A DNA stretch of 64,000 bases from Actibacterium sp. (GTDB taxonomy: Bacteria > Pseudomonadota > Alphaproteobacteria > Rhodobacterales > Rhodobacteraceae), in assembly GCA_016278325.1 (NCBI GenBank), contig JADQCB010000021.1, forward strand, positions 1-64,000, read 5' to 3'. Numbering within the stretch: the first letter of the stretch is position 1; each line of letters starts with the position of its first letter. Below the pieces are notes generated by a model that was not told where the DNA came from, searched no databases, and saw only the letters and a program-made list of their open reading frames with translations. A program made the translations under genes and the position numbers. Below, piece by piece: positions 1 to 64,000 of the stretch.

Positions 1-63
1 CGTTGTCGAAATGCCCGATATTGCCGACGATCGCCATGTCCTTCATCGCGCGCATGTCTCGAC
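1..63 (-). pseudogene. Adenosylhomocysteinase fragment, 5' truncated, runs off left edge
   Basis: Read on the minus strand from base 55 to base 1, the sequence encodes MRAMKDMAIVGNIGHFDN, which matches the highly conserved NAD-domain segment of S-adenosylhomocysteine hydrolase. Immediately upstream the frame is lost: bases 63-58 would continue the family pattern as Val-Glu only if one base were restored. Further upstream no AhcY-like residues follow, and an HD-hydrolase gene on the opposite strand occupies the place where the first half of ahcY should lie. In Rhodobacter relatives ahcY sits downstream of regA, so this is probably the scar of a rearrangement. Only about 60 bases are visible, so I cannot tell whether the rest is intact to the left. 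An intact copy would be expected elsewhere in the genome. Confidence 0.5.
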
Positions 64-112
64 AATGTGGCGGCGGTCATGGCAATCCGGCGCCGGAACG
101 AGAGGGAGCGCC

Positions 113-712
113 ATGAAACAACCCCGTGCCTGGCAACGCATGCTTTCAGGTCGCAGGCTGGACCTGCTGGACCCGACACCGGTGGATATCGAGATCGAGG
201 ATATCGCGCACGGCCTGGCCTTCGTTGCGCGCTGGAACGGCCAGACCGAGGGCGACCAGCCCTATTCGGTGGCCGAACATTCGCTTCTGGTCGAACAGAT
301 CTTCCGGCGGATTGCGCCGATCGCGCCGGCACGGTGGCAACTGGCCGCGTTGCTGCATGACGCGCCGGAATATGTCATCGGCGACATGATTTCGCCGGTG
401 AAGGCCGCCATCGGCCCGGGCTACGAGGCGCTCGACGCGCGGCTGTCGGCGGCGATTCACATCCGGTTCGGTCTGCCGGCGCAAATCCCCGCCACGATCA
501 AGAAAAGGATAAAACTGGCCGACAGGATATCGGCCCGACTTGAAGCCACGCAGATCGCGGGGTTCACGGCGGCCGAGGCGGACCGCTTCTTTGGAAAGCC
601 CGATCCGGCCCTGACCGAGGGGCTGGGCATTCATCTTCGCCCCCCGGCCGTGGTGCGCGCGGCATTCACCGCGCGTCACCAGGCATTGCTGGGGCAGGTA
701 TCGGGCGGCTGA
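113..712 (+). CDS. HD-domain hydrolase, YfbR-like
   Basis: A 199-residue soluble protein of the HD metal-dependent phosphohydrolase superfamily. Visible motifs are a His in the YSVAEHS stretch (about residue 55), the HD pair in LLHDAPEY (about residues 83-84) and a downstream Asp in KLADRIS (about residue 143), the usual metal-ligand pattern. Size and the AEHSLLV/HDAPEYVIGD pattern resemble YfbR-type 5'-nucleotidases acting on deoxynucleoside monophosphates, but the substrate cannot be read from the sequence. I chose ATG 113 because AGGGAG lies just upstream. A longer frame opens at base 11 but would overlap the ahcY remnant and has no comparable ribosome-binding site. It stands alone between the remnant and the LysR region. 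Confidence 0.8.
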   Translation: MKQPRAWQRMLSGRRLDLLDPTPVDIEIEDIAHGLAFVARWNGQTEGDQPYSVAEHSLLVEQIFRRIAPIAPARWQLAALLHDAPEYVIGDMISPVKAAIGPGYEALDARLSAAIHIRFGLPAQIPATIKKRIKLADRISARLEATQIAGFTAAEADRFFGKPDPALTEGLGIHLRPPAVVRAAFTARHQALLGQVSGG

Positions 713-721
713 CCGGCCGGA

Positions 722-823
722 TCAGCGCCGCTTAGCGGTGCTGGATTGCCCCGAATGACGCCCATCTCCGCTTTTGCCGGTGCGGGTTGCGGTCATCAGG
801 GTATCTGAAAGAATTCCAAACAT
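722..823 (-). CDS. Possible 33-residue small protein
   Basis: An ATG at base 823 opens a 33-codon minus-strand frame, beginning MFGILSD and ending in a basic tail (TAKRR) before TGA at 724-722. It is preceded by GGGAG eight bases upstream, a better ribosome-binding site than many larger genes here have. The peptide has a short hydrophobic start and a Ser/Thr/Arg-rich remainder. I recognise no family. It lies divergent from the LysR gene, a position where LysR targets are often found, and its last codons overlap a hairpin. It could equally be chance in GC-rich sequence. Confidence 0.3.
   Translation of the reverse strand: MFGILSDTLMTATRTGKSGDGRHSGQSSTAKRR
723..743. terminator. 9-bp hairpin without T tract
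   Basis: CAGCGCCGC, loop TTA, GCGGTGCTG forms a nine-pair stem with one G-T wobble, about ten bases after the HD-hydrolase stop codon. There is no following T run on the plus strand, so it would be a weak intrinsic terminator or a 3'-end stabilising structure at best. It also overlaps the end of the possible small ORF on the other strand. Confidence 0.35.
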
Positions 824-922
824 TTTACAGTCTCCCTTTTTCGAGGTTGCAAGCGGCATATACGGATCCATATCGGGGAAAACGAGTCAGGGATTCTTTC
901 AATATGTCAGGTGAGGTTTCAG

Positions 923-1813
923 ATGGATGAGCTTGACTGGCGCCGCCTGCCGTCGCTCACCGCATTGCGCGCCTTCGAGGCCACCGCGCGGCTGGGCAGT
1001 TTCAGCGCCGCCGCGCGCGAGTTGAACGTGACCCATGCCGCGGTCACGCAGCAGGTGCGCGGGCTTGAGGATTCGCTGGGGGTGACGCTGGCCCAGCGCG
1101 ACGGGCGGGGCGTGTCGCTGACGCCCGACGGGGCGCAGCTGGCCGGGGCGCTGCGCGACGGGTTCGGCACGATCCAGGCCGCCGTGCGCGACCTGCTGAC
1201 GCGCGAGGCCGAGGCGCCGCTGAAGATCTCTCTGACCCCGGCTTTTGCCACGCAATGGCTGATGCCCCGGCTGGGCCGGTTCTGGGATGCGCATTCAGAC
1301 ATCCCGATTTCGCTGCATCCCGAACGCGCCCTGGTCGACCTGCGCCGCGACGGCATGGATCTGGCGATCCGTTTCGGCGAGGGCAACTGGCCCGGCGTCG
1401 AAGAGGTATTCCTGCTGTCGGCCGGTTACGTCATCGTCGCCGCGCCCAGCTTTCTGCGCGGCCGGATTCCCGATCACGACGAGATGACCAGGATGCCCTG
1501 GATCGTCGAGGGTGGCCGCCCCGAGCCGCTGGCCTGGCTGCGCAGCCAGGGGTTCGAGCCCGACAAGCTGAAAATCAACTTCATTCCGACCGACGACCTG
1601 GCGAACGCTGCCGCCTATCAGGGTTACGGCCTTTATGTGGAGCCGGGCGCGCTGGCCATCGAGGACATGAAACAGGGTCGGCTTCAGATGGTTTATACCA
1701 ATTCGGACCGGATTCCGGCCTATTTCCTGGTGACCCGGCCGGGGGTGATGAAGCCGCAGCTGAAAACCTTCATCCGCTGGCTTAAATCCGAGGTCCGCGC
1801 GGCGGGCGCCTAG
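923..1813 (+). CDS. LysR-family transcriptional regulator, GcvA-like
   Basis: A 296-residue DNA-binding regulator. Residues about 5-65 form the winged helix-turn-helix (LPSLTALRAFEATARLGSFS then VTHAAVTQQVRGLE), in the form typical of the GcvA/AmpR subgroup. The rest is the periplasmic-binding-like effector domain (about 90-290). A GTG at 911 is in frame, but ATG 923 is preferred because AGGTGAG lies seven bases before it. It is convergent with regA, and the two stop regions overlap by four bases (1810-1813). The nearest divergent candidate target is the small ORF at 722-823. The effector is unknown, and the GcvA resemblance does not by itself imply control of glycine cleavage. Confidence 0.9.
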   Translation: MDELDWRRLPSLTALRAFEATARLGSFSAAARELNVTHAAVTQQVRGLEDSLGVTLAQRDGRGVSLTPDGAQLAGALRDGFGTIQAAVRDLLTREAEAPLKISLTPAFATQWLMPRLGRFWDAHSDIPISLHPERALVDLRRDGMDLAIRFGEGNWPGVEEVFLLSAGYVIVAAPSFLRGRIPDHDEMTRMPWIVEGGRPEPLAWLRSQGFEPDKLKINFIPTDDLANAAAYQGYGLYVEPGALAIEDMKQGRLQMVYTNSDRIPAYFLVTRPGVMKPQLKTFIRWLKSEVRAAGA

Positions 1814-2364
1814 CGCGGGCTGCGCTTGGCCAGGATGCGTTGCAGCGTGCGCCGGTGCATGTTCAGCCTGCGCGCGGTTTCCGAAACATTGCGGTCGCAC
1901 AGTTCGTAAACGCGCTGGATATGTTCCCAGCGCACGCGGTCTGCCGACATCGGATTATCCGGCGGCGGCGGAAGATCATCCCCCGTGGCAAGCAAGGCCG
2001 CGGTAATGTCATTCGCGTCGGCGGGTTTCGAAAGGTAATCGGTTGCGCCCATCTTGACGGCCGCGACGGCGGTGGCGATGGCCCCGTATCCGGTCAGCAC
2101 CACGATGCGCGCATCCGGCCGCATTTCGCGCAACAGTTCGACCACGTCCAGGCCGTTGCCATCCTCGAGCCGCAGGTCGACCACCGCATAGGCCGGGGCG
2201 CGGCGGCTGACGCTCGCCCGCCCTGCGGCCACGGATTCGGCGATCTCGGGTTCGAAGCCACGCTTTTCCATGGCGCGGGCAAGCCGCCGCAGGAACGACT
2301 CGTCGTCATCGACAAGCAGCAGCGACCTGTCCGCGCCCAAATCGTGCAATTCGCCCTCGGCCAT
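1810..2364 (-). CDS. regA: Global redox response regulator RegA (PrrA/ActR)
   Basis: A 184-residue two-component response regulator, the same length as Rhodobacter RegA/PrrA. The receiver domain spans residues 15-125 with the acidic pocket VDDD (18-21), phospho-acceptor Asp63 in VVDLRLEDG and the conserved Lys in LSKPAD. A four-proline hinge follows, then a Fis-type helix-turn-helix (NVSETARRLNMHRRTLQRI) that is almost invariant in this family. It receives phosphate from RegB and controls respiratory, carbon- and nitrogen-fixation and (where present) photosynthesis genes according to redox state. ATG 2364 is preferred over the upstream in-frame TTG 2370. It follows senC on the same strand, the standard regB/senC/regA arrangement. 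Confidence 0.97.
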   Translation of the reverse strand: MAEGELHDLGADRSLLLVDDDESFLRRLARAMEKRGFEPEIAESVAAGRASVSRRAPAYAVVDLRLEDGNGLDVVELLREMRPDARIVVLTGYGAIATAVAAVKMGATDYLSKPADANDITAALLATGDDLPPPPDNPMSADRVRWEHIQRVYELCDRNVSETARRLNMHRRTLQRILAKRSPR

Positions 2365-2443
2365 GCGCAACCCCCGGTTTGCCTGACGCTTGATCTGGAA
2401 CGCTTCTAGGGGGTTCCGGTGACCGGGTCAATTTAACGCGGCT

Positions 2444-3073
2444 TCATTCGCCGGCCGCGTCGATGAAACACGCGCTGCGCGTCGCCATTTCCTCGGGGGT
2501 TGCCGCGCGGCGGAAGAATTCGACCGTCCCGTGCCCGGGAAGCACCAGATAGGTGAATGTCGAGTGATCGACCAGGTAATACTCCGGATCGCCGCCGTCC
2601 TGCTTGCGAAAATAGGCGCGATAGGCCTTGCTGGCGGCCTTGACCTGGTCGAGGCTTCCGGTCAGCCCGAGCATGCGGGGATGCAGATAATCCGTGAACT
2701 CCCTGACCACCTCGGGCGTATCGCGTTCGGGGTCGACGGATATGAAGATCGGCTTGACATCATACCCGCGCTTTTCCAGCAGATCCACGGTTTCGGCATT
2801 TCTTGCCGTATCGGCCGGGCAGACATCGGGGCAGAAGGTATAGCCGAAATAGATCAGCGACGGTTTGGTAATGACCTCCTTGTTCGTAACGGTCTTGCCG
2901 TTCTCATCGACCAGGGTGAAGGGCCCGCCGATATTGCCCATGCCGCCAGCCACCCGGGATTCGCGGCACTGGGCGAACTGGTCCTCGGGCGCGCGCAGGT
3001 AGGTCCACAATGCCCCGCCCGCGATCAGCGCGGCCACCACCACCGCCGCCAGAATGGCATACAGCCTTGTCAT
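2444..3073 (-). CDS. senC: SCO1/SenC/PrrC family copper chaperone
   Basis: A 209-residue protein with one N-terminal membrane anchor (about residues 5-26) and a periplasmic thioredoxin-like domain. It has the copper-binding residues of the SCO family: CPDVC (Cys81, Cys85) and His170 in LVDHST. SCO proteins deliver copper to the CuA site or help assemble cytochrome oxidases. In Rhodobacter the homologue PrrC/SenC also links cbb3 oxidase activity to the RegB/PrrB kinase. AGGAGC lies about seven bases before ATG 3073. It is transcribed ahead of regA and divergently from regB, with about 95 bases between the senC and regB starts. Confidence 0.96.
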   Translation of the reverse strand: MTRLYAILAAVVVAALIAGGALWTYLRAPEDQFAQCRESRVAGGMGNIGGPFTLVDENGKTVTNKEVITKPSLIYFGYTFCPDVCPADTARNAETVDLLEKRGYDVKPIFISVDPERDTPEVVREFTDYLHPRMLGLTGSLDQVKAASKAYRAYFRKQDGGDPEYYLVDHSTFTYLVLPGHGTVEFFRRAATPEEMATRSACFIDAAGE

Positions 3074-3105
3074 TTCATTGCTCCTGTCCGTTCGATCGCC
3101 GCAGA

Positions 3106-3133
3106 TTGATCCCCTGCCTTGCCGGGATATACA
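3106..3133 (+). promoter_or_regulatory. Candidate sigma70-type promoter for regB
   Basis: TTGATC (3106-3111), a 16-base spacer and TATACA (3128-3133) match the housekeeping promoter at four of six positions in each box. They lie 24-36 bases upstream of the two possible regB start codons. This is pattern matching only. Confidence 0.4.
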
Positions 3134-3168
3134 AGGGATCGTCTTGTCACAGGGATATGGGCCCGATC

Positions 3169-4560
3169 ATGGCCGAACCAAGCACAGCCGGCATTCTCGA
3201 CCAGCAGACGCGCAGCCAGTGGATCCGACTGCGCACGCTGACCGGGTTGCGCTGGGTGGCCATCACCGGCCAGATCGCAGCGATCATCGTGGCACAGACC
3301 TGGTTCGGCCTTGATCTGCCGATCGGCCTGAGCCTTCTTGCCGTGGCCGCGGCGATCATCGCCAATCTCGGCGCCGTTTTCGTCTTTCCCGAGAACAAAC
3401 GCCTGAGCGAACCGCAGGCGACGCTGATGCTTCTTTTCGACCTGGCCCAGCTTGCATTCCTGATTTTCCTGACCGGTGGCCTGCACAATCCCTTCGCGCT
3501 TCTGATGCTGGCGCCCGTCACCGTCGGGGCCAGCGCGCTGCGGCTGCGCTCAACGCTGATACTGGCGATTTCGGCCGGCACATTGCTGACCGGGCTGGCG
3601 TTTTTCCGCGTTCCCCTCGTCACCGTATCGGGCACCCTTCTTGAATTGCCGCCGATATTCGAGTTCGGGTTCTGGCTGGCCAACATCGTCGGCGTGGCCT
3701 TCCTCGCGGTCTACTCGAACCGCGTGATGTCGGAAATCAATTCCATGTCCGATGCCCTTCTGGCGGCGCAAATGGCCCTAGCGCGGGAACAGAAGCTGAC
3801 CGATCTGGGCGGCGTCGTCGCGGCCGCCGCGCATGAGCTGGGCACGCCCCTGGCAACGATAAAGCTGGTCAGCGCCGAATTGATGGAAGACCTTGCCGAC
3901 CGTCCAGAACAGCGCCAGGATGCCGCGCTGATCCGAGATCAGGCCGATCGCTGCCGCGACATCCTGCGCTCGATGGGCCGCGCCGGCAAGAATGACCTCC
4001 AGGTGCAGGTGGTGCCGCTGGCCGATCTGGTCGGCGAAGCGGCCGAGCCACATCAGGCCCGCGGCAAGGTGATCCACTTCCAGCTGTCGCCGGGCCGCCA
4101 CAGCGCCCCGCGCGAGCCGTTGATTCAGCGCCGCCCCGAGATCATTCACGGGCTTCGGAACCTGATTCAGAATGCCGTCGATTTCGCCCGCGCAAATGTC
4201 TGGATCGAGGCGTTCTGGTCCGACGACAGGATCGGCGTGCGAATCATGGATGACGGCCCGGGATTTTCGCCGCAGATGCTGAGCCGGATCGGCGACCCGT
4301 TCATCCGGTCGCGCCGGGACGGCACCGGGCGCGATCCGCGCGCCGGGTATGAAGGGATGGGGCTGGGTCTGTTCATCGCAAAGACGCTTCTCGAACGCTC
4401 GGGGGCCGAGCTGAGCTTTGCCAACGGTGTCGATCCGAATGCCGGGGCCGGCGCGCGTCCGGAACGCTGCGGCGCCGTGGTCGAGGTGATCTGGCCACGC
4501 GGCGCGATCGTCTCGGACTCGGGGGCGGGATTGGGCGAGAACCGGCAATTTACAAGCTGA
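3169..4560 (+). CDS. regB: Redox-sensing histidine kinase RegB (PrrB)
   Basis: A 463-residue inner-membrane sensor kinase. Residues about 25-185 contain six membrane segments, including GGLHNPF (103-109), the GGxxNPF quinone-binding heptapeptide of RegB. The dimerisation/phospho-acceptor box AAAAHELGTPLAT carries His222. Cys262 in ADRCRDILRSMG is the position of the redox-active cysteine of Rhodobacter RegB. The ATPase domain follows with RNLIQNAVDFA (N box), DDGPGF (G1) and GMGLGLFIAKTLLERSG (G2). It autophosphorylates when the quinone pool and disulfide state indicate reducing conditions and passes phosphate to RegA. An ATG at 3157 is also possible (467 residues), but its AGGG is only two bases away; 463 is close to the usual length. 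Confidence 0.96.
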   Translation: MAEPSTAGILDQQTRSQWIRLRTLTGLRWVAITGQIAAIIVAQTWFGLDLPIGLSLLAVAAAIIANLGAVFVFPENKRLSEPQATLMLLFDLAQLAFLIFLTGGLHNPFALLMLAPVTVGASALRLRSTLILAISAGTLLTGLAFFRVPLVTVSGTLLELPPIFEFGFWLANIVGVAFLAVYSNRVMSEINSMSDALLAAQMALAREQKLTDLGGVVAAAAHELGTPLATIKLVSAELMEDLADRPEQRQDAALIRDQADRCRDILRSMGRAGKNDLQVQVVPLADLVGEAAEPHQARGKVIHFQLSPGRHSAPREPLIQRRPEIIHGLRNLIQNAVDFARANVWIEAFWSDDRIGVRIMDDGPGFSPQMLSRIGDPFIRSRRDGTGRDPRAGYEGMGLGLFIAKTLLERSGAELSFANGVDPNAGAGARPERCGAVVEVIWPRGAIVSDSGAGLGENRQFTS

Positions 4561-4582
4561 TCGCGGAATCGCGATCCAATGA

Positions 4583-4599
4583 TTAACCCCGGATTAACC
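4583..4599. promoter_or_regulatory. Full CtrA-type binding site upstream of the PAS gene
   Basis: TTAA (4583-4586), seven bases, then TTAACC (4594-4599) followed by AT. This is the complete TTAA-N7-TTAA consensus of the alphaproteobacterial cell-cycle regulator CtrA, and its second half is the TTAACCAT half-site form. It lies 60 bases before the PAS-protein start and just after a hairpin (4559-4576) at the regB stop. It sits in a GC-rich context where two TTAA words at exact spacing are unlikely by chance. Confidence 0.6.
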
Positions 4600-4658
4600 A
4601 TTCTGACCGGATCCTTGGGCCCAGGGGACGAAAACGAAATCGAAAACGGGTCTCGGCT

Positions 4659-6215
4659 ATGCTGGTCAACTGGGATTTCGCGCTTCTCGTCGCGCTGGTA
4701 TCGCCTGCGGCGGCGCTGGCGGCGCTGTGGGTCGTGTCGCTGCTGCCGGGCTGGCCGCATGTCCGGCGCCCGGCCCCCGGATCCGCCGGTGACACGGAAA
4801 CGGTTTTCCTGTTCGACGGCGAAACGCTGCTCGACGCCACGCCCGCGGCGCGGCGCCTGCTGGCGCAGGCACCGCCGGGCGGCGATGACTGGGCGCGCCT
4901 GGGGGCGCTTTTCGGCCCGCGTTTTGCCGGGTTTTACCCCGAGATGGCCCGCCTGCCCGAAACCGGCATCGCCGAGCTGGACGAGATCGACGGCCCCGCG
5001 CAGCTGCGCGCGACACGGACCGGCAGCGTCGCACGAATTGCCCTGATCGAGAGGGCGCCCAAAGCCGGCGAAGAGGCGATGGATTCGCATTGCCTGCTGG
5101 CGCTCAACAACGAGCTGGAGATCCTGCGCCGGGTCACGGCCCGGATGCCATGCCTTGCCTGGCAGAAAGATGAAGGGGGAAACATAACCTGGGCCAACCG
5201 GGCCTATCTGGCGCTGGTCGAACAGGTTTCCGAGCAGGAGGAAACCCTGGTCTGGCCATTGCCCGCCCTGTTTCCGGCCGACCCCCCGCCAGAGGGCCAG
5301 GCGCAGCGGCAACCGGTCACCCTTGCCGATGGTGAAACCCGGTGGTTCATGCGGTCCTGCATGAAAACGGACGGCATATCGGTGCATTTCGCAATGCCCG
5401 CGGATGACGCCGTCGGTGCCGAGACCGCGTTGGGCAATTTCACGCAGACGCTGACCAAGACATTTGCCGGGCTTCCGACCGGGCTGGCGATATTCGATCG
5501 CGCGCGCAACCTGGTCATGTTCAACCCCGCGCTTGTCGATCTGTGCATGCTGGAGCCCCAGTTCCTGGTTGCGCGCCCGACGCTGACCGCCTTTCTCGAC
5601 AAGCTGCGCGAAAAGCGGATGATCCCCGAACAAAAGGATTACCGGAGCTGGCGCGAAAAGATCACCGCGCTGGAACGCGCGGCCGAAACCGGGCTGTTCC
5701 AGGAGGACTGGACCCTACCCTCGGGCCAGACCTATCGGGTGACGGGGCGGCCGCATCCCGATGGTGCGCTGGCCTTCCTGTTCGAGGATATCAGTTCGGA
5801 AATCTCGCTCACCCGCGGGTTCCGGGCCGAGATCGACATGGGCCAGGCCGTGCTCGACAGCCTGCCCGAGGCGATCGCAGTCTTCTCGCCCGCCGGTGTG
5901 CTTACGCTTTCGAATCGCGCCTATGCCACGCTCTGGGGGTCCGATCCTTCGGTCAGCCTGGCCGATATCAGCATTCACGAGGCCAGCCGCCTGTGGCAAT
6001 CGCGTTGCCGGGACTCCGACATGTGGAACCAGATTCGCAATACCGTGTCGGGCCTTGCCCTGCGGCAGGAACGTGTCGGCACCGTCCGTTTGCGCAAGGG
6101 CGGCACCCTGTCGTGCCGGCTCACGCCGATTGCCGGGGGTGCCACGCTGGTCGGATTTTCGAAAGCCGACGCCGTGACGGATGGCAAGAAGGCGCTTTCG
6201 CTGGCCAATGGCTGA
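4659..6215 (+). CDS. divL: Membrane-anchored PAS-domain protein, probable kinase-less DivL
   Basis: A 518-residue protein with one N-terminal membrane segment (about residues 5-30) and then PAS-like folds at roughly 150-245, 258-380 and 390-500. Typical PAS wording is visible in PTGLAIFDRARNLVMFNPAL and LPEAIAVFSPAGVLTLSNRA. There is no histidine-kinase H box and no ATP-binding N/G boxes: the protein ends after the last PAS domain. In Rhodobacterales the CtrA-pathway regulator DivL is described as a PAS-domain protein. To my recollection divL lies directly before tsaE in alphaproteobacteria, as this gene does. The CtrA box 60 bases upstream supports the link. The DivL name is inference from context; the PAS architecture is seen directly. 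Confidence 0.7.
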   Translation: MLVNWDFALLVALVSPAAALAALWVVSLLPGWPHVRRPAPGSAGDTETVFLFDGETLLDATPAARRLLAQAPPGGDDWARLGALFGPRFAGFYPEMARLPETGIAELDEIDGPAQLRATRTGSVARIALIERAPKAGEEAMDSHCLLALNNELEILRRVTARMPCLAWQKDEGGNITWANRAYLALVEQVSEQEETLVWPLPALFPADPPPEGQAQRQPVTLADGETRWFMRSCMKTDGISVHFAMPADDAVGAETALGNFTQTLTKTFAGLPTGLAIFDRARNLVMFNPALVDLCMLEPQFLVARPTLTAFLDKLREKRMIPEQKDYRSWREKITALERAAETGLFQEDWTLPSGQTYRVTGRPHPDGALAFLFEDISSEISLTRGFRAEIDMGQAVLDSLPEAIAVFSPAGVLTLSNRAYATLWGSDPSVSLADISIHEASRLWQSRCRDSDMWNQIRNTVSGLALRQERVGTVRLRKGGTLSCRLTPIAGGATLVGFSKADAVTDGKKALSLANG

Positions 6216-6257
6216 TCTTCCCTTGCGGGCACGGTTGCGCGCGTTAAGACTGCCGCC

Positions 6258-6755
6258 ATGTCCGGCTCCACCGCATCGTTCCACCGCACCCGAACCCTGC
6301 GCTCTGCCGCGCAGACCACGGCGCTCGCGCGGCGGATGGCTGCGGGTTTGCGAGCCGGGGACGTGTTGCTGCTGGAAGGCCCGATCGGTGCCGGCAAGAC
6401 TCATTTTGCGCGGGCGCTTATCCAGGCCCGGCTTGCCGATGTCGATGCGCTCGAAGATGTGCCCTCGCCGACCTATACGCTGGTCCAGGTCTACCAGGCC
6501 GGCCCGCTCGCGATCTGGCATGCCGATCTCTACCGCCTCGGGCATCCGGACGAGGTTCAGGAACTCGGCCTTGTCGAAGCTTTCGAATCCGCGCTCTGCC
6601 TGGTCGAATGGCCGGATCGTCTGGGCGACCTGACGCCGCCCGGCGCCTTGCGAATCCGCTTTGCGCCCGGTGGCGGCGAGGAGTCGCGCGATGTGACCAT
6701 GACTTCGGACGATCCGCACTGGGCCGCGCGCCTGGCGGAGGTCGCGGATGCCTGA
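6258..6755 (+). CDS. tsaE: tRNA t6A37 biosynthesis ATPase TsaE
   Basis: A 165-residue P-loop ATPase (YjeE family) that works with TsaB and TsaD to form N6-threonylcarbamoyladenosine at position 37 of ANN-decoding tRNAs. Walker A reads EGPIGAGKTHFAR (about residues 42-54). The conserved SPTYTLVQVY and WHADLYRL segments follow, and VEWPDR lies near the C terminus. The length is normal. The stop codon lies inside the first codons of the kinase gene (8-base overlap), so the two are probably translationally coupled. The start has no strong ribosome-binding site. Confidence 0.95.
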   Translation: MSGSTASFHRTRTLRSAAQTTALARRMAAGLRAGDVLLLEGPIGAGKTHFARALIQARLADVDALEDVPSPTYTLVQVYQAGPLAIWHADLYRLGHPDEVQELGLVEAFESALCLVEWPDRLGDLTPPGALRIRFAPGGGEESRDVTMTSDDPHWAARLAEVADA

Positions 6756-7779
6756 GCGGACCCGCTTGCTGAACGACTTCCTGACCCATGCGGGCTGGGG
6801 CCATGCCGACCGCACCCTGCTGGCCGGCGATGCTTCGAACCGGCGCTATGACAGGTTGCACGATCGGCTGACCGGCAAGACCGCGGTCGTCATGGATGCG
6901 CCGCCCGACCGGGGCGAGGACGTGCGCCCCTTCATCCGCATCACCCATTACCTGGAAAGCCTGGGGCTGAGCCCGCCGGCCATCCGCGCCGCCGACCCAA
7001 GGCACGGTTTCCTGCTGCTCGAGGATCTTGGCAATGACCTGTTCGCCCGGGCCATCCGGGTCGAGCCGCGCCTGGAATGTCCGCTCTATGAATCCGCGAC
7101 CGATATCCTGGTCGCCCTTCACCAGCACGAGCCGCCGCCGGACCTGGCTGCCTATGACCCGTCGGCAATGGCCGAGCAGGCGATGCTTCCGTTCGACTGG
7201 TATTGTCGCGGGACCACGGGGATTGCCGCCCCGTCCTGCCAAAGGGCCGCGTTTCAAGCCGAAATGGAGGCACTGCTGCGCGCGATCTGGCCAAAGCGTC
7301 CGGTCGTCGTTCTGCGCGACTTTCACGCCGAGAACCTGTTATGGTTGCCCATGCGCAAGGGGATCAAGCGTGTCGGCCTGCTGGATTACCAGGATGCGCT
7401 GCTGGGCCATCCGGCCTATGATCTGGTTTCGCTGTTGCAGGACGCGCGCCGCGACGTGCCCGGCGATTTGCGCGAGGCGATGCTGAGGCGATATATCGCG
7501 GCCACCAACCGTGATGATGCCCGCTTTCGTGCCGATTGTGCCGTGATCGGCGCACAGCGGAACCTGCGGATCCTCGGTGTTTTCGCCCGGCTCAGCCTGC
7601 ATTTCGGAAAACCCCATTATGTCGACATGATTCCGCGTGTCTGGGCGCATCTGATGACGGATCTCGCCCATCCGGATCTTTCGACGATCCGGGCGCAGAT
7701 CCTGGCCCTGCTTCCTGCCCCCGATCACGCCAATCTGAAAAGGATGAAAGACCAATGCGGAACCCTCCCGACGCGCTGA
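6748..7779 (+). CDS. amgK: Aminoglycoside-phosphotransferase-like sugar kinase AmgK
   Basis: A 343-residue kinase-fold protein. AmgK phosphorylates cell-wall-derived N-acetylmuramate (and GlcNAc) at C1 in the recycling route that bypasses MurNAc-6-phosphate. The family features are the N-terminal GDASNRRYDR loop, LLLEDLGNDLF, the catalytic loop VVLRDFHAENLLW (Asp and Asn; about residues 189-201) and LLDYQDALLGHPAYDL (metal-binding Asp). The partner uridylyltransferase gene follows and overlaps its end by 25 bases, which supports AmgK rather than an antibiotic-modifying enzyme. It starts inside the end of tsaE. Confidence 0.88.
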   Translation: MPERTRLLNDFLTHAGWGHADRTLLAGDASNRRYDRLHDRLTGKTAVVMDAPPDRGEDVRPFIRITHYLESLGLSPPAIRAADPRHGFLLLEDLGNDLFARAIRVEPRLECPLYESATDILVALHQHEPPPDLAAYDPSAMAEQAMLPFDWYCRGTTGIAAPSCQRAAFQAEMEALLRAIWPKRPVVVLRDFHAENLLWLPMRKGIKRVGLLDYQDALLGHPAYDLVSLLQDARRDVPGDLREAMLRRYIAATNRDDARFRADCAVIGAQRNLRILGVFARLSLHFGKPHYVDMIPRVWAHLMTDLAHPDLSTIRAQILALLPAPDHANLKRMKDQCGTLPTR

Positions 7780-8450
7780 TGCTCTTCGCCGCGGGTTTCG
7801 GATCGCGGATGGCGCCTCTGACCGCCGATCGGCCCAAACCCCTTATCGAGGTCGCCGGAAAGCCGCTGATCGACCATGCGCTCGACATCGCGGCCGAGGC
7901 GGGGATCGACCGGACCGTCGTCAACACGCATTACCGCGCCGACCAGATCGCGGCATATCTCGATGGCCGCAGCGGGGTGCGGATAGTGCATGAGCCGCGT
8001 ATCCTCGATACCGGCGGCGGCCTGCGCCATGCGTTGCCGGCCCTGGGGGGCGGGCCGGTCTTTACCCTCAACCCGGATGCGGTCTGGCGCGGCGCCAACC
8101 CGTTGTCTGAACTCGCCGCATGCTGGGATCCGACGCATATGGATGCCCTGTTGTTGCTGGTTCCGCGGGAAAGGGCGCTGGGCCATGACGGACCCGGCGA
8201 TTTCGAAATCGACGCCCGGGGTCACCTGACCCGCGGCGACAGCATGATCTATACCGGCGCGCAGATCATCGCGACCGAAGGGCTGAACACGATTTCCGAC
8301 GAGGTCTTTTCGCTGAACCTTCTGTGGGATTCCATGCTGCTGGACGAACGGATCCAGGGCATCGTGCATGATGGTGGCTGGTGCGATGTCGGGCGCCCTG
8401 AAAACATCGTCCTTGCCGAATCGATGCTGAGCGGACCCGGCGATGTTTGA
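7755..8450 (+). CDS. murU: N-acetylmuramate-1-phosphate uridylyltransferase MurU
   Basis: A 231-residue nucleotidyltransferase. Its N terminus has the sugar-1-phosphate nucleotidyltransferase signature FAAGFGSRMAPLTADRPKPL (residues about 10-29), followed by INTHYRADQI-like and LNPDAVW segments, the latter with the metal-binding Asp. It converts MurNAc-1-phosphate, made by AmgK, to UDP-MurNAc and so feeds recycled muramic acid back into peptidoglycan synthesis. ATG 7755 is chosen by homology to the N terminus of the family. It lies inside the amgK coding sequence (25-base overlap). The stop overlaps the addB start by eight bases. A mannose-1-phosphate guanylyltransferase function is less likely given the amgK neighbour. 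Confidence 0.88.
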   Translation: MRNPPDALMLFAAGFGSRMAPLTADRPKPLIEVAGKPLIDHALDIAAEAGIDRTVVNTHYRADQIAAYLDGRSGVRIVHEPRILDTGGGLRHALPALGGGPVFTLNPDAVWRGANPLSELAACWDPTHMDALLLLVPRERALGHDGPGDFEIDARGHLTRGDSMIYTGAQIIATEGLNTISDEVFSLNLLWDSMLLDERIQGIVHDGGWCDVGRPENIVLAESMLSGPGDV

Positions 8451-11382
8451 CGACCCCGGCCCACGTCTTTTCGGTATCCCGCCCGGGGCGGATTTCCCGC
8501 GTGACCTGTTATCAGGGCTTGAACAGAGGCTGGAGGGCCAACCGCCCGACGCCTGGGCCCGCACCGAGATCTTCGTGAACACGCGGCGGATGCAGCGCCG
8601 CCTTGTCGCGCTGTTCAATGACGGACCGGCGCGCCTGATGCCGCAGATCCGGTTGGTCACGACGCTGGGCGACAGGGCCGGCGAAACGCCCGATCTGCCG
8701 CCGCCGGTATCGTCCCTGCGCCGCCGCCTGGAACTTGCCCAGCTTGTCGACGGGCTTTTGAAACAACAGCCCGAACTGGCACCGCGCGCCGCGATCTTCG
8801 ACCTGGCCGACAGCCTGGCCGAGCTGATGGATGAAATGCAGGGCGAGGGCGTCGCACCCGAGGCGCTGCACGATCTCGACCTTTCGCATCTTTCGGCACA
8901 TTGGGAACGCACCCGCGCCTTTCTGCGCATCGTCGAGCCGTTCTTTCGCGACGCTGCGCTCGATGCCGAGGCCCGGCGCCGTCTTGCCATCGAGGGTCTG
9001 GCCGAAACCTGGAAAACGGCGCCGCCGCAACATCCGGTGATTGTCGCCGGCTCGACCGGATCGCGTGGCGCGACGGCCCTGTTCATGGCGGCGGTCGCCC
9101 GGTTGCCACAGGGCGCGGTGGTTCTGCCGGGATTCGATTTCGACCAGGCGCCGGCCATCTGGTCGGCCCTTGATGATGCGATGACGGCCGAGGACCATCC
9201 GCAATACCGGTTTCGCCGGTTGATGCAGACGCTGGATCTGGCGCCCGACGCCGTGCAGCCCTGGGGCAGGGACGCAACGGTTCCAAGCGCGGCGCGCAAC
9301 CGGCTCATCTCGCTTGCGCTGCGCCCTGCGCCGGTGACCGACCAGTGGCTGGACGAGGGGCCGCGGCTGAGCGGAATCGCAGAGGCCACGGCCGACATGA
9401 CGCTTGTCGAGGCGCCATCGCCCCGCGCCGAGGCGCTGAGTATCGCCCTGCGCCTGCGCCATGCGGTCGAACAGGGCCGCACTGCCGCGCTCATCACCCC
9501 CGACAGGATGCTGACGCGGCAGGTCACGGCGGCGCTGGATCGCTGGGGGATCGTTCCCGATGACAGCGCCGGGGAACCGCTGGCGCTGTCGGCGCCGGGG
9601 CGGTTCCTGCGGCATGTTTCGTCCCTGTTCGGGCGGAAACTGACGGCGGAAGACCTTCTGATCCTGTTGAAACACCCGCTGGCAAGCTCTTGCGCGGGGC
9701 GCGGCCAGCATCTTTTGTGGACCCGCGAGCTGGAACTTCATATCCGCCGGCACGGCGCCCCCTATCCCACCGGCGGCGATTTGCGCCGCTGGGCCGGGCG
9801 CGCGGATGACGGCCGGATCGCCTGGGCCGAATGGCTGGCGGCATTGCTGGATGCGGCCGCCGCGGCGGTCGACCCCCGACCCCTGGCCGATCACGCGCAG
9901 GCCCATGTCGCGCTGGCCGAGGCGCTGGCCGCCGGGCCGGGGGCCGACGGGGCCGGTGCGCTCTGGCAGGAAGCTGCGGGCGAAGCGGCGCGAAAGGCGG
10001 TCGACGAATTGCTGAGCGAAGCCGAACATGGCGGGGTCATGCGCCCGTCCGATTACGCCGACCTGTTCCGCGCGATCCTGAACCGGCACGAGGTGCACGA
10101 CCCGGTTCAGGGCCATCCCGGGATCATGATCTGGGGCACGCTCGAAGCACGGGTCCAGGGGGCCGACCTGGTGATCCTGGCCGGACTGAACGAAGGCAGC
10201 TGGCCGGCCCTTCCGGCCCCGGACGCCTGGCTGAACCGCGACATGCGGCACAAGAGCGGCCTGTTGCTGCCGGAACGGCGGATCGGTCTGGCCGCGCATG
10301 ACTTTCAACAGGCCGTCGCCGCGCGCGAGGTCGTGCTGACCCGCGCGATCCGCGACGACGAGGCCGAGACCGTGCCTTCGCGCTGGCTGAACCGCCTGGT
10401 GAACCTTCTGGGCGGGCTCGACACGCAGGGCGGACCGGCGGCGCTGGACGCCATGCGCGAGCGCGGCCAGGCCCTTCTGGCGCTTGGCACGGCGCTGGAA
10501 TCGCAGGGCATCGGCCCGCCCGTCGCCGCGCCGCGCCCCGCGCCCAGCCCGCCGGTCGCCTCGCGGCCCGATCGCCTGTCGGTGACGCGGATCCAGACCC
10601 TGATCCGCGATCCTTACGCGATCTATGCCGCCCATGTCCTGAACCTGCGCAAGCTGGACCCGTTGCGGCAGGAGCCCGACGCGCCGCTGCGCGGCACGAT
10701 CCTGCACAAGGTGATGGAAGCATTCGGCGAAACTCCGCTGGAGGACGATCTCGCCGCCGCACGGGCACGATTGATGGGGCTGGCAGACACTATCCTGGCT
10801 GCAGAGGCCCCCTGGCCCGCCGCGCGACGCGCCTGGCGCGCGCGCCTTGCGCGGGCTGCCGACGGCTTTCTGCTGGATGAGGCGCAGCGCCGGGCCCGGG
10901 GCGATATCATCGCGCAGGAACGCAAGGGAGAGACCGCCCTGCCCGACGGTTTCATCCTGACCGCCAAGGCCGACCGGATCGACCGGCGCGCCGACGGGCG
11001 GCTGGTGATCTACGATTACAAGACCGGCAAGCCGCCCTCGGACAAGCAGATGCGCGAATATGACAAGCAGCTTCTTCTCGAAGCCGCGATCGCCGAGCGT
11101 GGCGGGTTCGACCGGATCGCCCCCGCGCCGGTGGACCATGTGGCCTATATCGGCCTGGGAAACCCGCCCGAATTCCGGGTCACGACGCTCGAGGACGATC
11201 TTGTCGGCCGCACCTGGGCCGGGTTGGCCGAGCTGATCGCGAAATATCGCCAGCCCCTGCGCGGTTTCACCGCGCGCCGGGCGCTGTTCAGCCGCCGGGA
11301 CATATCCGATTACGACCACCTTTCGCGCTATGGCGAATGGGATGAAAGCGTGGCGCCGACGGTCATCGAGGTCGGAAAATGA
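8443..11382 (+). CDS. addB: AddB subunit of the double-strand-break repair helicase-nuclease
   Basis: A 979-residue protein of the alphaproteobacterial AddB type. The N-terminal half is an inactivated helicase fold starting PRLFGIPPGADFP. The C-terminal part is a RecB-family nuclease with the catalytic core IYDYKTGKP (Asp near residue 858, Lys two residues on). With AddA it resects double-strand ends until a recombination hotspot is met, then loads RecA. Its ATG lies inside the murU stop region and its TGA overlaps the addA ATG by four bases, so expression is coupled in a long unidirectional block. The length is normal. Confidence 0.95.
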   Translation: MFDDPGPRLFGIPPGADFPRDLLSGLEQRLEGQPPDAWARTEIFVNTRRMQRRLVALFNDGPARLMPQIRLVTTLGDRAGETPDLPPPVSSLRRRLELAQLVDGLLKQQPELAPRAAIFDLADSLAELMDEMQGEGVAPEALHDLDLSHLSAHWERTRAFLRIVEPFFRDAALDAEARRRLAIEGLAETWKTAPPQHPVIVAGSTGSRGATALFMAAVARLPQGAVVLPGFDFDQAPAIWSALDDAMTAEDHPQYRFRRLMQTLDLAPDAVQPWGRDATVPSAARNRLISLALRPAPVTDQWLDEGPRLSGIAEATADMTLVEAPSPRAEALSIALRLRHAVEQGRTAALITPDRMLTRQVTAALDRWGIVPDDSAGEPLALSAPGRFLRHVSSLFGRKLTAEDLLILLKHPLASSCAGRGQHLLWTRELELHIRRHGAPYPTGGDLRRWAGRADDGRIAWAEWLAALLDAAAAAVDPRPLADHAQAHVALAEALAAGPGADGAGALWQEAAGEAARKAVDELLSEAEHGGVMRPSDYADLFRAILNRHEVHDPVQGHPGIMIWGTLEARVQGADLVILAGLNEGSWPALPAPDAWLNRDMRHKSGLLLPERRIGLAAHDFQQAVAAREVVLTRAIRDDEAETVPSRWLNRLVNLLGGLDTQGGPAALDAMRERGQALLALGTALESQGIGPPVAAPRPAPSPPVASRPDRLSVTRIQTLIRDPYAIYAAHVLNLRKLDPLRQEPDAPLRGTILHKVMEAFGETPLEDDLAAARARLMGLADTILAAEAPWPAARRAWRARLARAADGFLLDEAQRRARGDIIAQERKGETALPDGFILTAKADRIDRRADGRLVIYDYKTGKPPSDKQMREYDKQLLLEAAIAERGGFDRIAPAPVDHVAYIGLGNPPEFRVTTLEDDLVGRTWAGLAELIAKYRQPLRGFTARRALFSRRDISDYDHLSRYGEWDESVAPTVIEVGK

Positions 11383-14300
11383 CGCGCGATCCCGCCAGCG
11401 AACGCCAGGTTCAGGCCTCCGATCCGGCGCTGTCCACCTGGCTTTCGGCCAATGCCGGATCGGGCAAGACCCGGGTCTTGACCGATCGGGTGGCGCGGCT
11501 GCTGCTCGACGGGGTCTATCCCCAGCATATCCTGTGCCTGACCTATACCAAGGCGGCGGCCAGCGAGATGCAGAACCGCCTGTTCCGGCGGCTGGGCGAA
11601 TGGGCGATGCTCAACGATGAAGCCTTGCGGACGAACCTGTCCGCGCTGGGGCATGACCAGGGGCTTGACGATGACGGGTTGCGCAACGCCCGCCGCCTGT
11701 TCGCCCGCGCCATCGAAACGCCGGGCGGCCTGAAGATCCAGACGATCCATTCCTTCTGTGCCGGGCTTCTGCGCCGGTTCCCGCTGGAGGCCGGCGTATC
11801 GCCGCAATTCGTGGAAATGGACGACCGGGCGGCCCGCCAGCTACGCGCGGATATTCTGGACGATATGGCCGATGGGCCGGATCCGGCCGCGCTGGACGGC
11901 ATCGTTGCGCTGTTTACCGACGGCGACCTTGCCGGGCTGACGCAGGAAGTGACCCGGTTCCGGGCCGATTTCCCGCAATCGCCCGACCCGGATGCGACCT
12001 GGCGCCATTTCGGGTTGCGCCCCGGGTTTTCCACCGACGCGTTGCTGGCCTCGGTTTTCCAGGGGGACGAGGCGGCGCTGATCGCCAATCTTTTGCCGCT
12101 CCTGCGTGCGGGATCGTCAACCGATATCAAGACTGCCGACCGGCTGGCTGCGCTGGACCTCTCGGCCCCGGACACCGCGACGCTGGGCGCGCTCGAAACC
12201 ATGTTTCTGACCGGGGCGAAGGCAAAAGAACCGTTTTCGGCCAAGATAGGCACGATTCCGACCAAGGCCACCCGCCAGGCCGCCGCGCATCTGATGCCCG
12301 GGCTCGACGCGCTGATGCAACGGGTCGAGGCGGCGCGCGAACCGCGCCTGGCGCTGGCCGCAGCGCAACGGATGCTGGCGCTGCACCGTTTCGCCGCCGC
12401 GTTCCTGCCACGCTACGCGGCGCAGAAGATGCGCCATGGCTGGCTCGATTTCGACGATCTGATCCTGCGCGCACGCGATCTTCTGACCGATCCTTCCGTG
12501 GCCGAATGGGTTCTGTTCCGCCTGGACGGCGGGCTCGATCACATCCTGATCGACGAGGCGCAGGACACCAGCCCGGTGCAATGGCAGGTGATCGACCTGT
12601 TGACGCGCGAGTTCAGCGCCGGGGCCGGGGCCCGCGCGGATGTGCCGCGCACAATCTTTGTCGTCGGCGACAAGAAACAGTCGATCTATTCCTTCCAGGG
12701 GGCCGATCCGGCGGGATTCGACCGGATGCAGACCAGGTTCGGCACCCGGCTGGAGGATGCCGGAAAGTCCCTGATCCGCCAGAAACTGGAATATTCCTTC
12801 CGCTCGTCGCCGACGGTCCTTGCGGTGGTGGACCAGACCTTTCATCCCGATGCAAGGCAAGGCGTCGGCGATGATTTCCGGCACCACGCCTTTCATGGCG
12901 ACATGCCCGGCCGGGTCGATCTGTGGCCGGTGGTCGAAAAATCCGACGCCCCGGACAATGCCGACTGGACCGACCCGGTGGACATGGTCGGGCAGGAACA
13001 TCACGGCATCCGACTGGCCCGCCGCATCGCCTCGGAAATCCGGCGGATGATCCGGTCGGAAACGCTATGGACGGCGCAGGGCCGGCGCCCGGTGAAGGCT
13101 GGCGATGTGTTGATCCTGGTTCAGCGCCGCTCGGACCTGTTTCACGAGATCATCCGCGCCTGCAAGACCGCCGGGCTGCCGATCGCCGGGGCCGACCGCC
13201 TGAAGATCGGCGGTGAACTGGCGGTCAAGGATCTGACCGCGCTGCTGTCCTTTCTGGCGCTGCCCGAGGACGACCTGTCACTGGCCTGCGCCCTGCGTTC
13301 GCCCCTGTTCGGCTGGGACGAGGCGGCGATCCATGCGCTTTCGGCGGGCCGGTCGGAAAAATTCCTGTGGGCGGCGCTGCGAAATCGGAAAGAGGACTTC
13401 CCAGATACGTTTTCCACCTTGTCGGCACTGCGCGGCGAGGCGGATTACCTGCGCCCCTATGACCTGATCGAACGGATTCTGACCCGGCATCACGGCCGTC
13501 GCCGCCTGGTCGCCCGTCTCGGCGAAGAGGCCGCCGACGGGATCGACGCGCTTTTGTCGCAGGCATTGGCCTTCGAACGGATGGAAGTGCCCAGCCTGAC
13601 CGGATTCCTGTCATGGCTGGCCAGCGGCGAGGTCGAGATCAGGCGCCAGCCCGATGCGGCCGGCGACCGGATCCGGGTAATGACGGTGCATGGCGCCAAG
13701 GGGCTTGAATCGCCCATCGTCATCCTGCCCGATACCGCGAAACGCAACGAGCCCTTGCGCAACGAGATCCTGACCGGCACCGACGGGGTGCCGATGTGGC
13801 GTATGCCCGTCGATGACAGCCCTGCCGCGCTGGCCGAGGCGCGCGACGCGGCAAGCCTGCGCCAGCAGGAAGAGCGGCAGAGGTTGCTTTACGTCGCGAT
13901 GACGCGGGCCGAGCAATGGCTGATCACCTGCGCCGCCGGCGAACTGGACAAGGGAAACAGCTGGTATGAGCGGATCGCCGACGGGATGCAGCGGGCAGGG
14001 GCCGCACCGCATGAATTTTCCTTCGGGGCGGGGCTGCGGCTGGAGAATGGCGATTGGGCCGCGCCCGCGACACGCGCCGCCAATTCCGGCGCAACCGCGC
14101 TGGCCCCCCTGCCCGAATGGGCGAACAGGCGCGCCGAGACGCCCGCGCGCCCGGATCCGGTGGCCTCACCCTCGGCTCTGGGCGGGGCAAAGGTGCTGCC
14201 GGGAGAAGGGGCCGGCCTGGACGAAACCACCGCCAAACTGCGCGGCACGCGGCTGCACCTGTTGCTGGAACATCTGCCGAAGGCACCGCCGGACCGGTGG

Positions 14301-14747
14301 CCGGCCCTTGCCCGGACGCTGTTGGGCGCGGAGAAGCCGGCGCCCGATGATGTCGAATTCGCCTCGATCCTGGCAGAAGCAGAGACTGTCCTGAACGCGC
14401 CGGGGCTGGCCCATCTTTTCACCGCGCCTGCCCTGACAGAGGTGGATATCACGGCGGCGCTGCCGCTGCTGGGCGGCACGCGGATCCAGGGCGCGATCGA
14501 CCGGCTGATCGTCGGGGACGATCACGTTCTTGCCATCGATTACAAGACGAACGCGGTCGTGCCCGCCACCCCCGATGAGGTGCCCGAGGGGCTCTTGCGC
14601 CAGATGGGGGCCTATGCCGCGGCGCTGGAACGGGTCTATCCCGGCCGGAAGATCGAAACCGCGATCCTGTGGACCCGCTCCGCGTCGTTGATGCCGCTGC
14701 CCGAAGGACTGATCACCGATGCGTTGGCGCGGGTCATGGCACCTTGA
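11379..14747 (+). CDS. addA: AddA helicase-nuclease subunit
   Basis: A 1122-residue UvrD/Rep-superfamily helicase fused to a RecB-type nuclease. Walker A is NAGSGKTRVL (about residues 25-34), motif II IDEAQDTSP (about 390-398), and later helicase motifs include VMTVHGAKGLESP and LLYVAMTRAEQ. The nuclease core AIDYKTNAV places the catalytic Asp near residue 1054. It provides the motor and one of the two nuclease sites of AddAB, the alphaproteobacterial counterpart of RecBCD. It begins in an ATGA overlap with addB. The thioredoxin gene follows after 57 bases. Confidence 0.96.
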   Translation: MTRDPASERQVQASDPALSTWLSANAGSGKTRVLTDRVARLLLDGVYPQHILCLTYTKAAASEMQNRLFRRLGEWAMLNDEALRTNLSALGHDQGLDDDGLRNARRLFARAIETPGGLKIQTIHSFCAGLLRRFPLEAGVSPQFVEMDDRAARQLRADILDDMADGPDPAALDGIVALFTDGDLAGLTQEVTRFRADFPQSPDPDATWRHFGLRPGFSTDALLASVFQGDEAALIANLLPLLRAGSSTDIKTADRLAALDLSAPDTATLGALETMFLTGAKAKEPFSAKIGTIPTKATRQAAAHLMPGLDALMQRVEAAREPRLALAAAQRMLALHRFAAAFLPRYAAQKMRHGWLDFDDLILRARDLLTDPSVAEWVLFRLDGGLDHILIDEAQDTSPVQWQVIDLLTREFSAGAGARADVPRTIFVVGDKKQSIYSFQGADPAGFDRMQTRFGTRLEDAGKSLIRQKLEYSFRSSPTVLAVVDQTFHPDARQGVGDDFRHHAFHGDMPGRVDLWPVVEKSDAPDNADWTDPVDMVGQEHHGIRLARRIASEIRRMIRSETLWTAQGRRPVKAGDVLILVQRRSDLFHEIIRACKTAGLPIAGADRLKIGGELAVKDLTALLSFLALPEDDLSLACALRSPLFGWDEAAIHALSAGRSEKFLWAALRNRKEDFPDTFSTLSALRGEADYLRPYDLIERILTRHHGRRRLVARLGEEAADGIDALLSQALAFERMEVPSLTGFLSWLASGEVEIRRQPDAAGDRIRVMTVHGAKGLESPIVILPDTAKRNEPLRNEILTGTDGVPMWRMPVDDSPAALAEARDAASLRQQEERQRLLYVAMTRAEQWLITCAAGELDKGNSWYERIADGMQRAGAAPHEFSFGAGLRLENGDWAAPATRAANSGATALAPLPEWANRRAETPARPDPVASPSALGGAKVLPGEGAGLDETTAKLRGTRLHLLLEHLPKAPPDRWPALARTLLGAEKPAPDDVEFASILAEAETVLNAPGLAHLFTAPALTEVDITAALPLLGGTRIQGAIDRLIVGDDHVLAIDYKTNAVVPATPDEVPEGLLRQMGAYAAALERVYPGRKIETAILWTRSASLMPLPEGLITDALARVMAP

Positions 14748-14804
14748 CGGCGCGCGGGCGGCTCCATAGTTTTCAGCGAACCCGAGACGCCAAGGAGATC
14801 AATC

Positions 14805-15125
14805 ATGGCAACCCTAGCCGTTACCGACGCCACCTTCGACGAAGAGGTTCGCGCCTCGGACATTCCGGTGGTGGTGGATTTCTGGGCCGAGTGGTGCGGC
14901 CCGTGCAAACAGATCGGCCCCGCGCTGGAAGAAATCGCGACCGAGATGGAAGGAAAGATCAAGGTCGTCAAGGTCAATGTCGACGAGAACCCGAACAGCC
15001 CGGCACAGATGGGCGTTCGCGGCATTCCCGCGCTGTTCCTGTTCAAGAACGGCGAGGTCGTGTCGAACAAGATCGGCGCCGCGCCCAAGGCCGCGCTTCA
15101 GAACTGGATCACCGAGTCGATCTGA
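14805..15125 (+). CDS. trxA: Thioredoxin
   Basis: A 106-residue thioredoxin with the WCGPCK redox centre at Trp30-Cys31-Gly-Pro-Cys34-Lys and the conserved cis-Pro in RGIPALFLF. It is the general cytoplasmic dithiol reductant for ribonucleotide reductase, methionine sulfoxide reductase and others. AAGGAG precedes the ATG. A strong intrinsic terminator follows 25 bases after the stop. A CTTGACG word at the end of addA and CTCCATAG 12 bases on give a weak RpoH-like promoter pattern, so trxA may have its own start as well as read-through from addA. Confidence 0.97.
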
Positions 15126-15149
15126 GATCGGTGGCGGATTGCGGGATCG

Positions 15150-15172
15150 GGGGCGCTTCGGCGCCCCTTTTT
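15150..15172 (+). terminator. Rho-independent terminator of trxA
   Basis: GGGGCGC, a TTCG tetraloop and GCGCCCC form a perfect seven-pair GC stem (15150-15167), followed directly by TTTTTC. It lies 25 bases after the trxA stop and separates the upstream block from hslVU. Confidence 0.9.
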
Positions 15173-15181
15173 CTTGGCGCG

Positions 15182-15211
15182 CTTGTGACTTGACGGCGTG
15201 CAGTCCATATA
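15182..15211 (+). promoter_or_regulatory. Candidate heat-shock (RpoH/sigma32) promoter of hslVU
   Basis: CTTGTGA (15182-15188), 14 bases, then GTCCATATA (15203-15211) fits the sigma32 consensus CTTGAAA-N11-16-CCCCATNTA, with the CTTG and CCATNTA cores intact. The implied start would be about 15-20 bases before the hslV start codon. hslVU is a classical heat-shock operon, which makes the match more credible. A housekeeping reading (TATAAG at 15208-15213) would need a 19-base spacer. Confidence 0.55.
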
Positions 15212-15234
15212 AGCCCGAAGCGAAGGAGGCCATG

Positions 15235-15795
15235 ATGGCAGACAGCGATTTTCCCGGATGGCATGGCACGACCATCCTGGGCGTCCGGCGCGGCGGCGAG
15301 GTCGTGATCGCCGGTGACGGGCAGGTCAGCCTGGGCCAGACCGTCATCAAGGGCAGCGCGCGCAAGGTGCGGCGGCTGTCCCCGGGCGGCTATGACGTGG
15401 TGGCCGGCTTTGCCGGGTCGACAGCCGACGCCTTCACCCTGCTCGAACGGCTGGAAGCCAAGTTGGAGGCGTCCCCCGGACAGTTGCAGCGCGCGGCGGT
15501 CGAACTGGCCAAGGACTGGCGCACCGACAAGTATCTGCAAAAGCTGGAGGCGATGCTGATCGTCAGCGACGGCGACCAGATCTATGTCATCACCGGCGCC
15601 GGCGACGTGCTGGAACCCGAACACGATGCCGCGGCGATCGGATCGGGCGGAAATTTCGCGCTGGCCGCGGCGCGCGGGCTGCTGGAAAAGACCGAACTTT
15701 CGGCCGAGGAAATCGCGCGAAAGGCCATGGCCATCGCCGCCGACATATGCGTCTACACCAACGGAAACCTGACGGTAGAGAAGATCGCCCGATGA
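15235..15795 (+). CDS. hslV: ATP-dependent protease peptidase subunit HslV
   Basis: A 186-residue proteasome-beta-like threonine peptidase that forms the core of the HslVU (ClpYQ) protease. The mature enzyme should begin at the Thr of HGTTILGV (Thr12), so this protein carries an 11-residue propeptide. The GDGQVSLG stretch and the conserved [14 protein letters not shown] segment are present. ATG 15235 is preferred to ATG 15232 because AGGAGG (15224-15229) is then five rather than two bases away. The stop overlaps the hslU ATG by four bases. It lies behind a heat-shock-like promoter. Confidence 0.96.
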
Positions 15796-17102
15796 CTGAC
15801 CTGACCCCCCGCGAGATCGTGTCCGAGCTGGACCGCTTCATCATCGGCCAGAAGGACGCCAAGCGCGCCGTGGCGGTGGCGCTGCGCAACCGCTGGCGGC
15901 GCAAGCAGCTGGGTGACGATCTGCGCGAGGAAGTCTATCCCAAGAACATCCTGATGATCGGCCCCACCGGTGTCGGCAAGACCGAGATCAGCCGCCGCCT
16001 GGCGAAACTCGCCCGCGCGCCCTTCATCAAGGTCGAGGCGACCAAGTTCACCGAAGTGGGCTATGTCGGCCGCGACGTGGAACAGATCATCCGCGATCTG
16101 GCCGACAGCGCCATCGCGCAGACCCGTGAATACATGCGCGAAGACGTGAAGGCCGCCGCCAAGAAAGCCGCCGAGGAACGCGTGATCGAGGCCATCGCCG
16201 GAACCGATGCGCGCGAGCAGACGCGCCAGATGTTCCGCGACAAGCTCAAGCGCGGAGAGCTGGACGACAAGGTGATCGAGATCGAGGTTTCCGACCACTC
16301 GAACCCGATGCAGATGCTCGATCTGCCCGGTCAGCCGGGCCAGCAGGGCGCGGGCATGATGAACCTGGGCGACCTGTTCGGAAAGGCCTTTGGCGGGCGT
16401 TCCGTCAAGCGCAGGATGACCGTGGCCGAAAGCCATGACATCCTGGTCAACGAAGAGGCCGACAAGCTGCTGGACGACGAGACGGTCAATCGCGCGGCGC
16501 TTGAATCGGTGCAGGAAAACGGCATCGTCTTTCTCGACGAGATCGACAAGGTTTGCGCCCGCTCCGATGCGCGCGGCGCCGATGTCAGCCGCGAAGGCGT
16601 GCAACGCGACCTGCTGCCGCTGATCGAGGGCACAACGGTTTCGACGAAGCACGGGCCGGTGCGCACCGACCATATCCTGTTCATCGCCTCGGGCGCCTTT
16701 CACATCGCCAAACCGTCGGACCTGTTGCCCGAGCTTCAGGGTCGTCTGCCGATCCGGGTTGAATTGCGCGCCCTGACCGAGGGCGACTTCGTGCGCATCC
16801 TGACCGAAACCGACAATGCCCTGACACGGCAATACACCGCCCTCATGAACACCGAGAAAGTGACCGTCACCTTTACCGATGACGGCATTGCCGCGCTGGC
16901 GAAGATCGCTGCCGACGTGAACCAGAACGTCGAGAATATCGGCGCCAGGCGGCTTTACACGGTGATGGAGCGGGTCTTTGAAGAGCTCAGCTTTACCGCG
17001 CCCGACCGGGGCGGGGAAACGGTCACGGTGGATGCGGAATTCGTCGATGCAAATCTTGGCGAGTTGCTGAAATCCGCGGATATGAGCCGTTACGTGCTTT
17101 GA
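15792..17102 (+). CDS. hslU: HslU ATPase subunit of the HslVU protease
   Basis: A 436-residue AAA+ unfoldase of the Clp/Hsp100 family. The N-terminal segment ends in [17 protein letters not shown]. Walker A is [12 protein letters not shown] (about residues 58-69), the I domain spans about 110-245, Walker B is IVFLDEIDK (about residues 250), and the C-terminal tail [14 protein letters not shown]-like end docks into HslV. It unfolds substrates and feeds them to HslV. It starts in an ATGA overlap with hslV and has the expected length. A small hairpin with a T run follows. Confidence 0.97.
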
Positions 17103-17125
17103 TGACGCGCCGATGCCGGCCCTTG

Positions 17126-17144
17126 CCCGGATGCGCCGGGTTTT
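17126..17144 (+). terminator. Probable intrinsic terminator of hslVU
   Basis: CCCGG, loop ATGCG and CCGGG form a five-pair stem followed by TTTT, 23 bases after the hslU stop codon. The stem is short but all G-C. Confidence 0.5.
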
Positions 17145-17246
17145 CGCCGCTGGCGGATGGTCCGATTATCGCCTTGTTCATCCGGTCCGAATAAGGGCAT
17201 GATCGGCCTGTCCGAGTCCGGTCGTCTGACAACCTGAAAGCGCCTG

Positions 17247-18470
17247 ATGTCCTTCTTCCGTTTCGTGAAGGAAAACCTTCCGTTTCTGTCGGCGGGTTTC
17301 CTTCTGATGCTCTCGTCGAGCTACGGCCAGACATTCTTCATCTCGATCTTCGCGGGCGAAATCCGCAATGCGTTCGGCCTGTCTCACGGGGCGTGGGGGG
17401 CGATCTATTCGGCGGGCACCATGGCGTCGGCCATCGTCATGATCTGGGCCGGGGGACTGACCGACAGGTTCAGGGTGCGCGTTCTTGCCCGCGCCACGCT
17501 GCTTATACTGGCGGCGGCCTGTCTTGCGATGGCGGCGGCCCCGGGGGCCTGGGCGCTGCCGTTCGTCATCTTCGCATTGCGGTTTTCCGGCCAGGGGATG
17601 ACCAGCCATACCGCGGTGGTGGCCATGGCACGGTGGTTTGTCGGCGCGCGGGGGCGGGCGCTGTCCTTTGCATCGCTGGGCATTGCGACCGGCGAATCGA
17701 TCCTGCCGCTGACCTTCGTCGCGTTGATGCCGATCCTGTCCTGGCGCGGTCTTTGGGTCGTCGCGGCCTTGCTGGCACTTGCCGTCCTGCCGGTGGTGGC
17801 CCGGCTTTTGCGCCTGGAACGCACCCCGCAGCAGGTCGCGCATGAAGGCCAGTCATCGGGCATGTCCAACCGGCACTGGTTTCGCCGCGAAGTCCTTTCG
17901 CACTGGCTGTTCTGGTTTCTGATGCCCTCGCTTCTGGCGCCGGCGGCCTTTTCGACGGCATTCTTCTTTCAGCAGGTGCACCTGGCCGAAACCAAGGGCT
18001 GGGCGCATATGCAACTGGTGGCGCTTTTCCCGGTCTTCACGGCCGCGGCGATCGCCTCGATGGTCGCGTCGGGCTGGTTGATCGACCGGGTCGGGTCGGG
18101 CCGGCTGATGCCGTTCTTCCAGATCCCGATGGCACTGGGCTTCGTGCTGATGTCCGCCGCCGAAAGCCTGGTTGCCGCCACGGTGGCGGTGATCTGCATG
18201 GGGATCACGCAAGGGGCCAATTCCACCGCACCCAATGCGTTCTGGGCCGAGTATTACGGAACCGCGAATCTGGGGTCGATCAAGGCGATGGCCGCAGCGG
18301 TGATGGTTCTGGGAACGGCGATCGGGCCGGGGCTGACCGGCCTTCTGATCGACATGGGCCTGATTTTCGAAGATCAGATGATCGGCATCGCGGTATATTT
18401 TCTGATTGGCGCGGGCCTGGCTTTCATCGGTATCCGCCGGGCGCGCCCCTATCTAGCGATGGCGTCGTAG
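17247..18470 (+). CDS. MFS transporter, substrate unknown
   Basis: A 407-residue integral inner-membrane protein with about twelve hydrophobic segments split by a polar central loop near residues 190-215. This is the layout of the major facilitator superfamily. The loop after helix 2 reads GGLTDRFRVRVLARAT, a recognisable version of the MFS motif A (GxxxDRxGRR). Helix 5 has a Gly-rich IATGESILPL segment. Nothing identifies a substrate. The last 18 bases overlap the end of the smr gene on the other strand. No close operon partner is present. Confidence 0.85.
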   Translation: MSFFRFVKENLPFLSAGFLLMLSSSYGQTFFISIFAGEIRNAFGLSHGAWGAIYSAGTMASAIVMIWAGGLTDRFRVRVLARATLLILAAACLAMAAAPGAWALPFVIFALRFSGQGMTSHTAVVAMARWFVGARGRALSFASLGIATGESILPLTFVALMPILSWRGLWVVAALLALAVLPVVARLLRLERTPQQVAHEGQSSGMSNRHWFRREVLSHWLFWFLMPSLLAPAAFSTAFFFQQVHLAETKGWAHMQLVALFPVFTAAAIASMVASGWLIDRVGSGRLMPFFQIPMALGFVLMSAAESLVAATVAVICMGITQGANSTAPNAFWAEYYGTANLGSIKAMAAAVMVLGTAIGPGLTGLLIDMGLIFEDQMIGIAVYFLIGAGLAFIGIRRARPYLAMAS

Positions 18471-19064
18471 ATAGACATAATAGGCCCCGGTCCCGCCATG
18501 CCGGCGATGCGCCACCGCGACCTGGAGCACCAGCCCGCCCAGCGGCGGTGATGAAAGCCATTGCGGCACCTGGTGCCGCAGAAGGCCCCGGCGCTGTGGA
18601 ATCGGACCGTCATCGGGGCCATTTCTGCCCTTCCCGGTGATCACCAGGACCAGCCGCTTTCCGCCCGCATGGGCCTTCATGACAAAGCCGGTCAGCGCCG
18701 GTTGCGCCCTTTGCAATGTCATGCCGTGCAGATCGATCCTGGCTTCCGGCTCCAGCTTGCCGCGGCGAAGGCGGTCGAACCGGCCGCGATCCATTTTCAC
18801 CGGTCCGCCCGCCAGATCGTCATGCAGGCTCGGCGCGAGGTCATGGCGCGGGGCCGGGGGCGCCGCGTTCTGACCGATCTGAAAGCGCCGGATCTGGGGG
18901 CGATGCCGGGGTTTTTCGGGCAAGGCCGGTTTCGGCCCGTGCGGGTCCCGGTCATGCGGATCGCGCCGGCGCGGATCGGGATCAAGCGGAATGGCGGTTT
19001 CCGCCACCCGCCGCCAAAGGTCGCGATCCTCGGGGCTGAGCTGCTTCTTTCCGCTCCGGGTCAC
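18453..19064 (-). CDS. Smr/MutS2-C-like endonuclease domain protein
   Basis: A 203-residue protein with a basic, proline-rich and apparently disordered N-terminal half (about residues 15-90) and a C-terminal Smr domain. The domain shows the LDxH-type motif in ARIDLHGMTLQRAQ (about residues 108-121) and the TGKG loop in LVLVITGKGRNG. Smr domains nick or cleave nucleic acid, often damaged or stalled mRNA. The start is GTG 19064, two bases after the mltA stop, so it is the third gene of a tim44-mltA-smr transcription unit. It converges with and overlaps the MFS gene by 18 bases. Confidence 0.88.
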   Translation of the reverse strand: MTRSGKKQLSPEDRDLWRRVAETAIPLDPDPRRRDPHDRDPHGPKPALPEKPRHRPQIRRFQIGQNAAPPAPRHDLAPSLHDDLAGGPVKMDRGRFDRLRRGKLEPEARIDLHGMTLQRAQPALTGFVMKAHAGGKRLVLVITGKGRNGPDDGPIPQRRGLLRHQVPQWLSSPPLGGLVLQVAVAHRRHGGTGAYYVYLRRHR

Positions 19065-19066
19065 GA

Positions 19067-20101
19067 TCAGCCCCCGGTCAACATCGCGAAGGCCCGCTCG
19101 ATCGGCAGCAGGACAACCATCCGTCCCGCGTCGCGCACATGTCCCGCGCGCCGCCCGGCCGCTGCACCGGTGCCGAAAAAGATGTCGGCACGCTGCGGCC
19201 CCTTGATCGCCGAGCCGGTATCCTGCGCCACCATCAACCGCCGCATCGGCGTTCGCCCGCCCTTTTCGATCCAGACCGGCGCCCCCAGCGGAACGAATTC
19301 CGGATCGACCGCAATGCTGCGCCCGGCGGTCAAGGAAAGGTTCATCGCCCCCAGCGGCCCCTGGTCGGCCGGAACATGACCGATTTCGCGGAAAAACACG
19401 AACGACGGGTTATGATGCAACAGGTCACGGCCCTTTTCGGGGTTCCGGCGCACCCAGTTGCGGATGACCTGGGCCGAAACCTGGTGCCCGTCATACACGC
19501 CACGGCGCACCAGCTCCTCGCCGATCGAGCGGTATTCATGCCCGTTCGCCCCCGCATATCCAACCCGCAAGGCCGACCCGTCGCGCAGCCGCACCCGGCC
19601 CGATCCCTGAATTTGCAGAAAGAACACATCCACGGGGTTGGCAACCCAGGCGATTTCCAGCCCGCGCCCGCGCAGCAGGTCGCGGTTCTCGATCTCGGCG
19701 CGGCTGTGCCATTTTTCCCCGGCGTCAAGCTCTGGCGGCTTGCGATAGATCGGATAGCGAAAGGTCGAATCGGGCTCCAGCGCGCCCTGCAATTCAGGCT
19801 CGAAATAGCCGGTGAAAAGCGCCGGCTCCGGCCCGCCGATACGCACCGGCCGGAAAAACAATTCGAAGAAGTCGCGGGCTTGCACGCCATCTTTCGCTAG
19901 CTGGCACAGCGGCGCCCATTCAGGCCCGTCCATCGCGCCGCAGCTTCGGGTGAAAACCGAAAGCGCGGCGGCGTGGTCGGCATCTTCCCAGCCGCGCAGA
20001 TCCGAAAAATCCAGAATCTCGATCGGTGCCGCGGTTGCCATCCCCGCCGTGCCCGCGCCTAGTGCAGCCAGCAGGACGGCAATTCGCAGCCCACGGATCA
20101 T
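19067..20101 (-). CDS. mltA: Membrane-bound lytic murein transglycosylase A (MltA)
   Basis: A 344-residue secreted enzyme with a Sec signal peptide (about residues 1-24, cleavage after TAA). The conserved FTGYFEPELQG segment and the C-terminal 3D domain AQDTGSAIKGPQRADIFFG are present, the latter with the catalytic Asp and the GPxRADxFxG pocket. MltA cleaves the glycan backbone of peptidoglycan with formation of 1,6-anhydro-MurNAc ends. No lipobox cysteine follows the signal peptide, so it may be soluble periplasmic rather than a lipoprotein. The ATG overlaps the stop of the Tim44-like gene (ATGA). Confidence 0.92.
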   Translation of the reverse strand: MIRGLRIAVLLAALGAGTAGMATAAPIEILDFSDLRGWEDADHAAALSVFTRSCGAMDGPEWAPLCQLAKDGVQARDFFELFFRPVRIGGPEPALFTGYFEPELQGALEPDSTFRYPIYRKPPELDAGEKWHSRAEIENRDLLRGRGLEIAWVANPVDVFFLQIQGSGRVRLRDGSALRVGYAGANGHEYRSIGEELVRRGVYDGHQVSAQVIRNWVRRNPEKGRDLLHHNPSFVFFREIGHVPADQGPLGAMNLSLTAGRSIAVDPEFVPLGAPVWIEKGGRTPMRRLMVAQDTGSAIKGPQRADIFFGTGAAAGRRAGHVRDAGRMVVLLPIERAFAMLTGG

Positions 20102-20763
20102 TCGCCCGTGGCGACAAGCAGCCAATTGGGATCGTCGCTACCCATCTGCCGGGCGAAGGTCCAGACGTCACGCTGCCGCTTGATCTCGTTCGGATTGCCC
20201 TCGACGATCTTGCCCTCTGCGTCGCGCACGCAAGAGGTCAGTTCGCCCACGAACCGCACGGTTATCTCGGCCTCGCGGCTGTCGGGGTCGAATCGCGCCT
20301 CTTTCAGGACCAGTTCCCGCACGCCAACGAAATTCGCCTCGATCGTCAGGCCCTGCGCCTCGCGCTGGCGCACGCCTTCGGCGAAACTCTCAAGCACGTC
20401 CGGATCCAGGAAGGCGCGTACGCTGTCCAGATCGCCGGTCTCATAGGCCATCAGGATCATTTCATAGGCGCCGCGCGCACCGGACAGGAATTCGGTGACG
20501 TTGAAGGCCGGCTCGATCCGCTTCATCGACGCCAGCGCCTTGGCAGAATCCGAGCCTTCGGGAACATTGTCGGTGATGTCGGTGTCGGGCCCGCCTTCGA
20601 TCACCTCGAAATCATGCCGCGCACTGCCCGAGGGTTTGGGCCCCTGCATCGGAACGGGCGGCTTTTCGAACCCCTCCCGTGTGCCAAGCACCGAGCGCAG
20701 GCGCAGGATCAGGAAAATCGCTATCCCGGCAAGAACCAGAATCTGGATTATCGCAGAGTTCAT
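20098..20763 (-). CDS. Tim44/TimA-like domain membrane protein
   Basis: A 221-residue protein with one N-terminal membrane helix (residues about 3-20), a short linker, and a C-terminal Tim44-like domain (about 75-220). In mitochondria this domain tethers Hsp70 to the import channel. Bacterial Tim44-like proteins of this size are common in alphaproteobacteria, but their role is poorly defined. ATG 20763 follows GAGGTCCTG at good spacing; a longer frame begins 26 codons earlier but has no ribosome-binding site. It is divergent from fxsA and first in a unit with mltA and smr. secB, another protein-targeting gene, is close by on the opposite strand. Confidence 0.88.
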   Translation of the reverse strand: MNSAIIQILVLAGIAIFLILRLRSVLGTREGFEKPPVPMQGPKPSGSARHDFEVIEGGPDTDITDNVPEGSDSAKALASMKRIEPAFNVTEFLSGARGAYEMILMAYETGDLDSVRAFLDPDVLESFAEGVRQREAQGLTIEANFVGVRELVLKEARFDPDSREAEITVRFVGELTSCVRDAEGKIVEGNPNEIKRQRDVWTFARQMGSDDPNWLLVATGE

Positions 20764-20870
20764 CAGGACCTCTTCTTGGGCCGGGGGTTGGTAAGAACCG
20801 TTTCGCTTCATTATGTAGGGCACCGAGTCGGGCGAGTCCACCAGCGCCCCGGGTTTAGAAAGGCTTTGTC

Positions 20871-21356
20871 ATGTGGCTTTTGATCGTATTCATCGCCGTT
20901 CCGCTGATCGAGATCGCCCTTTTCATAAAGGTCGGCGGTGCGATCGGGCTTTGGCCGACCCTGGCCATCGTCGTGCTGACCGCCCTTGTCGGCACCCAGC
21001 TCATGCGCAGCCAGGGCGCGGCGGCGATGACGCGCATCCGCCGATCCCTCGACGAAATGCGCGATCCGGCCGAGCCGCTGGCGCATGGCGCGATGATCCT
21101 GCTGGCCGGTGCACTTCTTCTGACACCGGGGTTCTTTACCGATGCCTGCGGCTTCCTGTTGCTGGTTCCCGGTTTTCGGGCCGCGGCCTTTCGCTGGTTG
21201 TTGCGCAATGTGCGGGTGCAGGGGTTTTCGGCCCGCACATCGCCCGGGCCGCGGCATCCGAAACCGCGCGACGACGTGATCGAGGGCGAGTTCGAGGAGC
21301 TTCCGCCGCGCGATGACGACACGCCCCGGCGACCGTCCGGATGGACGCGGGATTGA
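20871..21356 (+). CDS. fxsA: FxsA family membrane protein
   Basis: A 161-residue protein with hydrophobic segments at about residues 2-20, 25-45 and 72-105, followed by a charged C-terminal tail rich in Arg, Asp and Pro. The pattern FIAVPLIEIALFIKVGG near the start and LLTPGFFTDACGFLLLVPG are characteristic of FxsA, a small inner-membrane protein of unclear function. In E. coli its overproduction relieves phage T7 exclusion by the F plasmid. It is followed 61 bases later by secB and starts divergently from the Tim44-like gene. Confidence 0.9.
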   Translation: MWLLIVFIAVPLIEIALFIKVGGAIGLWPTLAIVVLTALVGTQLMRSQGAAAMTRIRRSLDEMRDPAEPLAHGAMILLAGALLLTPGFFTDACGFLLLVPGFRAAAFRWLLRNVRVQGFSARTSPGPRHPKPRDDVIEGEFEELPPRDDDTPRRPSGWTRD

Positions 21357-21417
21357 GGCGGCCGCGCCTTCCTGCTAATCACTCGCGCAGGTCACAGACA
21401 GCCTGCAGGAGCAACAC

Positions 21418-21936
21418 ATGACTGATACGCCCGACACGCCCGAAAAGGCACCCGAGGCCGGCAATGGCGAACAGAAGGCGCCGGTAAGAATGAATGTCCT
21501 GGGTCAATATATCCGCGACATGTCGTTCGAGAATCTGCTGATGCAAAAGGGCGCATCAGGCGAGGTCAGCCCGGAAATCTCGGTCCAGGTTGCCCTGGAT
21601 GCCAAGAAGCGCAACACCGAGAACCAGTACGAGGTGATTTCGAAATACACGGTGAAATCGACGAACAAGGGCGACGGCGCCACGCTTTTCCTGCTCGAAC
21701 TGGAATATTCCGGCATTTTCAGCGTCGAGAACGTGCCCGACGAACAGCTTCATCCGTTTCTTCTGATCGAATGCCCGCGCATGACCTTCCCCTTCGTGCG
21801 CCGCATCGTCAGCGATGTGACCCGCGACGGCGGTTTCCCGCCGCTGAACCTGGACACGGTCGATTTCGTTGCTCTGTATCGCCAGGGACTTGCCCGCCGG
21901 GCCGAGGCGCAAAGGGCCGATCAGCCGACCAACTGA
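21418..21936 (+). CDS. secB: Protein-export chaperone SecB
   Basis: A 172-residue cytoplasmic chaperone that keeps precursors unfolded and hands them to SecA. The family signature VNVLGQYIRD-like VLGQYIRDMSFENL opens the fold (about residues 27-40). The segment RNTENQYEVISKYTV and the Pro-rich CPRMTFPFVRRIVSDVTRDGGFPPL follow. The N-terminal 20 residues are a disordered, Pro/Glu-rich extension as in other alphaproteobacterial SecB. GGAG lies shortly before the ATG. It converges with dnaQ four bases away. Confidence 0.96.
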   Translation: MTDTPDTPEKAPEAGNGEQKAPVRMNVLGQYIRDMSFENLLMQKGASGEVSPEISVQVALDAKKRNTENQYEVISKYTVKSTNKGDGATLFLLELEYSGIFSVENVPDEQLHPFLLIECPRMTFPFVRRIVSDVTRDGGFPPLNLDTVDFVALYRQGLARRAEAQRADQPTN

Positions 21937-21940
21937 GAGC

Positions 21941-22636
21941 TCAGCGCATTTCTTTCCACAGCGCGCCCTTGCCCAGGTCCTCGACGAACCGGGCATGGGC
22001 GTCGGCCTCTGCCTCGGTCAGGCGGGGCGGCAATGGCGCCGGCCGGGGGCGGGGGCGCCAGGCCGTTCCCGTTTCAACCGTCGCATCTGCGCCCGTCGAG
22101 AACCGGCCCAGCCCGAAATCGGGCTGCCGCCCGCCGATCAGTTCCAGATAGACTTCGGCCAGGATTTCACTGTCGAGAAGCGCGCCGTGTTTTTCGCGCG
22201 CGGAATTGTCGATCCCGAAACGCCGGCACAGCGCATCCAGAGAGGCCGGCGAGCCGGGGAATCGCTGGCGCGCGATGGCCAGCGTGTCGATTGCCTGTTC
22301 CCACGGGATCGTCGGCAGACCGGCCCAGCCAAGTTCCGCATTGAGAAACTTGATATCGAAGGCCGCGTTATGGATCACCAGCTTGGCATCGCCGATGAAA
22401 TCGCGGAATGACTGTCCGACCTGCCCGAAAACCATCTTGTCACGCAGGAAATCGTCGCCCAGCCCGTGCACTTCGAACGCGCTTTGCGGCATCGCGCGTT
22501 CGGGGTTTATGTATTCGTGATAGACCTTGCCGGTCGGCAGATGGTTCCAAAGCTCGATCGCGCCGATTTCGACGATGCGGTCGCCTTGCTCGGGCTCGAA
22601 CCCGGTGGTCTCGGTGTCCAGCACGATCTCACGCAT
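21941..22636 (-). CDS. dnaQ: DNA polymerase III epsilon subunit (3'-5' proofreading exonuclease)
   Basis: A 231-residue DEDDh exonuclease. ExoI is VLDTETTG (Asp7, Glu9), Exo[15 protein letters not shown] (about residues 93-105), and ExoIII has the catalytic His in [16 protein letters not shown] (about 155-170). It proofreads for the replicative polymerase core. The C-terminal 50 residues form the Pro/Arg-rich segment that tethers the alpha subunit. Its ATG overlaps the coaE stop by eight bases. It is last in the maf-aroE-coaE-dnaQ unit reading away from the origin region. Confidence 0.97.
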
Positions 22637-23234
22637 GAAGCCGGTTCTCCCTGATATGGCGTATCACATCGTGAACCGCGGCGCGGGCCTGTTCAATGGT
22701 CACCGTGCGGATGACATAGTCGGCACGGGCACGTTTTTCGGCGTCGGGGACCTGCCGGTCAAGGATCGCCTCGAATTCCCGTTCGCTCATGGTGCCGCGG
22801 GCAAGAACACGCTGGCGTTGGGTTTCGGCCGGCGCGGTCACCACGACAACGGCATCGACGCTTGCCGCGCTGTCGGTTTCGTAAAGCAGGGGAATGTCCA
22901 GCACCACGATGGCTGCGTCGGAATTTTCGGCAATGAATTGTTGGCGGTCCTGCGCGACCAGCGGGTGGATCACGGCCTCGATACGCGAAAGGGCATCGGG
23001 GTCCTCGCCAATCCAGGCCCTGAGCGCGGATCGATCGACCGTGCCCTCGACCACGGCCTGTGGCCGGATTTCCGCGATCCGCGGCACCGCGGCACCGCCC
23101 GCCGCGTAAAGACGATGGACCGCCGCGTCGGCATCCCAGACCGGAATCCCGGCCTCGGCAAACAACCCGGCGGTCGTGGTCTTGCCCATCCCGATGGACC
23201 CTGTCAGACCCAGAAGAAATGGCCGACCGGTCAT
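22629..23234 (-). CDS. coaE: Dephospho-CoA kinase
   Basis: A 201-residue P-loop kinase that adds the 3'-phosphate to dephospho-CoA, the last step of coenzyme A synthesis. Walker [18 protein letters not shown] is at residues about 9-25. [13 protein letters not shown] binds substrate, and DIPLLYET is the Walker B/acceptor region. The length is typical. It overlaps aroE by four bases upstream and dnaQ by eight downstream, so the four genes from maf are tightly coupled. Confidence 0.96.
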
Positions 23235-24064
23235 GCGCCCAGGATAACAGCGCGGGTTTTTTCATCAACATCGGGGCGGATTCCGAACCAACGCTCGAAT
23301 CCCGGCGTTGCCTGGTGCAGCAACATCCCCAGCCCGTCCACCGTGGTGCATCCGATCCGGGCGGCACGTTCCAGCAGCGGCGTGCGCAGGGGCGTGTAAA
23401 CGATATCGCAGACCACCGCGTCCGGCGACAGCCCGTCAAGCGGCACCCGCAGTTCAGGTTTTCCTACCATCCCCAGAGAGGTCGTGTTCACCATGATCGC
23501 GGCGCCGTCGATCATGTTTCCCGCCTGCACCCAGTCATAGACATGCACCTTCGCACCGAATTCGGCCTTCAGCGAATCCGCCCGCGCGCGTGTGCGATTG
23601 CTCAACCGGATTTCCGGAACCCCGACCTCGACAAGCGATGCGATCACCGCGCGCGCGGCCCCCCCTGCGCCCAGAACCGCCGCCGGACCGCTATTCGCCA
23701 CCCAGTCCGGCGCGGCACGGCGCAGATTCTCCATGAACCCATAACCGTCTGTATTGTCGGCGTGAATCTTTCCATCCTTGCGAAATATCAAGGTATTTGC
23801 GGCACCGATCAACGCGGCGCGATCGGTCACCAGATCGGCCAGGCCAAGAACGGTTTCCTTGTGCGGGATCGTGACATTCACGCCCACGAATCCCATTCTG
23901 GGCAGTGCATCCAGCGCCTGGCGCAGGTCGGCCTGCGCGATATCCATCGGGATGTAATAGCCGGGGATGCCGTATCGGTGCAGCCAGTAATTCTGCAACC
24001 GCGGCGATTTGGAATGCGCGACGGGCGATCCGATCACCCCGGCCAGCGGTATCTTGTTGCTCAT
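23231..24064 (-). CDS. aroE: Shikimate dehydrogenase (NADP)
   Basis: A 277-residue enzyme reducing 3-dehydroshikimate to shikimate in aromatic amino-acid synthesis. The N-terminal substrate domain has [20 protein letters not shown] and the catalytic Lys in [18 protein letters not shown] precedes the Rossmann domain, which has the GxGGAA loop [11 protein letters not shown] (about residues 128-138) and SNRTRARAD (NADP ribose phosphate contact). It overlaps maf by four bases upstream and coaE by four downstream. pheA, another aromatic-pathway gene, lies 36 kb away and is not linked transcriptionally. Confidence 0.97.
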
Positions 24065-24660
24065 GCCTTCAGCAGTCCGGTTGTTGTCAGATGCGAGAGA
24101 ATTTCCAGAAGCGGCAGCTCCAGGACAACGAAATATTCGCCGTCGATCCGATTGAAAAGCCTTATGCCCTCTTCTTCAAGCTTGTAACACCCCACGCTGT
24201 GACGGGCCGACTCCCAGTTGCGGGCAAGATACTCTTCAAGATATTCGTCAGAGAACGGCCGCATGGTCAGTTGCGCCCGCCCGACATGGCGCCAGACGGG
24301 CTTGGCGAAGTCATAGATCACCGCGGCAGAGAACAGCGCGTGGCGTTGCCCCCGCAAGCTGCGCAGTTGTGTGCGCGCCTCTTCCGGCGTTCCGGCCTTT
24401 CCAAGCAATCTGCCTTTCCGATCAAGCACCTGGTCACAGCCGATGACCAGTGCCTCGGGGTATTTTTCGCTAACCCTGCGCGCCTTGAACTCGGCCAGGG
24501 CATCGGCAATATCGCGGGGCGTGGCGCCCTCTTCGACAAGGGACTCCCTTATCGCCTGCTCGTCGATCCGCGCCGGGACCGTCTGAAAGGTCAGGCCGGC
24601 ACGGGAAAGCAGATCCCGACGCGCGGATGAGGCCGAGGCAAGGATGACAGGCCGATCCAT
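24061..24660 (-). CDS. maf: Maf family nucleotide pyrophosphatase
   Basis: A 199-residue Maf/HAM1-like pyrophosphatase that hydrolyses selected (modified or pyrimidine) nucleoside triphosphates to monophosphates. The N terminus ILASASSARRDLLSRAG is the family signature, followed by VIGCDQVLD with the acidic metal ligand and the SVGCYKLEEEG segment. The exact substrate (dTTP/UTP or m7GTP) cannot be settled by eye. ATG 24660 has AGGAG six bases upstream. A longer frame upstream is non-homologous and runs into the candidate origin. It is the first gene on the minus-strand side of oriC. Confidence 0.93.
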   Translation of the reverse strand: MDRPVILASASSARRDLLSRAGLTFQTVPARIDEQAIRESLVEEGATPRDIADALAEFKARRVSEKYPEALVIGCDQVLDRKGRLLGKAGTPEEARTQLRSLRGQRHALFSAAVIYDFAKPVWRHVGRAQLTMRPFSDEYLEEYLARNWESARHSVGCYKLEEEGIRLFNRIDGEYFVVLELPLLEILSHLTTTGLLKA

Positions 24661-24948
24661 CTTTCGCTCCTGTGGACAACATGGCGAACAAGGGCGGGCG
24701 CAACATCCCCAAATCCGTGGGACAATCCCGCTCGCGCCGTTCATCATGGGACAAGAACGATCTTGTCAAGCGATCGCACATGATCTGTCCCGCGTGGACG
24801 GCGCCGCCGGCCGGATCGGGATAACCCGGATTTCGGGGGTTGTCACCTGCATGTGTTCACAGCTTGTTCTCTTGGTGGCTACACATAAAATATTGATTTA
24901 ATATAACAAAATTTTTGTATACCAGATTTTCAGAAGTTTTGAACATGG

Positions 24949-24957
24949 TTATCCACA
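24949..24957 (+). promoter_or_regulatory. Perfect DnaA box
   Basis: TTATCCACA is an exact match to the strongest DnaA-box consensus and borders the right edge of the 65-base AT-rich segment, as expected for a box next to the unwinding element. Confidence 0.8.
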
Positions 24958-24994
24958 TGCGGTTATCTTGTGGATCTTTCGCTGGATAACCTAG

Positions 24995-25012
24995 TAATCC
25001 ACATTATCCCCA
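24995..25012 (+). promoter_or_regulatory. Tandem DnaA boxes
   Basis: TAATCCACA (24995-25003) is immediately followed by TTATCCCCA (25004-25012). Each differs from the DnaA consensus at one position, and both have the same orientation with no gap, forming a direct repeat beside the second AT-rich patch. Confidence 0.7.
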
Positions 25013-25091
25013 GCCCCAACATAAACATCATCTTTTCTTTTACATATATTTATTTAGAAAAGGGGCCGAGGCATCGAAGGATCCCGAAACC

Positions 25092-25538
25092 ATGCTTGAC
25101 GTTCTGGCCGCGATCTATCCCTGGACAAAGGCATTGCATATCATCGCCGTGATCACCTGGATGGCCGGCCTGTTCTATCTTCCGCGGCTTTTCGTTTATC
25201 ACGCCGAACGCGGAGAGGCTGGCGATCTGGATGCGCTTTTCCAGACGATGGAGCGCAGGTTGCTGCGCTACATCATGAATCCGTCAATGATTGCAGTCTG
25301 GCTGTTCGGGTTGATGCTGGTATTCACCCCCGGGATCGTGAGCTGGGCCATGATCTGGCCCTGGACCAAGGCCGCGGCAGTGCTGGCGATGACCTGGTTT
25401 CACCATTGGCTGGCATTGCGCTTCAAGGATTTCGCGGCCGGTCGCAACACGGTGACGGGCCGCCGATACCGGCTGATGAACGAGGTGCCGACGCTGCTGT
25501 TGATCGTCATCGTCTTCTCGGTGATCGTGAAGTTCTGA
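25092..25538 (+). CDS. hemJ: HemJ-type protoporphyrinogen IX oxidase (CopD-like)
   Basis: A 148-residue inner-membrane protein with four hydrophobic helices. HemJ oxidises protoporphyrinogen IX to protoporphyrin IX in haem (and, where present, bacteriochlorophyll) synthesis in organisms lacking HemG and HemY. The family markers are WTKALHIIAVITWMAGLFYLPRLFVYH, with the conserved His (about residue 17), WFHHWL, and the C-terminal RYRLMNEVPTLLLIVIVFSVIVK. It begins at the plus-strand end of the candidate origin. The rho gene follows with its own promoter 126 bases on. Confidence 0.93.
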   Translation: MLDVLAAIYPWTKALHIIAVITWMAGLFYLPRLFVYHAERGEAGDLDALFQTMERRLLRYIMNPSMIAVWLFGLMLVFTPGIVSWAMIWPWTKAAAVLAMTWFHHWLALRFKDFAAGRNTVTGRRYRLMNEVPTLLLIVIVFSVIVKF

Positions 25539-25543
25539 TAGCG

Positions 25544-25572
25544 TTGACTCGGTCGCGCCGAGAGATTATTAG
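25544..25572 (+). promoter_or_regulatory. Candidate sigma70-type promoter for rho
   Basis: TTGACT (25544-25549), a 17-base spacer and TATTAG (25567-25572) give a good housekeeping match (five and four of six). Transcription would start near 25579 and leave an untranslated leader of about 85 bases before the rho ATG, long enough for the autogenous attenuation known for rho in other bacteria. Confidence 0.55.
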
Positions 25573-25664
25573 AGCGCAAAAGGGCTTTCCTGCCCGCTTC
25601 TCCCGTTCCTGACCCTGACCCGTTGCCGAAACCTTGCCGGGTCGCAATTCTGGTTTCCGTTCTC

Positions 25665-26936
25665 ATGACTCAAGACCGTCTGAATCTCGCCGATCTCAAG
25701 GCGAAAAGCCCCAAGGATCTTCTCTCCATGGCCGAGGAGCTGGAGATCGAGAATGCCTCGACCATGCGCAAGGGGGACATGATGTTCTCCATCCTCAAGG
25801 AGCGGGCCGAGGAAGGATGGGAGATTTCCGGCGACGGCGTGCTGGAGGTCTTGCAGGACGGTTTCGGATTTCTGCGCTCGCCCGAGGCGAACTATCTGCC
25901 CGGTCCGGACGATATCTATGTCTCGCCCGACATGATCCGTCAGCACAGTCTGAGAACCGGCGACACGGTCGAAGGTGTGATGGTCGCCCCGCGCGAGAAC
26001 GAGCGTTACTTTGCCATCACGAAGGTGACGCAGATCAATTTCGAGGATCCCGAGCGCGCGCGCCACAAGATCAATTTCGACAACCTGACGCCGCTTTACC
26101 CGGACGAGCGGCTGACGATGGAAATCGAGGATCCGACGATCAAGGACCGATCGGCCAGGATCATCGACCTGGTCGCACCGATCGGAAAGGGCCAGCGATC
26201 GCTGATCGTGGCGCCGCCGCGGACCGGCAAGACGGTGCTGTTGCAGAACATCGCCAATTCGATCGAGATCAACCACCCGGAATGTTACCTGATCGTCCTT
26301 CTGATCGACGAGCGGCCCGAAGAGGTCACCGACATGCAGCGCTCGGTGAAGGGAGAGGTGATTTCCTCGACCTTCGACGAACCGGCGACACGGCACGTTG
26401 CGGTTTCCGAGATGGTGATCGAAAAGGCCAAGCGCCTGGTCGAGCACAAGCGCGACGTCGTGATCCTGCTGGATTCGATCACACGCTTGGGCCGTGCCTA
26501 TAACACGGTGGTGCCGTCCTCGGGCAAGGTCCTGACCGGTGGCGTGGATGCGAATGCGCTGCAACGCCCCAAGCGATTCTTCGGTGCCGCACGAAACATA
26601 GAAGAGGGCGGATCGCTCACCATCATCGCGACAGCGCTGGTCGATACCGGCAGCCGGATGGACGAAGTGATCTTCGAAGAGTTCAAGGGAACCGGCAACT
26701 CGGAGATCGTTCTTGATCGGAAGGTCGCCGACAAGCGGGTTTTCCCGTCGATGGATATCCTCAAGTCCGGCACCCGGAAAGAAGAGCTGCTGGTCGAAAA
26801 ATCAAACCTGCAAAAGACCTTTGTCCTGCGTCGGATCCTGAACCCGATGGGCACGACGGATGCGATCGAGTTTCTGATTTCGAAGCTGAAGCAGACCAAG
26901 AACAACGCGGAATTCTTCGATTCCATGAACACCTGA
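25665..26936 (+). CDS. rho: Transcription termination factor Rho
   Basis: A 423-residue hexameric RNA-dependent ATPase/translocase. The N-terminal helical domain (about 1-45) is followed by the cold-shock-like primary RNA-binding site ([17 protein letters not shown]; about residues 55-71). The ATPase core has Walker [13 protein letters not shown] (about 183-194), the Q-loop/R-loop region and [13 protein letters not shown]. It terminates non-coding and untranslated RNA. ATG 25665 is chosen because the 14 upstream in-frame codons (from 25623) do not look like Rho. mnmE follows 27 bases after the stop, so rho probably leads the run to parB. Confidence 0.97.
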
Positions 26937-26963
26937 CGGCGAACCCGGAAGGGGGGCTTACCG

Positions 26964-28250
26964 GTGGAAACGATCTATGCTTTGGCGACGGCCCGCGGCA
27001 AGGCTGGTCTGGGCGTCATCCGCCTTTCCGGCCCCCGTGCATGTGCGGCGGCATCCGTGTTATGTGGATCCTTGCCGCCGGTGCGGCAGGCCGGGTTGCG
27101 CCGGCTTCGCGATTCCGATGGCAACAGCCTGGACGACGCCCTGGTAATCTGGTTCCAATCCGGGGCCAGCTTTACCGGCGAAGAGGTTGCCGAGCTTCAC
27201 TGTCATGGCAGCCGGGCCATCATCAGCGCGGTGTTGCGGGCGCTTTCGGGGATTGCCGGTCTGCGTCTTGCCGAACCCGGAGAGTTCACCCGACGCGCGC
27301 TTGAAAACGAACGGCTGGATTTGGCCCAGGTCGAAGGGCTGTCCGATTTGATCGAGGCCGAGACCGAGATGCAGCGCCGTCAGGCGTTGCGCGTTCTGGA
27401 AGGGGCCATCGGAAAACGCGCGGAGACCTGGCGAGCCGACTTGGTCCGGGCGGCGGCGTTGCTGGAGGCGACGATCGACTTCGTGGATGAGGATGTTCCG
27501 GTGGATGTTGCGCCGGAAGTCCTTGATTTGCTGGATCGCGTGAGATCGGAGCTGGAACGCGAGGCCGCCGGCGTGGCGGTGGCCGAACGAATCCGAGACG
27601 GGTTCGAGGTGGCGATCGTGGGCGCACCGAATGTCGGAAAATCGACGCTTCTGAATGCGTTGGCGGGCCGGGAGGCGGCGATTACCTCGGAACATGCGGG
27701 CACAACGCGCGATGTGATCGAGGTTCGGATGGATCTTGGCGGGCTTCCGGTCACGGTGCTCGATACCGCCGGCCTTCGGGAAGCGGGCGATGCCGTCGAA
27801 GAAATCGGTATCGACCGGGCCAAGCAGCGCGCCGGCGCTGCGGATCTGCGCGTGTTTTTGCTGGATGAAACCGGATCGACGGTCGGTCTGGAACCGGGGC
27901 CCGATGATATTGTCATTCGTGGCAAGGCCGATCTTTTGGCGGACGGGTCGGGGGTTTCCGGGAAAACCGGCCAGGGGATTGGCGATCTGGTGGCGCAAAT
28001 CACGGCGCGGCTTGAAGGCCGGGCCGCGCGTGCGGCCACGGTCACGCGGGAACGTCACAGGGTGGCGGTGATCCGTGCGCTTGCCTCTATTGATGCGGCA
28101 TGGAATCAGGTAAGCAGGGGATCGGAAAGTTCGGAACTGGCGGCGGAGGATTTGCGCGCGGCGATTCGTGCGCTGGACAGCCTTGTCGGCCGCGTGGATG
28201 TGGAGCATATCCTGGATGAGATTTTCGCCAGTTTCTGCCTTGGAAAGTGA
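26964..28250 (+). CDS. mnmE: tRNA U34 modification GTPase MnmE
   Basis: A 428-residue protein that, with MnmG, installs the 5-carboxymethylaminomethyl group on wobble uridine 34. The N-terminal tetrahydrofolate-binding domain starts [21 protein letters not shown] central helical domain holds the inserted G domain with [12 protein letters not shown] (about residues 223-234), DTAGLRE and a C-terminal FCLGK, the invariant C(I/L/V)GK motif that contacts the folate. The start is GTG 26964 behind a run of G. It ends three bases before the mnmG GTG, so the two subunits are made together. Confidence 0.97.
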
Positions 28251-28253
28251 GGA

Positions 28254-30128
28254 GTGTTTCACGTGAAACATCCGGATTTCGACGTTCTGGTGATTGGCGG
28301 TGGCCATGCGGGGGCCGAAGCCGCCGACGCCGCGGCCCGCCTTGGTGCAAGGACGGCGCTGATAACCCTGCGCCGTGACGCGATTGGCGTGATGTCGTGC
28401 AATCCGGCGATCGGCGGCTTGGGCAAAGGTCATCTGGTGCGCGAGATCGACGCGATGGACGGGCTCATGGGCTGCGCCGCGGATAGGGCGGGAATCCAGT
28501 TCCGGCTGCTCAATCGGCGCAAGGGCCCGGCGGTGCAGGGCCCGCGCGCGCAGGCGGATCGCCAGGTCTATCGCGAAACGATGCAACGGCTGTTGGGCAC
28601 GCGCGCCGGTCTCGACATCGTCGAGGGTGAGGTCACCGACCTGATCATGCATGGTGATCGGGTTTCGGGCGTTGAGCTGGCCGATGGGTCGCAAATCACC
28701 GCGGGGGCGGTGGTTCTGACGACCGGGACTTTCCTGCGCGGCGTGATTCATATCGGCGATGAGCGGCGACCGGGCGGCCGTATGGGCGACAAGCCATCCG
28801 TCAGACTTGCCGAAAGGATCGACGGTTTCGATTTGCCATTGGGACGGCTGAAGACCGGGACGCCGCCGCGCCTCGATGGCCGCACGATTGATTGGGGCGC
28901 CCTGGCATCGCAGCCGGGCGATGATGACCCGACGCTGTTTTCCTTCCTGTCGCAAACGCCGTTTCTGCGCCAGGTGGCTTGCGGCATAACCCACACGAAT
29001 GAGCGGACGCATGAGATCATCCGCGACAACCTGGGACGCTCGGCGATGTATGGCGGGCATATCGATGGTGTCGGCCCGCGTTATTGCCCCTCGATCGAGG
29101 ACAAGGTGATCCGCTTCGCGGACAAGACCTCGCACCAGATTTTTCTGGAACCCGAGGGGCTGAACGATAGCACGGTCTATCCCAACGGGATCTCGACTTC
29201 GCTGCCACAGGATGTGCAGGCGGAATATGTTCATTCGATCGCAGGGCTGGAAAATACGCGCATCGTTCAACCCGGGTATGCCATCGAATATGATTATGTC
29301 GATCCAAGGGCGTTGACCGCCAGTCTCGCGTTGAAGGACGTGCCCGGGCTGTTTCTTGCCGGTCAGATCAACGGTACCACCGGATATGAAGAGGCCGCGG
29401 CCCAGGGCTTGGTGGCCGGGCTAAATGCCGCCCTGTCTGTCCAGGGGCGTGAGCCCGCGCTTTTCACCCGAACCGAGAGCTATATCGGCGTGATGATAGA
29501 TGATTTGATCACGCGGGGGGTAAGCGAGCCCTATCGCATGTTCACCTCGCGCGCCGAATTTCGGCTGTCACTGCGCGCGGATAACGCGGATCAACGCCTG
29601 ACGCCGATGGCCGAGGCATTGGGATGTGTGGGCGACGATCGCCGGCGCGTCTTCAACGACAAGATGGACGCGTTGACCGATGCGCGTGCGCGGCTCGACG
29701 CATTTTCACTGACCCCAAAGCAGGTTGCGGCGGTAGGAATTCGCATCAATGCCGATGGGCAACGCCGATCCGGGTTTGACCTGCTTGCATTCCCGGATGT
29801 CGGTTTTGCCGATCTTCGTCCGCTCGACCCGGGCCTGTGCGATGTTCCGGGGCCGATAGCGGAACAGCTGGAGCGTGATGCGCTCTATGCCAATTACATC
29901 CGCCGGCAGCACGAGGATGTCGCGGCGATGCGGCGGGATGAGGCTCAGGCGATCCCGGACGATTTCGATTATGCTGGGCTCAGCGGCCTGTCGAACGAGC
30001 TCAAGACAAAGCTTTCGCTCGTGCGCCCGGCGACATTGGGACAAGCCGGTCGGGTCGAGGGCATGACCCCTGCGGGTCTTACCCTGATACTGGCGCAGCT
30101 GCGGCGTATGGAGCGCAAGACGGCATGA
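28254..30128 (+). CDS. mnmG: tRNA U34 carboxymethylaminomethyl synthase flavoprotein MnmG (GidA)
   Basis: A 624-residue FAD enzyme, partner of MnmE. The dinucleotide-binding loop is [19 protein letters not shown] (about residues 13-31). The GidA signatures [16 protein letters not shown] and [16 protein letters not shown] are present. The start is ambiguous: GTG 28254 gives MFHVKH, but GTG 28263 (three codons on) has GAGGAG at an ideal eight-base distance. Both starts fall inside the parS palindrome. It sits between mnmE (3-base gap) and rsmG (ATGA overlap). Its start codon doubles as part of a centromere site, so ParB occupancy could affect this operon. Confidence 0.97.
28255..28270. promoter_or_regulatory. 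parS centromere site overlapping the mnmG start codon
   Basis: TGTTTCACGTGAAACA is a perfect 16-base palindrome identical to the universal chromosomal parS consensus bound by ParB. It begins at the second base of the mnmG GTG codon and encodes residues 2-6 (FHVKH). It lies about 3.3 kb from the candidate oriC and 2.5-3.3 kb before parA and parB. Confidence 0.95.
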
Positions 30129-30742
30129 GCGATGCTGAGATTGCCGGGCTGAATGTTTCACGTGAAACAGACGAGCGGTTTAATCGCTATCGCGCATTGC
30201 TTGAAAAATGGAACCCCAGGATCAACCTCGTATCCCGATCGACGCTGGTTGATGTCTGGACCCGACATTTCGTCGATTCGGCGCAGCTGATGGGGTTGTG
30301 TCCCGCCGGGGTTCGCCACTGGGCGGATCTTGGATCGGGCGGCGGCTTTCCCGGATTGGTGGTGGCGGTTCTTGCCGCCGAATTGGCGCCGCAGATGCGC
30401 GTGACCCTCGTCGAAAGCGATCAGCGCAAGGCGACCTTCCTCTGGACGGTCGCGCGCGATCTGAAGATCGCGCCGGAGATCATCACTGGCCGGATCGAGG
30501 AAATTCCAAACCTGGAGGCCGATCTTATCTCGGCGCGCGCCCTTGCGCCGCTGGATCAGCTTCTCGGGCTTGCATTCCGGCATCTCTTGCCTGGCGGAGT
30601 CGCGCTGTTGCCCAAGGGAATCGGCCATGCCCGGGAAATTTCCGATGCGCTTGCATTATGGCGTTTCGACGTTCAGAAATATCCCAGCCGCACCGATCCT
30701 GGCGCGGTCATCCTGAAGATCGAGGGACTTTCGCGTGTCTGA
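30125..30742 (+). CDS. rsmG: 16S rRNA (guanine527-N7)-methyltransferase RsmG (GidB)
   Basis: A 205-residue class I SAM-dependent methyltransferase that modifies G527 of 16S rRNA; loss usually gives low-level streptomycin resistance. The SAM-binding motif is [18 protein letters not shown] (about residues 62-79), followed by [22 protein letters not shown] is the typical N-terminal family segment. It overlaps mnmG by four bases upstream and parA by eight downstream. A second parS site is embedded in codons 10-15 and is translated as NVSRET. Confidence 0.96.
30154..30169. promoter_or_regulatory. Second parS centromere site, inside rsmG
   Basis: A second exact TGTTTCACGTGAAACA palindrome, 1,899 bases after the first. 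It lies wholly within the rsmG reading frame and about 5 kb from the candidate origin. Two perfect 16-mers this close cannot reasonably be chance. Confidence 0.95.
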
Positions 30743-31544
30743 TCCGACCCGGCCGAAAGGGCCGAAAATCATCGCTGTCGCCAACCAGAAGGGCGGTGTT
30801 GGCAAGACGACCACGGCGATCAACCTGGCCGCAGCCCTGGCCGCCGAGGGGCTGACCGTGCTCATCGTCGATATCGACCCGCAGGGCAACGCCTCAACCG
30901 GGCTGGGGGTGGAGCGCTCGCAGCGTCAGAAAACGACCTATGATCTGCTTCTGGAAGACGCCCCGCTGACCGAGGTAATCAGGCCGACCGGGATTGACGG
31001 GCTTTTGATCGCGCCGGCGACAACCGATCTCAGCTCGGCGGATATCCAGATGGTTTCCAACGAGAAACGGATTCATCTTCTGCATGACGCGCTGCGGCAG
31101 CCGCAGATGGAAAGCTATGGTCTCGATTACATCCTGATCGATTGCCCGCCATCGCTGTCGCTGTTGACGGTGAATGCGATGGTGGCCGCACATTCGGTTC
31201 TGGTTCCGTTGCAAAGTGAATTCTTTGCCCTCGAAGGCTTGTCGCAGCTCATGCTGACGATCCGCGAATTGCGAAATGCGGCAAATCCGCAATTGCGCAT
31301 CGAGGGCGTCATCATGACGATGTATGACCGCCGGAACAATCTTTCGCAGCAGGTTGAGAGCGACGCGCGTGAATATCTGGGTAACCTGGTGTTCGAGACG
31401 GTGATTCCACGAAATGTGCGGCTGAGCGAGGCGCCATCCTTCGCGATGCCGGTGATGGATTATGATCCGACCTCGCAAGGGGCGGTTGCATATCGCCGGC
31501 TTGCGCTGGAAATGCTGAAACGAAACGCCCCCGTCGCGGCATGA
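30735..31544 (+). CDS. parA: Chromosome-partitioning ATPase ParA
   Basis: A 269-residue deviant Walker ATPase. The P loop [17 protein letters not shown] carries both the signature Lys and the catalytic Lys (about residues 15-31). [13 protein letters not shown] and [18 protein letters not shown] (Walker B) follow. It binds DNA non-specifically when ATP-loaded and moves ParB-parS complexes of newly replicated origins apart. The start is GTG 30735 with GAGGGA upstream, inside the last codons of rsmG. parB follows after 13 bases. Confidence 0.97.
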
Positions 31545-31557
31545 GGAGGCCGGAGAG

Positions 31558-32481
31558 ATGAACAGGAAACCCGAAAAGCGCGGGCTGGGCCGCGGGCTGT
31601 CGGCGCTGATGGCCGATATCAATACGGAAACCGAGGGCGAAGCCTCGGCCGAGGCGGCGGAATCCGCGGGGAACACCCGTCGGCGCGCCGATATGACCGT
31701 GCCGGTGGAAAAGCTTGTTCCGAACCCCGGTCAGCCACGCCGCCATTTCGCACAGGAGGCGTTGGAGGAGCTGGCCGCCTCGATCCGCGAAAAGGGCGTC
31801 ATCCAGCCGCTGATCGTGCGCCCGGCGAAAACCGGAACGGACAGCTATGAAATTGTCGCGGGTGAACGCCGCTGGCGGGCCGCGCAACAGGCACAGTTGC
31901 ATGAAATTCCGGTCATCGTGCGCGATTTCGACGATACCGAAGTTCTGGAAGTCGCGATCATCGAAAATATCCAGCGCGCTGATCTGAACCCTGTGGAAGA
32001 GGCCCAGGGCTATCGGCAGTTGATGGACCGTTTCGGCCATACTCAGGAGCGGCTGGCCGAAGCGCTGAGCAAGAGCCGCAGCCATATCGCCAATCTCATG
32101 CGTTTGCTGCAACTACCGCCGGAAGTGCAGGATCACCTGCGCGAAGGGCGGCTTTCTTCGGGCCATGCACGCGCGCTGATCACCACGGATGATCCTGTTG
32201 CGATGGCGCGCGAGGTTATCGCCAAGGGCCTGTCCGTGCGCGAGACGGAAAAGCTGGTGCAGCGTCCCCGCAAGGCGGGGGCCGGAAAATGCGGGGCAGG
32301 TGGCGAAAAATCGGTCGAGAAGGATGCCGACACAAGGGCGTTGGAGGCAGACCTGTCCGCCGCGCTGAAAATGCCTGTCAGCATAGATCATCCACCCGGA
32401 CAGGAAGCGGGGCAGATCACGATTCGCTATGACAGTCTCGAAAAGCTGGATGAACTTTGCCGGTTGCTGAGCGCCGGTTGA
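31558..32481 (+). CDS. parB: Chromosome-partitioning protein ParB
   Basis: A 307-residue centromere-binding CTPase. The N-terminal KRGLGRGLSALMAD motif contacts ParA. The CTP-binding pocket includes GERRWRAAQQA (about residues 101-111) and ENIQRADLNPVEEA. The helix-turn-helix LSKSRSHIANLMRLLQLP (about 170-187) reads parS, and the C-terminal dimerisation domain spans about 255-307. Two matching parS sites lie upstream in mnmG and rsmG. GAGGAGG precedes the ATG. It converges with the DUF454 gene only three bases away, with no visible terminator between. Confidence 0.97.
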   Translation: MNRKPEKRGLGRGLSALMADINTETEGEASAEAAESAGNTRRRADMTVPVEKLVPNPGQPRRHFAQEALEELAASIREKGVIQPLIVRPAKTGTDSYEIVAGERRWRAAQQAQLHEIPVIVRDFDDTEVLEVAIIENIQRADLNPVEEAQGYRQLMDRFGHTQERLAEALSKSRSHIANLMRLLQLPPEVQDHLREGRLSSGHARALITTDDPVAMAREVIAKGLSVRETEKLVQRPRKAGAGKCGAGGEKSVEKDADTRALEADLSAALKMPVSIDHPPGQEAGQITIRYDSLEKLDELCRLLSAG

Positions 32482-32484
32482 CGG

Positions 32485-32841
32485 TCAGGCATCGGGGCGG
32501 CGCCAGATGAATATCGCCACGCCGGCAAGGATCACCGCCTCGGCAATCGCGATCTCTACGGGCACCTGGATAAGCTGCGCCAGCCCGATCGCCGCCACGA
32601 AGGAAAAGGTGGAATACCACTTGATCGGTCGGCTGATCGCGCCGCGTTGTTGCCAATCCCTGATCGGCGGGCCCAGCGTCGGGTGATCCAGAAGCCAGCG
32701 GTAAAGCCGGCGCGAGGACCGGGCGAAACAGAAGGCGGCGAGCAGGAGAAACGGCACCGTCGGCATGATCGGCAAGACGATACCGATCAACGCAAGCGTC
32801 AAGGTGACGCCGCCACAGGCGATCCAGATCAGGCGTATCAC
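32485..32841 (-). CDS. DUF454 (YbaN-like) membrane protein
   Basis: A 118-residue inner-membrane protein with hydrophobic segments at about residues 3-22, 25-42 and 70-108. The central sequence GIVLPIMPTVPFLLLAAFCFARSS, with RLYRWLLDHPTLGPPIRDW after it, is the DUF454 signature. The function is unknown. The start is GTG 32841, overlapping the hemW stop by four bases (GTGA), so it is last in the rph-rdgB-hemW unit. An upstream extension to 32901 is not supported. Confidence 0.88.
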   Translation of the reverse strand: MIRLIWIACGGVTLTLALIGIVLPIMPTVPFLLLAAFCFARSSRRLYRWLLDHPTLGPPIRDWQQRGAISRPIKWYSTFSFVAAIGLAQLIQVPVEIAIAEAVILAGVAIFIWRRPDA

Positions 32842-34001
32842 TCTGGCAGAAGCTCCCGAAGAATGGCGTTCAGCACGACGCGGCCCTCGGATGTGGCACA
32901 TAGCGTGTCGCCGACGTGCCTGATCATGCCGATATCCGATAAGTATTTGATTTTATTAGGATCAAGTGGCGTCCCGGAAAGCGACTCATGCCGCTTCAAG
33001 CTGATCCCGTCGCGCAGGCGCAGGCCCATCAGCAGGTATTCCGCCCCCTGATCCATGGGTGACAAGGGTGTTCGCGGGTTTTCCCCGTTGCCGCGTTGTT
33101 CGACCGCGTTCAGCCAGACCCCCGGCTGCAAAGGGGTGTCGGTGGCAAACCGATCCCCGCCCAGCGTCAGCCGCCCATGTGCACCGGGCCCGATCCCGGC
33201 ATAATCGCCATGGCGCCAATAGATCATGTTATGGCGCGATTCCGCCCCGGGCCGGGCATGGTTGGAAATTTCATAGCCGGGCATCCCGGCCTTTTCGCAC
33301 AATTCCTGTGTCATCTGGTATAGGTCGCCCGCCAGATCCTCCTGTGGGAGCCCTTTCAGCCCGCCACGCGCAAACCGCGCGCCAAATGCTGTTCCGGGTT
33401 CTATCGTCAATTGATAGAGCGACAGGTGATCGGCGGCCATTGCCAGCGCCGCCGTCAGTTCATCGCGCCAATCGGCAAGGGACTGTTTCTGCCGGGCATA
33501 GATGAGGTCGAAACTGACACGATCGAAGGTCTTGCGGGCAATGTCGAAGGCAGCGCGTGCCTCGGCGACGGAATGCAGGCGCCCGAGACGACGCAGATCG
33601 GAATCGTTCAACGCCTGGATGCCCATGGACACCCGATTGACCCCCGCGTCCCGATAACCGGCGAAACGGCCGGACTCGACCGAGGTCGGGTTCGCTTCGA
33701 GCGTGATTTCCATATCGTTGGATGCCGGCCATGTCGCGCGAACCCGATCGAGAATGGCGCCCACCAGGGCGGGTTCCATCAGGCTGGGGGTGCCGCCGCC
33801 GAAGAACACGCTGTGCAAAACCCGATTTCCGGTTTCGGCGCCGATCCGGTCGATCTCGGAAAGATAGGCTCTTTCCCAGCGTTTCTGGTCGACTTCTGCC
33901 ACAACATGGGAATTGAAGTCGCAATACGGGCATTTGGCCTGGCAGAAGGGCCAGTGAATATAGAGGCCGAACCCCCCGTCCTGCCAATTTTCAGTCGTCA
34001 A
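32838..34001 (-). CDS. hemW: HemW, radical-SAM haem chaperone
   Basis: A 387-residue HemN-like radical SAM protein. The cluster motif CQAKCPYC (CxxxCxxC; about residues 20-27) lies after GLYIHWPF, and FFGGGTPSLMEPALV and the HemN C-terminal domain follow. Members of this clade lack coproporphyrinogen dehydrogenase activity and bind haem, probably for delivery to respiratory enzymes. True HemN has an extra N-terminal region missing here. The start is TTG 34001 (no ATG or GTG lies between it and the cluster motif), overlapping the end of rdgB by 11 bases. Confidence 0.93.
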   Translation of the reverse strand: MTTENWQDGGFGLYIHWPFCQAKCPYCDFNSHVVAEVDQKRWERAYLSEIDRIGAETGNRVLHSVFFGGGTPSLMEPALVGAILDRVRATWPASNDMEITLEANPTSVESGRFAGYRDAGVNRVSMGIQALNDSDLRRLGRLHSVAEARAAFDIARKTFDRVSFDLIYARQKQSLADWRDELTAALAMAADHLSLYQLTIEPGTAFGARFARGGLKGLPQEDLAGDLYQMTQELCEKAGMPGYEISNHARPGAESRHNMIYWRHGDYAGIGPGAHGRLTLGGDRFATDTPLQPGVWLNAVEQRGNGENPRTPLSPMDQGAEYLLMGLRLRDGISLKRHESLSGTPLDPNKIKYLSDIGMIRHVGDTLCATSEGRVVLNAILRELLPE

Positions 34002-34599
34002 ACACTGTCACCAGTTTCTCGAACGCGCGGGCGCGATGGCTGATCCGGTTCTTCTGCCACCGATCCATCTCGCCAAAGGTAATGTCGAACCCGTCGGGTT
34101 GAAAGATCGGGTCGTAACCATGGCCCTGGTCGCCGCGCATCGGCCAGACGATCTGTCCTGCGATCTGCCCTTCGAATACCTCGTCATGCCCGTCCGGCCA
34201 GGCCAGAACGAAGGTGCAGCAGAATTGCGCGCGACGCGGATACGGCGCGTCTGCCGCTTCCAGCTCGGTCCACGCCCGGGTCATCGCGGCCACGAAATCG
34301 CGACCGTTCGGCGTTTCGGCCCAATCGGCGGTGAACACACCCGGCGCGCCGCGAAGGGCGTCGATTGCAATTCCGCTGTCATCGGCCAGCGCGGCAAGCC
34401 CGGTTGCACGCGCCGCGGCATGGGCCTTGATCCGCGCGTTTCCGACAAATGTCGTCTCGGTCTCTTCCGGTTCGGCCAGACCCAATTGCGCGGCCGACAC
34501 CACGGAAATCGCGTAGGGTTCCAGAAGATGGGCGATCTCTTCCAGCTTGCCGCTGTTATGTGTCGCCACAAGCAGCTTGTCGCCCGTGAACTTGCGCAT
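33991..34599 (-). CDS. rdgB: Non-canonical purine NTP pyrophosphatase (RdgB/HAM1)
   Basis: A 202-residue house-cleaning enzyme that hydrolyses ITP, dITP and XTP to monophosphates, keeping deaminated purines out of nucleic acids. The signatures are LLVATHNSGKLEEI (about residues 9-22), DDSGIAIDAL with the metal-binding Asp pair, and the C-terminal SHRARAFEKL. It starts one base after the RNase PH stop and overlaps hemW. Xanthine dehydrogenase lies about 8 kb away and is not linked. Confidence 0.96.
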   Translation of the reverse strand: MRKFTGDKLLVATHNSGKLEEIAHLLEPYAISVVSAAQLGLAEPEETETTFVGNARIKAHAAARATGLAALADDSGIAIDALRGAPGVFTADWAETPNGRDFVAAMTRAWTELEAADAPYPRRAQFCCTFVLAWPDGHDEVFEGQIAGQIVWPMRGDQGHGYDPIFQPDGFDITFGEMDRWQKNRISHRARAFEKLVTVFDD

Positions 34600-34600
34600 C

Positions 34601-35317
34601 TCAGCTTCCGACCGCTGCCATCTGTGCCTCGACCAGTTTGCCTATTCCCGTCTCGGCCAATTCCAGCAGCGTGTCCATTTCGGCGCGGGAAAAGGTTGCA
34701 CCCTCGGCCGACATCTGCACCTCGATTAGACGACCCGAGCCGGTCATCACGAAATTGCCGTCGACGCCGGCCTCGCTGTCCTCGGGGTAATCCAGGTCGA
34801 GCACCGGCTGGCCGGCATACATGCCACATGAAACCGCGGCCACCGGATCGGCCAGCGGATCGGAAATCACCTCGCCCGATTTGCGCAGCTTGTTCACGGC
34901 CAGCCGCAGCGCAACCCACCCCCCGGTGATCGCCGCGCAGCGGGTTCCGCCATCGGCCTGGATCACGTCGCAATCGACGGTGATCTGCCGCTCGCCCAGG
35001 GCGACACGGTCCACCCCGGCGCGCAGGCTGCGCCCGATCAGGCGCTGAATCTCAACCGTGCGGCCGCCCTGTTTTCCCGCCGTGGCCTCGCGCCGCATCC
35101 GCGAGCCGGTCGAACGTGGCAGCATCCCGTATTCGGCCGTTACCCAGCCCAGGCCGCTGTTTTTCAGAAACGGCGGCACCCGTGGTTCCACCGACGCCGT
35201 GCACAGAACATGCGTGTCGCCCATACGGACCATGCACGAGCCTTCGGCGTGCTTGGTGACCCCGGTTTCGATTGAAATCGGGCGCATTTCGCTTACATCT
35301 CGTCCAGATGGGCGCAT
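34601..35317 (-). CDS. rph: Ribonuclease PH
   Basis: A 238-residue phosphorolytic 3'-5' exoribonuclease that trims tRNA 3' ends. It opens with [14 protein letters not shown], the family-defining RPxGR motif. [28 protein letters not shown] (phosphate-binding Arg) and [12 protein letters not shown] (catalytic acids) follow. AAAGGA precedes the ATG. It is the first gene of rph-rdgB-hemW-DUF454 and is divergent from hrcA with 119 bases between, the conserved rph/hrcA arrangement of many alphaproteobacteria. Confidence 0.97.
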
Positions 35318-35381
35318 TGAAAAATCCTTTCATGGCGGTTCAATGCTTGCTCCCATGACGCGCCGGGCGATGCAAGCCCGA

Positions 35382-35409
35382 TTGACGTCGCCACCGCTTC
35401 GCCTTTAAT
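35382..35409 (+). promoter_or_regulatory. Candidate sigma70-type promoter for hrcA-grpE
   Basis: TTGACG (35382-35387), a 16-base spacer and TTTAAT (35404-35409) match the housekeeping consensus at five of six positions in each box, 27 bases before the hrcA start codon. I saw no CIRCE inverted repeat or sigma32-like box here, which suggests that hrcA and grpE are not self-repressed from this site. Confidence 0.6.
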
Positions 35410-35436
35410 GGCAAGGTTTTCAAGGAGACGTGTCAG

Positions 35437-36507
35437 GTGAATGACGGGTCGAAAATCCTCGATGAGATGAATGAGCGAAGTCGCGAGGTCTTTCGCCGGG
35501 TGGTCGAGGGCTATCTTGAAACCGGCGATCCCGTTGGCAGCCGGACGCTCAGCCGCAGCATGAGCGAAAAGGTCAGCGCCGCAACCATCCGCAACGTGAT
35601 GCAGGATCTGGAGTTCCTGGGTCTTCTCGGCTCGCCGCATGTGTCGGCCGGGCGCGTTCCCACCCAGCTGGGGCTGCGCATGTTCGTGGACGGCCTGCTG
35701 GAGGTGCGCGACCTGGATGTAGAGGATCGTGAAAAGATCGACGCCACCATGGGCAGCAACGAGCGCGATGTCGGCACAATGCTCGACCGGATCGGTTCGG
35801 CATTGTCGGGGGTCACGCATGGCGCCAGCCTGGTGCTGGCCCCCAAGCACGAGGCGCCGATCAAGCATATCGAGTTCGTCAGTCTCGGGCATGACCGGGC
35901 GCTGGTCGTGCTGGTCTTCGCCGACGGGCATGTCGAGAACCGGGTTTTCACGCCGCCGCCGGGCCAGACCCCCAGTTCGATGCGCGAAGCGGCCAATTTC
36001 CTGAATGCGCTGGCCGAGGGAAAGACCCTGACTGAACTTCGCAGCGTGATGGAGACGGAGATTGCCGTGCGCCGGCGCGAGCTGGACAACCTGGCGCGCG
36101 TCATGGTCGAAAGCGGCCTGGCCGTCTGGGAAAACGAGGGCGAGCCCTATGAACGGCTGATCGTGCGGGGCCGGGCGAATCTGTTGGGCGATTCGGCCGA
36201 GGACGAAGAGCTGGACCGGATACGAGAGCTGTTCGACGACCTGGAGCGCAAGCGCGACATCGTGGAATTCCTCGAACTCGCCGAGGCGGGGGAAGGGGTG
36301 CGGATTTTCATCGGCTCGGAGAACAAACTTTTTTCTCTTTCGGGTTCCTCTCTGGTGGTCTCTCCATATATGAACGCTGACCGAAGGATCATTGGCGCCG
36401 TTGGCGTGATCGGTCCGAAACGGTTGAACTATGGCCGGATCGTTCCGATCGTGGATTATACGGCCCAACTGGTCGGAAAGATGATCTCTGACCGGGGTAA
36501 GGGATAG
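35437..36507 (+). CDS. hrcA: Heat-inducible transcription repressor HrcA
   Basis: A 356-residue repressor that binds the CIRCE operator, usually before groESL, and is released when GroEL is titrated by misfolded protein. The N-terminal winged helix includes YLETGDPVGSRTLS and SAATIRNVMQDLEFLGLL (about residues 27-67). The GAF-like middle and the inserted dimerisation segment follow, ending VDYTAQLVGKMISD. The start is GTG 35437 with AAGGAG nine bases before. No CIRCE element is visible in this window, so its targets lie elsewhere. grpE follows three bases after the stop. Confidence 0.96.
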   Translation: MNDGSKILDEMNERSREVFRRVVEGYLETGDPVGSRTLSRSMSEKVSAATIRNVMQDLEFLGLLGSPHVSAGRVPTQLGLRMFVDGLLEVRDLDVEDREKIDATMGSNERDVGTMLDRIGSALSGVTHGASLVLAPKHEAPIKHIEFVSLGHDRALVVLVFADGHVENRVFTPPPGQTPSSMREAANFLNALAEGKTLTELRSVMETEIAVRRRELDNLARVMVESGLAVWENEGEPYERLIVRGRANLLGDSAEDEELDRIRELFDDLERKRDIVEFLELAEAGEGVRIFIGSENKLFSLSGSSLVVSPYMNADRRIIGAVGVIGPKRLNYGRIVPIVDYTAQLVGKMISDRGKG

Positions 36508-36510
36508 AAA

Positions 36511-37095
36511 ATGTCAGAAGCAAAGAACCAAGAGAAACCGGATACCGAGGAGCAGGCGGAGCCGCAGGGCGGTTTCGCGGAAGGGGAAGACATGTTCAAC
36601 GGTGCTGCCGAGGCCGCGCAGGACGATGCGCTTGAAACCCTGCGCGCCGAACGCGACGAGATGCGCGACCGGTTCATGCGGGCGCTGGCCGATGCCGAAA
36701 ATGCGCGCAAGCGGGGCGAGCGTGACCGCCGCGAGGCCGAGCAATACGGCGGCTCGAAACTGGCGCGCGACATGCTGCCGGTCTTCGACAATCTCAGCCG
36801 GGCGCTGGAGTCGATCCAGGAAGATCAGCGCAGCGCGAACAAGGCGCTGGTCGAGGGGGTCGAGCTGACCCTCAAGGAATTGCTGAACGTATTCGCAAAG
36901 CATGGAATCGAGCCGATTGCGCCCGAAATCGGCGATACCTTCGACCCGCAGCGGCACGAAGCGATGTTCGAGGCGCCGGTGCCGGAAACGAAGGCGGGCG
37001 ATATCATCCAGGTGATGGAGGCCGGCTTCATGTTGCATGACCGCCTGTTGCGCCCGGCCAAGGTCGGCGTTTCGTCGACGCCGTCCGCGGCCTGA
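36511..37095 (+). CDS. grpE: Nucleotide exchange factor GrpE
   Basis: A 194-residue DnaK co-chaperone that speeds ADP release. It has an acidic, disordered N terminus (about 1-40), a long coiled coil (about 45-110; RAERDEMRDRFMRALADAENARKRGERD, described by position) and the C-terminal beta wing with the family motif QVMEAGFMLHDRLLRPAKVGVS. It is co-transcribed with hrcA. It converges with mutS 40 bases away, where only a weak five-pair hairpin (37104-37120) is visible. Confidence 0.96.
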   Translation: MSEAKNQEKPDTEEQAEPQGGFAEGEDMFNGAAEAAQDDALETLRAERDEMRDRFMRALADAENARKRGERDRREAEQYGGSKLARDMLPVFDNLSRALESIQEDQRSANKALVEGVELTLKELLNVFAKHGIEPIAPEIGDTFDPQRHEAMFEAPVPETKAGDIIQVMEAGFMLHDRLLRPAKVGVSSTPSAA

Positions 37096-37135
37096 CCGGA
37101 CCGCGCTTTTCCGACAAGCGAAACCGCCGGCGCCG

Positions 37136-39778
37136 TTATTCCGCGGCGGCGGCTTTCAGATCGTAAAGAAGCTGGAGCGCATCGCGCGGGGTCAGCTCGT
37201 CGGGGTGGATCCCGTCGAGCATCTGCCGCAGCGGCGAGGGTTTGTCGGGCCGCTCGGCCGGGCGCGGCGTGGCGGCGAAAAGCGGCAGGTCGTCGATCAG
37301 CGCCTTTTGTGCGCCGCCTTCGCGTTCGCCCCTTTCAAGCGCGTCCAGCACCACCCGCGCGCGCTGGACGACGGCATCGGGCAACCCGGCCAGGCGCGCG
37401 ACCTGAACCCCATAGGACCGGTCCGCGGCGCCGCGAATGACCTCGTGCAGGAAAATCACGTCGCCGTCCCATTCCTTCACCGCGACGGTCGCGTTTTCCA
37501 CGCCGTCGAGCTTTCCCGCCAGCGTGGTCAATTCGTGATAATGGGTCGCGAACAGGGCGCGGCACCGGTTCACGTCATGCAGATGTTCCATCGTCGCCCA
37601 GGCGATGGACAGCCCGTCATAGGTGGCGGTGCCCCGCCCGATCTCGTCGAGAATCACCAGCGCGCGATCGTCGGCCTGGTTCAGGATCGCGGCGGTCTCG
37701 ACCATCTCGACCATGAAGGTGGACCGGCCGCGGGCCAGGTCGTCCGAGGCACCGACCCGGCTGAAAAGCTGCGACACGATCCCGATATGGGCGCGACGCG
37801 CGGGCACGAAACTGCCCGCCTGGGCCAGCAGCGCGATCAGGGCGTTCTGTCGAAGAAATGTCGATTTGCCCGCCATGTTGGGCCCGGTGAGCAACCAGAT
37901 CGCGGCGCCGTCCCCGGCGGAAAGATCACAATCATTGGCGATGAACGGCGCGCCGTCCTGCTTGCGCAACGCCCGCTCGACCACCGGGTGGCGTCCGCCC
38001 TCCACGTGAAACGCGCGGCTCTCATCGACCTGTGGCTCTATCCAGCTTTCCTCTCGGGCGAGGGTGGCGAATGCGGTATTCAGGTCGATCCCGGCCAATG
38101 CGGCAGCGGCCTGTCCGATCTGCGCAGCGTGATCGAGAATATCCGATTTCAGGGCGTCATAGAGCCTTTTCTCAATCTCCAGCGCCCGGTTGCCCGCGTT
38201 CAGTATCCGCGTTTCCATCTCGGACAGGTCCACAGTCGTGAACCGCACCGCATTGGCGGTTGTCTGGCGGTGGATGAAGCGCGCGTTCAGCGGCGCGGAA
38301 AGCATCTTCTCGGCATGGGTCGCGGGCGTCTCGATGAAATAGCCGAGCACGTTGTTATGCTTGATCTTCAACGACTGGATGCCGGTCTCGGTGACGAAAT
38401 CGGCCTGCATCCCGGCGATGATCCCGCGCCCTTCGTCGCGCAGGGTCCGTGCCTCGTCCAGGTCCGCGTCGAAGCCCGGCGCGATGAAGCCGCCATCGCG
38501 GACCTGCTGCGGCGGTTCGGCGACAAGGGCGTGATCCAGCCGGTCCAGCACCGGATCGTGGCCGCAAAGCGCCTGGGCCGCATCGGCGATCAGGTCGGGG
38601 GCATCGGCCGGCAGATCGTTCGCGACCTGCACGGCCTGCGCCAGGCCGGTCCGGATCGCCGCCAGGTCGCGCGGACCGCCACGATCCAGGCCCAGCCGCG
38701 AAAGCGCCCGGTCCATGTCGGGCGCCCTGCGCAGATGGGCGCGCAGCGCATCGGTCAGCGCCGGCCGCTCGGTGAAATACCGCACCGCAGCCAGCCGCGC
38801 GTGGATCTCCCCCGGCTTGCGCGACGGGCTTGAAATGCGCCGCTCCAGCAGGCGGGCGCCGGGGGCCGTCACGGTGCGGTCGATCGCCGACAGAAGCGAG
38901 CCGTCGCGCCCGCCCGACAGGCTGGCGGTCATTTCCAGGTTGCGCCGGGTCGCGGCGTCGATCTGCATCACCATCTCGGCGGCTTCACGCACCGGCGGGC
39001 GCAACAGGGGCAATTTGCCCTTTTGCGTGATCTCCAGATAGGCGACGAGCGCCCCCATCGCCGAAATCTCGGGGCGGGTAAACCCGGCGAAAGCATCGAG
39101 GCTGGCCACCTCGAAGAGCGCGCACAGGCGTTTGCGGGCCGAGGTGCTGTCGAAACTTTCGCGTGACAATGGCGTCAGGGCGGCGCCGCTGTCCGAGACG
39201 ATTTCGGCCAATTCGGTCTCTTTTCCCTCGGAAACGACGATCTCGCGCGGGGCGAGGCGGGCCAGTTCCGGCGGCAGGCGCACCGGCGCACAGGGCATCA
39301 CACGCAAGGCACCGGTCGAAATGTCCACCCAGGCCAGCGCCGCCTGGTCCCGCACCTCGGCCCAGGCGGCAAGGAAATTGTGGCGCCGCGCTTCCAGCAG
39401 GCTCTCTTCGGTCAGGGTTCCGGGGGTGACAAGGCGGACCACGTCGCGGCGGACCACCGATTTCGAACCGCGTCGCTTCGCCTCTGCGGGGTCTTCCATC
39501 TGTTCGCACACGGCCACGCGGAACCCCTTGCGGATCAGCGTCAGCAGATAGTTTTCCGACGAATGCACCGGAACCCCGCACATCGGGATGTCCTGGCCCA
39601 TATGCTTGCCGCGCTTGGTCAGCGCAATGTCCAGCGCCTCGGCCGCCGCAATGGCGTCGTCGAAGAACATCTCGTAGAAATCGCCCATGCGATAGAACAG
39701 CAGGGCGCCGGGATGCGCCTGCTTTATCTCCAGATACTGGGCCATCATCGGTGTCACGGCTGTGTTGGCGACTTTCAC
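37136..39778 (-). CDS. mutS: DNA mismatch repair protein MutS
   Basis: An 880-residue mismatch sensor. The N-terminal domain has the mismatch-intercalating motif [11 protein letters not shown] (Phe and Glu; residues about 29-39). Connector, lever and clamp domains follow. The ATPase has Walker [15 protein letters not shown] (near residue 630), [14 protein letters not shown] (Walker B) and an ATHYHELT switch. It recruits MutL after recognising mispairs. The start is GTG 39778; an internal ATG ten codons later is the alternative. It is divergent from the malic enzyme with 136 bases between. Length and domain order are normal. Confidence 0.97.
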
Positions 39779-39914
39779 GAAACCCCCCCGGCTCTGTCAT
39801 TGCGCGACCTTACAAACCGCGATGCAGGCACGAAAGCGGATTTCCATCTTTTGTTGTCGCATTCCTCGGCGCCCGTTAAGACGGGTAGGCTTGGAGGGAG
39901 GAGGCAAGCCGCAG

Positions 39915-42170
39915 ATGACGAAAGCCAGAATCACGCCCGAAGAGGCGCTCGCCTATCACCTGGAGCCCATGCCGGGAAAATACGAGGTCGTCGCCACCAC
40001 CTCTATGACGACGCAGCGTGACCTGTCACTGGCCTATTCGCCCGGCGTCGCGGTGCCGGTGCAGGCCATCGCCGATGCGCCCGAAACCGCGTATGACTAT
40101 ACCACCAAGGGCAACATGGTCGCCGTGATCAGCAATGGCACGGCGATCCTGGGCATGGGCAACCTCGGCGCCCTCGCCTCCAAGCCGGTGATGGAAGGCA
40201 AGGCGGTGCTTTTCAAGCGCTTCGCCGATGTCAACGCCATCGACATCGAACTGGACAGCGAAGACCCCGACGAGATCATCCGGGCGATCAGGTTGATGGG
40301 CCCGACCTTCGGCGGCATCAACCTGGAGGATATCAAGGCGCCGGAATGTTTCATCATCGAGCAGCGTCTCAAGGAAGAGATGGACATTCCGGTCTTTCAC
40401 GACGACCAGCACGGCACCGCGGTGATCTGCGCCGCCGGCCTGATCAACGCGCTGCACCTGTCGGGCAAGAAGATCGCGGATTGCCGGATCGTCCTGAACG
40501 GGGCCGGCGCGGCTGGAATCGCCTGCCTGGAGCTTCTCAAATCCATGGGGGCCGCGCATGACAACTGCATCATGTGCGATACCAAGGGCGTGATCTGGCA
40601 GGGCCGGACCGAGGGCATGAACCAGTGGAAATCGGCCCATGCGGCACGCACCGATGCCCGCACGCTGGCCGATGCGATGGCGGGGGCCGACGTGTTTCTG
40701 GGCGTGTCGGTCAAGGGCGCCGTGACCCGGGACATGGTGGCCAGCATGGCCGACGATCCGGTGATCTTCGCCATGGCCAACCCCGATCCCGAAATCACCC
40801 CGGAAGAAGCGCAAGAGGTCCGCCCCGACGCGATCGTGGCGACCGGGCGGTCGGATTATCCCAACCAGGTGAATAACGTTCTGGGTTTTCCCTATCTCTT
40901 CCGCGGCGCGCTGGACATCAACGCCCGCGCGATCAACGACGAGATGAAGATCGCCTGCGCCGAGGCGCTGGCCGCCCTGGCGCGCGAGGACGTGCCCGAC
41001 GAGGTCGCCATAGCCTATGGCCGCAAGCTGAGCTTCGGGCGCGACTATATCATTCCCACCCCTTTCGACCCACGGCTGATCCATCGCATCCCGCCGGCCG
41101 TCGCCCGGGCGGGAATGGCAACCGGCGTGGCGCGACGCCCGATCGTCGACATCGACGGCTACCAGGCGTCGCTCAAGGCCCGGATGGACCCCACCGCCAA
41201 CATCCTGCGCGGTATCTCGGCCCGCGCCCGGGCCGCCCAGGCCCGGATGATCTTTGCCGAGGGCGACGACCCGCGCGTGCTGCGCGCCGCGGTCGCCTAT
41301 CAGCGCGCGGGCTATGGCAAGGCGCTGGTCGTCGGACGAGAGACCGATGTGCGCCAGCGCCTGAAGGCCGAAGGGCTGGGCGACATGGTGAACGAGCTGG
41401 AGATCGTGAACGCGGCCAACACCCCGCATCTTGAGACCTACAAGGAATTTCTCTATCTGCGGCTCCAGCGCAAGGGCCAGGACCGGCAGGATGTGCATCG
41501 GCTGGCCGCGCGCGACAGGCATGTTTTCTCGGCGCTGATGCTGGCGCATGGGCATGGCGACGGGATGGTCACCGGCGCGACCCGCAAATCCGCCCATGTC
41601 ATGGAACTCATCAACCATGTTTTCGACGCCACGCCGCGGGCCGGGGCGGTTGGGGTGACGGCGCTGCTGCACAAGGGTCGGGTGGTGTTGGTTGCCGACA
41701 CGCTGGTTCACGAATGGCCCGATGAAGAGGATCTTGCCAATATCGCCGAACGCAGCGCCGGTGTCGCCCGCGGCCTCGGCCTGGAACCGCGCGTGGCCTT
41801 CGTCAGTTTCTCGACTTTCGGCTATCCCGTCAGCGAGCGTGCGACGAAAATGAACCTCGCGCCGCAGGTGCTGGACCGCCGCGGGGTGGATTTCGAATAC
41901 GAAGGCGAAATGGCCGTCGACGTGGCGCTGAATGCGCGGGCGATGGCAAGCTATCCGTTTTCGCGCCTCGGCGGTCCGGCAAATGTCCTGGTGGTGCCGG
42001 CACGGCATTCGGCCTCGATCTCGGTCAAGCTGATGCAGGAAATGGCCGGGGCGACCGTCATCGGCCCGATCCTGGCCGGCGTGGACAAGCCGATCCAGAT
42101 CTGCTCGACCGTCTCGACCGTGAACGACATCACCAACATGGCCCTGCTCGCGGCCAGCAAGGTGGGCTGA
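39915..42170 (+). CDS. maeB: NADP-dependent malic enzyme with phosphotransacetylase-like domain
   Basis: A 751-residue two-domain enzyme converting malate to pyruvate with NADPH and CO2. The N-terminal malic domain (about 1-430) has SMTTQRDLSLAYSPGVAVP, FHDDQHGTAVICAAGLINAL and the NADP-binding loop LNGAGAAGIACLELL. The C-terminal domain (about 435-751) resembles phosphate acetyltransferase but is regarded as regulatory, binding acetyl-CoA. It supplies NADPH and gluconeogenic or anaplerotic balance. ATG 39915 follows a GGAGGGAGGAGG run; the upstream in-frame extension is not homologous. A weak hairpin (42208-42221) with TTTT follows. Confidence 0.96.
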   Translation: MTKARITPEEALAYHLEPMPGKYEVVATTSMTTQRDLSLAYSPGVAVPVQAIADAPETAYDYTTKGNMVAVISNGTAILGMGNLGALASKPVMEGKAVLFKRFADVNAIDIELDSEDPDEIIRAIRLMGPTFGGINLEDIKAPECFIIEQRLKEEMDIPVFHDDQHGTAVICAAGLINALHLSGKKIADCRIVLNGAGAAGIACLELLKSMGAAHDNCIMCDTKGVIWQGRTEGMNQWKSAHAARTDARTLADAMAGADVFLGVSVKGAVTRDMVASMADDPVIFAMANPDPEITPEEAQEVRPDAIVATGRSDYPNQVNNVLGFPYLFRGALDINARAINDEMKIACAEALAALAREDVPDEVAIAYGRKLSFGRDYIIPTPFDPRLIHRIPPAVARAGMATGVARRPIVDIDGYQASLKARMDPTANILRGISARARAAQARMIFAEGDDPRVLRAAVAYQRAGYGKALVVGRETDVRQRLKAEGLGDMVNELEIVNAANTPHLETYKEFLYLRLQRKGQDRQDVHRLAARDRHVFSALMLAHGHGDGMVTGATRKSAHVMELINHVFDATPRAGAVGVTALLHKGRVVLVADTLVHEWPDEEDLANIAERSAGVARGLGLEPRVAFVSFSTFGYPVSERATKMNLAPQVLDRRGVDFEYEGEMAVDVALNARAMASYPFSRLGGPANVLVVPARHSASISVKLMQEMAGATVIGPILAGVDKPIQICSTVSTVNDITNMALLAASKVG

Positions 42171-42389
42171 GACCGAACATCGCCCGACCGGCGCGGCAGT
42201 CCCGTTGCGAAAGACTTTTCGGGTTTTCATGAAACTGTTTCGCCTGCGTCCGGCTGCCGCAGGTCTTGCCAAATGCCATCTCCATCGTTTTGCTGTTAGC
42301 CCATGACAGGGAGGGCGCCGGCTTTACGCCGCATCGGGCCGGCGCAACGCGGTGGGAACCGCGACACAGAAAGCGGTGCTGGATTTCAC
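42171..42389 (+). promoter_or_regulatory. Structured leader region before xdhA
   Basis: A 219-base gap after maeB. Near its 3' end two hairpins sit in tandem. GCGCCGGC (42315-42322) pairs perfectly with GCCGGCGC (42338-42345) around a 15-base loop. Two bases later CGCGGT (42348-42353) pairs with ACCGCG (42358-42363) around GGGA, a GNRA tetraloop. The xdhA ATG lies 27 bases downstream. This is the layout of a cis-regulatory leader, but I cannot assign it to a riboswitch class. An ATG at 42303 is in frame with xdhA, so translation through the region cannot be excluded. The left part holds a weak maeB terminator-like hairpin (42208-42221). Confidence 0.4.
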
Positions 42390-43796
42390 ATGGCCGAAAT
42401 CGTGTTTCTTCTGAACGGAGAGACCGTGCGCGTCGGGCAAGAACCCGCGACACGCACGTTGCTGGACTGGCTGCGGGACACGCGCGGCCTGACCGGAACC
42501 AAGGAAGGCTGCAACGAGGGCGACTGCGGCGCCTGCACGGTAATGGTCAGCACCGCCGGCGTCGCGCGCGCAATGAACGGCTGCCTTCTTTTTCTGCCCC
42601 AGCTGCATGGCAAGGCGGTGCGAACCGTCGAGGGTATCTCAGGCCCGGACGGCCAGCTGCACCCAATGCAGCAGGCGATGATCGACAATCACGGCTCGCA
42701 ATGCGGGTTCTGCACACCGGGTTTCGTGGTCTCGATGGCCGTGGCCCATGCCAACGGCGCCAGCGACTGGGATGATCAGCTTGCCGGCAATCTGTGCCGG
42801 TGCACCGGCTATGCCCCGATCATACGCGCCGCCCGCGCGGCCGCCGCCAGCCCCGTGCCCGACTGGATCACGTCCGATCTGGCCTTCACCTCGGCGGAAA
42901 TACTCCCGGGGGTGCGGGGGCAGGCAGCCCCCGCCGGCCCGACCTTCGCGATGCCGCGCTCCTCGGACGAACTCGCAGACTGGTATGCCGCCCATCCCGA
43001 CGCCACGCTTGTCGCCGGGGCCACAGATGTCGGCCTGTGGGTCACCAAGCAGCTCCGCGACCTCGCGCCGGTGGCCTTCCTGGATGGCTGCGCCGATCTG
43101 AAAGGGATCGCCGAAACCGATGACGGCCTGCGCATCGGCGCCTGCGCCACGCTGGCCGAGCTGCGCGTGGCGATGGCCCGCCATCACCCCGGTTTCGCCG
43201 AGCTGATCCGTCGCTACGGTTCGGCCCAGGTGCGGGGCGCGGCCACCATCGGCGGCAACATCGCCAACGGCTCGCCGATCGGCGACGGGCCGCCGGCGCT
43301 GATCGCGCTGGGGGCGACGCTGCATCTGCGCAAGGGCGAAACGCGCCGGGCGATACCGCTCGAGGATTTTTTCATCGACTATGGCAAGCAGGACCGGGCG
43401 CCGGGCGAATTCGTCGAAGGAGTCACGATCCCGCGCCAACCCGACCGGCTGAAATGCTACAAACTTTCCAAGCGGTTCGACCAGGATATCTCGGCGGTTT
43501 GCGGATGTTTCAACATCACCGTCGAATCCGGCATCGTGCGTGCCGCGCGAATCGCCTTCGGCGGCATGGCCGGGATTCCCAAGCGCGCCGCGCATGTCGA
43601 GACGGCGCTGGTCGGTCAACCCTGGACAGAGGACACCGTGGCGGCGGCGCAAGACGCCTGGGAACGGGATTTCGCCCCGATGAGCGACATGCGCGCCTCG
43701 GCCGATTACCGGATGACGGCCGCACGCAACATGCTCCGGCGCTGCCTGCTGGCGGATGCCGGAACACCCGCGCAGGTGCTGGAGGTGCAACCATGA
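42390..43796 (+). CDS. xdhA: Xanthine dehydrogenase small subunit (2Fe-2S and FAD)
   Basis: A 468-residue subunit carrying both electron-transfer cofactors. The N-terminal plant-type [2Fe-2S] domain has Cys41, Cys46, Cys49 and Cys65. The second cluster domain has Cys105/Cys108 (QCGFCTPG) and Cys136/Cys138 (CRCTG). The FAD domain has [14 protein letters not shown] and [15 protein letters not shown]. Electrons from hypoxanthine or xanthine oxidised in XdhB pass through the clusters to FAD and NAD. This is the Rhodobacter-type split enzyme (XdhA+XdhB). The chosen start matches the family N terminus; its ribosome-binding site is weak, and an in-frame ATG at 42303 is possible. xdhB overlaps its end by four bases. 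Confidence 0.95.
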
Positions 43797-46123
43797 GCGT
43801 GGCGACACCGCTGCCGCATGACGCGGCGGCGCTTCATGTGACCGGGCAGGCCCGTTATGTCGATGACATCCCGGTGCCTGCGACGACGCTGCACCTGGCC
43901 TTCGGCCTGTCGGAGATCGCGCATGGCCGGATCACGCGGATCGACCTGTCGCAGGTCCGCGCCGCACCCGGGGTGGTGGCGGTGCTGACGGCATCGGACC
44001 TGCCGGGCGAAAACGATGTTTCGCCGTCGGTCCATGATGAGCCGTTGCTGGCGGAGAATACGGTTTTCTATCATGGCCAGCCGATTTTCCTGGTGGTGGC
44101 GCAAAGCCATCTGGCCGCGCGCAAGGCGGCGCGGCTGGGCCGGATCACTTATGAAGAGCAGCCCGCCCTGCTGAGCATCGACGACGCCCTGGCTGCCGAT
44201 TCGCGCTTCGAAGAGGGCCCGCGCCTTTTCCGGAAGGGGGACGCCGCGGGCGCGATCGCAGAGGCGGCGCATGTGATCGAGGGCGTGATCGAGATCGGCG
44301 GGCAGGAGCATTTCTATCTGGAAGGCCAGGCCGCGCTGGCCCTGCCGCAGGAAGGTGGCGACATGGTCGTGCACTCTTCCACCCAGCATCCGACCGAGAT
44401 CCAGCACAAGGTGGCCGATGCGCTGGGTCGGCCGATGAACGCGGTCCGGGTCGAGGTCCGGCGCATGGGGGGCGGCTTTGGCGGCAAGGAAAGCCAGGGC
44501 AACGCGCTTGCCGTCGCCTGCGCCGTCGCCGCGCATGTCACCGGGCGCCCGTGCAAGATGCGCTATGACCGCGACGACGACATGACCATCACCGGCAAGC
44601 GTCACGATTTTCGCATAACCTATCGGGCGGGGTTCGACGACGAGGGTCGGATCACCGGCATCGATTTCGTGCAATACGCCCGCTGCGGCTGGTCGCAGGA
44701 TCTGTCGCTGCCGGTGGCGGACCGGGCCATGCTGCACGCGGACAACGCCTATTACCTGCCGCATGTCCGGATCGAGAGTCACCGGCTGAAGACCCACAGC
44801 CAGAGCGCGACGGCCTTTCGCGGATTCGGCGGACCGCAAGGCATGGTGGGCATCGAGCGGGTGATGGACCATATCGCGCATCACCTGAAGGTGGATCCGC
44901 TGGACGTGCGCAAGGCGAATTTCTATGCCGCGATGGCAGGTGCCTCCGGCGGGAGTATTGGGGCCGAGAAGAAGCCCGAGGCGGTGCCCCAGACGACGCC
45001 CTATCACATGCCGGTCGAGGATTTCGTGCTGCACGAAATCACCGGGGCGCTGGTCGAAAGCGCGGATTACCGGGCGCGGCGTGCGGCGGTGGCCCGGTGG
45101 AACGATGCCAATCCGGTGCTGAAAAGAGGGATTGCACTGACCCCGGTGAAATTCGGGATCTCGTTCACCCTGACCCATCTCAACCAGGCCGGTGCGCTGG
45201 TGCATGTCTATTCCGACGGGTCGATTCACATGAATCACGGCGGGACCGAGATGGGGCAGGGCCTGTTCCAGAAGGTGGCGCAGGTGGCGGCGGCGAGTTT
45301 TGCCGTCGACGTCGCGGCGGTGAAGATTACCGCGACCGACACCGGCAAGGTGCCCAACACCTCGGCCACCGCGGCTTCGTCCGGGTCGGATCTGAACGGG
45401 ATGGCGGTGAAGGCGGCCTGCGACACGATCCGCGAGCGCATCGCCCTGCACCTGGCCGAGACACATCAGACCGAGCCGGCGCGGGTCTTCTTCGAAGAGG
45501 GGCGCGTTTTCGTCGGTGACGACGTGATGAGCTTTGCCGAGGCGGCGAGATCGGCCTATGAGGCGCGGGTCAGCCTGTCGGCGACGGGGTTCTACAAGAC
45601 GCCGAAGCTGGCCTGGGACCGGATTGCCGGGCGCGGGCGGCCGTTCTTCTATTTCGCATATGGTGCGGCCGTGACCGAGGTGGTGATCGATACGCTGACT
45701 GGCGAGAACCGGATCCTGCGCACCGATATCCTGCATGACGCGGGCACCTCGCTGAACCCGGCGATCGACATTGGCCAGGTCGAGGGCGGTTTCGTGCAGG
45801 GCGCGGGCTGGCTGACCACCGAGGAGCTGGTCTGGAGCGACAAGGGCAAGCTGATGACGCATGCGCCGTCGACCTACAAGATTCCGGCCTGTTCGGATCG
45901 GCCTGCCGTTTTCAACGTCGCGTTGTGGGACAGGGGCCGGAACCGGGAGGACACGATCTATCGGTCCAAGGCGGTCGGTGAACCGCCGCTGATGCTGGGC
46001 ATATCGGCGCTCATGGCATTGTCGGATGCGGTGGCGGCCTGCGGGCCCGGGTACCCGGCGCTGGATGCGCCCGCGACGCCGGAGCGGGTTCTGGCCGCGG
46101 TGCGCCGGGTGCGAGCGGCATGA
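43793..46123 (+). CDS. xdhB: Xanthine dehydrogenase large (molybdopterin) subunit
   Basis: A 776-residue catalytic subunit of the xanthine oxidase family. [15 protein letters not shown] opens the protein. Molybdenum-cofactor contacts include [11 protein letters not shown] (about residues 222-232) and the [11 protein letters not shown] segment with the substrate-orienting Arg. The C-terminal [11 protein letters not shown] carries the base-catalyst Glu. It hydroxylates hypoxanthine to xanthine and then urate. It starts in an ATGA overlap with xdhA and ends in an ATGA overlap with xdhC, indicating tight stoichiometric coupling. The Mo-cofactor biosynthesis genes are not in the window. Confidence 0.96.
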
Positions 46124-47070
46124 GCCTGGAGCGCGCAGCCCTCGCGGCGGCGGTGGCCGCGCATGGCCCGGTGATGCGCGTGGTCATCACCCGGGTGGAC
46201 GGCTCGGCCCCGCGCGAGGTGGGGGCCGCGATGCTGGTCTGGGCTGGCGGGCAGGCCGGAACGATCGGCGGCGGGGCCCTGGAACACGAAGCGGCGCGGC
46301 GGGCGCGGGCAATGTTGGCGGCCAATGTCGCCCGGCAGCATGACAAGGTTCCGCTGGGCCCGTCGCTTGGGCAATGTTGCGGCGGCGCGGTGGGCCTGTT
46401 GTCGGAACGGTTCGATGCGGCGGCGGTTGACGGCTTGCCTGATGCGGTTTTCGCCCGCCCGATCGAGGGGAGCGATACCGACCCGCCGCTGACGGTGCAA
46501 CGCCTGTTGGCCGCCGCGCGGGGCGCCGGTCGGCTGCCACCGCCGCAATTGGTACAGGGCTGGATGGTGGAGCCGCTGGCGACCGCGGCCCGGCCTTTGT
46601 GGATTTTCGGTGCCGGCCATGTGGGCCGCGCGCTGGTCGATGTCCTGGCGCCGCTGCCCGGTTTCGCCCTGAGCTGGGTCGATTTTGCAGCAGAACGTTT
46701 TCCCGACGCCCTCCCGGACGGTGTGACCCGGCTTGTCGCCGCGAACCCGGCGGATCTTGTGCGCCACGCGCCGGTCGAGGCGCGGCATCTGATCGTGACC
46801 CATTCCCATACGCTGGACCTGGAATTGTGCCACGCGGTTTTGCGCCACGGGTTCGCCGGCGCCGGATTGATCGGATCTTCGACCAAATGGGCGCGATTCC
46901 GGTCGCGCCTGGCGCAGCTGGGCCACAGCGAAGCCCAGATTTCGCGCATCTGCTGCCCGATCGGGCAGCCGGCGCTTGGCAAGCATCCGCAGGCCATTGC
47001 CGTCGGCGTCGCGACGCAGTTACTGTCGCTCGAAAACGAAGCGGCAACCGCGAGGGGGGCCACGGGGTGA
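46120..47070 (+). CDS. xdhC: Xanthine dehydrogenase accessory protein XdhC
   Basis: A 316-residue chaperone that binds the molybdenum cofactor, assists its sulfuration and inserts it into XdhB. It has the N-terminal XdhC/CoxI domain (GSAPREVGAAMLV, then GTIGGGALEHEA), a conserved GQCCGGAV cysteine pair (about residues 84-91), and a C-terminal Rossmann domain starting LWIFGAGHVGRALVDVL. A last cysteine motif, ICCPIG, precedes the end. It overlaps xdhB by four bases, and its TGA overlaps the ABC ATPase GTG (GTGA), physically joining the enzyme operon to the transporter operon. Confidence 0.95.
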   Translation: MSLERAALAAAVAAHGPVMRVVITRVDGSAPREVGAAMLVWAGGQAGTIGGGALEHEAARRARAMLAANVARQHDKVPLGPSLGQCCGGAVGLLSERFDAAAVDGLPDAVFARPIEGSDTDPPLTVQRLLAAARGAGRLPPPQLVQGWMVEPLATAARPLWIFGAGHVGRALVDVLAPLPGFALSWVDFAAERFPDALPDGVTRLVAANPADLVRHAPVEARHLIVTHSHTLDLELCHAVLRHGFAGAGLIGSSTKWARFRSRLAQLGHSEAQISRICCPIGQPALGKHPQAIAVGVATQLLSLENEAATARGATG

Positions 47071-48587
47071 CGGATCTGCTGACCATAGAGGGCCTGACCA
47101 AGGCCTATCCCGGCGTGCGCGCCAATGACGACGTGTCCTTTACCGTCGGCGAGGGCGAGGTGCATGCGCTGTTGGGCGAGAACGGTGCGGGGAAATCGAC
47201 GCTGGTCAAAATCATCTATGGCCTGGTCAAGCCGGATTCGGGGCGAATGACGCTGCGCGGTGCGCCCTATGAGCCGACCGAGCCGCGGTCGGCGCGCGCC
47301 GCGGGTGTGGCGATGGTGTTCCAGCACTTTTCGCTGTTCGAGGCGCTGAACGTGGCCGAGAACGTGGCGCTGGGCATGGAAGACCCGCCGCCGCAGCGCC
47401 AGCTTGCCGCGCGGATCCGCGCGGTCAGCGAAAACTATGGCCTGCCGCTGGACCCGTCGCGCATGGTGGGCGACCTGTCGGCCGGCGAGCGCCAGCGGGT
47501 CGAGATCATTCGGTGCCTGTTGCAGGACCCGAAACTGCTGATCATGGACGAACCGACCAGCGTGCTGACCCCGCAAGAGGTCGAGATCCTGTTCGAGACG
47601 TTGCGCAAGCTGAGCGAAGAGGGCACCGCGATTCTCTATATTTCGCACAAGCTGGAAGAGATCCGCGCGCTTTGCGACAATGCCACGATCCTGCGGCTGG
47701 GCAAGGTCGTCGACAGCTGCGACCCGCGCGAGAAATCGGCCGCCGAACTGGCCGAGATGATGGTGGGGACGGTGCTGCACAACCCCAACCGCCAGCCGGC
47801 CGAACCGGGCGAGATCGTGCTCGATGTTTCGGGCCTGTCGGTGAAGCCTTCCACCCCGTTCGGCAAGACACTGAAGAACCTGCATTTCACGGTGCGCGCC
47901 GGCGAGGTGCTGGGCATCGGCGGGGTTGCCGGGAACGGGCAGGACGAATTGCTGGCGGCGCTGTCCGGAGAGGTGCTGGCGGATGCAAATGCGATCCGGC
48001 TGAACGGTCAGCCGATCGGCCAGCTTGGCCCGAACGCGCGCCGGCGGCTGGCGATGCTGTCCGCGCCCGAGGAACGCATGGGCCATGCCGCCGCCCCGGA
48101 CATGAGCCTGACGGAAAACGCGCTGCTGACCGGCGCGATCCGCGAGAACCTGGTCAATCGGGGGGTCGTGAAATGGCCGGCGGCGCGGGCCTTCGCCAAG
48201 CGCATCATCGAAGGGTTCGACGTGCGCACCCCCGGCCCGGACAATATGGCGCGCGCGCTTTCGGGCGGGAACCTTCAGAAATTCGTGATCGGCCGCGAGG
48301 TTTTGCAGCGCCCCGATATCCTGGTGGTCAACCAGCCGACCTGGGGCGTCGATGCCTCGGCAGCCGCCGCGATCCGGCAGGCGTTGCTGGATCTTGCCTC
48401 TGCCGGCGCGGCGGTGATCGTCATCAGCCAGGATCTGGACGAGCTGATGGAAGTTTCCGACCGCTTTGCCGCGCTCAACGAGGGCCGGTTGTCGGAAGCA
48501 CGCCCGACGCGCGCGCTGAGCCTGGAGGAAATCGGTCTGATGATGGGTGGCGCGCACGGCATGGAGGTTGCGCATGTGGCAGGTTGA
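47067..48587 (+). CDS. ABC transporter ATPase, BMP-type purine/nucleoside importer
   Basis: A 506-residue protein with two fused ABC domains. The first is canonical: Walker A LLGENGAGKSTLVK (about residues 33-46), signature LSAGERQRVEI, Walker B LLIMDEPTSVL. The second has a degenerate P loop (GVAGNGQDELL) but retains LSGGNLQKFVIGRE. This one-active-one-degenerate pattern is usual in RbsA-like and BMP-family (YufO/NupA) importers. With the two permeases and the BMP binding protein downstream it completes a transporter. The start is GTG 47067 in a GTGA overlap with xdhC. Its position makes purines or nucleosides the likely cargo. Confidence 0.93.
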   Translation: MTDLLTIEGLTKAYPGVRANDDVSFTVGEGEVHALLGENGAGKSTLVKIIYGLVKPDSGRMTLRGAPYEPTEPRSARAAGVAMVFQHFSLFEALNVAENVALGMEDPPPQRQLAARIRAVSENYGLPLDPSRMVGDLSAGERQRVEIIRCLLQDPKLLIMDEPTSVLTPQEVEILFETLRKLSEEGTAILYISHKLEEIRALCDNATILRLGKVVDSCDPREKSAAELAEMMVGTVLHNPNRQPAEPGEIVLDVSGLSVKPSTPFGKTLKNLHFTVRAGEVLGIGGVAGNGQDELLAALSGEVLADANAIRLNGQPIGQLGPNARRRLAMLSAPEERMGHAAAPDMSLTENALLTGAIRENLVNRGVVKWPAARAFAKRIIEGFDVRTPGPDNMARALSGGNLQKFVIGREVLQRPDILVVNQPTWGVDASAAAAIRQALLDLASAGAAVIVISQDLDELMEVSDRFAALNEGRLSEARPTRALSLEEIGLMMGGAHGMEVAHVAG

Positions 48588-48641
48588 CGGGGCCGGTGCG
48601 GCCTGCGGGTGCGGCGCTACGGGCGGATCGGGGCAGGTGGC

Positions 48642-49721
48642 ATGATCCGGCTTGAATTGCGCCCGATACCGTCGCGGTTCTGGATCACGGCATCGCCGGT
48701 CATGGCGGTGGTGCTGACCATGATTGCCGGCGGGATTCTTTTCGCGGTGCTGGGCAACGATCCGCTGGTCGCCATCCGCACGATCTTCTGGGATCCGCTG
48801 TTCGGTGAATTCGCGTTCTATTACCGGCCGCAATTGCTGGTCAAAGGGGCGCCGCTGATCCTGATCGCGATCGGGCTGAGCCTGGGGTTCCGCGCCGGGA
48901 TCTGGAACATCGGCGCCGAGGGCCAGTATATCGTCGGCGCGATCTGCGGCGCCGCGGTTGGGCTGGCCTTCTATCCGCTGCAAAGCGTCTTCGTGTTTCC
49001 GCTGATGGTCCTTTCCGGGGCGTTGGGCGGGATGGCCTGGGCGATGGTGCCTGCGCTGCTCAAGGTGCGGTTCGGCACCAACGAGATCCTGGTTTCGCTG
49101 ATGCTGGTCTATGTGGCCGAAAACCTGCTGGCGGCGATGGCGCTGGGGCCGCTGCGCAATCCGGACGGTATGGGATTTCCGGGGTCGCGCAACCTGGCGC
49201 AATATGAAAGCGCCGACAGCTGGATTGCCGAGGCGGCCGGTCTGCACTGGGGCGTGGTGGCCGCGGTGCTGGCGGCGATCTGTGCCCATCTGCTGCTCAA
49301 ACGGCACATCCTGGGCTTCCAGATCCGCCTGACCGGGCAGAGCCGCCGCGCGGCGCGCTTTGCCGGGGTGCGTCCCAACGCGCTGGTGCTGTTCTGCCTC
49401 GGGTTGTCGGGTGCGTTGGCCGGCCTCGCGGGCCTGTTCGAGGTTGCAGGCCCCAGCGGCCAGATTAGCATCGACTTCAATTCCGGCTATGGCTTCACGG
49501 CGATCATCGTGGCCTTTCTTGGCCGTCTGCATCCGCTGGGGATCGTGCTGGGGGGTCTGCTGCTGGCGCTGACCTATATCGGCGGCGAAATCGCCCAGTC
49601 GCAGCTGGGTCTGCCCGCCGCCGCGATCCAGGCGTTCCAGGGGATGCTGCTGTTCTTCCTTCTGGGGGTTGACGTGCTGACCAATTACCGCATTCGCATC
49701 GGCAGAACGGAGACCGCGTGA
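48642..49721 (+). CDS. ABC transporter permease 1 of the BMP-type importer
   Basis: A 359-residue inner-membrane protein of the BPD_transp_2 (LivH/RbsC-like) family with about nine to ten hydrophobic helices. LGFRAGIWNIGAEGQYIVGA is the characteristic motif of the longer permease of BMP-type nucleoside importers (NupP/YufP). FGTNEILVSLMLVYVAENL and GLSGALAGLAGLFEVAG follow. ATG 48642 has GCAGGTGG just upstream. The second permease begins where this gene ends (stop TGA 49719-49721 overlaps its ATG). Confidence 0.92.
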   Translation: MIRLELRPIPSRFWITASPVMAVVLTMIAGGILFAVLGNDPLVAIRTIFWDPLFGEFAFYYRPQLLVKGAPLILIAIGLSLGFRAGIWNIGAEGQYIVGAICGAAVGLAFYPLQSVFVFPLMVLSGALGGMAWAMVPALLKVRFGTNEILVSLMLVYVAENLLAAMALGPLRNPDGMGFPGSRNLAQYESADSWIAEAAGLHWGVVAAVLAAICAHLLLKRHILGFQIRLTGQSRRAARFAGVRPNALVLFCLGLSGALAGLAGLFEVAGPSGQISIDFNSGYGFTAIIVAFLGRLHPLGIVLGGLLLALTYIGGEIAQSQLGLPAAAIQAFQGMLLFFLLGVDVLTNYRIRIGRTETA

Positions 49722-50653
49722 TGGACCTTTCGGCAATCGACCCGCAGATCCTCGTCGCCTCGCTGATGGTGGCGTCCACGCCGATCCTGCTGGCGGCATT
49801 GGGCGAACTGGTGGTGGAAAGATCGGGTGTGCTGAACCTCGGCGTCGAGGGGATGATGATCACCGGCGCAATCTGCGGTTTCGCCATCGCGGTAGAGACG
49901 GGCAGCCCCGCCCTGGGATTCCTGGCCGCGATGGCAGGCTCGGCACTGTTGTCGCTGGTGTTCGGGGTTCTGACGCAGATCTTCCTGTCGAACCAGGTCG
50001 CGACCGGCCTGGCATTGACATTGTTCGGGCTGGGCCTGTCGGCGCTTCTGGGTCAGGGCTATGTCGGGATAAAACCGCCGCCGACAACCGATCTGAACTT
50101 CGGCCCGCTGCGTGATATTCCGGTGCTGGGGCCGATTCTTTTTCAGCACGATGCGGTGGTCTATCTGTCCCTGATCCTTGTCGCCGGGGTCTGGGCCGTT
50201 CTGAAATTCACCCGCGCCGGGCTTGTTCTGCGCGCGGTGGGCGAGAACCACGACGCCGCCCATGCGCTGGGTTACAAGGTGGTCCGGATCCGGCTGCTGG
50301 CGATCATGTTCGGCGGCGCGCTTGCCGGGCTCGGCGGGGCCTATCTGAGCCTTGTGCGCGTGCCGCAATGGACCGAGGGCATGACCGCCGGTGCGGGCTG
50401 GATCGCGCTGGCGATCGTCGTCTTCGCCTCCTGGAAGGCGCCGCGCATCCTGCTGGGCGCCTATCTTTTCGGCGGCGTGACCGTGTTGCAGCTCAACCTT
50501 CAGGCCGCGGGGGTGGCGATTCCGGTCGAGTATTTGTCGATGTCGCCCTATCTGATAACCATCCTGGTGCTGGTCATCATCTCATCCGACCGTTCGCGGG
50601 TCGCATTGAACGCGCCGGCGTCGCTCGGCCGGACGTTCCATGCCTCAAGCTGA
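49721..50653 (+). CDS. ABC transporter permease 2 of the BMP-type importer
   Basis: A 310-residue partner permease of the same family with about eight helices. It starts MDLSAIDPQILVASLMVASTP, and GVLNLGVEGMMITGAICGF is the matching family motif in the shorter permease. AVGENHDAAHALGYKVVRIR is the cytoplasmic coupling loop toward the ATPase. ATG 49721 is used; GTG 49718 directly before it is an equally near alternative. The binding-protein gene follows after 54 bases. Confidence 0.92.
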   Translation: MDLSAIDPQILVASLMVASTPILLAALGELVVERSGVLNLGVEGMMITGAICGFAIAVETGSPALGFLAAMAGSALLSLVFGVLTQIFLSNQVATGLALTLFGLGLSALLGQGYVGIKPPPTTDLNFGPLRDIPVLGPILFQHDAVVYLSLILVAGVWAVLKFTRAGLVLRAVGENHDAAHALGYKVVRIRLLAIMFGGALAGLGGAYLSLVRVPQWTEGMTAGAGWIALAIVVFASWKAPRILLGAYLFGGVTVLQLNLQAAGVAIPVEYLSMSPYLITILVLVIISSDRSRVALNAPASLGRTFHASS

Positions 50654-50707
50654 GGCGCGGGCGAAACCAGGGGCCCCCGTGGCCCGATCCAACAAGGGAG
50701 AAGTGTA

Positions 50708-51781
50708 ATGAAACTCATGAATCTGATGGCAGGCGCCGCGATGGCGCTGGGGCTGGCCGCCCCGGCGGTGGCACAGGAACCGGTGAAGGCCGGTTTCATC
50801 TATGTCGGTCCGATCGGCGATGGCGGCTGGACCTATGAACATAACCAGTCGCGCCTGGCGGTCGAGGAACATTTCGGCGACAAGGTCGAAACCGTCTATC
50901 AGGAAAGCGTCCCCGAGGGCGCCGATGCCGAGCGTGCGATCACCCAGATGGCGCTGAACGGGGCGGATATCATCTTTACCACCTCGTTCGGATACATGGA
51001 TGCCACGATGAACGTGGCCAAGAAATTCCCGAACGTGAAATTCGAACATGCGACCGGCTACAAGCGGGCCGAGAACGTGGGCACCTATTCCGCACGGTTC
51101 TATGAAGGCCGGGCGGTCCAGGGCCTGATCGCCGGGCGCATGACGAAATCGAACATCGTCGGCTATATCGCCTCGTTCCCGATCCCCGAGGTCATTCGCG
51201 GCATCAACAGCGCCTATATCCACGCGAAGAAGGAAAACCCGGATGTCCAGTTCAAGATCATCTGGGCCTATACCTGGTTCGATCCGGCGAAAGAGGCCGA
51301 TGCCGCCACCGCGCTGATCGAACAGGGCGCTGACGTGATCCTGCAACACACCGATTCCACCGCGCCGCATGCCGTGGCCGAAAAGGCCGGTGGCGTCATC
51401 ACGTTCGGCCAGGCCTCGGACATGGCCGAATACAAGCCGATGCCGCGCGTCAGCTCGATCATCGACAACTGGGCGCCCTATTATATCGAGCGTATCCAGG
51501 CGGTGATGGACGGAACCTGGAAGAGCGACGACACCTGGGACGGGATCGGCGAAGGCATGGTCAAGATCGGCGAGATCACCGATGCCGTGCCCGCTGACGT
51601 GAAAGCCGACGCGCTGGCCCTGAAAGAAGCGATCGCCAGCGGCGAATACCATCCCTTCACCGGCCCGCTGAACCGGCAGGACGGAAGCGCCTGGCTGGCC
51701 GAGGGCGAAACCGCCGAGGACGAGACCCTGCTCGGCATGAATTTCTTCGTCGAGGGGATCGAGGCGGAGATGCCGCAATAG
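50708..51781 (+). CDS. BMP-family periplasmic substrate-binding protein
   Basis: A 357-residue exported protein with a clear Sec signal peptide (residues 1-22, cleavage after AVA) and a mature fold of the BMP/PnrA family. The family pattern is visible in KAGFIYVGPIGDGGWTYEHN, IIFTTSFGYMDATMNVAKKFP and SYSARFYEGR-like YSARFYEGRAVQGLIAG. Known relatives bind purine nucleosides. Its position at the end of an xdhABC-ABC transporter operon makes purines or nucleosides probable here. No lipobox is present, so it should be soluble in the periplasm. AGGGAGAAG precedes the ATG, and a strong terminator follows. Confidence 0.93.
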   Translation: MKLMNLMAGAAMALGLAAPAVAQEPVKAGFIYVGPIGDGGWTYEHNQSRLAVEEHFGDKVETVYQESVPEGADAERAITQMALNGADIIFTTSFGYMDATMNVAKKFPNVKFEHATGYKRAENVGTYSARFYEGRAVQGLIAGRMTKSNIVGYIASFPIPEVIRGINSAYIHAKKENPDVQFKIIWAYTWFDPAKEADAATALIEQGADVILQHTDSTAPHAVAEKAGGVITFGQASDMAEYKPMPRVSSIIDNWAPYYIERIQAVMDGTWKSDDTWDGIGEGMVKIGEITDAVPADVKADALALKEAIASGEYHPFTGPLNRQDGSAWLAEGETAEDETLLGMNFFVEGIEAEMPQ

Positions 51782-51821
51782 GCGTTGACAGCCGGGCACC
51801 CGCCGTGCCGGCAGAGAGTGG

Positions 51822-51846
51822 AAGGCCCGCCAATGGCGGGCCTTTT
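51822..51846 (+). terminator. Rho-independent terminator of the xdh/BMP operon
   Basis: AAGGCCCGCC, loop AAT and GGCGGGCCTT form a perfect ten-pair stem ending in TTTT, about 40 bases after the binding-protein stop. It closes the operon that starts at xdhA. Confidence 0.9.
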
Positions 51847-51878
51847 CCTTTCGCGATAGCCGTGCCAATGTCGCCGCC

Positions 51879-52958
51879 ATGGAACAGGACTTCATCATCA
51901 TCGGCGGCGGCATCGCCGGAATTTCCGTGGGCGCGCGTCTTTCGCATATGGGCCGGGTGACGCTTCTGGAAGGCGAGGAGTCGCTGGGGTTTCATGCCTC
52001 GGGACGGTCGGCATCGCTGTTCGACGTGATGTATGGCCATCCCACGGCGGTCGCGCTGAACCGCGCCGGGCATGACTATCACGCCACGGCCAATGGCGGC
52101 ATCCTGTCGCCGCGCGGGCTGATGCTGGTGGCCGGGCCGGACCAGGCCGACGCCTTCGCGCGGGAAATGCCATTGCTGGCCATGCACGAGATCAGCGTCG
52201 ACGAGGCCGTGCAGATGGTGCCGATCCTGGACCGGTCGGCGCTGTCCCGCGCGGCCTATCACGCCGAGGCGTGGGACATGGATACCGACCGCCTGATCCA
52301 GAATTTCGCGCGCGAATTGCGCGGCAATGGCGGCCAGGTTCTGACCCGTCACCAGGTAAGCGCGATTTCACGCACAGGCCGGGGATGGCGGGTGGAGACG
52401 GCCGGGGCCGCGTTCGAGGCGCCGATCCTGGTCAATGCCGCGGGCGCCTGGGTGGACGAGGTGGCAAAGATGGCCGGGCTGGCGCCGATCGGTTTCACGC
52501 CGATGCGCCGGTCGATCGCGCAGATCCCGGCGCCGGGCGGGCATGACGTGGCCGGCTGGCCGATGGTTCTGGGCGCGCAGGAACGCTTCTATGCCAAGCC
52601 CGAAGCCGGCAAGCTGCTGGTCTCTCCGGCCGAAGAGCACCCGCAACCGCCGCATGACGCCTGGGCCGACGACATGGTTCTGGCCGAGGGTCTGGCCCGG
52701 TACGAAGAGATGGTGACAGAGCCGGTGACGCGGCTGGAAACTTCCTGGGCCGGATTGCGCACCTTTTCCCCCGACCGGGTGATGGTCATCGGCTTCGACC
52801 CCTCGGCCGACGGGTTCTTCTGGCATGCAGGGCAGGGCGGCAACGGGTTTCAGACCTCGCCCGCCGCCAGCCAGCTGGCCGCCGACCTGATCGGTGGCCA
52901 TGCGCCCGACCTGCCGGCCGATCTGGTCACGCAGTTCCGGCCCGGGCGTTTCCGCTGA
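51879..52958 (+). CDS. FAD-dependent oxidoreductase, DAO (glycine/D-amino-acid oxidase) family
   Basis: A 359-residue flavoprotein. The FAD-binding loop FIIIGGGIAGISVGARLS is at residues about 5-22, with the acidic ribose contact LLEGEES. Strand AAGAWVDEVAKMAGL and the C-terminal FFWHAGQGGNGFQTSPAASQLAADLI close the FAD site as in D-amino-acid and glycine oxidases. Substrates could be a D-amino acid, glycine or an N-methyl amino acid; nothing visible decides. It follows the xdh/BMP terminator by about 30 bases and so is probably transcribed separately. It converges with yejF across a palindromic hairpin. Confidence 0.85.
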   Translation: MEQDFIIIGGGIAGISVGARLSHMGRVTLLEGEESLGFHASGRSASLFDVMYGHPTAVALNRAGHDYHATANGGILSPRGLMLVAGPDQADAFAREMPLLAMHEISVDEAVQMVPILDRSALSRAAYHAEAWDMDTDRLIQNFARELRGNGGQVLTRHQVSAISRTGRGWRVETAGAAFEAPILVNAAGAWVDEVAKMAGLAPIGFTPMRRSIAQIPAPGGHDVAGWPMVLGAQERFYAKPEAGKLLVSPAEEHPQPPHDAWADDMVLAEGLARYEEMVTEPVTRLETSWAGLRTFSPDRVMVIGFDPSADGFFWHAGQGGNGFQTSPAASQLAADLIGGHAPDLPADLVTQFRPGRFR

Positions 52959-52996
52959 TTGCCGCAAGGCGTCCGGCAGGAATGCGCCGCCGCCGG

Positions 52997-53025
52997 GCCG
53001 GGATCGCGCAAGCTTGCGCCCCGGC
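52997..53025. terminator. Palindromic hairpin between convergent genes
   Basis: GCCGG (52997-53001) pairs with CCGGC (53021-53025) around the perfect 14-base palindrome GCGCAAGCTTGCGC (53006-53019). It lies between the FAD-oxidoreductase stop and the yejF stop, so it could act in both directions. There is no T tract. The rest of this 138-base gap shows nothing recognisable. Confidence 0.4.
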
Positions 53026-53096
53026 GATGGTGCAGGCGGCAAGGGTGGTCGAATGCCATGCCGATCCGACGGCGGCGCGCTGAGTGATTTCGCGGT

Positions 53097-54707
53097 TCAG
53101 CCGCCCGTCGCTGCATCGCGCGGGGCGCCGAAGGCGGCTTCCATCAGCATCCGGGTATAGACCGATTGCGGATTTGCGAACAGCGCCTCGCTGTCGGCGG
53201 CTTCGACGATGTCGCCGTCCTTCATCACGATCACGCGGTGGCTGAGTGCGCGCACCACCCGCAGGTCATGGCTGATGAAAAGATAGGCCAGGCCGTATTT
53301 TTCCTGCAACCGGCGCAGAAGATCGACGATCTGCACCTGCACCGTCATGTCCAGCGCCGATGTCGGTTCGTCCAGCACCAGCAACCGCGGCCGCAGGATC
53401 ATCGCGCGCGCGATGGCGATGCGCTGCCGCTGCCCGCCAGAAAACTCGTGCGGATAGCGGTGCATCATCTCCGGGTCCAGCCCGACCTCGGACAGCATCT
53501 GCGCCACCTCCGCGCGCCGGGTCGTGCCGGGATCCAGCCCATGCACGCCCAGACCCTCGGCCACGATCTGTTCGACCGTCATCCGGGGCGACAATGAGCC
53601 GTAGGGATCCTGGAACACGATCTGCATATGGCGCCGGATCGGACGCATCCGGCGTGACTTGAGCCCTTGCAGGTTGCGGCCCTCGAACAGGATTTCACCT
53701 TGCGACGAAAGCAACCGCATGATCGCCAGGGCCAGCGTGGTCTTGCCCGAGCCGCTTTCGCCGACGATGCCCAGCGTTTCCCCCTGGCGAACCGAGATGC
53801 TGGCCGCGTTCACCGCCTTGACATGGCCCACGGTGCGCCGCAGCAATCCGCGCAGGATCGGGAACCAGACGCGCAGATCGCGGGTGCGCACGACCTCTTG
53901 TGCCGTCTCCTTGACCGGAACCGGAACGCCGGTGGCCTCGGCCGCAAGCAGCATCCTTGTATATGGGTGCTGCGGATTGGCAAAGATTTCCTCGGTATCG
54001 CCGGTCTCGACGATCCTGCCGTCCTTCATCACGCAGACCCGGTCGGCGATACGCCGGACGATCCTCAGGTCATGCGTGATGAACAGCAGGCTCATGTCCT
54101 CTTCGCGCTTCAGATCGGCCAGCAGGTCCAGGATCTGCGCCTCGATCGTCACGTCCAGCGCGGTGGTCGGTTCATCCGCGATCAGAAGGTCCGGGCCGTT
54201 GGCCAGCGCCATCGCGATCATCACCCGCTGCCGCTGCCCGCCCGAAAGCTGATGCGGATAGGCACCCAGCCGGCTTTCGGCGTCCTGTATTCCGACCTTT
54301 TCCAGCAACTCGATGATCCGCGCACGCACCGCCGGCCCGCGCAGCCCCTGGTGCAGCTCGATCGATTCGCGCAGCTGTTTTTCCAGCGTGTGCAGCGGGT
54401 TGAGCGAGGTCATCGGTTCCTGGAAGATGAAGCTGATGTCGTTGCCGCGCACCTGCCGCAGGCGGTCGTTCGTGGCGCCGACCATCTGCGCCCCGCCATA
54501 GGTGACCGAGCCGCTGACCGTCGCGTTTTCCGGTAGCAAAGAAACGGTGGACAGCGCCGTGACCGACTTGCCCGAGCCGGACTCACCGACCAGGGCCACT
54601 GTCTCGCCCTGGCGTAGCTCGAACGAGACGCCATCGACGGCGACATGCTCCTGCCCGTCCTGGCGGAAAGTGACCTTCAGGTCGCGAACGTCAAGCAGGC
54701 CGCTCAT
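53097..54707 (-). CDS. yejF: Oligopeptide ABC transporter ATPase, YejF-like (two ABC domains)
   Basis: A 536-residue protein with two complete ABC cassettes. Domain 1 has Walker A VGESGSGKSVTALS (about residues 38-51), LSGGQRQRVMIAMAL and LLIADEPTTAL. Domain 2 has VGESGSGKTTLALA, FSGGQRQRIAIARAM and LLVLDEPTSAL. It energises import of oligopeptides; in E. coli YejABEF also takes up microcin C. The ATG overlaps the yejE stop by four bases. The open frame extends far upstream within yejE, but the homologous start is ATG 54707. Both cassettes look catalytically intact. Confidence 0.93.
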   Translation of the reverse strand: MSGLLDVRDLKVTFRQDGQEHVAVDGVSFELRQGETVALVGESGSGKSVTALSTVSLLPENATVSGSVTYGGAQMVGATNDRLRQVRGNDISFIFQEPMTSLNPLHTLEKQLRESIELHQGLRGPAVRARIIELLEKVGIQDAESRLGAYPHQLSGGQRQRVMIAMALANGPDLLIADEPTTALDVTIEAQILDLLADLKREEDMSLLFITHDLRIVRRIADRVCVMKDGRIVETGDTEEIFANPQHPYTRMLLAAEATGVPVPVKETAQEVVRTRDLRVWFPILRGLLRRTVGHVKAVNAASISVRQGETLGIVGESGSGKTTLALAIMRLLSSQGEILFEGRNLQGLKSRRMRPIRRHMQIVFQDPYGSLSPRMTVEQIVAEGLGVHGLDPGTTRRAEVAQMLSEVGLDPEMMHRYPHEFSGGQRQRIAIARAMILRPRLLVLDEPTSALDMTVQVQIVDLLRRLQEKYGLAYLFISHDLRVVRALSHRVIVMKDGDIVEAADSEALFANPQSVYTRMLMEAAFGAPRDAATGG

Positions 54708-55813
54708 TGGAAGGTCTTCCTCGGGTCGAAGGCATCGCGCACGCCCTCGAAGATGAACACCAGCAGCGACAGCATGATCGCGAAGGTGAAGAAGGCGGTG
54801 AAGGCCAGCCAGGGGGCCTGCAGGTTCTGCTTGGCCTGCAATGTCAGCTCGCCCAGCGACGGCGCCGAAGAGGGCAGCCCGAAACCCAGGAAATCGAGGC
54901 TGGCCAGGGTGCCGATCGTGCCGGTGATGATGAAGGGCAACAGGGTCAGCGTGGCCACCATCGCGTTGGGCAGCATGTGGCGGAACATGATCGTCCAGTT
55001 GGTGACCCCCAGGGCCCGCGCGGCGCGGACATATTCGAAATTGCGCGCGCGCAGGAACTCGGCCCGGACCACGCCCACCAGGGCGGGCCAGCCGAACAGG
55101 GCGGTCAGGAACACGAGCAACCAGAAACTTCGCCCCAGGATCGCGAACAGGATGATGATGATGTAAAGTTGCGGGGTCGAGGTCCAGATCTCGATCAGGC
55201 GCTGGAACACCAGGTCGATCCAGCCGCCGAAGAACCCCTGAACCGCCCCCGCAACGATCCCGATGAACGAGGCGATGCCGGTCACCATCAGGGTGAACAG
55301 GATCGACAGGCGAAAGCCATAGATCACCCGCGCCAGCACGTCGCGCGCCGTGTCGTCGGTGCCCAGCAGGTGATCGGCATTGGGCGGCGACGGTGCGGTG
55401 CCCTCGATGTCGTTCACCGTGTTGTAACTGTAGGGGATCGGCGGCCAGACAAGGTATCCCTTGCTGATCGACTCTCCGTCGATCACGCCGTCCTGCGCGT
55501 CGTCGATCATCGCTTCGGGGTTTTCCCAGCATTCCGGCTTGCCGCCGGTGATGATCAGGCACTGGACCGCGATATCGCGATAGACGGCCTCGGTCCGCAG
55601 GTCGCCGCCGAAGGCGGTTTCGGGATAGAAATTGTAGATCGGGAAAAAGCTTTCGCCGCGATAATTGACATAGATCGGCCGGTCATTGGCCAGGAACTCG
55701 GCAAACAGCGACAGGCCGAACAGGATCGCGAAGACGATGAGCGACCAGTAGGCCCGCCTGTTGCGCTTGAAATTGCGCCAGCGGCGCTGGTTGAGGGGGG
55801 ACAGCGCCGGCAT
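54704..55813 (-). CDS. yejE: Oligopeptide ABC transporter permease YejE
   Basis: A 369-residue DppC/OppC-type inner-membrane permease. One membrane helix lies near residue 25, a long periplasmic insert at about 45-150, then five helices. The insert includes HLLGTDDTARDVLARVIYGFR, the hallmark of this permease class. The EAA loop ARALGVTNWTIMFRHMLPNA contacts the ATPase. The start is ATG 55813, one base from the yejB stop. The long N-terminal periplasmic segment (YRGESFFPIYNFYPETAFGGD) is typical of YejE rather than ordinary DppC. Confidence 0.93.
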   Translation of the reverse strand: MPALSPLNQRRWRNFKRNRRAYWSLIVFAILFGLSLFAEFLANDRPIYVNYRGESFFPIYNFYPETAFGGDLRTEAVYRDIAVQCLIITGGKPECWENPEAMIDDAQDGVIDGESISKGYLVWPPIPYSYNTVNDIEGTAPSPPNADHLLGTDDTARDVLARVIYGFRLSILFTLMVTGIASFIGIVAGAVQGFFGGWIDLVFQRLIEIWTSTPQLYIIIILFAILGRSFWLLVFLTALFGWPALVGVVRAEFLRARNFEYVRAARALGVTNWTIMFRHMLPNAMVATLTLLPFIITGTIGTLASLDFLGFGLPSSAPSLGELTLQAKQNLQAPWLAFTAFFTFAIMLSLLVFIFEGVRDAFDPRKTFQ

Positions 55814-55814
55814 C

Positions 55815-56969
55815 TCAGGTCTCCCGGCTTTCGAAGTCGATGCGCGGATCGACCAGCACATACATCAGGTCCGACAGCAGGCCGACCAGCAGACCGATCA
55901 GCCCGAAAACGTAGAGCGTGGCGAAGATCACCGGATAATCGCGCGCCACGGCGGCCTCGAAGCCCAGCCGACCCAGCCCGTCGAGCGAGAAGATCGTCTC
56001 GATGATGATCGACGAGCCGAAGAAGACGCTGATGAACAACCCGGGGAAGCCCGCGATGACGATCAGCATGGCATTGCGGAAGACATGGCCATAGAGCACG
56101 CCACTTTCGCTCAGCCCCTTGGCCCGCGCGGTGATGACATATTGCTTCTTGATCTCGTCCAGGAAAGAGTTCTTGGTCAGCAATGTCAGCGTGGCGAAGC
56201 TGGATATGGTCGAGGCCAGCACCGGCAGCGTGATGTGCCAGAAATAGTCCACCACCTTGCCCCACAGGCTGAGCTGTTCGAAATTGTCCGAGGTCAGGCC
56301 GCGCAGCGGGAAGAAATCCCAGTAGGAGCCGCCCGCGAACAGCACCAGCAGCAGGATGGCAAACAGGAAGCCCGGAATCGCATAGCCCAGGATGATGACG
56401 GCGCTGGTCCAGGTGTCGAAGGACGACCCGTCCCTGACCGCCTTGCGCACGCCCATCGGGATCGAGATCACATAGGCCAGCAGAGTGGACCACAGGCCCA
56501 GCGTGATCGAGACCGGCATCTTTTCCAGCACCAGGTCGATCACCGAGATGGAGCGGAAATAGCTCTGGCCGAAATCGAAGGTGATGTAATTGCCCATGAG
56601 GATCCAGAACCGCTCCAGGATCGGGATCTTCTCCTTGTGGCATTCGGGGGCCTCGATGTCGGGCGCACCGGTAAAGCCCGGTTCGCAGACGATCCGGGCA
56701 AACCCCATCTCGATTTCAAGCTCGTCCAAAAAGTCCTGCGGCAATCCGCGCGCGCCGGCATATTCCGAACTTCCGCCCGATTGCATGTCTTCGCCGGAAT
56801 CGCCGCCGCCCGCGATGCCCTGGAAAACATCGGCATTGCCCTGCACCTGGGCGATGATCTGTTCGATCGGCCCGCCCGGCACGAATTGCGTCAGCGTGAA
56901 ATTGATGACCATGATCCCGAACAGCGTCGGGATGATCAGCAGCAACCGCCGGAAGATATAGGCGCCCAT
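55815..56969 (-). CDS. yejB: Oligopeptide ABC transporter permease YejB
   Basis: A 384-residue DppB/OppB-type permease. [20 protein letters not shown] is the standard first helix, followed by [15 protein letters not shown] Gly/Ser/Glu-rich periplasmic loop (about residues 50-125) is the insert that marks YejB within the family. The C-terminal helices follow, with the EAA loop [20 protein letters not shown]. It lies 22 bases downstream of yejA and one base upstream of yejE. Confidence 0.94.
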
Positions 56970-56991
56970 AGGCTCTGCTCTGCCCTTGTTT

Positions 56992-58905
56992 TCAGAAGGC
57001 GCCGGCGGCCTTCAGTTTCGCAGCCTTTTCGGCATCATACCACCAGAAGTCCAGATGCCCCAGCGAATAGGGCGGCATGTTTTCGGGGTGCTCGTACATG
57101 TCGTAATAGGCAACGGTGTGCGTGTCCTTGTACCATTGCGGCACCCAGAATCGGATCGAGCGCAGGACACGGTCCAGCGTCTTGACCGCCGTCACCAGCT
57201 CGTCGCGCGTTTCGGCACCGATCACGGTATCGATCAGCCGGTCCACCGCCGGGTTCCGCAAGCCCATCTTGTTGAACACCGAGTTGTCGGCGGTTTCGGA
57301 TCCGAAATACTGTTTCAAACCGTTGCCGGGCACATAGTTCATCGGGAACTGGTTGGTGATGATGTCGAAATCGTAACTGCGTTCGCGGTTGGTCATCTGC
57401 GCGCTGTCCACGCGGGTCATTTCGGCCTGGATGCCCAGCCGTTGCAGGTTTTCCACATAGGGGCTGATAACCCGATCGAAGGTCTGGCTGTCGTTCAGGA
57501 ACTCCACCCGCAGCGGTTCGCCCGCCGCGTTTCGGCGGATGCCGTCATCCCCGACCTTCCAGCCGGCCGCGTCAAGCAGGGCGGACGCCTTGCGCAGGTT
57601 GCCGCGGTCCAGTTGCCGGCTGCCCGACCGGGGCGCCATGACCGCCGGCTCGGTCAGGATCGACGGGTCCAGAAGGCCGTCATCGACCAGCGGTTGCAGC
57701 AGCGCCCTTTGCGCCGGGTCCGGCGCGCCCTCGGCCGCGAGATAGCTGTTTTCCCAGAAGGAATCGATCCGCTCGTAAAGGCCGTAGAAAAGGGTCTCGT
57801 TCGACCACTGGAAATTGAACATCAGGCCGATCGCCTCGCGAACGCGCTCGTCCTGGAACTTTTCCCGGCGCAGGTTGAAGATGAAGGATTGCCCGGTGGC
57901 CAGCGATCCGTCTGCGATCTCTCGTTTCACCACCCAGCCGTTATCGAGCGCCGGAAAATCATACCCCGTGGCCCAGATCTTGGAAGAGGCCTCGTTGCGG
58001 AAGGTATAACTGCCGGCCTTGAACCCCTCGAAGGCGGCGTTGTAATCGGCGTAATATTCGATGCGGATCCGGTCGAAATTGTTGCGCCCGACATTGATCG
58101 GCAAATCGGCGCCCCAGTAGTCGTCGCGCCGGCGGTAGACCACGCGCCGGCCGACCTCCATCTCGTCCAGGACATAGGGCGCACTGCCCAGGAAGGGGTC
58201 CAGCGTGCTCTCCTCAAGGTCGCGATCGTTCTTTTCGAAATCGGCTTTGGAAAAGACCGGAAGGCCCCCCACCATCTGGGGCAGGTCGCGGGTGGGCACC
58301 CCCGCCTTGAAGGTGAATTTCACCCGGTGCGGGCCCAGCACCTCGGCGGATTCGACCTGGCGCGACAGAACCGCGCGGTAACTGGGCAAGCCGTCCTCCA
58401 GGAACCTTTCGTAGCTGAAGACCACATCCTCGGCGGTGACCGGGCTGCCATCGGAAAAGCGCGCTTCGGGGCGGATGTTGAAGATCACCCAGCTGCGATC
58501 CTCGGGATATTCCAGCGTGCTGCACAACAGGCAATAGGCCGCCGACGCTTCGTCGGCGGTGCCGGTCAGAAGTGATTCGTAGAAGATCGAGCCGAGCGCC
58601 GCCGAACGCCCCTTCGTCGTGTAGGGATTGATCGAGTCGAAGCCGCCGAAGCCCCAGATCGAAATCTCGCCGCCTTTCGGGGCGTCGGGATTGACGTAAT
58701 CGAGATGCTTGAAATCCGCCGGGTATTTCAGTTCGCCGAAGGGGGAAATGCCATGCGCCTCGATCACGCTGTCCTGCGCGCGAGCCGTCGTCGCGGCGAA
58801 TGCCAGCGCGATCGCGACGAAAGGTGCCACCAGATCGCGGAATTGCCATTGCCGGGCGGCGATTGCCCCGATGGGAGTGGCGCAGTCCTTGGGCGGGTTC
58901 TTCAT
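56992..58905 (-). CDS. yejA: Oligopeptide-binding protein YejA
   Basis: A 637-residue periplasmic solute-binding protein (SBP family 5). It has a long positively charged N region and a signal peptide ending in ARA before QDSV (cleavage near residue 43). The mature part starts [29 protein letters not shown] (positions about 49-77), the recognisable YejA opening. The C-terminal lobe ends with the conserved tryptophan-rich [18 protein letters not shown] 58905 has GGAGGAG upstream; a longer frame from 58947 has none. It leads yejA-yejB-yejE-yejF on the minus strand. Confidence 0.95.
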
Positions 58906-59012
58906 CAGGCTCCTCCGGGGCGGGTTGCACGGGTGCGTTGCTGACACGCTATGGCCCGGGACGCCGGAGATTCAAGTTGAGATTCCGTGATGATCCCTCG
59001 GGGGGCGGCACG

Positions 59013-59042
59013 AAAAAGGGCCGCCCCGGTGCAGGGCGGCCC
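59013..59042 (-). terminator. Rho-independent terminator of the cytochrome c gene
   Basis: Read on the minus strand, GGGCCGCCC (59042-59034), a seven-base loop and GGGCGGCCC (59026-59018) form a perfect nine-pair GC stem followed by TTTTT (59017-59013). It starts about 22 bases after the cytochrome stop codon. Confidence 0.92.
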
Positions 59043-59064
59043 CATGATGCGGTGCCGGTTCGGC

Positions 59065-60099
59065 TTACTTGATCGTCTTGAGATAGGCGACCAGGCTGGC
59101 GCGATCCTCGATCTTGCGCAGACCCGGAAAGCTCATCCGGTTTCCGGGCGCAAAGCCACGCGGATCTTCAAGCCAGGCGTTCAGCTTGTCCTCGGTCCAC
59201 GCCCCTTCCAGAGCGGTCAGCGCGTCCGAATAGCGGAACCCTTCAACGCTGGCGATGTCCCGGCCGACAACATCGAACAGATGCGGCCCGACGCCGTTGG
59301 CGCCCTTTTCAAGACGATGGCAGGCGCGGCACTTGTTGAAAACACGCTCGCCATCGGCGGGATCGGCGGCCGCGACGAGGGTCGAGAACTCCGATTCCCC
59401 GCTATCGGCTGCGGGCGTCGCTTCGCCGCCATCGGCGGCCGGCGCTTGCGGTTGGGCGGCGTTCTGATCCGCGGCTGCCTGTTGCGTGTCTGCTGCCGCC
59501 TGTTCGGTATCCGCCGCCGCCTGTTGAGTGTCAGCCGCGGGCGCCGCCGCCTTGACCTCGGGCATCGGATAGGTGTCGCCGTCAAGCTGGTCGAGATAGG
59601 CGATGACGTTGGCGCGATCCTCGATATCGGACAGCCCCGGGAAGGACATCGCCGTGCCCGGCGCATATTCCTGCGGGTCGGTCAGGAAATCGTTCAGGTG
59701 CTGGGGCGTCCAGACATCCACGACCTTTTCCAGCGCACCGGAATAGTTGTAGCCGGCGACCGAATCCACCTTTCGCCCGACCACGCCATAGAGCGACGGG
59801 CCGATCGCGTTCTCGCCCTCGGCAACCTTGTGGCAGGCCTGGCATTTGTTGAACACCCTTTCGCCCTTGGCCGGGTCGGCCGAGGCGAAGACCTCGACAA
59901 ACGAGACCTCTTTCTTGGGCTCGGCTTTCTGGGTCTCGGCGCCGGTTTCGATCACATAGCCGGAAACCTGTTCGCCCTCGCCGTGGCCGCCGCCGCCGAC
60001 GTGATAGAGCGATTCCGCGGCCCAGTTGCCAAGAAGAAAGATCAGCAAGGCGCCACAGAATCCGCCGACGATCTTGGTGAGGGTCATTGTGTCGAACAT
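59065..60099 (-). CDS. Membrane-anchored diheme cytochrome c (two fused class I domains)
   Basis: A 344-residue periplasmic electron carrier with an uncleaved N-terminal membrane anchor (about residues 8-28) and two similar class I cytochrome c domains. Domain 1 (about 65-175) has CQACH (Cys86, Cys89, His90) and axial Met151 in AMSFPG. Domain 2 (about 235-344) has CRACH (Cys257, Cys260, His261) and Met322 in RMSFPG. They are joined by an Ala/Gln-rich linker (about 178-235) with three AADTxQA repeats. The anchor and domain type resemble cytochrome cy/c552 (CycM), which links the bc1 complex to oxidases; Rhodobacter cy has one haem domain. It is divergent from pheA. Confidence 0.93.
   Translation of the reverse strand: MFDTMTLTKIVGGFCGALLIFLLGNWAAESLYHVGGGGHGEGEQVSGYVIETGAETQKAEPKKEVSFVEVFASADPAKGERVFNKCQACHKVAEGENAIGPSLYGVVGRKVDSVAGYNYSGALEKVVDVWTPQHLNDFLTDPQEYAPGTAMSFPGLSDIEDRANVIAYLDQLDGDTYPMPEVKAAAPAADTQQAAADTEQAAADTQQAAADQNAAQPQAPAADGGEATPAADSGESEFSTLVAAADPADGERVFNKCRACHRLEKGANGVGPHLFDVVGRDIASVEGFRYSDALTALEGAWTEDKLNAWLEDPRGFAPGNRMSFPGLRKIEDRASLVAYLKTIK
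59479..59541. repeat. Three 21-bp tandem repeats in the cytochrome linker
   Basis: Three consecutive 21-base units (59479-59499, 59500-59520, 59521-59541), each beginning CTGTT on the plus strand, encode three seven-residue AADTxQA repeats in the linker between the two haem domains. The unit length keeps the frame, so gain or loss of units would change linker length without disrupting the protein. Confidence 0.8.
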
Positions 60100-60205
60100 G
60101 TCGCGCTCCCAGTGGATCCCAATTCCGCGCGTATCTATGCGCTTCCACGCGGCTGATGCAAGGTGTAGTTACCGCGACGAGACGCCACTGCCACAAGAAG
60201 TGACC

Positions 60206-61051
60206 ATGACCAACAGAAAGACAGGACGCATCGCCTTTCAGGGGGAACCGGGGGCCTATTCGCATCAGGCCTGCCGCGAAACCTATCCGGAAATGGAGGC
60301 GCTGCCCTGCAAGACCTTCGAGGACGCGATCGAAACGGTGCGCAAGGGCACGGCCGACCTGGCGATGCTGCCGGTGGAGAACTCGACCTATGGGCGCGTT
60401 GCCGACATCCACCGCCTGCTGCCCGAGTCGGGGCTGCATATCGTCGGCGAAGCTTTCGTGCGGGTGCATATCAACTTGCTGGGGGTCCGGGGCGCGCGGC
60501 TTGACCAGGTCAAGCGCGCGATCAGCCACACGGTGCTGCTGGGGCAGTGCCGCGGTTTCCTGCGGGAAAACGGGATCGACTGGATCACCGGCGCCGATAC
60601 CGCGGGCTCGGCCCACCTGGTCGCCGAACAGGGCGACCCCGAAGAGGCCGCCCTGGCCTCCGAACTGTCAGGCGAGATCTACGGGCTGGACGTTCTGGCC
60701 CGGCATATCGAGGATCACGACCGCAACACCACGCGCTTTCTGATCATGTCGCGCGAACTGGACCTCAAGCGGCGCGGCGATGCCGGCATGATGACCAGCT
60801 TCGTCTTTCGTGTGCGAAACATCCCGGCCGCGCTCTACAAGGCGATGGGCGGGTTCGCGACCAACGGGGTGAACATGACCAAGCTGGAAAGCTACATGGT
60901 GGACGGGTCGTTCAAGGCGACCCAGTTCTATGCCGATATCGAAGGCCATCCCGACGATTACAACGTAAGGCTGGCGCTGGAGGAGCTGGATTATTTCACC
61001 ACCGACATGACGCTTCTGGGCGTCTATCCGGCCGACCCGAAGCGCCACTGA
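60206..61051 (+). CDS. pheA: Prephenate dehydratase (monofunctional)
   Basis: A 281-residue cytoplasmic enzyme converting prephenate to phenylpyruvate in phenylalanine synthesis. The PDT domain starts RIAFQGEPGAYSHQA and contains LAMLPVENSTYGRVAD and the catalytic HDRNTTRFLIM segment (Thr-Thr-Arg-Phe near residue 178). A C-terminal ACT domain (about 195-275) has the regulatory segment GVNMTKLESYMVDG (ESRP-like), so feedback inhibition by phenylalanine is expected. There is no chorismate mutase domain. AAGAAGTG precedes the ATG. It is divergent from the diheme cytochrome gene. Confidence 0.96.
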   Translation: MTNRKTGRIAFQGEPGAYSHQACRETYPEMEALPCKTFEDAIETVRKGTADLAMLPVENSTYGRVADIHRLLPESGLHIVGEAFVRVHINLLGVRGARLDQVKRAISHTVLLGQCRGFLRENGIDWITGADTAGSAHLVAEQGDPEEAALASELSGEIYGLDVLARHIEDHDRNTTRFLIMSRELDLKRRGDAGMMTSFVFRVRNIPAALYKAMGGFATNGVNMTKLESYMVDGSFKATQFYADIEGHPDDYNVRLALEELDYFTTDMTLLGVYPADPKRH

Positions 61052-61075
61052 GACGCGGCGGCGCGCGCTGCAGGT

Positions 61076-61543
61076 TTACTGCGGTCCGTTCAGCCGGTCC
61101 TCGATGTGGCGCGCGAAATCCTGCGTGCCGGACTTGAAGCGGCGCGTCAGGGTCGCCTTGGCCAGGCGCAGGGATTGCAGGAACAGGCGCGCCGACAATG
61201 TTGCGGGTTTGAGTTCCAGGTCCAGGAACATCCGCGTCTGCCGCGGCGACAGCTGCACCAGCGCGACCGACATCACACCTTCCAGACCATCGACCCTGGA
61301 CAGTAGGCGCAGGCTTTCGGACGGGTGGTATTCGGCCAGTTCGGACCGGACTTCGCGCGGTTTTCCGCGAAAGGTGAAACGGCTGATCCAGCACATGCCG
61401 GGGCCCGGCCGCTCCAGCGTATCGATGCGCGACACGCTTGCGCCACGGCGCAGGATCTCGCGTTCGAAACGGGGAAAATCCGACAGCGCGTCGAACACCC
61501 GTTCAATCGGTGCGGCAATGTCTTCGCGGGTCGAGAACTTCAT
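61076..61543 (-). CDS. SRPBCC (START-like) family protein
   Basis: A 155-residue soluble protein with the START/Bet v1-like fold signature: N-terminal MKFSTREDIAAPIERVFDALSDFPRFE, then WISRFTFRGKPREVRSEL and a C-terminal helix (about residues 120-150). Members bind hydrophobic ligands in a central cavity or act as polyketide cyclase-like or coenzyme Q carrier proteins. No residue here settles the ligand. It follows nudC on the same strand after 39 bases and may be co-transcribed. It converges with pheA 24 bases away. Confidence 0.82.
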   Translation of the reverse strand: MKFSTREDIAAPIERVFDALSDFPRFEREILRRGASVSRIDTLERPGPGMCWISRFTFRGKPREVRSELAEYHPSESLRLLSRVDGLEGVMSVALVQLSPRQTRMFLDLELKPATLSARLFLQSLRLAKATLTRRFKSGTQDFARHIEDRLNGPQ

Positions 61544-61582
61544 TTGCTCCGCCGGACGGTTCGAGGTGTCCCTCTTGTCGCG

Positions 61583-62548
61583 TCAATTCAGCCGATCCGC
61601 AAGCCAGTTGGACAAAAGAAACTGTGCTATGGCACCGCGGCGCGCCGGGCGCATGGCGTCGCTTTCGCCTGCGAACACGGCCAGCATCTGTTCGCGGCTC
61701 ATCCATTTCGCATCCTCGATCTCGTCCGGGTCGATGGTGATTTCGCGGCTGGTGGCCTGCCCGTGACACCCCAGCATCAGCGACGCCGGGAACGGCCAGG
61801 GCTGCGAGGCGAGATAGCTGACCGGGCCGACATTCACGCCGGATTCCTCGAACACCTCGCGGCGCACGGCCGCCTCGATCGACTCGCCCGGTTCGACGAA
61901 GCCCGCCAGCAACGAGAACATGCCCTCGGGCCAATGCGGCGAGCGGCCCATCAGCACCGAATTACCATGCGTTATCAGCATGATAACCACCGGATCGGTG
62001 CGCGGAAAATGATGCGCGCCGCAGGCCGGGCACCTGCTTTGCCATCCGGCCATCCAGAATTCCGAGCGCTGGCCGCAGCGCGAACAGAAAGCGTGGCTGC
62101 GATGCCAGCCGGTGATCGCCTTGGCGGTGGCGGCGAGTTCCGCCTCGCGCGCGGTCAGGATGGTCATCATCCGCCGCAGTTCGGCGAAGGCCTGGTCATC
62201 GTCCAGCAGCGGGTGGCGCTGTTCCGAGGGGTCCAGGAAGGCATCCAGCGTATCGGGGATCTCATCGGGTTCCCAGTCCGAGATATCGACGGCGAAACGC
62301 CCGGCCGCACCCTCCAGCCCGAGAAAGACCGACTGCGCCGCACGGCCCTTGACCAGCCGGTGGCTTGCCGGCAGCCAGCCCAGGGCCTGCCGGTTGCCAA
62401 GCCGGAAAAGCGGCTTGCCGCGCCAGACCGGCAAGACCCGCGCCGTGCCGTCGCCCCACAGCCGGTCCAGCGCGGCCGGATCGCCGCGCAGATGCGCCGC
62501 CCGGTCCAGCCCCGAGCCCCCGAATGTCACCGTTTCCGCGTCTCGCAT
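61583..62548 (-). CDS. nudC: NAD(H) pyrophosphatase / RNA deNADding Nudix enzyme NudC
   Basis: A 321-residue Nudix hydrolase cleaving NADH to NMNH and AMP and able to remove NAD caps from RNA. The zinc ribbon has four cysteines in CSRCGQ and CPAC (about residues 162-184). The Nudix box GFVEPGESIEAAVRREVFEESG is complete (described by position: about residues 219-240), and SQPWPFPASLMLG is the NudC-specific sequence that follows. ATG 62548 has GGGAGAG six bases upstream; a longer frame from 62599 is not supported. It is divergent from cpdB. Confidence 0.95.
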   Translation of the reverse strand: MRDAETVTFGGSGLDRAAHLRGDPAALDRLWGDGTARVLPVWRGKPLFRLGNRQALGWLPASHRLVKGRAAQSVFLGLEGAAGRFAVDISDWEPDEIPDTLDAFLDPSEQRHPLLDDDQAFAELRRMMTILTAREAELAATAKAITGWHRSHAFCSRCGQRSEFWMAGWQSRCPACGAHHFPRTDPVVIMLITHGNSVLMGRSPHWPEGMFSLLAGFVEPGESIEAAVRREVFEESGVNVGPVSYLASQPWPFPASLMLGCHGQATSREITIDPDEIEDAKWMSREQMLAVFAGESDAMRPARRGAIAQFLLSNWLADRLN

Positions 62549-62793
62549 CGTCACTCTCCCTGATGATCTGTGACTGCCATGCCCCACCGGGACAGGCAAT
62601 CCCGCATGAACTCTCCTTTAAGGCGAGTTTTCTCTGGTCGTCGGGGGCCTGCTCCGACTAGGGTCACGAAAATGACGGGGTGGGGCTCTGTCGGCGCAAA
62701 CGGACGGATCGCGCGCCGGGCGTCACGGGCCAGCACCAGACGAAGCTGACGAACGGCCGGGATTTCATCACCGGCAGGAATGCGGGGGCATCC

Positions 62794-64000
62794 TTGATCG
62801 CGCTTCACCCATACTCGGCCCGTGCGGCCGCGGGGCAGGCCCATTTGCGCATCATGGGAACCACCGACATCCACATGCATGTCTATCCCTACGATTATTA
62901 TTCGGATCGTCCGGTGAACACGGGGGGCCTGGCGCGGACCGCGGCGCATATCGACGCGATCCGGGCCGAGGCGACCAATTCATTGCTGCTGGACAATGGC
63001 GATTTCCTGCAAGGCACACCGATGGCCGACTACATCGCCTATGAGCGCGGCATGAAAGAGGGCGATCTGCACCCGGTCATCGCCGCGCTGAACGCGATCG
63101 GGCTGGATGCCGCCACGATCGGCAATCATGAATTCAACTATGGGTTGGATTTCCTCATGAAATCCATGGCCGGGGCGCGGTTTCCGGTCGTGCTGGCCAA
63201 TATCGCGACAGCTGCGGGCGCAGACCCACGCGCCGATCGCACGCTTTTCCGTCCCTATGTCATTCTCGACCGGCGGTTGACCGACGGGGCCGGCAACACC
63301 CATCCGATCCGGGTGGGGGTGATCGGGTTCACGCCGCCGCAGGTCATGAACTGGGACCGGCGCCACCTTGAGGGCCGGGTCGTGGCCCGCGACATCGTCG
63401 AAACCGCCCGGGCCCTTGTGCCGCAGATGCAAGAGGACGGTGCCGATATCGTCATCGCCCTGTCGCATTCGGGTATCGGGGCCGCCGCGCATACCGAGGG
63501 AATGGAAAATGCCTCTGTTCCGCTGGCGGCGGTCGCGGGTATCGACGCGGTCATCACCGGACATACCCATCTTGTCTTTCCATCCCGCAACTTTCCCGGC
63601 GCCGGCCCGGTGGATGGTGTCGCGGGCAGGATTCACGGCAAGCCGGCGGTCATGGGGGGGTTCTGGGGGTCGCATCTGGGGGTGATCGATCTTCTTCTGC
63701 AACGCGATGGCAACGCCTGGCAGGTGGTCAACACCGAATCGCAAACCCACCCGATTGCCAGGCGCAACAACGACCGTTCGATCACCCCCCCGGTGCAGAG
63801 TGAAAATGCCGTCCTGGCCTCGGTCGCGGCCGATCATGCGGCGACCCTGGCCTATGTGCGCCGCGCCGTGGGCCGGACGACGGCACCCTTGCATTCCTAC
63901 TTTGCGCTGGTTGCCGACGATCCCTCGATCCAGGCGGTGGCGAATGCCCAGATCTGGTATATGAAACAGGTGTTGCGGGGCACCCCCCACGAAGGGGTGC
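62794..64000 (+). CDS. cpdB: 2',3'-cyclic-nucleotide 2'-phosphodiesterase/3'-nucleotidase, incomplete at right edge
   Basis: An open frame without stop runs through the window end, giving about 402 codons from TTG 62794. It is a calcineurin-like metallophosphatase of the CpdB/UshA group, with TTDIHMHVYPYDYY (Asp/His metal ligands), LLDNGDFLQGTPMADY, TIGNHEFNYG (catalytic Asn-His), SHSGIG and ITGHTHLVFP. The beginning of the C-terminal 5'-nucleotidase domain is visible before truncation. The start is uncertain. TTG 62794 has a G-rich run upstream, ATG 62854 would remove the conserved AHLRIMGTTD lead, and the frame is open back to 62662. I see no convincing signal peptide from any of these starts, unusual for a normally periplasmic enzyme. 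Confidence 0.85.
   Translation, partial: MIALHPYSARAAAGQAHLRIMGTTDIHMHVYPYDYYSDRPVNTGGLARTAAHIDAIRAEATNSLLLDNGDFLQGTPMADYIAYERGMKEGDLHPVIAALNAIGLDAATIGNHEFNYGLDFLMKSMAGARFPVVLANIATAAGADPRADRTLFRPYVILDRRLTDGAGNTHPIRVGVIGFTPPQVMNWDRRHLEGRVVARDIVETARALVPQMQEDGADIVIALSHSGIGAAAHTEGMENASVPLAAVAGIDAVITGHTHLVFPSRNFPGAGPVDGVAGRIHGKPAVMGGFWGSHLGVIDLLLQRDGNAWQVVNTESQTHPIARRNNDRSITPPVQSENAVLASVAADHAATLAYVRRAVGRTTAPLHSYFALVADDPSIQAVANAQIWYMKQVLRGTPHEGV

Follow-up and report, generated by a model that had tools for sequence, protein, structure and literature searches.

The report on Ketogulonicigenium vulgare Hbe602 cites DoriC for the conservation of an oriC adjoining maf in Rhodobacteraceae (PMC4793288), and a second study predicts oriC in 101 strains, using clustered DnaA boxes, GC disparity and nearness to parAB (PMC6699656). 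In Caulobacter crescentus, the origin (Cori) sits between hemE and COG1806 (PMC1914354, PMC4468827). The basal unwinding system of Bacillus subtilis consists of tandem DnaA boxes and DnaA-trios (PMC8287927).

We analyzed a 64-kb stretch of Actibacterium sp. DNA (the window), in which an intergenic gap of 431 bp (24661-25091) separates the divergent genes maf and hemJ. Judging from the sequence, this gap is almost certainly the replication origin (oriC) of the main chromosome, a proposal supported by synteny, by box enrichment across 107 distinct relatives, by the placement of parS and by the GC skew of one discriminating relative. It is the same locus as the oriC predicted for Rhodobacteraceae, in another member of the family and with no categorical difference: in the excerpts of PMC4793288 and PMC6699656, that oriC is also a gap by maf, near parAB, with DnaA boxes and a local GC minimum. 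An origin at maf-hemJ is thus not new for Rhodobacteraceae, its position having already been predicted for the family in these two reports. The new detail is the internal layout, namely an IHF-like site in the left AT-rich patch and a 3-nt-periodic element after the last box, and the same excerpts do not describe this conserved layout. The features, in window coordinates, are as follows.

24061-24660, minus strand: maf (nucleotide pyrophosphatase)
24661-25091: probable oriC, intergenic; synteny in 110/110 hemJ loci, boxes 37.6-fold over flanks
24671-24679, minus strand: DnaA box, 8/9, TTGTCCACA, left box group; family consensus CTGTGGATAACCCTGTGGA
24816-24824, minus strand: DnaA box, 7/9, TTATCCCGA; conserved position, box with ≤2 mismatches in 42/107 relatives
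24853-24861, plus strand: degenerate box, 6/9 in Actibacterium sp.; position is a box in 58/107 relatives
24885-24934: left AT-rich patch, with the lowest duplex stability of any 50 bp in the window (nearest-neighbour energy)
24886-24898, minus strand: putative IHF site, exact match to the consensus motif WATCAANNNNTTR, between left and right box groups
24949-24957, plus strand: perfect DnaA box, TTATCCACA; box with ≤2 mismatches in 46/107 relatives
24969-24977, minus strand: DnaA box, 7/9; conserved position, box with ≤2 mismatches in 75/107 relatives
24981-24989, minus strand: DnaA box, 7/9
24995-25003, plus strand: DnaA box, 8/9, TAATCCACA; most conserved box position, 78/107 relatives
25004-25012, plus strand: DnaA box, 8/9, TTATCCCCA, abutting the previous box; 47/107 relatives
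25013-25034, plus strand: 3-nt-periodic element, consensus CCCTACAACATCATCATC, here GCCCCAACATAAACATCATCTT; family-conserved, DnaA-trio-like in position
25032-25061, plus strand: T-rich probable DNA unwinding element, inside the second least stable 50 bp (25012-25061)
25092-25538, plus strand: hemJ (protoporphyrinogen oxidase), 135.9 bits against a curated cut-off of 138.05
25665-26936, plus strand: rho
28255-28270: perfect parS, start region of mnmG
30154-30169: perfect parS, start region of the ORF 30125-30742 after mnmG
30735-31544, plus strand: parA; ParA-family matches under the curated cut-off, backed by position and parB
31558-32481, plus strand: parB

Like Cori, the gap measures approximately 400 bp and contains DnaA boxes, one IHF site (putative in Actibacterium sp.) and an AT-rich region. 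Cori combines moderate G-boxes with weak W-boxes, whereas the Actibacterium sp. boxes include a perfect one, and Cori has five CtrA sites, whereas a search of the gap for the CtrA site TTAA-N7-TTAA found none. The neighbourhood also differs, the left neighbour being maf and hemE lying elsewhere, on contig C10. Two relatives (G079 and G085) carry hemE between the gap and hemJ, and the resulting order of maf, origin and hemE-hemJ therefore links the maf-type locus to Cori. In Actibacterium sp. and several relatives hemE is found elsewhere, leaving hemJ at the edge of the gap; these few genomes suggest that hemE may have been lost from its place beside the origin. The maf-hemE gap of G085 (G085:C1:2737690-2738915, approximately 1.2 kb) is longer than elsewhere and shows box-like sites in its hemE-proximal part. 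CtrA-like TTAA-N7-TTAA sites occur in the gap of approximately 13% of the relatives, mostly at one column near 24693, compared to 1.5% in shuffles.

The first-pass annotation had reported a perfect box (24949-24957), two abutting 8/9 boxes (24995-25012), two reverse-oriented 7/9 boxes, which we found at 24969-24977 and 24981-24989, and a further 8/9 box at 24671-24679. Every one of these boxes is real; the inventory was incomplete, missing the 7/9 box at 24816-24824 on the minus strand, and the conserved box positions in the family number about nine, not five. The whole window contains five boxes with ≤1 mismatch, four of them inside the gap. Genome-wide there are 166 such boxes in 3,248,763 bases (3.25 Mb), giving an expectation of 0.022 per 431 bp and a probability of about 1e-8 for at least four at a given place, or of the order of 1e-4 once all such windows in the genome are allowed for. 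No other group of at least three boxes within 500 bp was seen among the 100 listed of the 166 genome matches. The DnaA protein of Actibacterium sp. carries GGRDHTT, a canonical box-binding motif. A search for CcrM-type GANTC sites found none in the gap and no enrichment across the gaps of the family.

To follow the locus across the family, hemJ loci were gathered by HemJ similarity alone, not by boxes, from same-family whole genomes and from named genome contigs that included Actibacterium, Pseudooceanicola, Roseovarius, Defluviimonas and others. This gave 110 loci including the one in the window itself, and per-position box counts were made over 107 distinct relatives. A divergent maf precedes hemJ in all 110 loci, across a gap of 358-452 bp (median 412). 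The gaps contain 5.85 boxes per kb, compared to 0.156 per kb in the flanks, and an average gap holds 2.43 boxes, compared to 0.11 in shuffles; in five of the 107 relatives the gap lacks any box with ≤1 mismatch. The boxes recur at eight aligned positions, which in window coordinates are 24683 (-), 24793 (-), 24816 (-), 24853 (+), 24949 (+), 24969 (-), 24995 (+) and 25004 (+), and the left box at 24671 recurs as well. Some of the family positions are only degenerate in Actibacterium sp., among them 24683, a second copy of the family consensus CTGTGGATAACCCTGTGGA. In the whole-genome hemJ search, 22 of the 117 relatives with a match had only a distant one (about 27-34% identity).

Genes on both sides of the gap read outward, as had been proposed, with dnaQ, coaE, aroE and maf leftward and hemJ, rho, mnmE, mnmG, parA and parB rightward. 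The parABS system with two parS sites was likewise found within 7.5 kb, the end of parB being 7.4 kb away and both sites (at 28255 and 30154) perfect. Two parS sites adjoin the locus in nine of nine near-complete relatives, and no other parS with ≤1 mismatch was detected in these nine, except for one extra site in G100. The two sites are spaced approximately 1.9 kb apart, a spacing kept in the nine relatives, and both overlap gene start regions (those of mnmG and ORF 30125-30742).

The gap had been described as the only AT-rich gene-free stretch of the window, which goes a little too far. Its two patches, 24885-24934 and 25012-25061, are clearly the most extreme; weaker ones exist near 790-907 and 32919. 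The proposed arrangement of two AT-rich patches flanking the boxes was right, with the qualification that the left patch is probably a bending site, having a consensus IHF site inside it. At the same alignment column the IHF motif is exact in 14 of the 107 relatives and present in relaxed form in 27 of the 107; the exact motif is found in only 15 of the 107, and an exact match anywhere in a gap is expected at 2%. Because the left patch contains this putative site, the right patch is the likelier unwinding element.

The element CCCTACAACATCATCATC follows the last box and leads into the T-rich stretch. Counted by phase and anchored on CTA in 77 relatives, its CA dinucleotides are distributed 162/48/8, a strong periodicity, and tandem CAT is present in 68 of the 107 relatives, whereas a control slice shows it in 2 of 107. 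The order of parts is like that of the B. subtilis system (PMC8287927): tandem boxes, a short GC-rich spacer, a 3-nt-periodic element starting with CTA, and then AT-rich DNA. The CTA start corresponds to 3'-GAT-5' on the other strand. Unlike in B. subtilis, the later triplets are mostly CAA/CAT, placing T opposite the middle base where a conserved A would be, unless the triplets are read one base out of this register. The loose DnaA-trio pattern, which calls for three or more 3'-NAN-5' triplets no further than 16 bp from a DnaA box, was found in 65 of the 107 relatives, compared to 74 in shuffles, and was dropped as evidence for lack of enrichment. Since this published pattern is not enriched, we do not claim identity with DnaA-trios; the element resembles them in position and layout only and is a candidate. 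We offer tentatively, as a possibility on the doubtful side, that CCCTA-CAA-CAT-CAT-CAT with the T-rich DNA might be a lineage-specific DnaA-trio form, read by the Rhodobacteraceae DnaA to start melting. Such a form would open with the canonical 3'-GAT-5' and continue with triplets that have a middle T (or with a one-base register shift).

From this layout we infer initiation at the gap, together with the occupancy of its sites by DnaA and IHF, the patch that melts and the order of events. DnaA would bind two groups of boxes, one on the left (24671-24824) and an array on the right (24949-25012), and IHF or a related bending protein would fold the DNA at 24886-24898, joining both groups. DnaA would extend rightward from the tandem boxes (24995-25012) across the CTA/CAT triplet element, and the T-rich stretch at 25032-25061 would melt and take up the helicase. 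ParB at the two parS sites, 3-5 kb away, would segregate the new origins.

Both maf and hemJ begin at the edges of the gap, so their promoters must be sited within it or close by, and in Caulobacter DnaA acts as a transcription regulator (PMC3193534). The gap might accordingly be merely a divergent maf/hemJ promoter region, with boxes that serve DnaA-controlled transcription or DnaA titration. We consider this highly improbable: a promoter-only reading leaves unexplained the constant gap size, the approximately nine recurring boxes, the IHF-like site, the T-rich element, the adjacency of parS and the skew, and relatives with hemE in place of hemJ on the right still have box-like sites.

The skew also bears on whether the true origin is at another place, near dnaA or hemE for instance, with the maf-hemJ locus being a parS/centromere region only. 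The Actibacterium sp. genome is in 62 contigs, and skew was read from its own 114.5-kb contig and four sampled relatives. Cumulative GC skew is lowest at 25205, both in the window and in the contig, the skew to the left of this point being nearly flat, and the skew broadly fits the locus, at a coarse scale, in three of the four relatives (G085, G048 and G116). In several relatives dnaA is only about 25-125 kb away, and coarse skew therefore cannot separate dnaA from the locus. The local cumulative minimum of G048 (101622) is about 21 kb from hemJ (123201). Two relatives do not point exactly at the locus: the local minimum of G116 falls about 175 kb from it, making the agreement coarse, and in G027 the correlation is 0.11 at the locus and 0.50 at best, with no single origin fitting well, for which reason G027 was not used as support. 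The near-complete G027:C1 has patchy skew and no good origin-terminus pair, suggesting rearrangement or misassembly. G085 discriminates between the two places, its dnaA (2.233 Mb) being 0.5 Mb from the locus (2.738 Mb). The skew of G085 turns positive at about 2.5-2.7 Mb, and a symmetric two-arm model gives a correlation of 0.61 at the locus vs 0.27 at dnaA, favouring the maf-hemJ locus; the correlation peaks at 0.69, at about 2.6-2.69 Mb. No rival box cluster was found at the places named by the first-pass annotation. Four 20-kb stretches of the dnaA contig (C14) contain one box, approximately 33 kb from dnaA and thus not near it, and by hemE the nearest of the matches listed is a lone box at 38626 of contig C10, 9.8 kb off. 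An origin elsewhere is, in our assessment, extremely improbable.

Placing oriC at the maf-hemJ gap narrows the origin of the Actibacterium sp. genome to 431 bp. A conserved parts list is now available for a class of origin that, from the excerpts of the earlier reports, is known chiefly through prediction. With the triplet element it becomes testable whether the DnaA-trio rule of a conserved middle A holds in Rhodobacteraceae.
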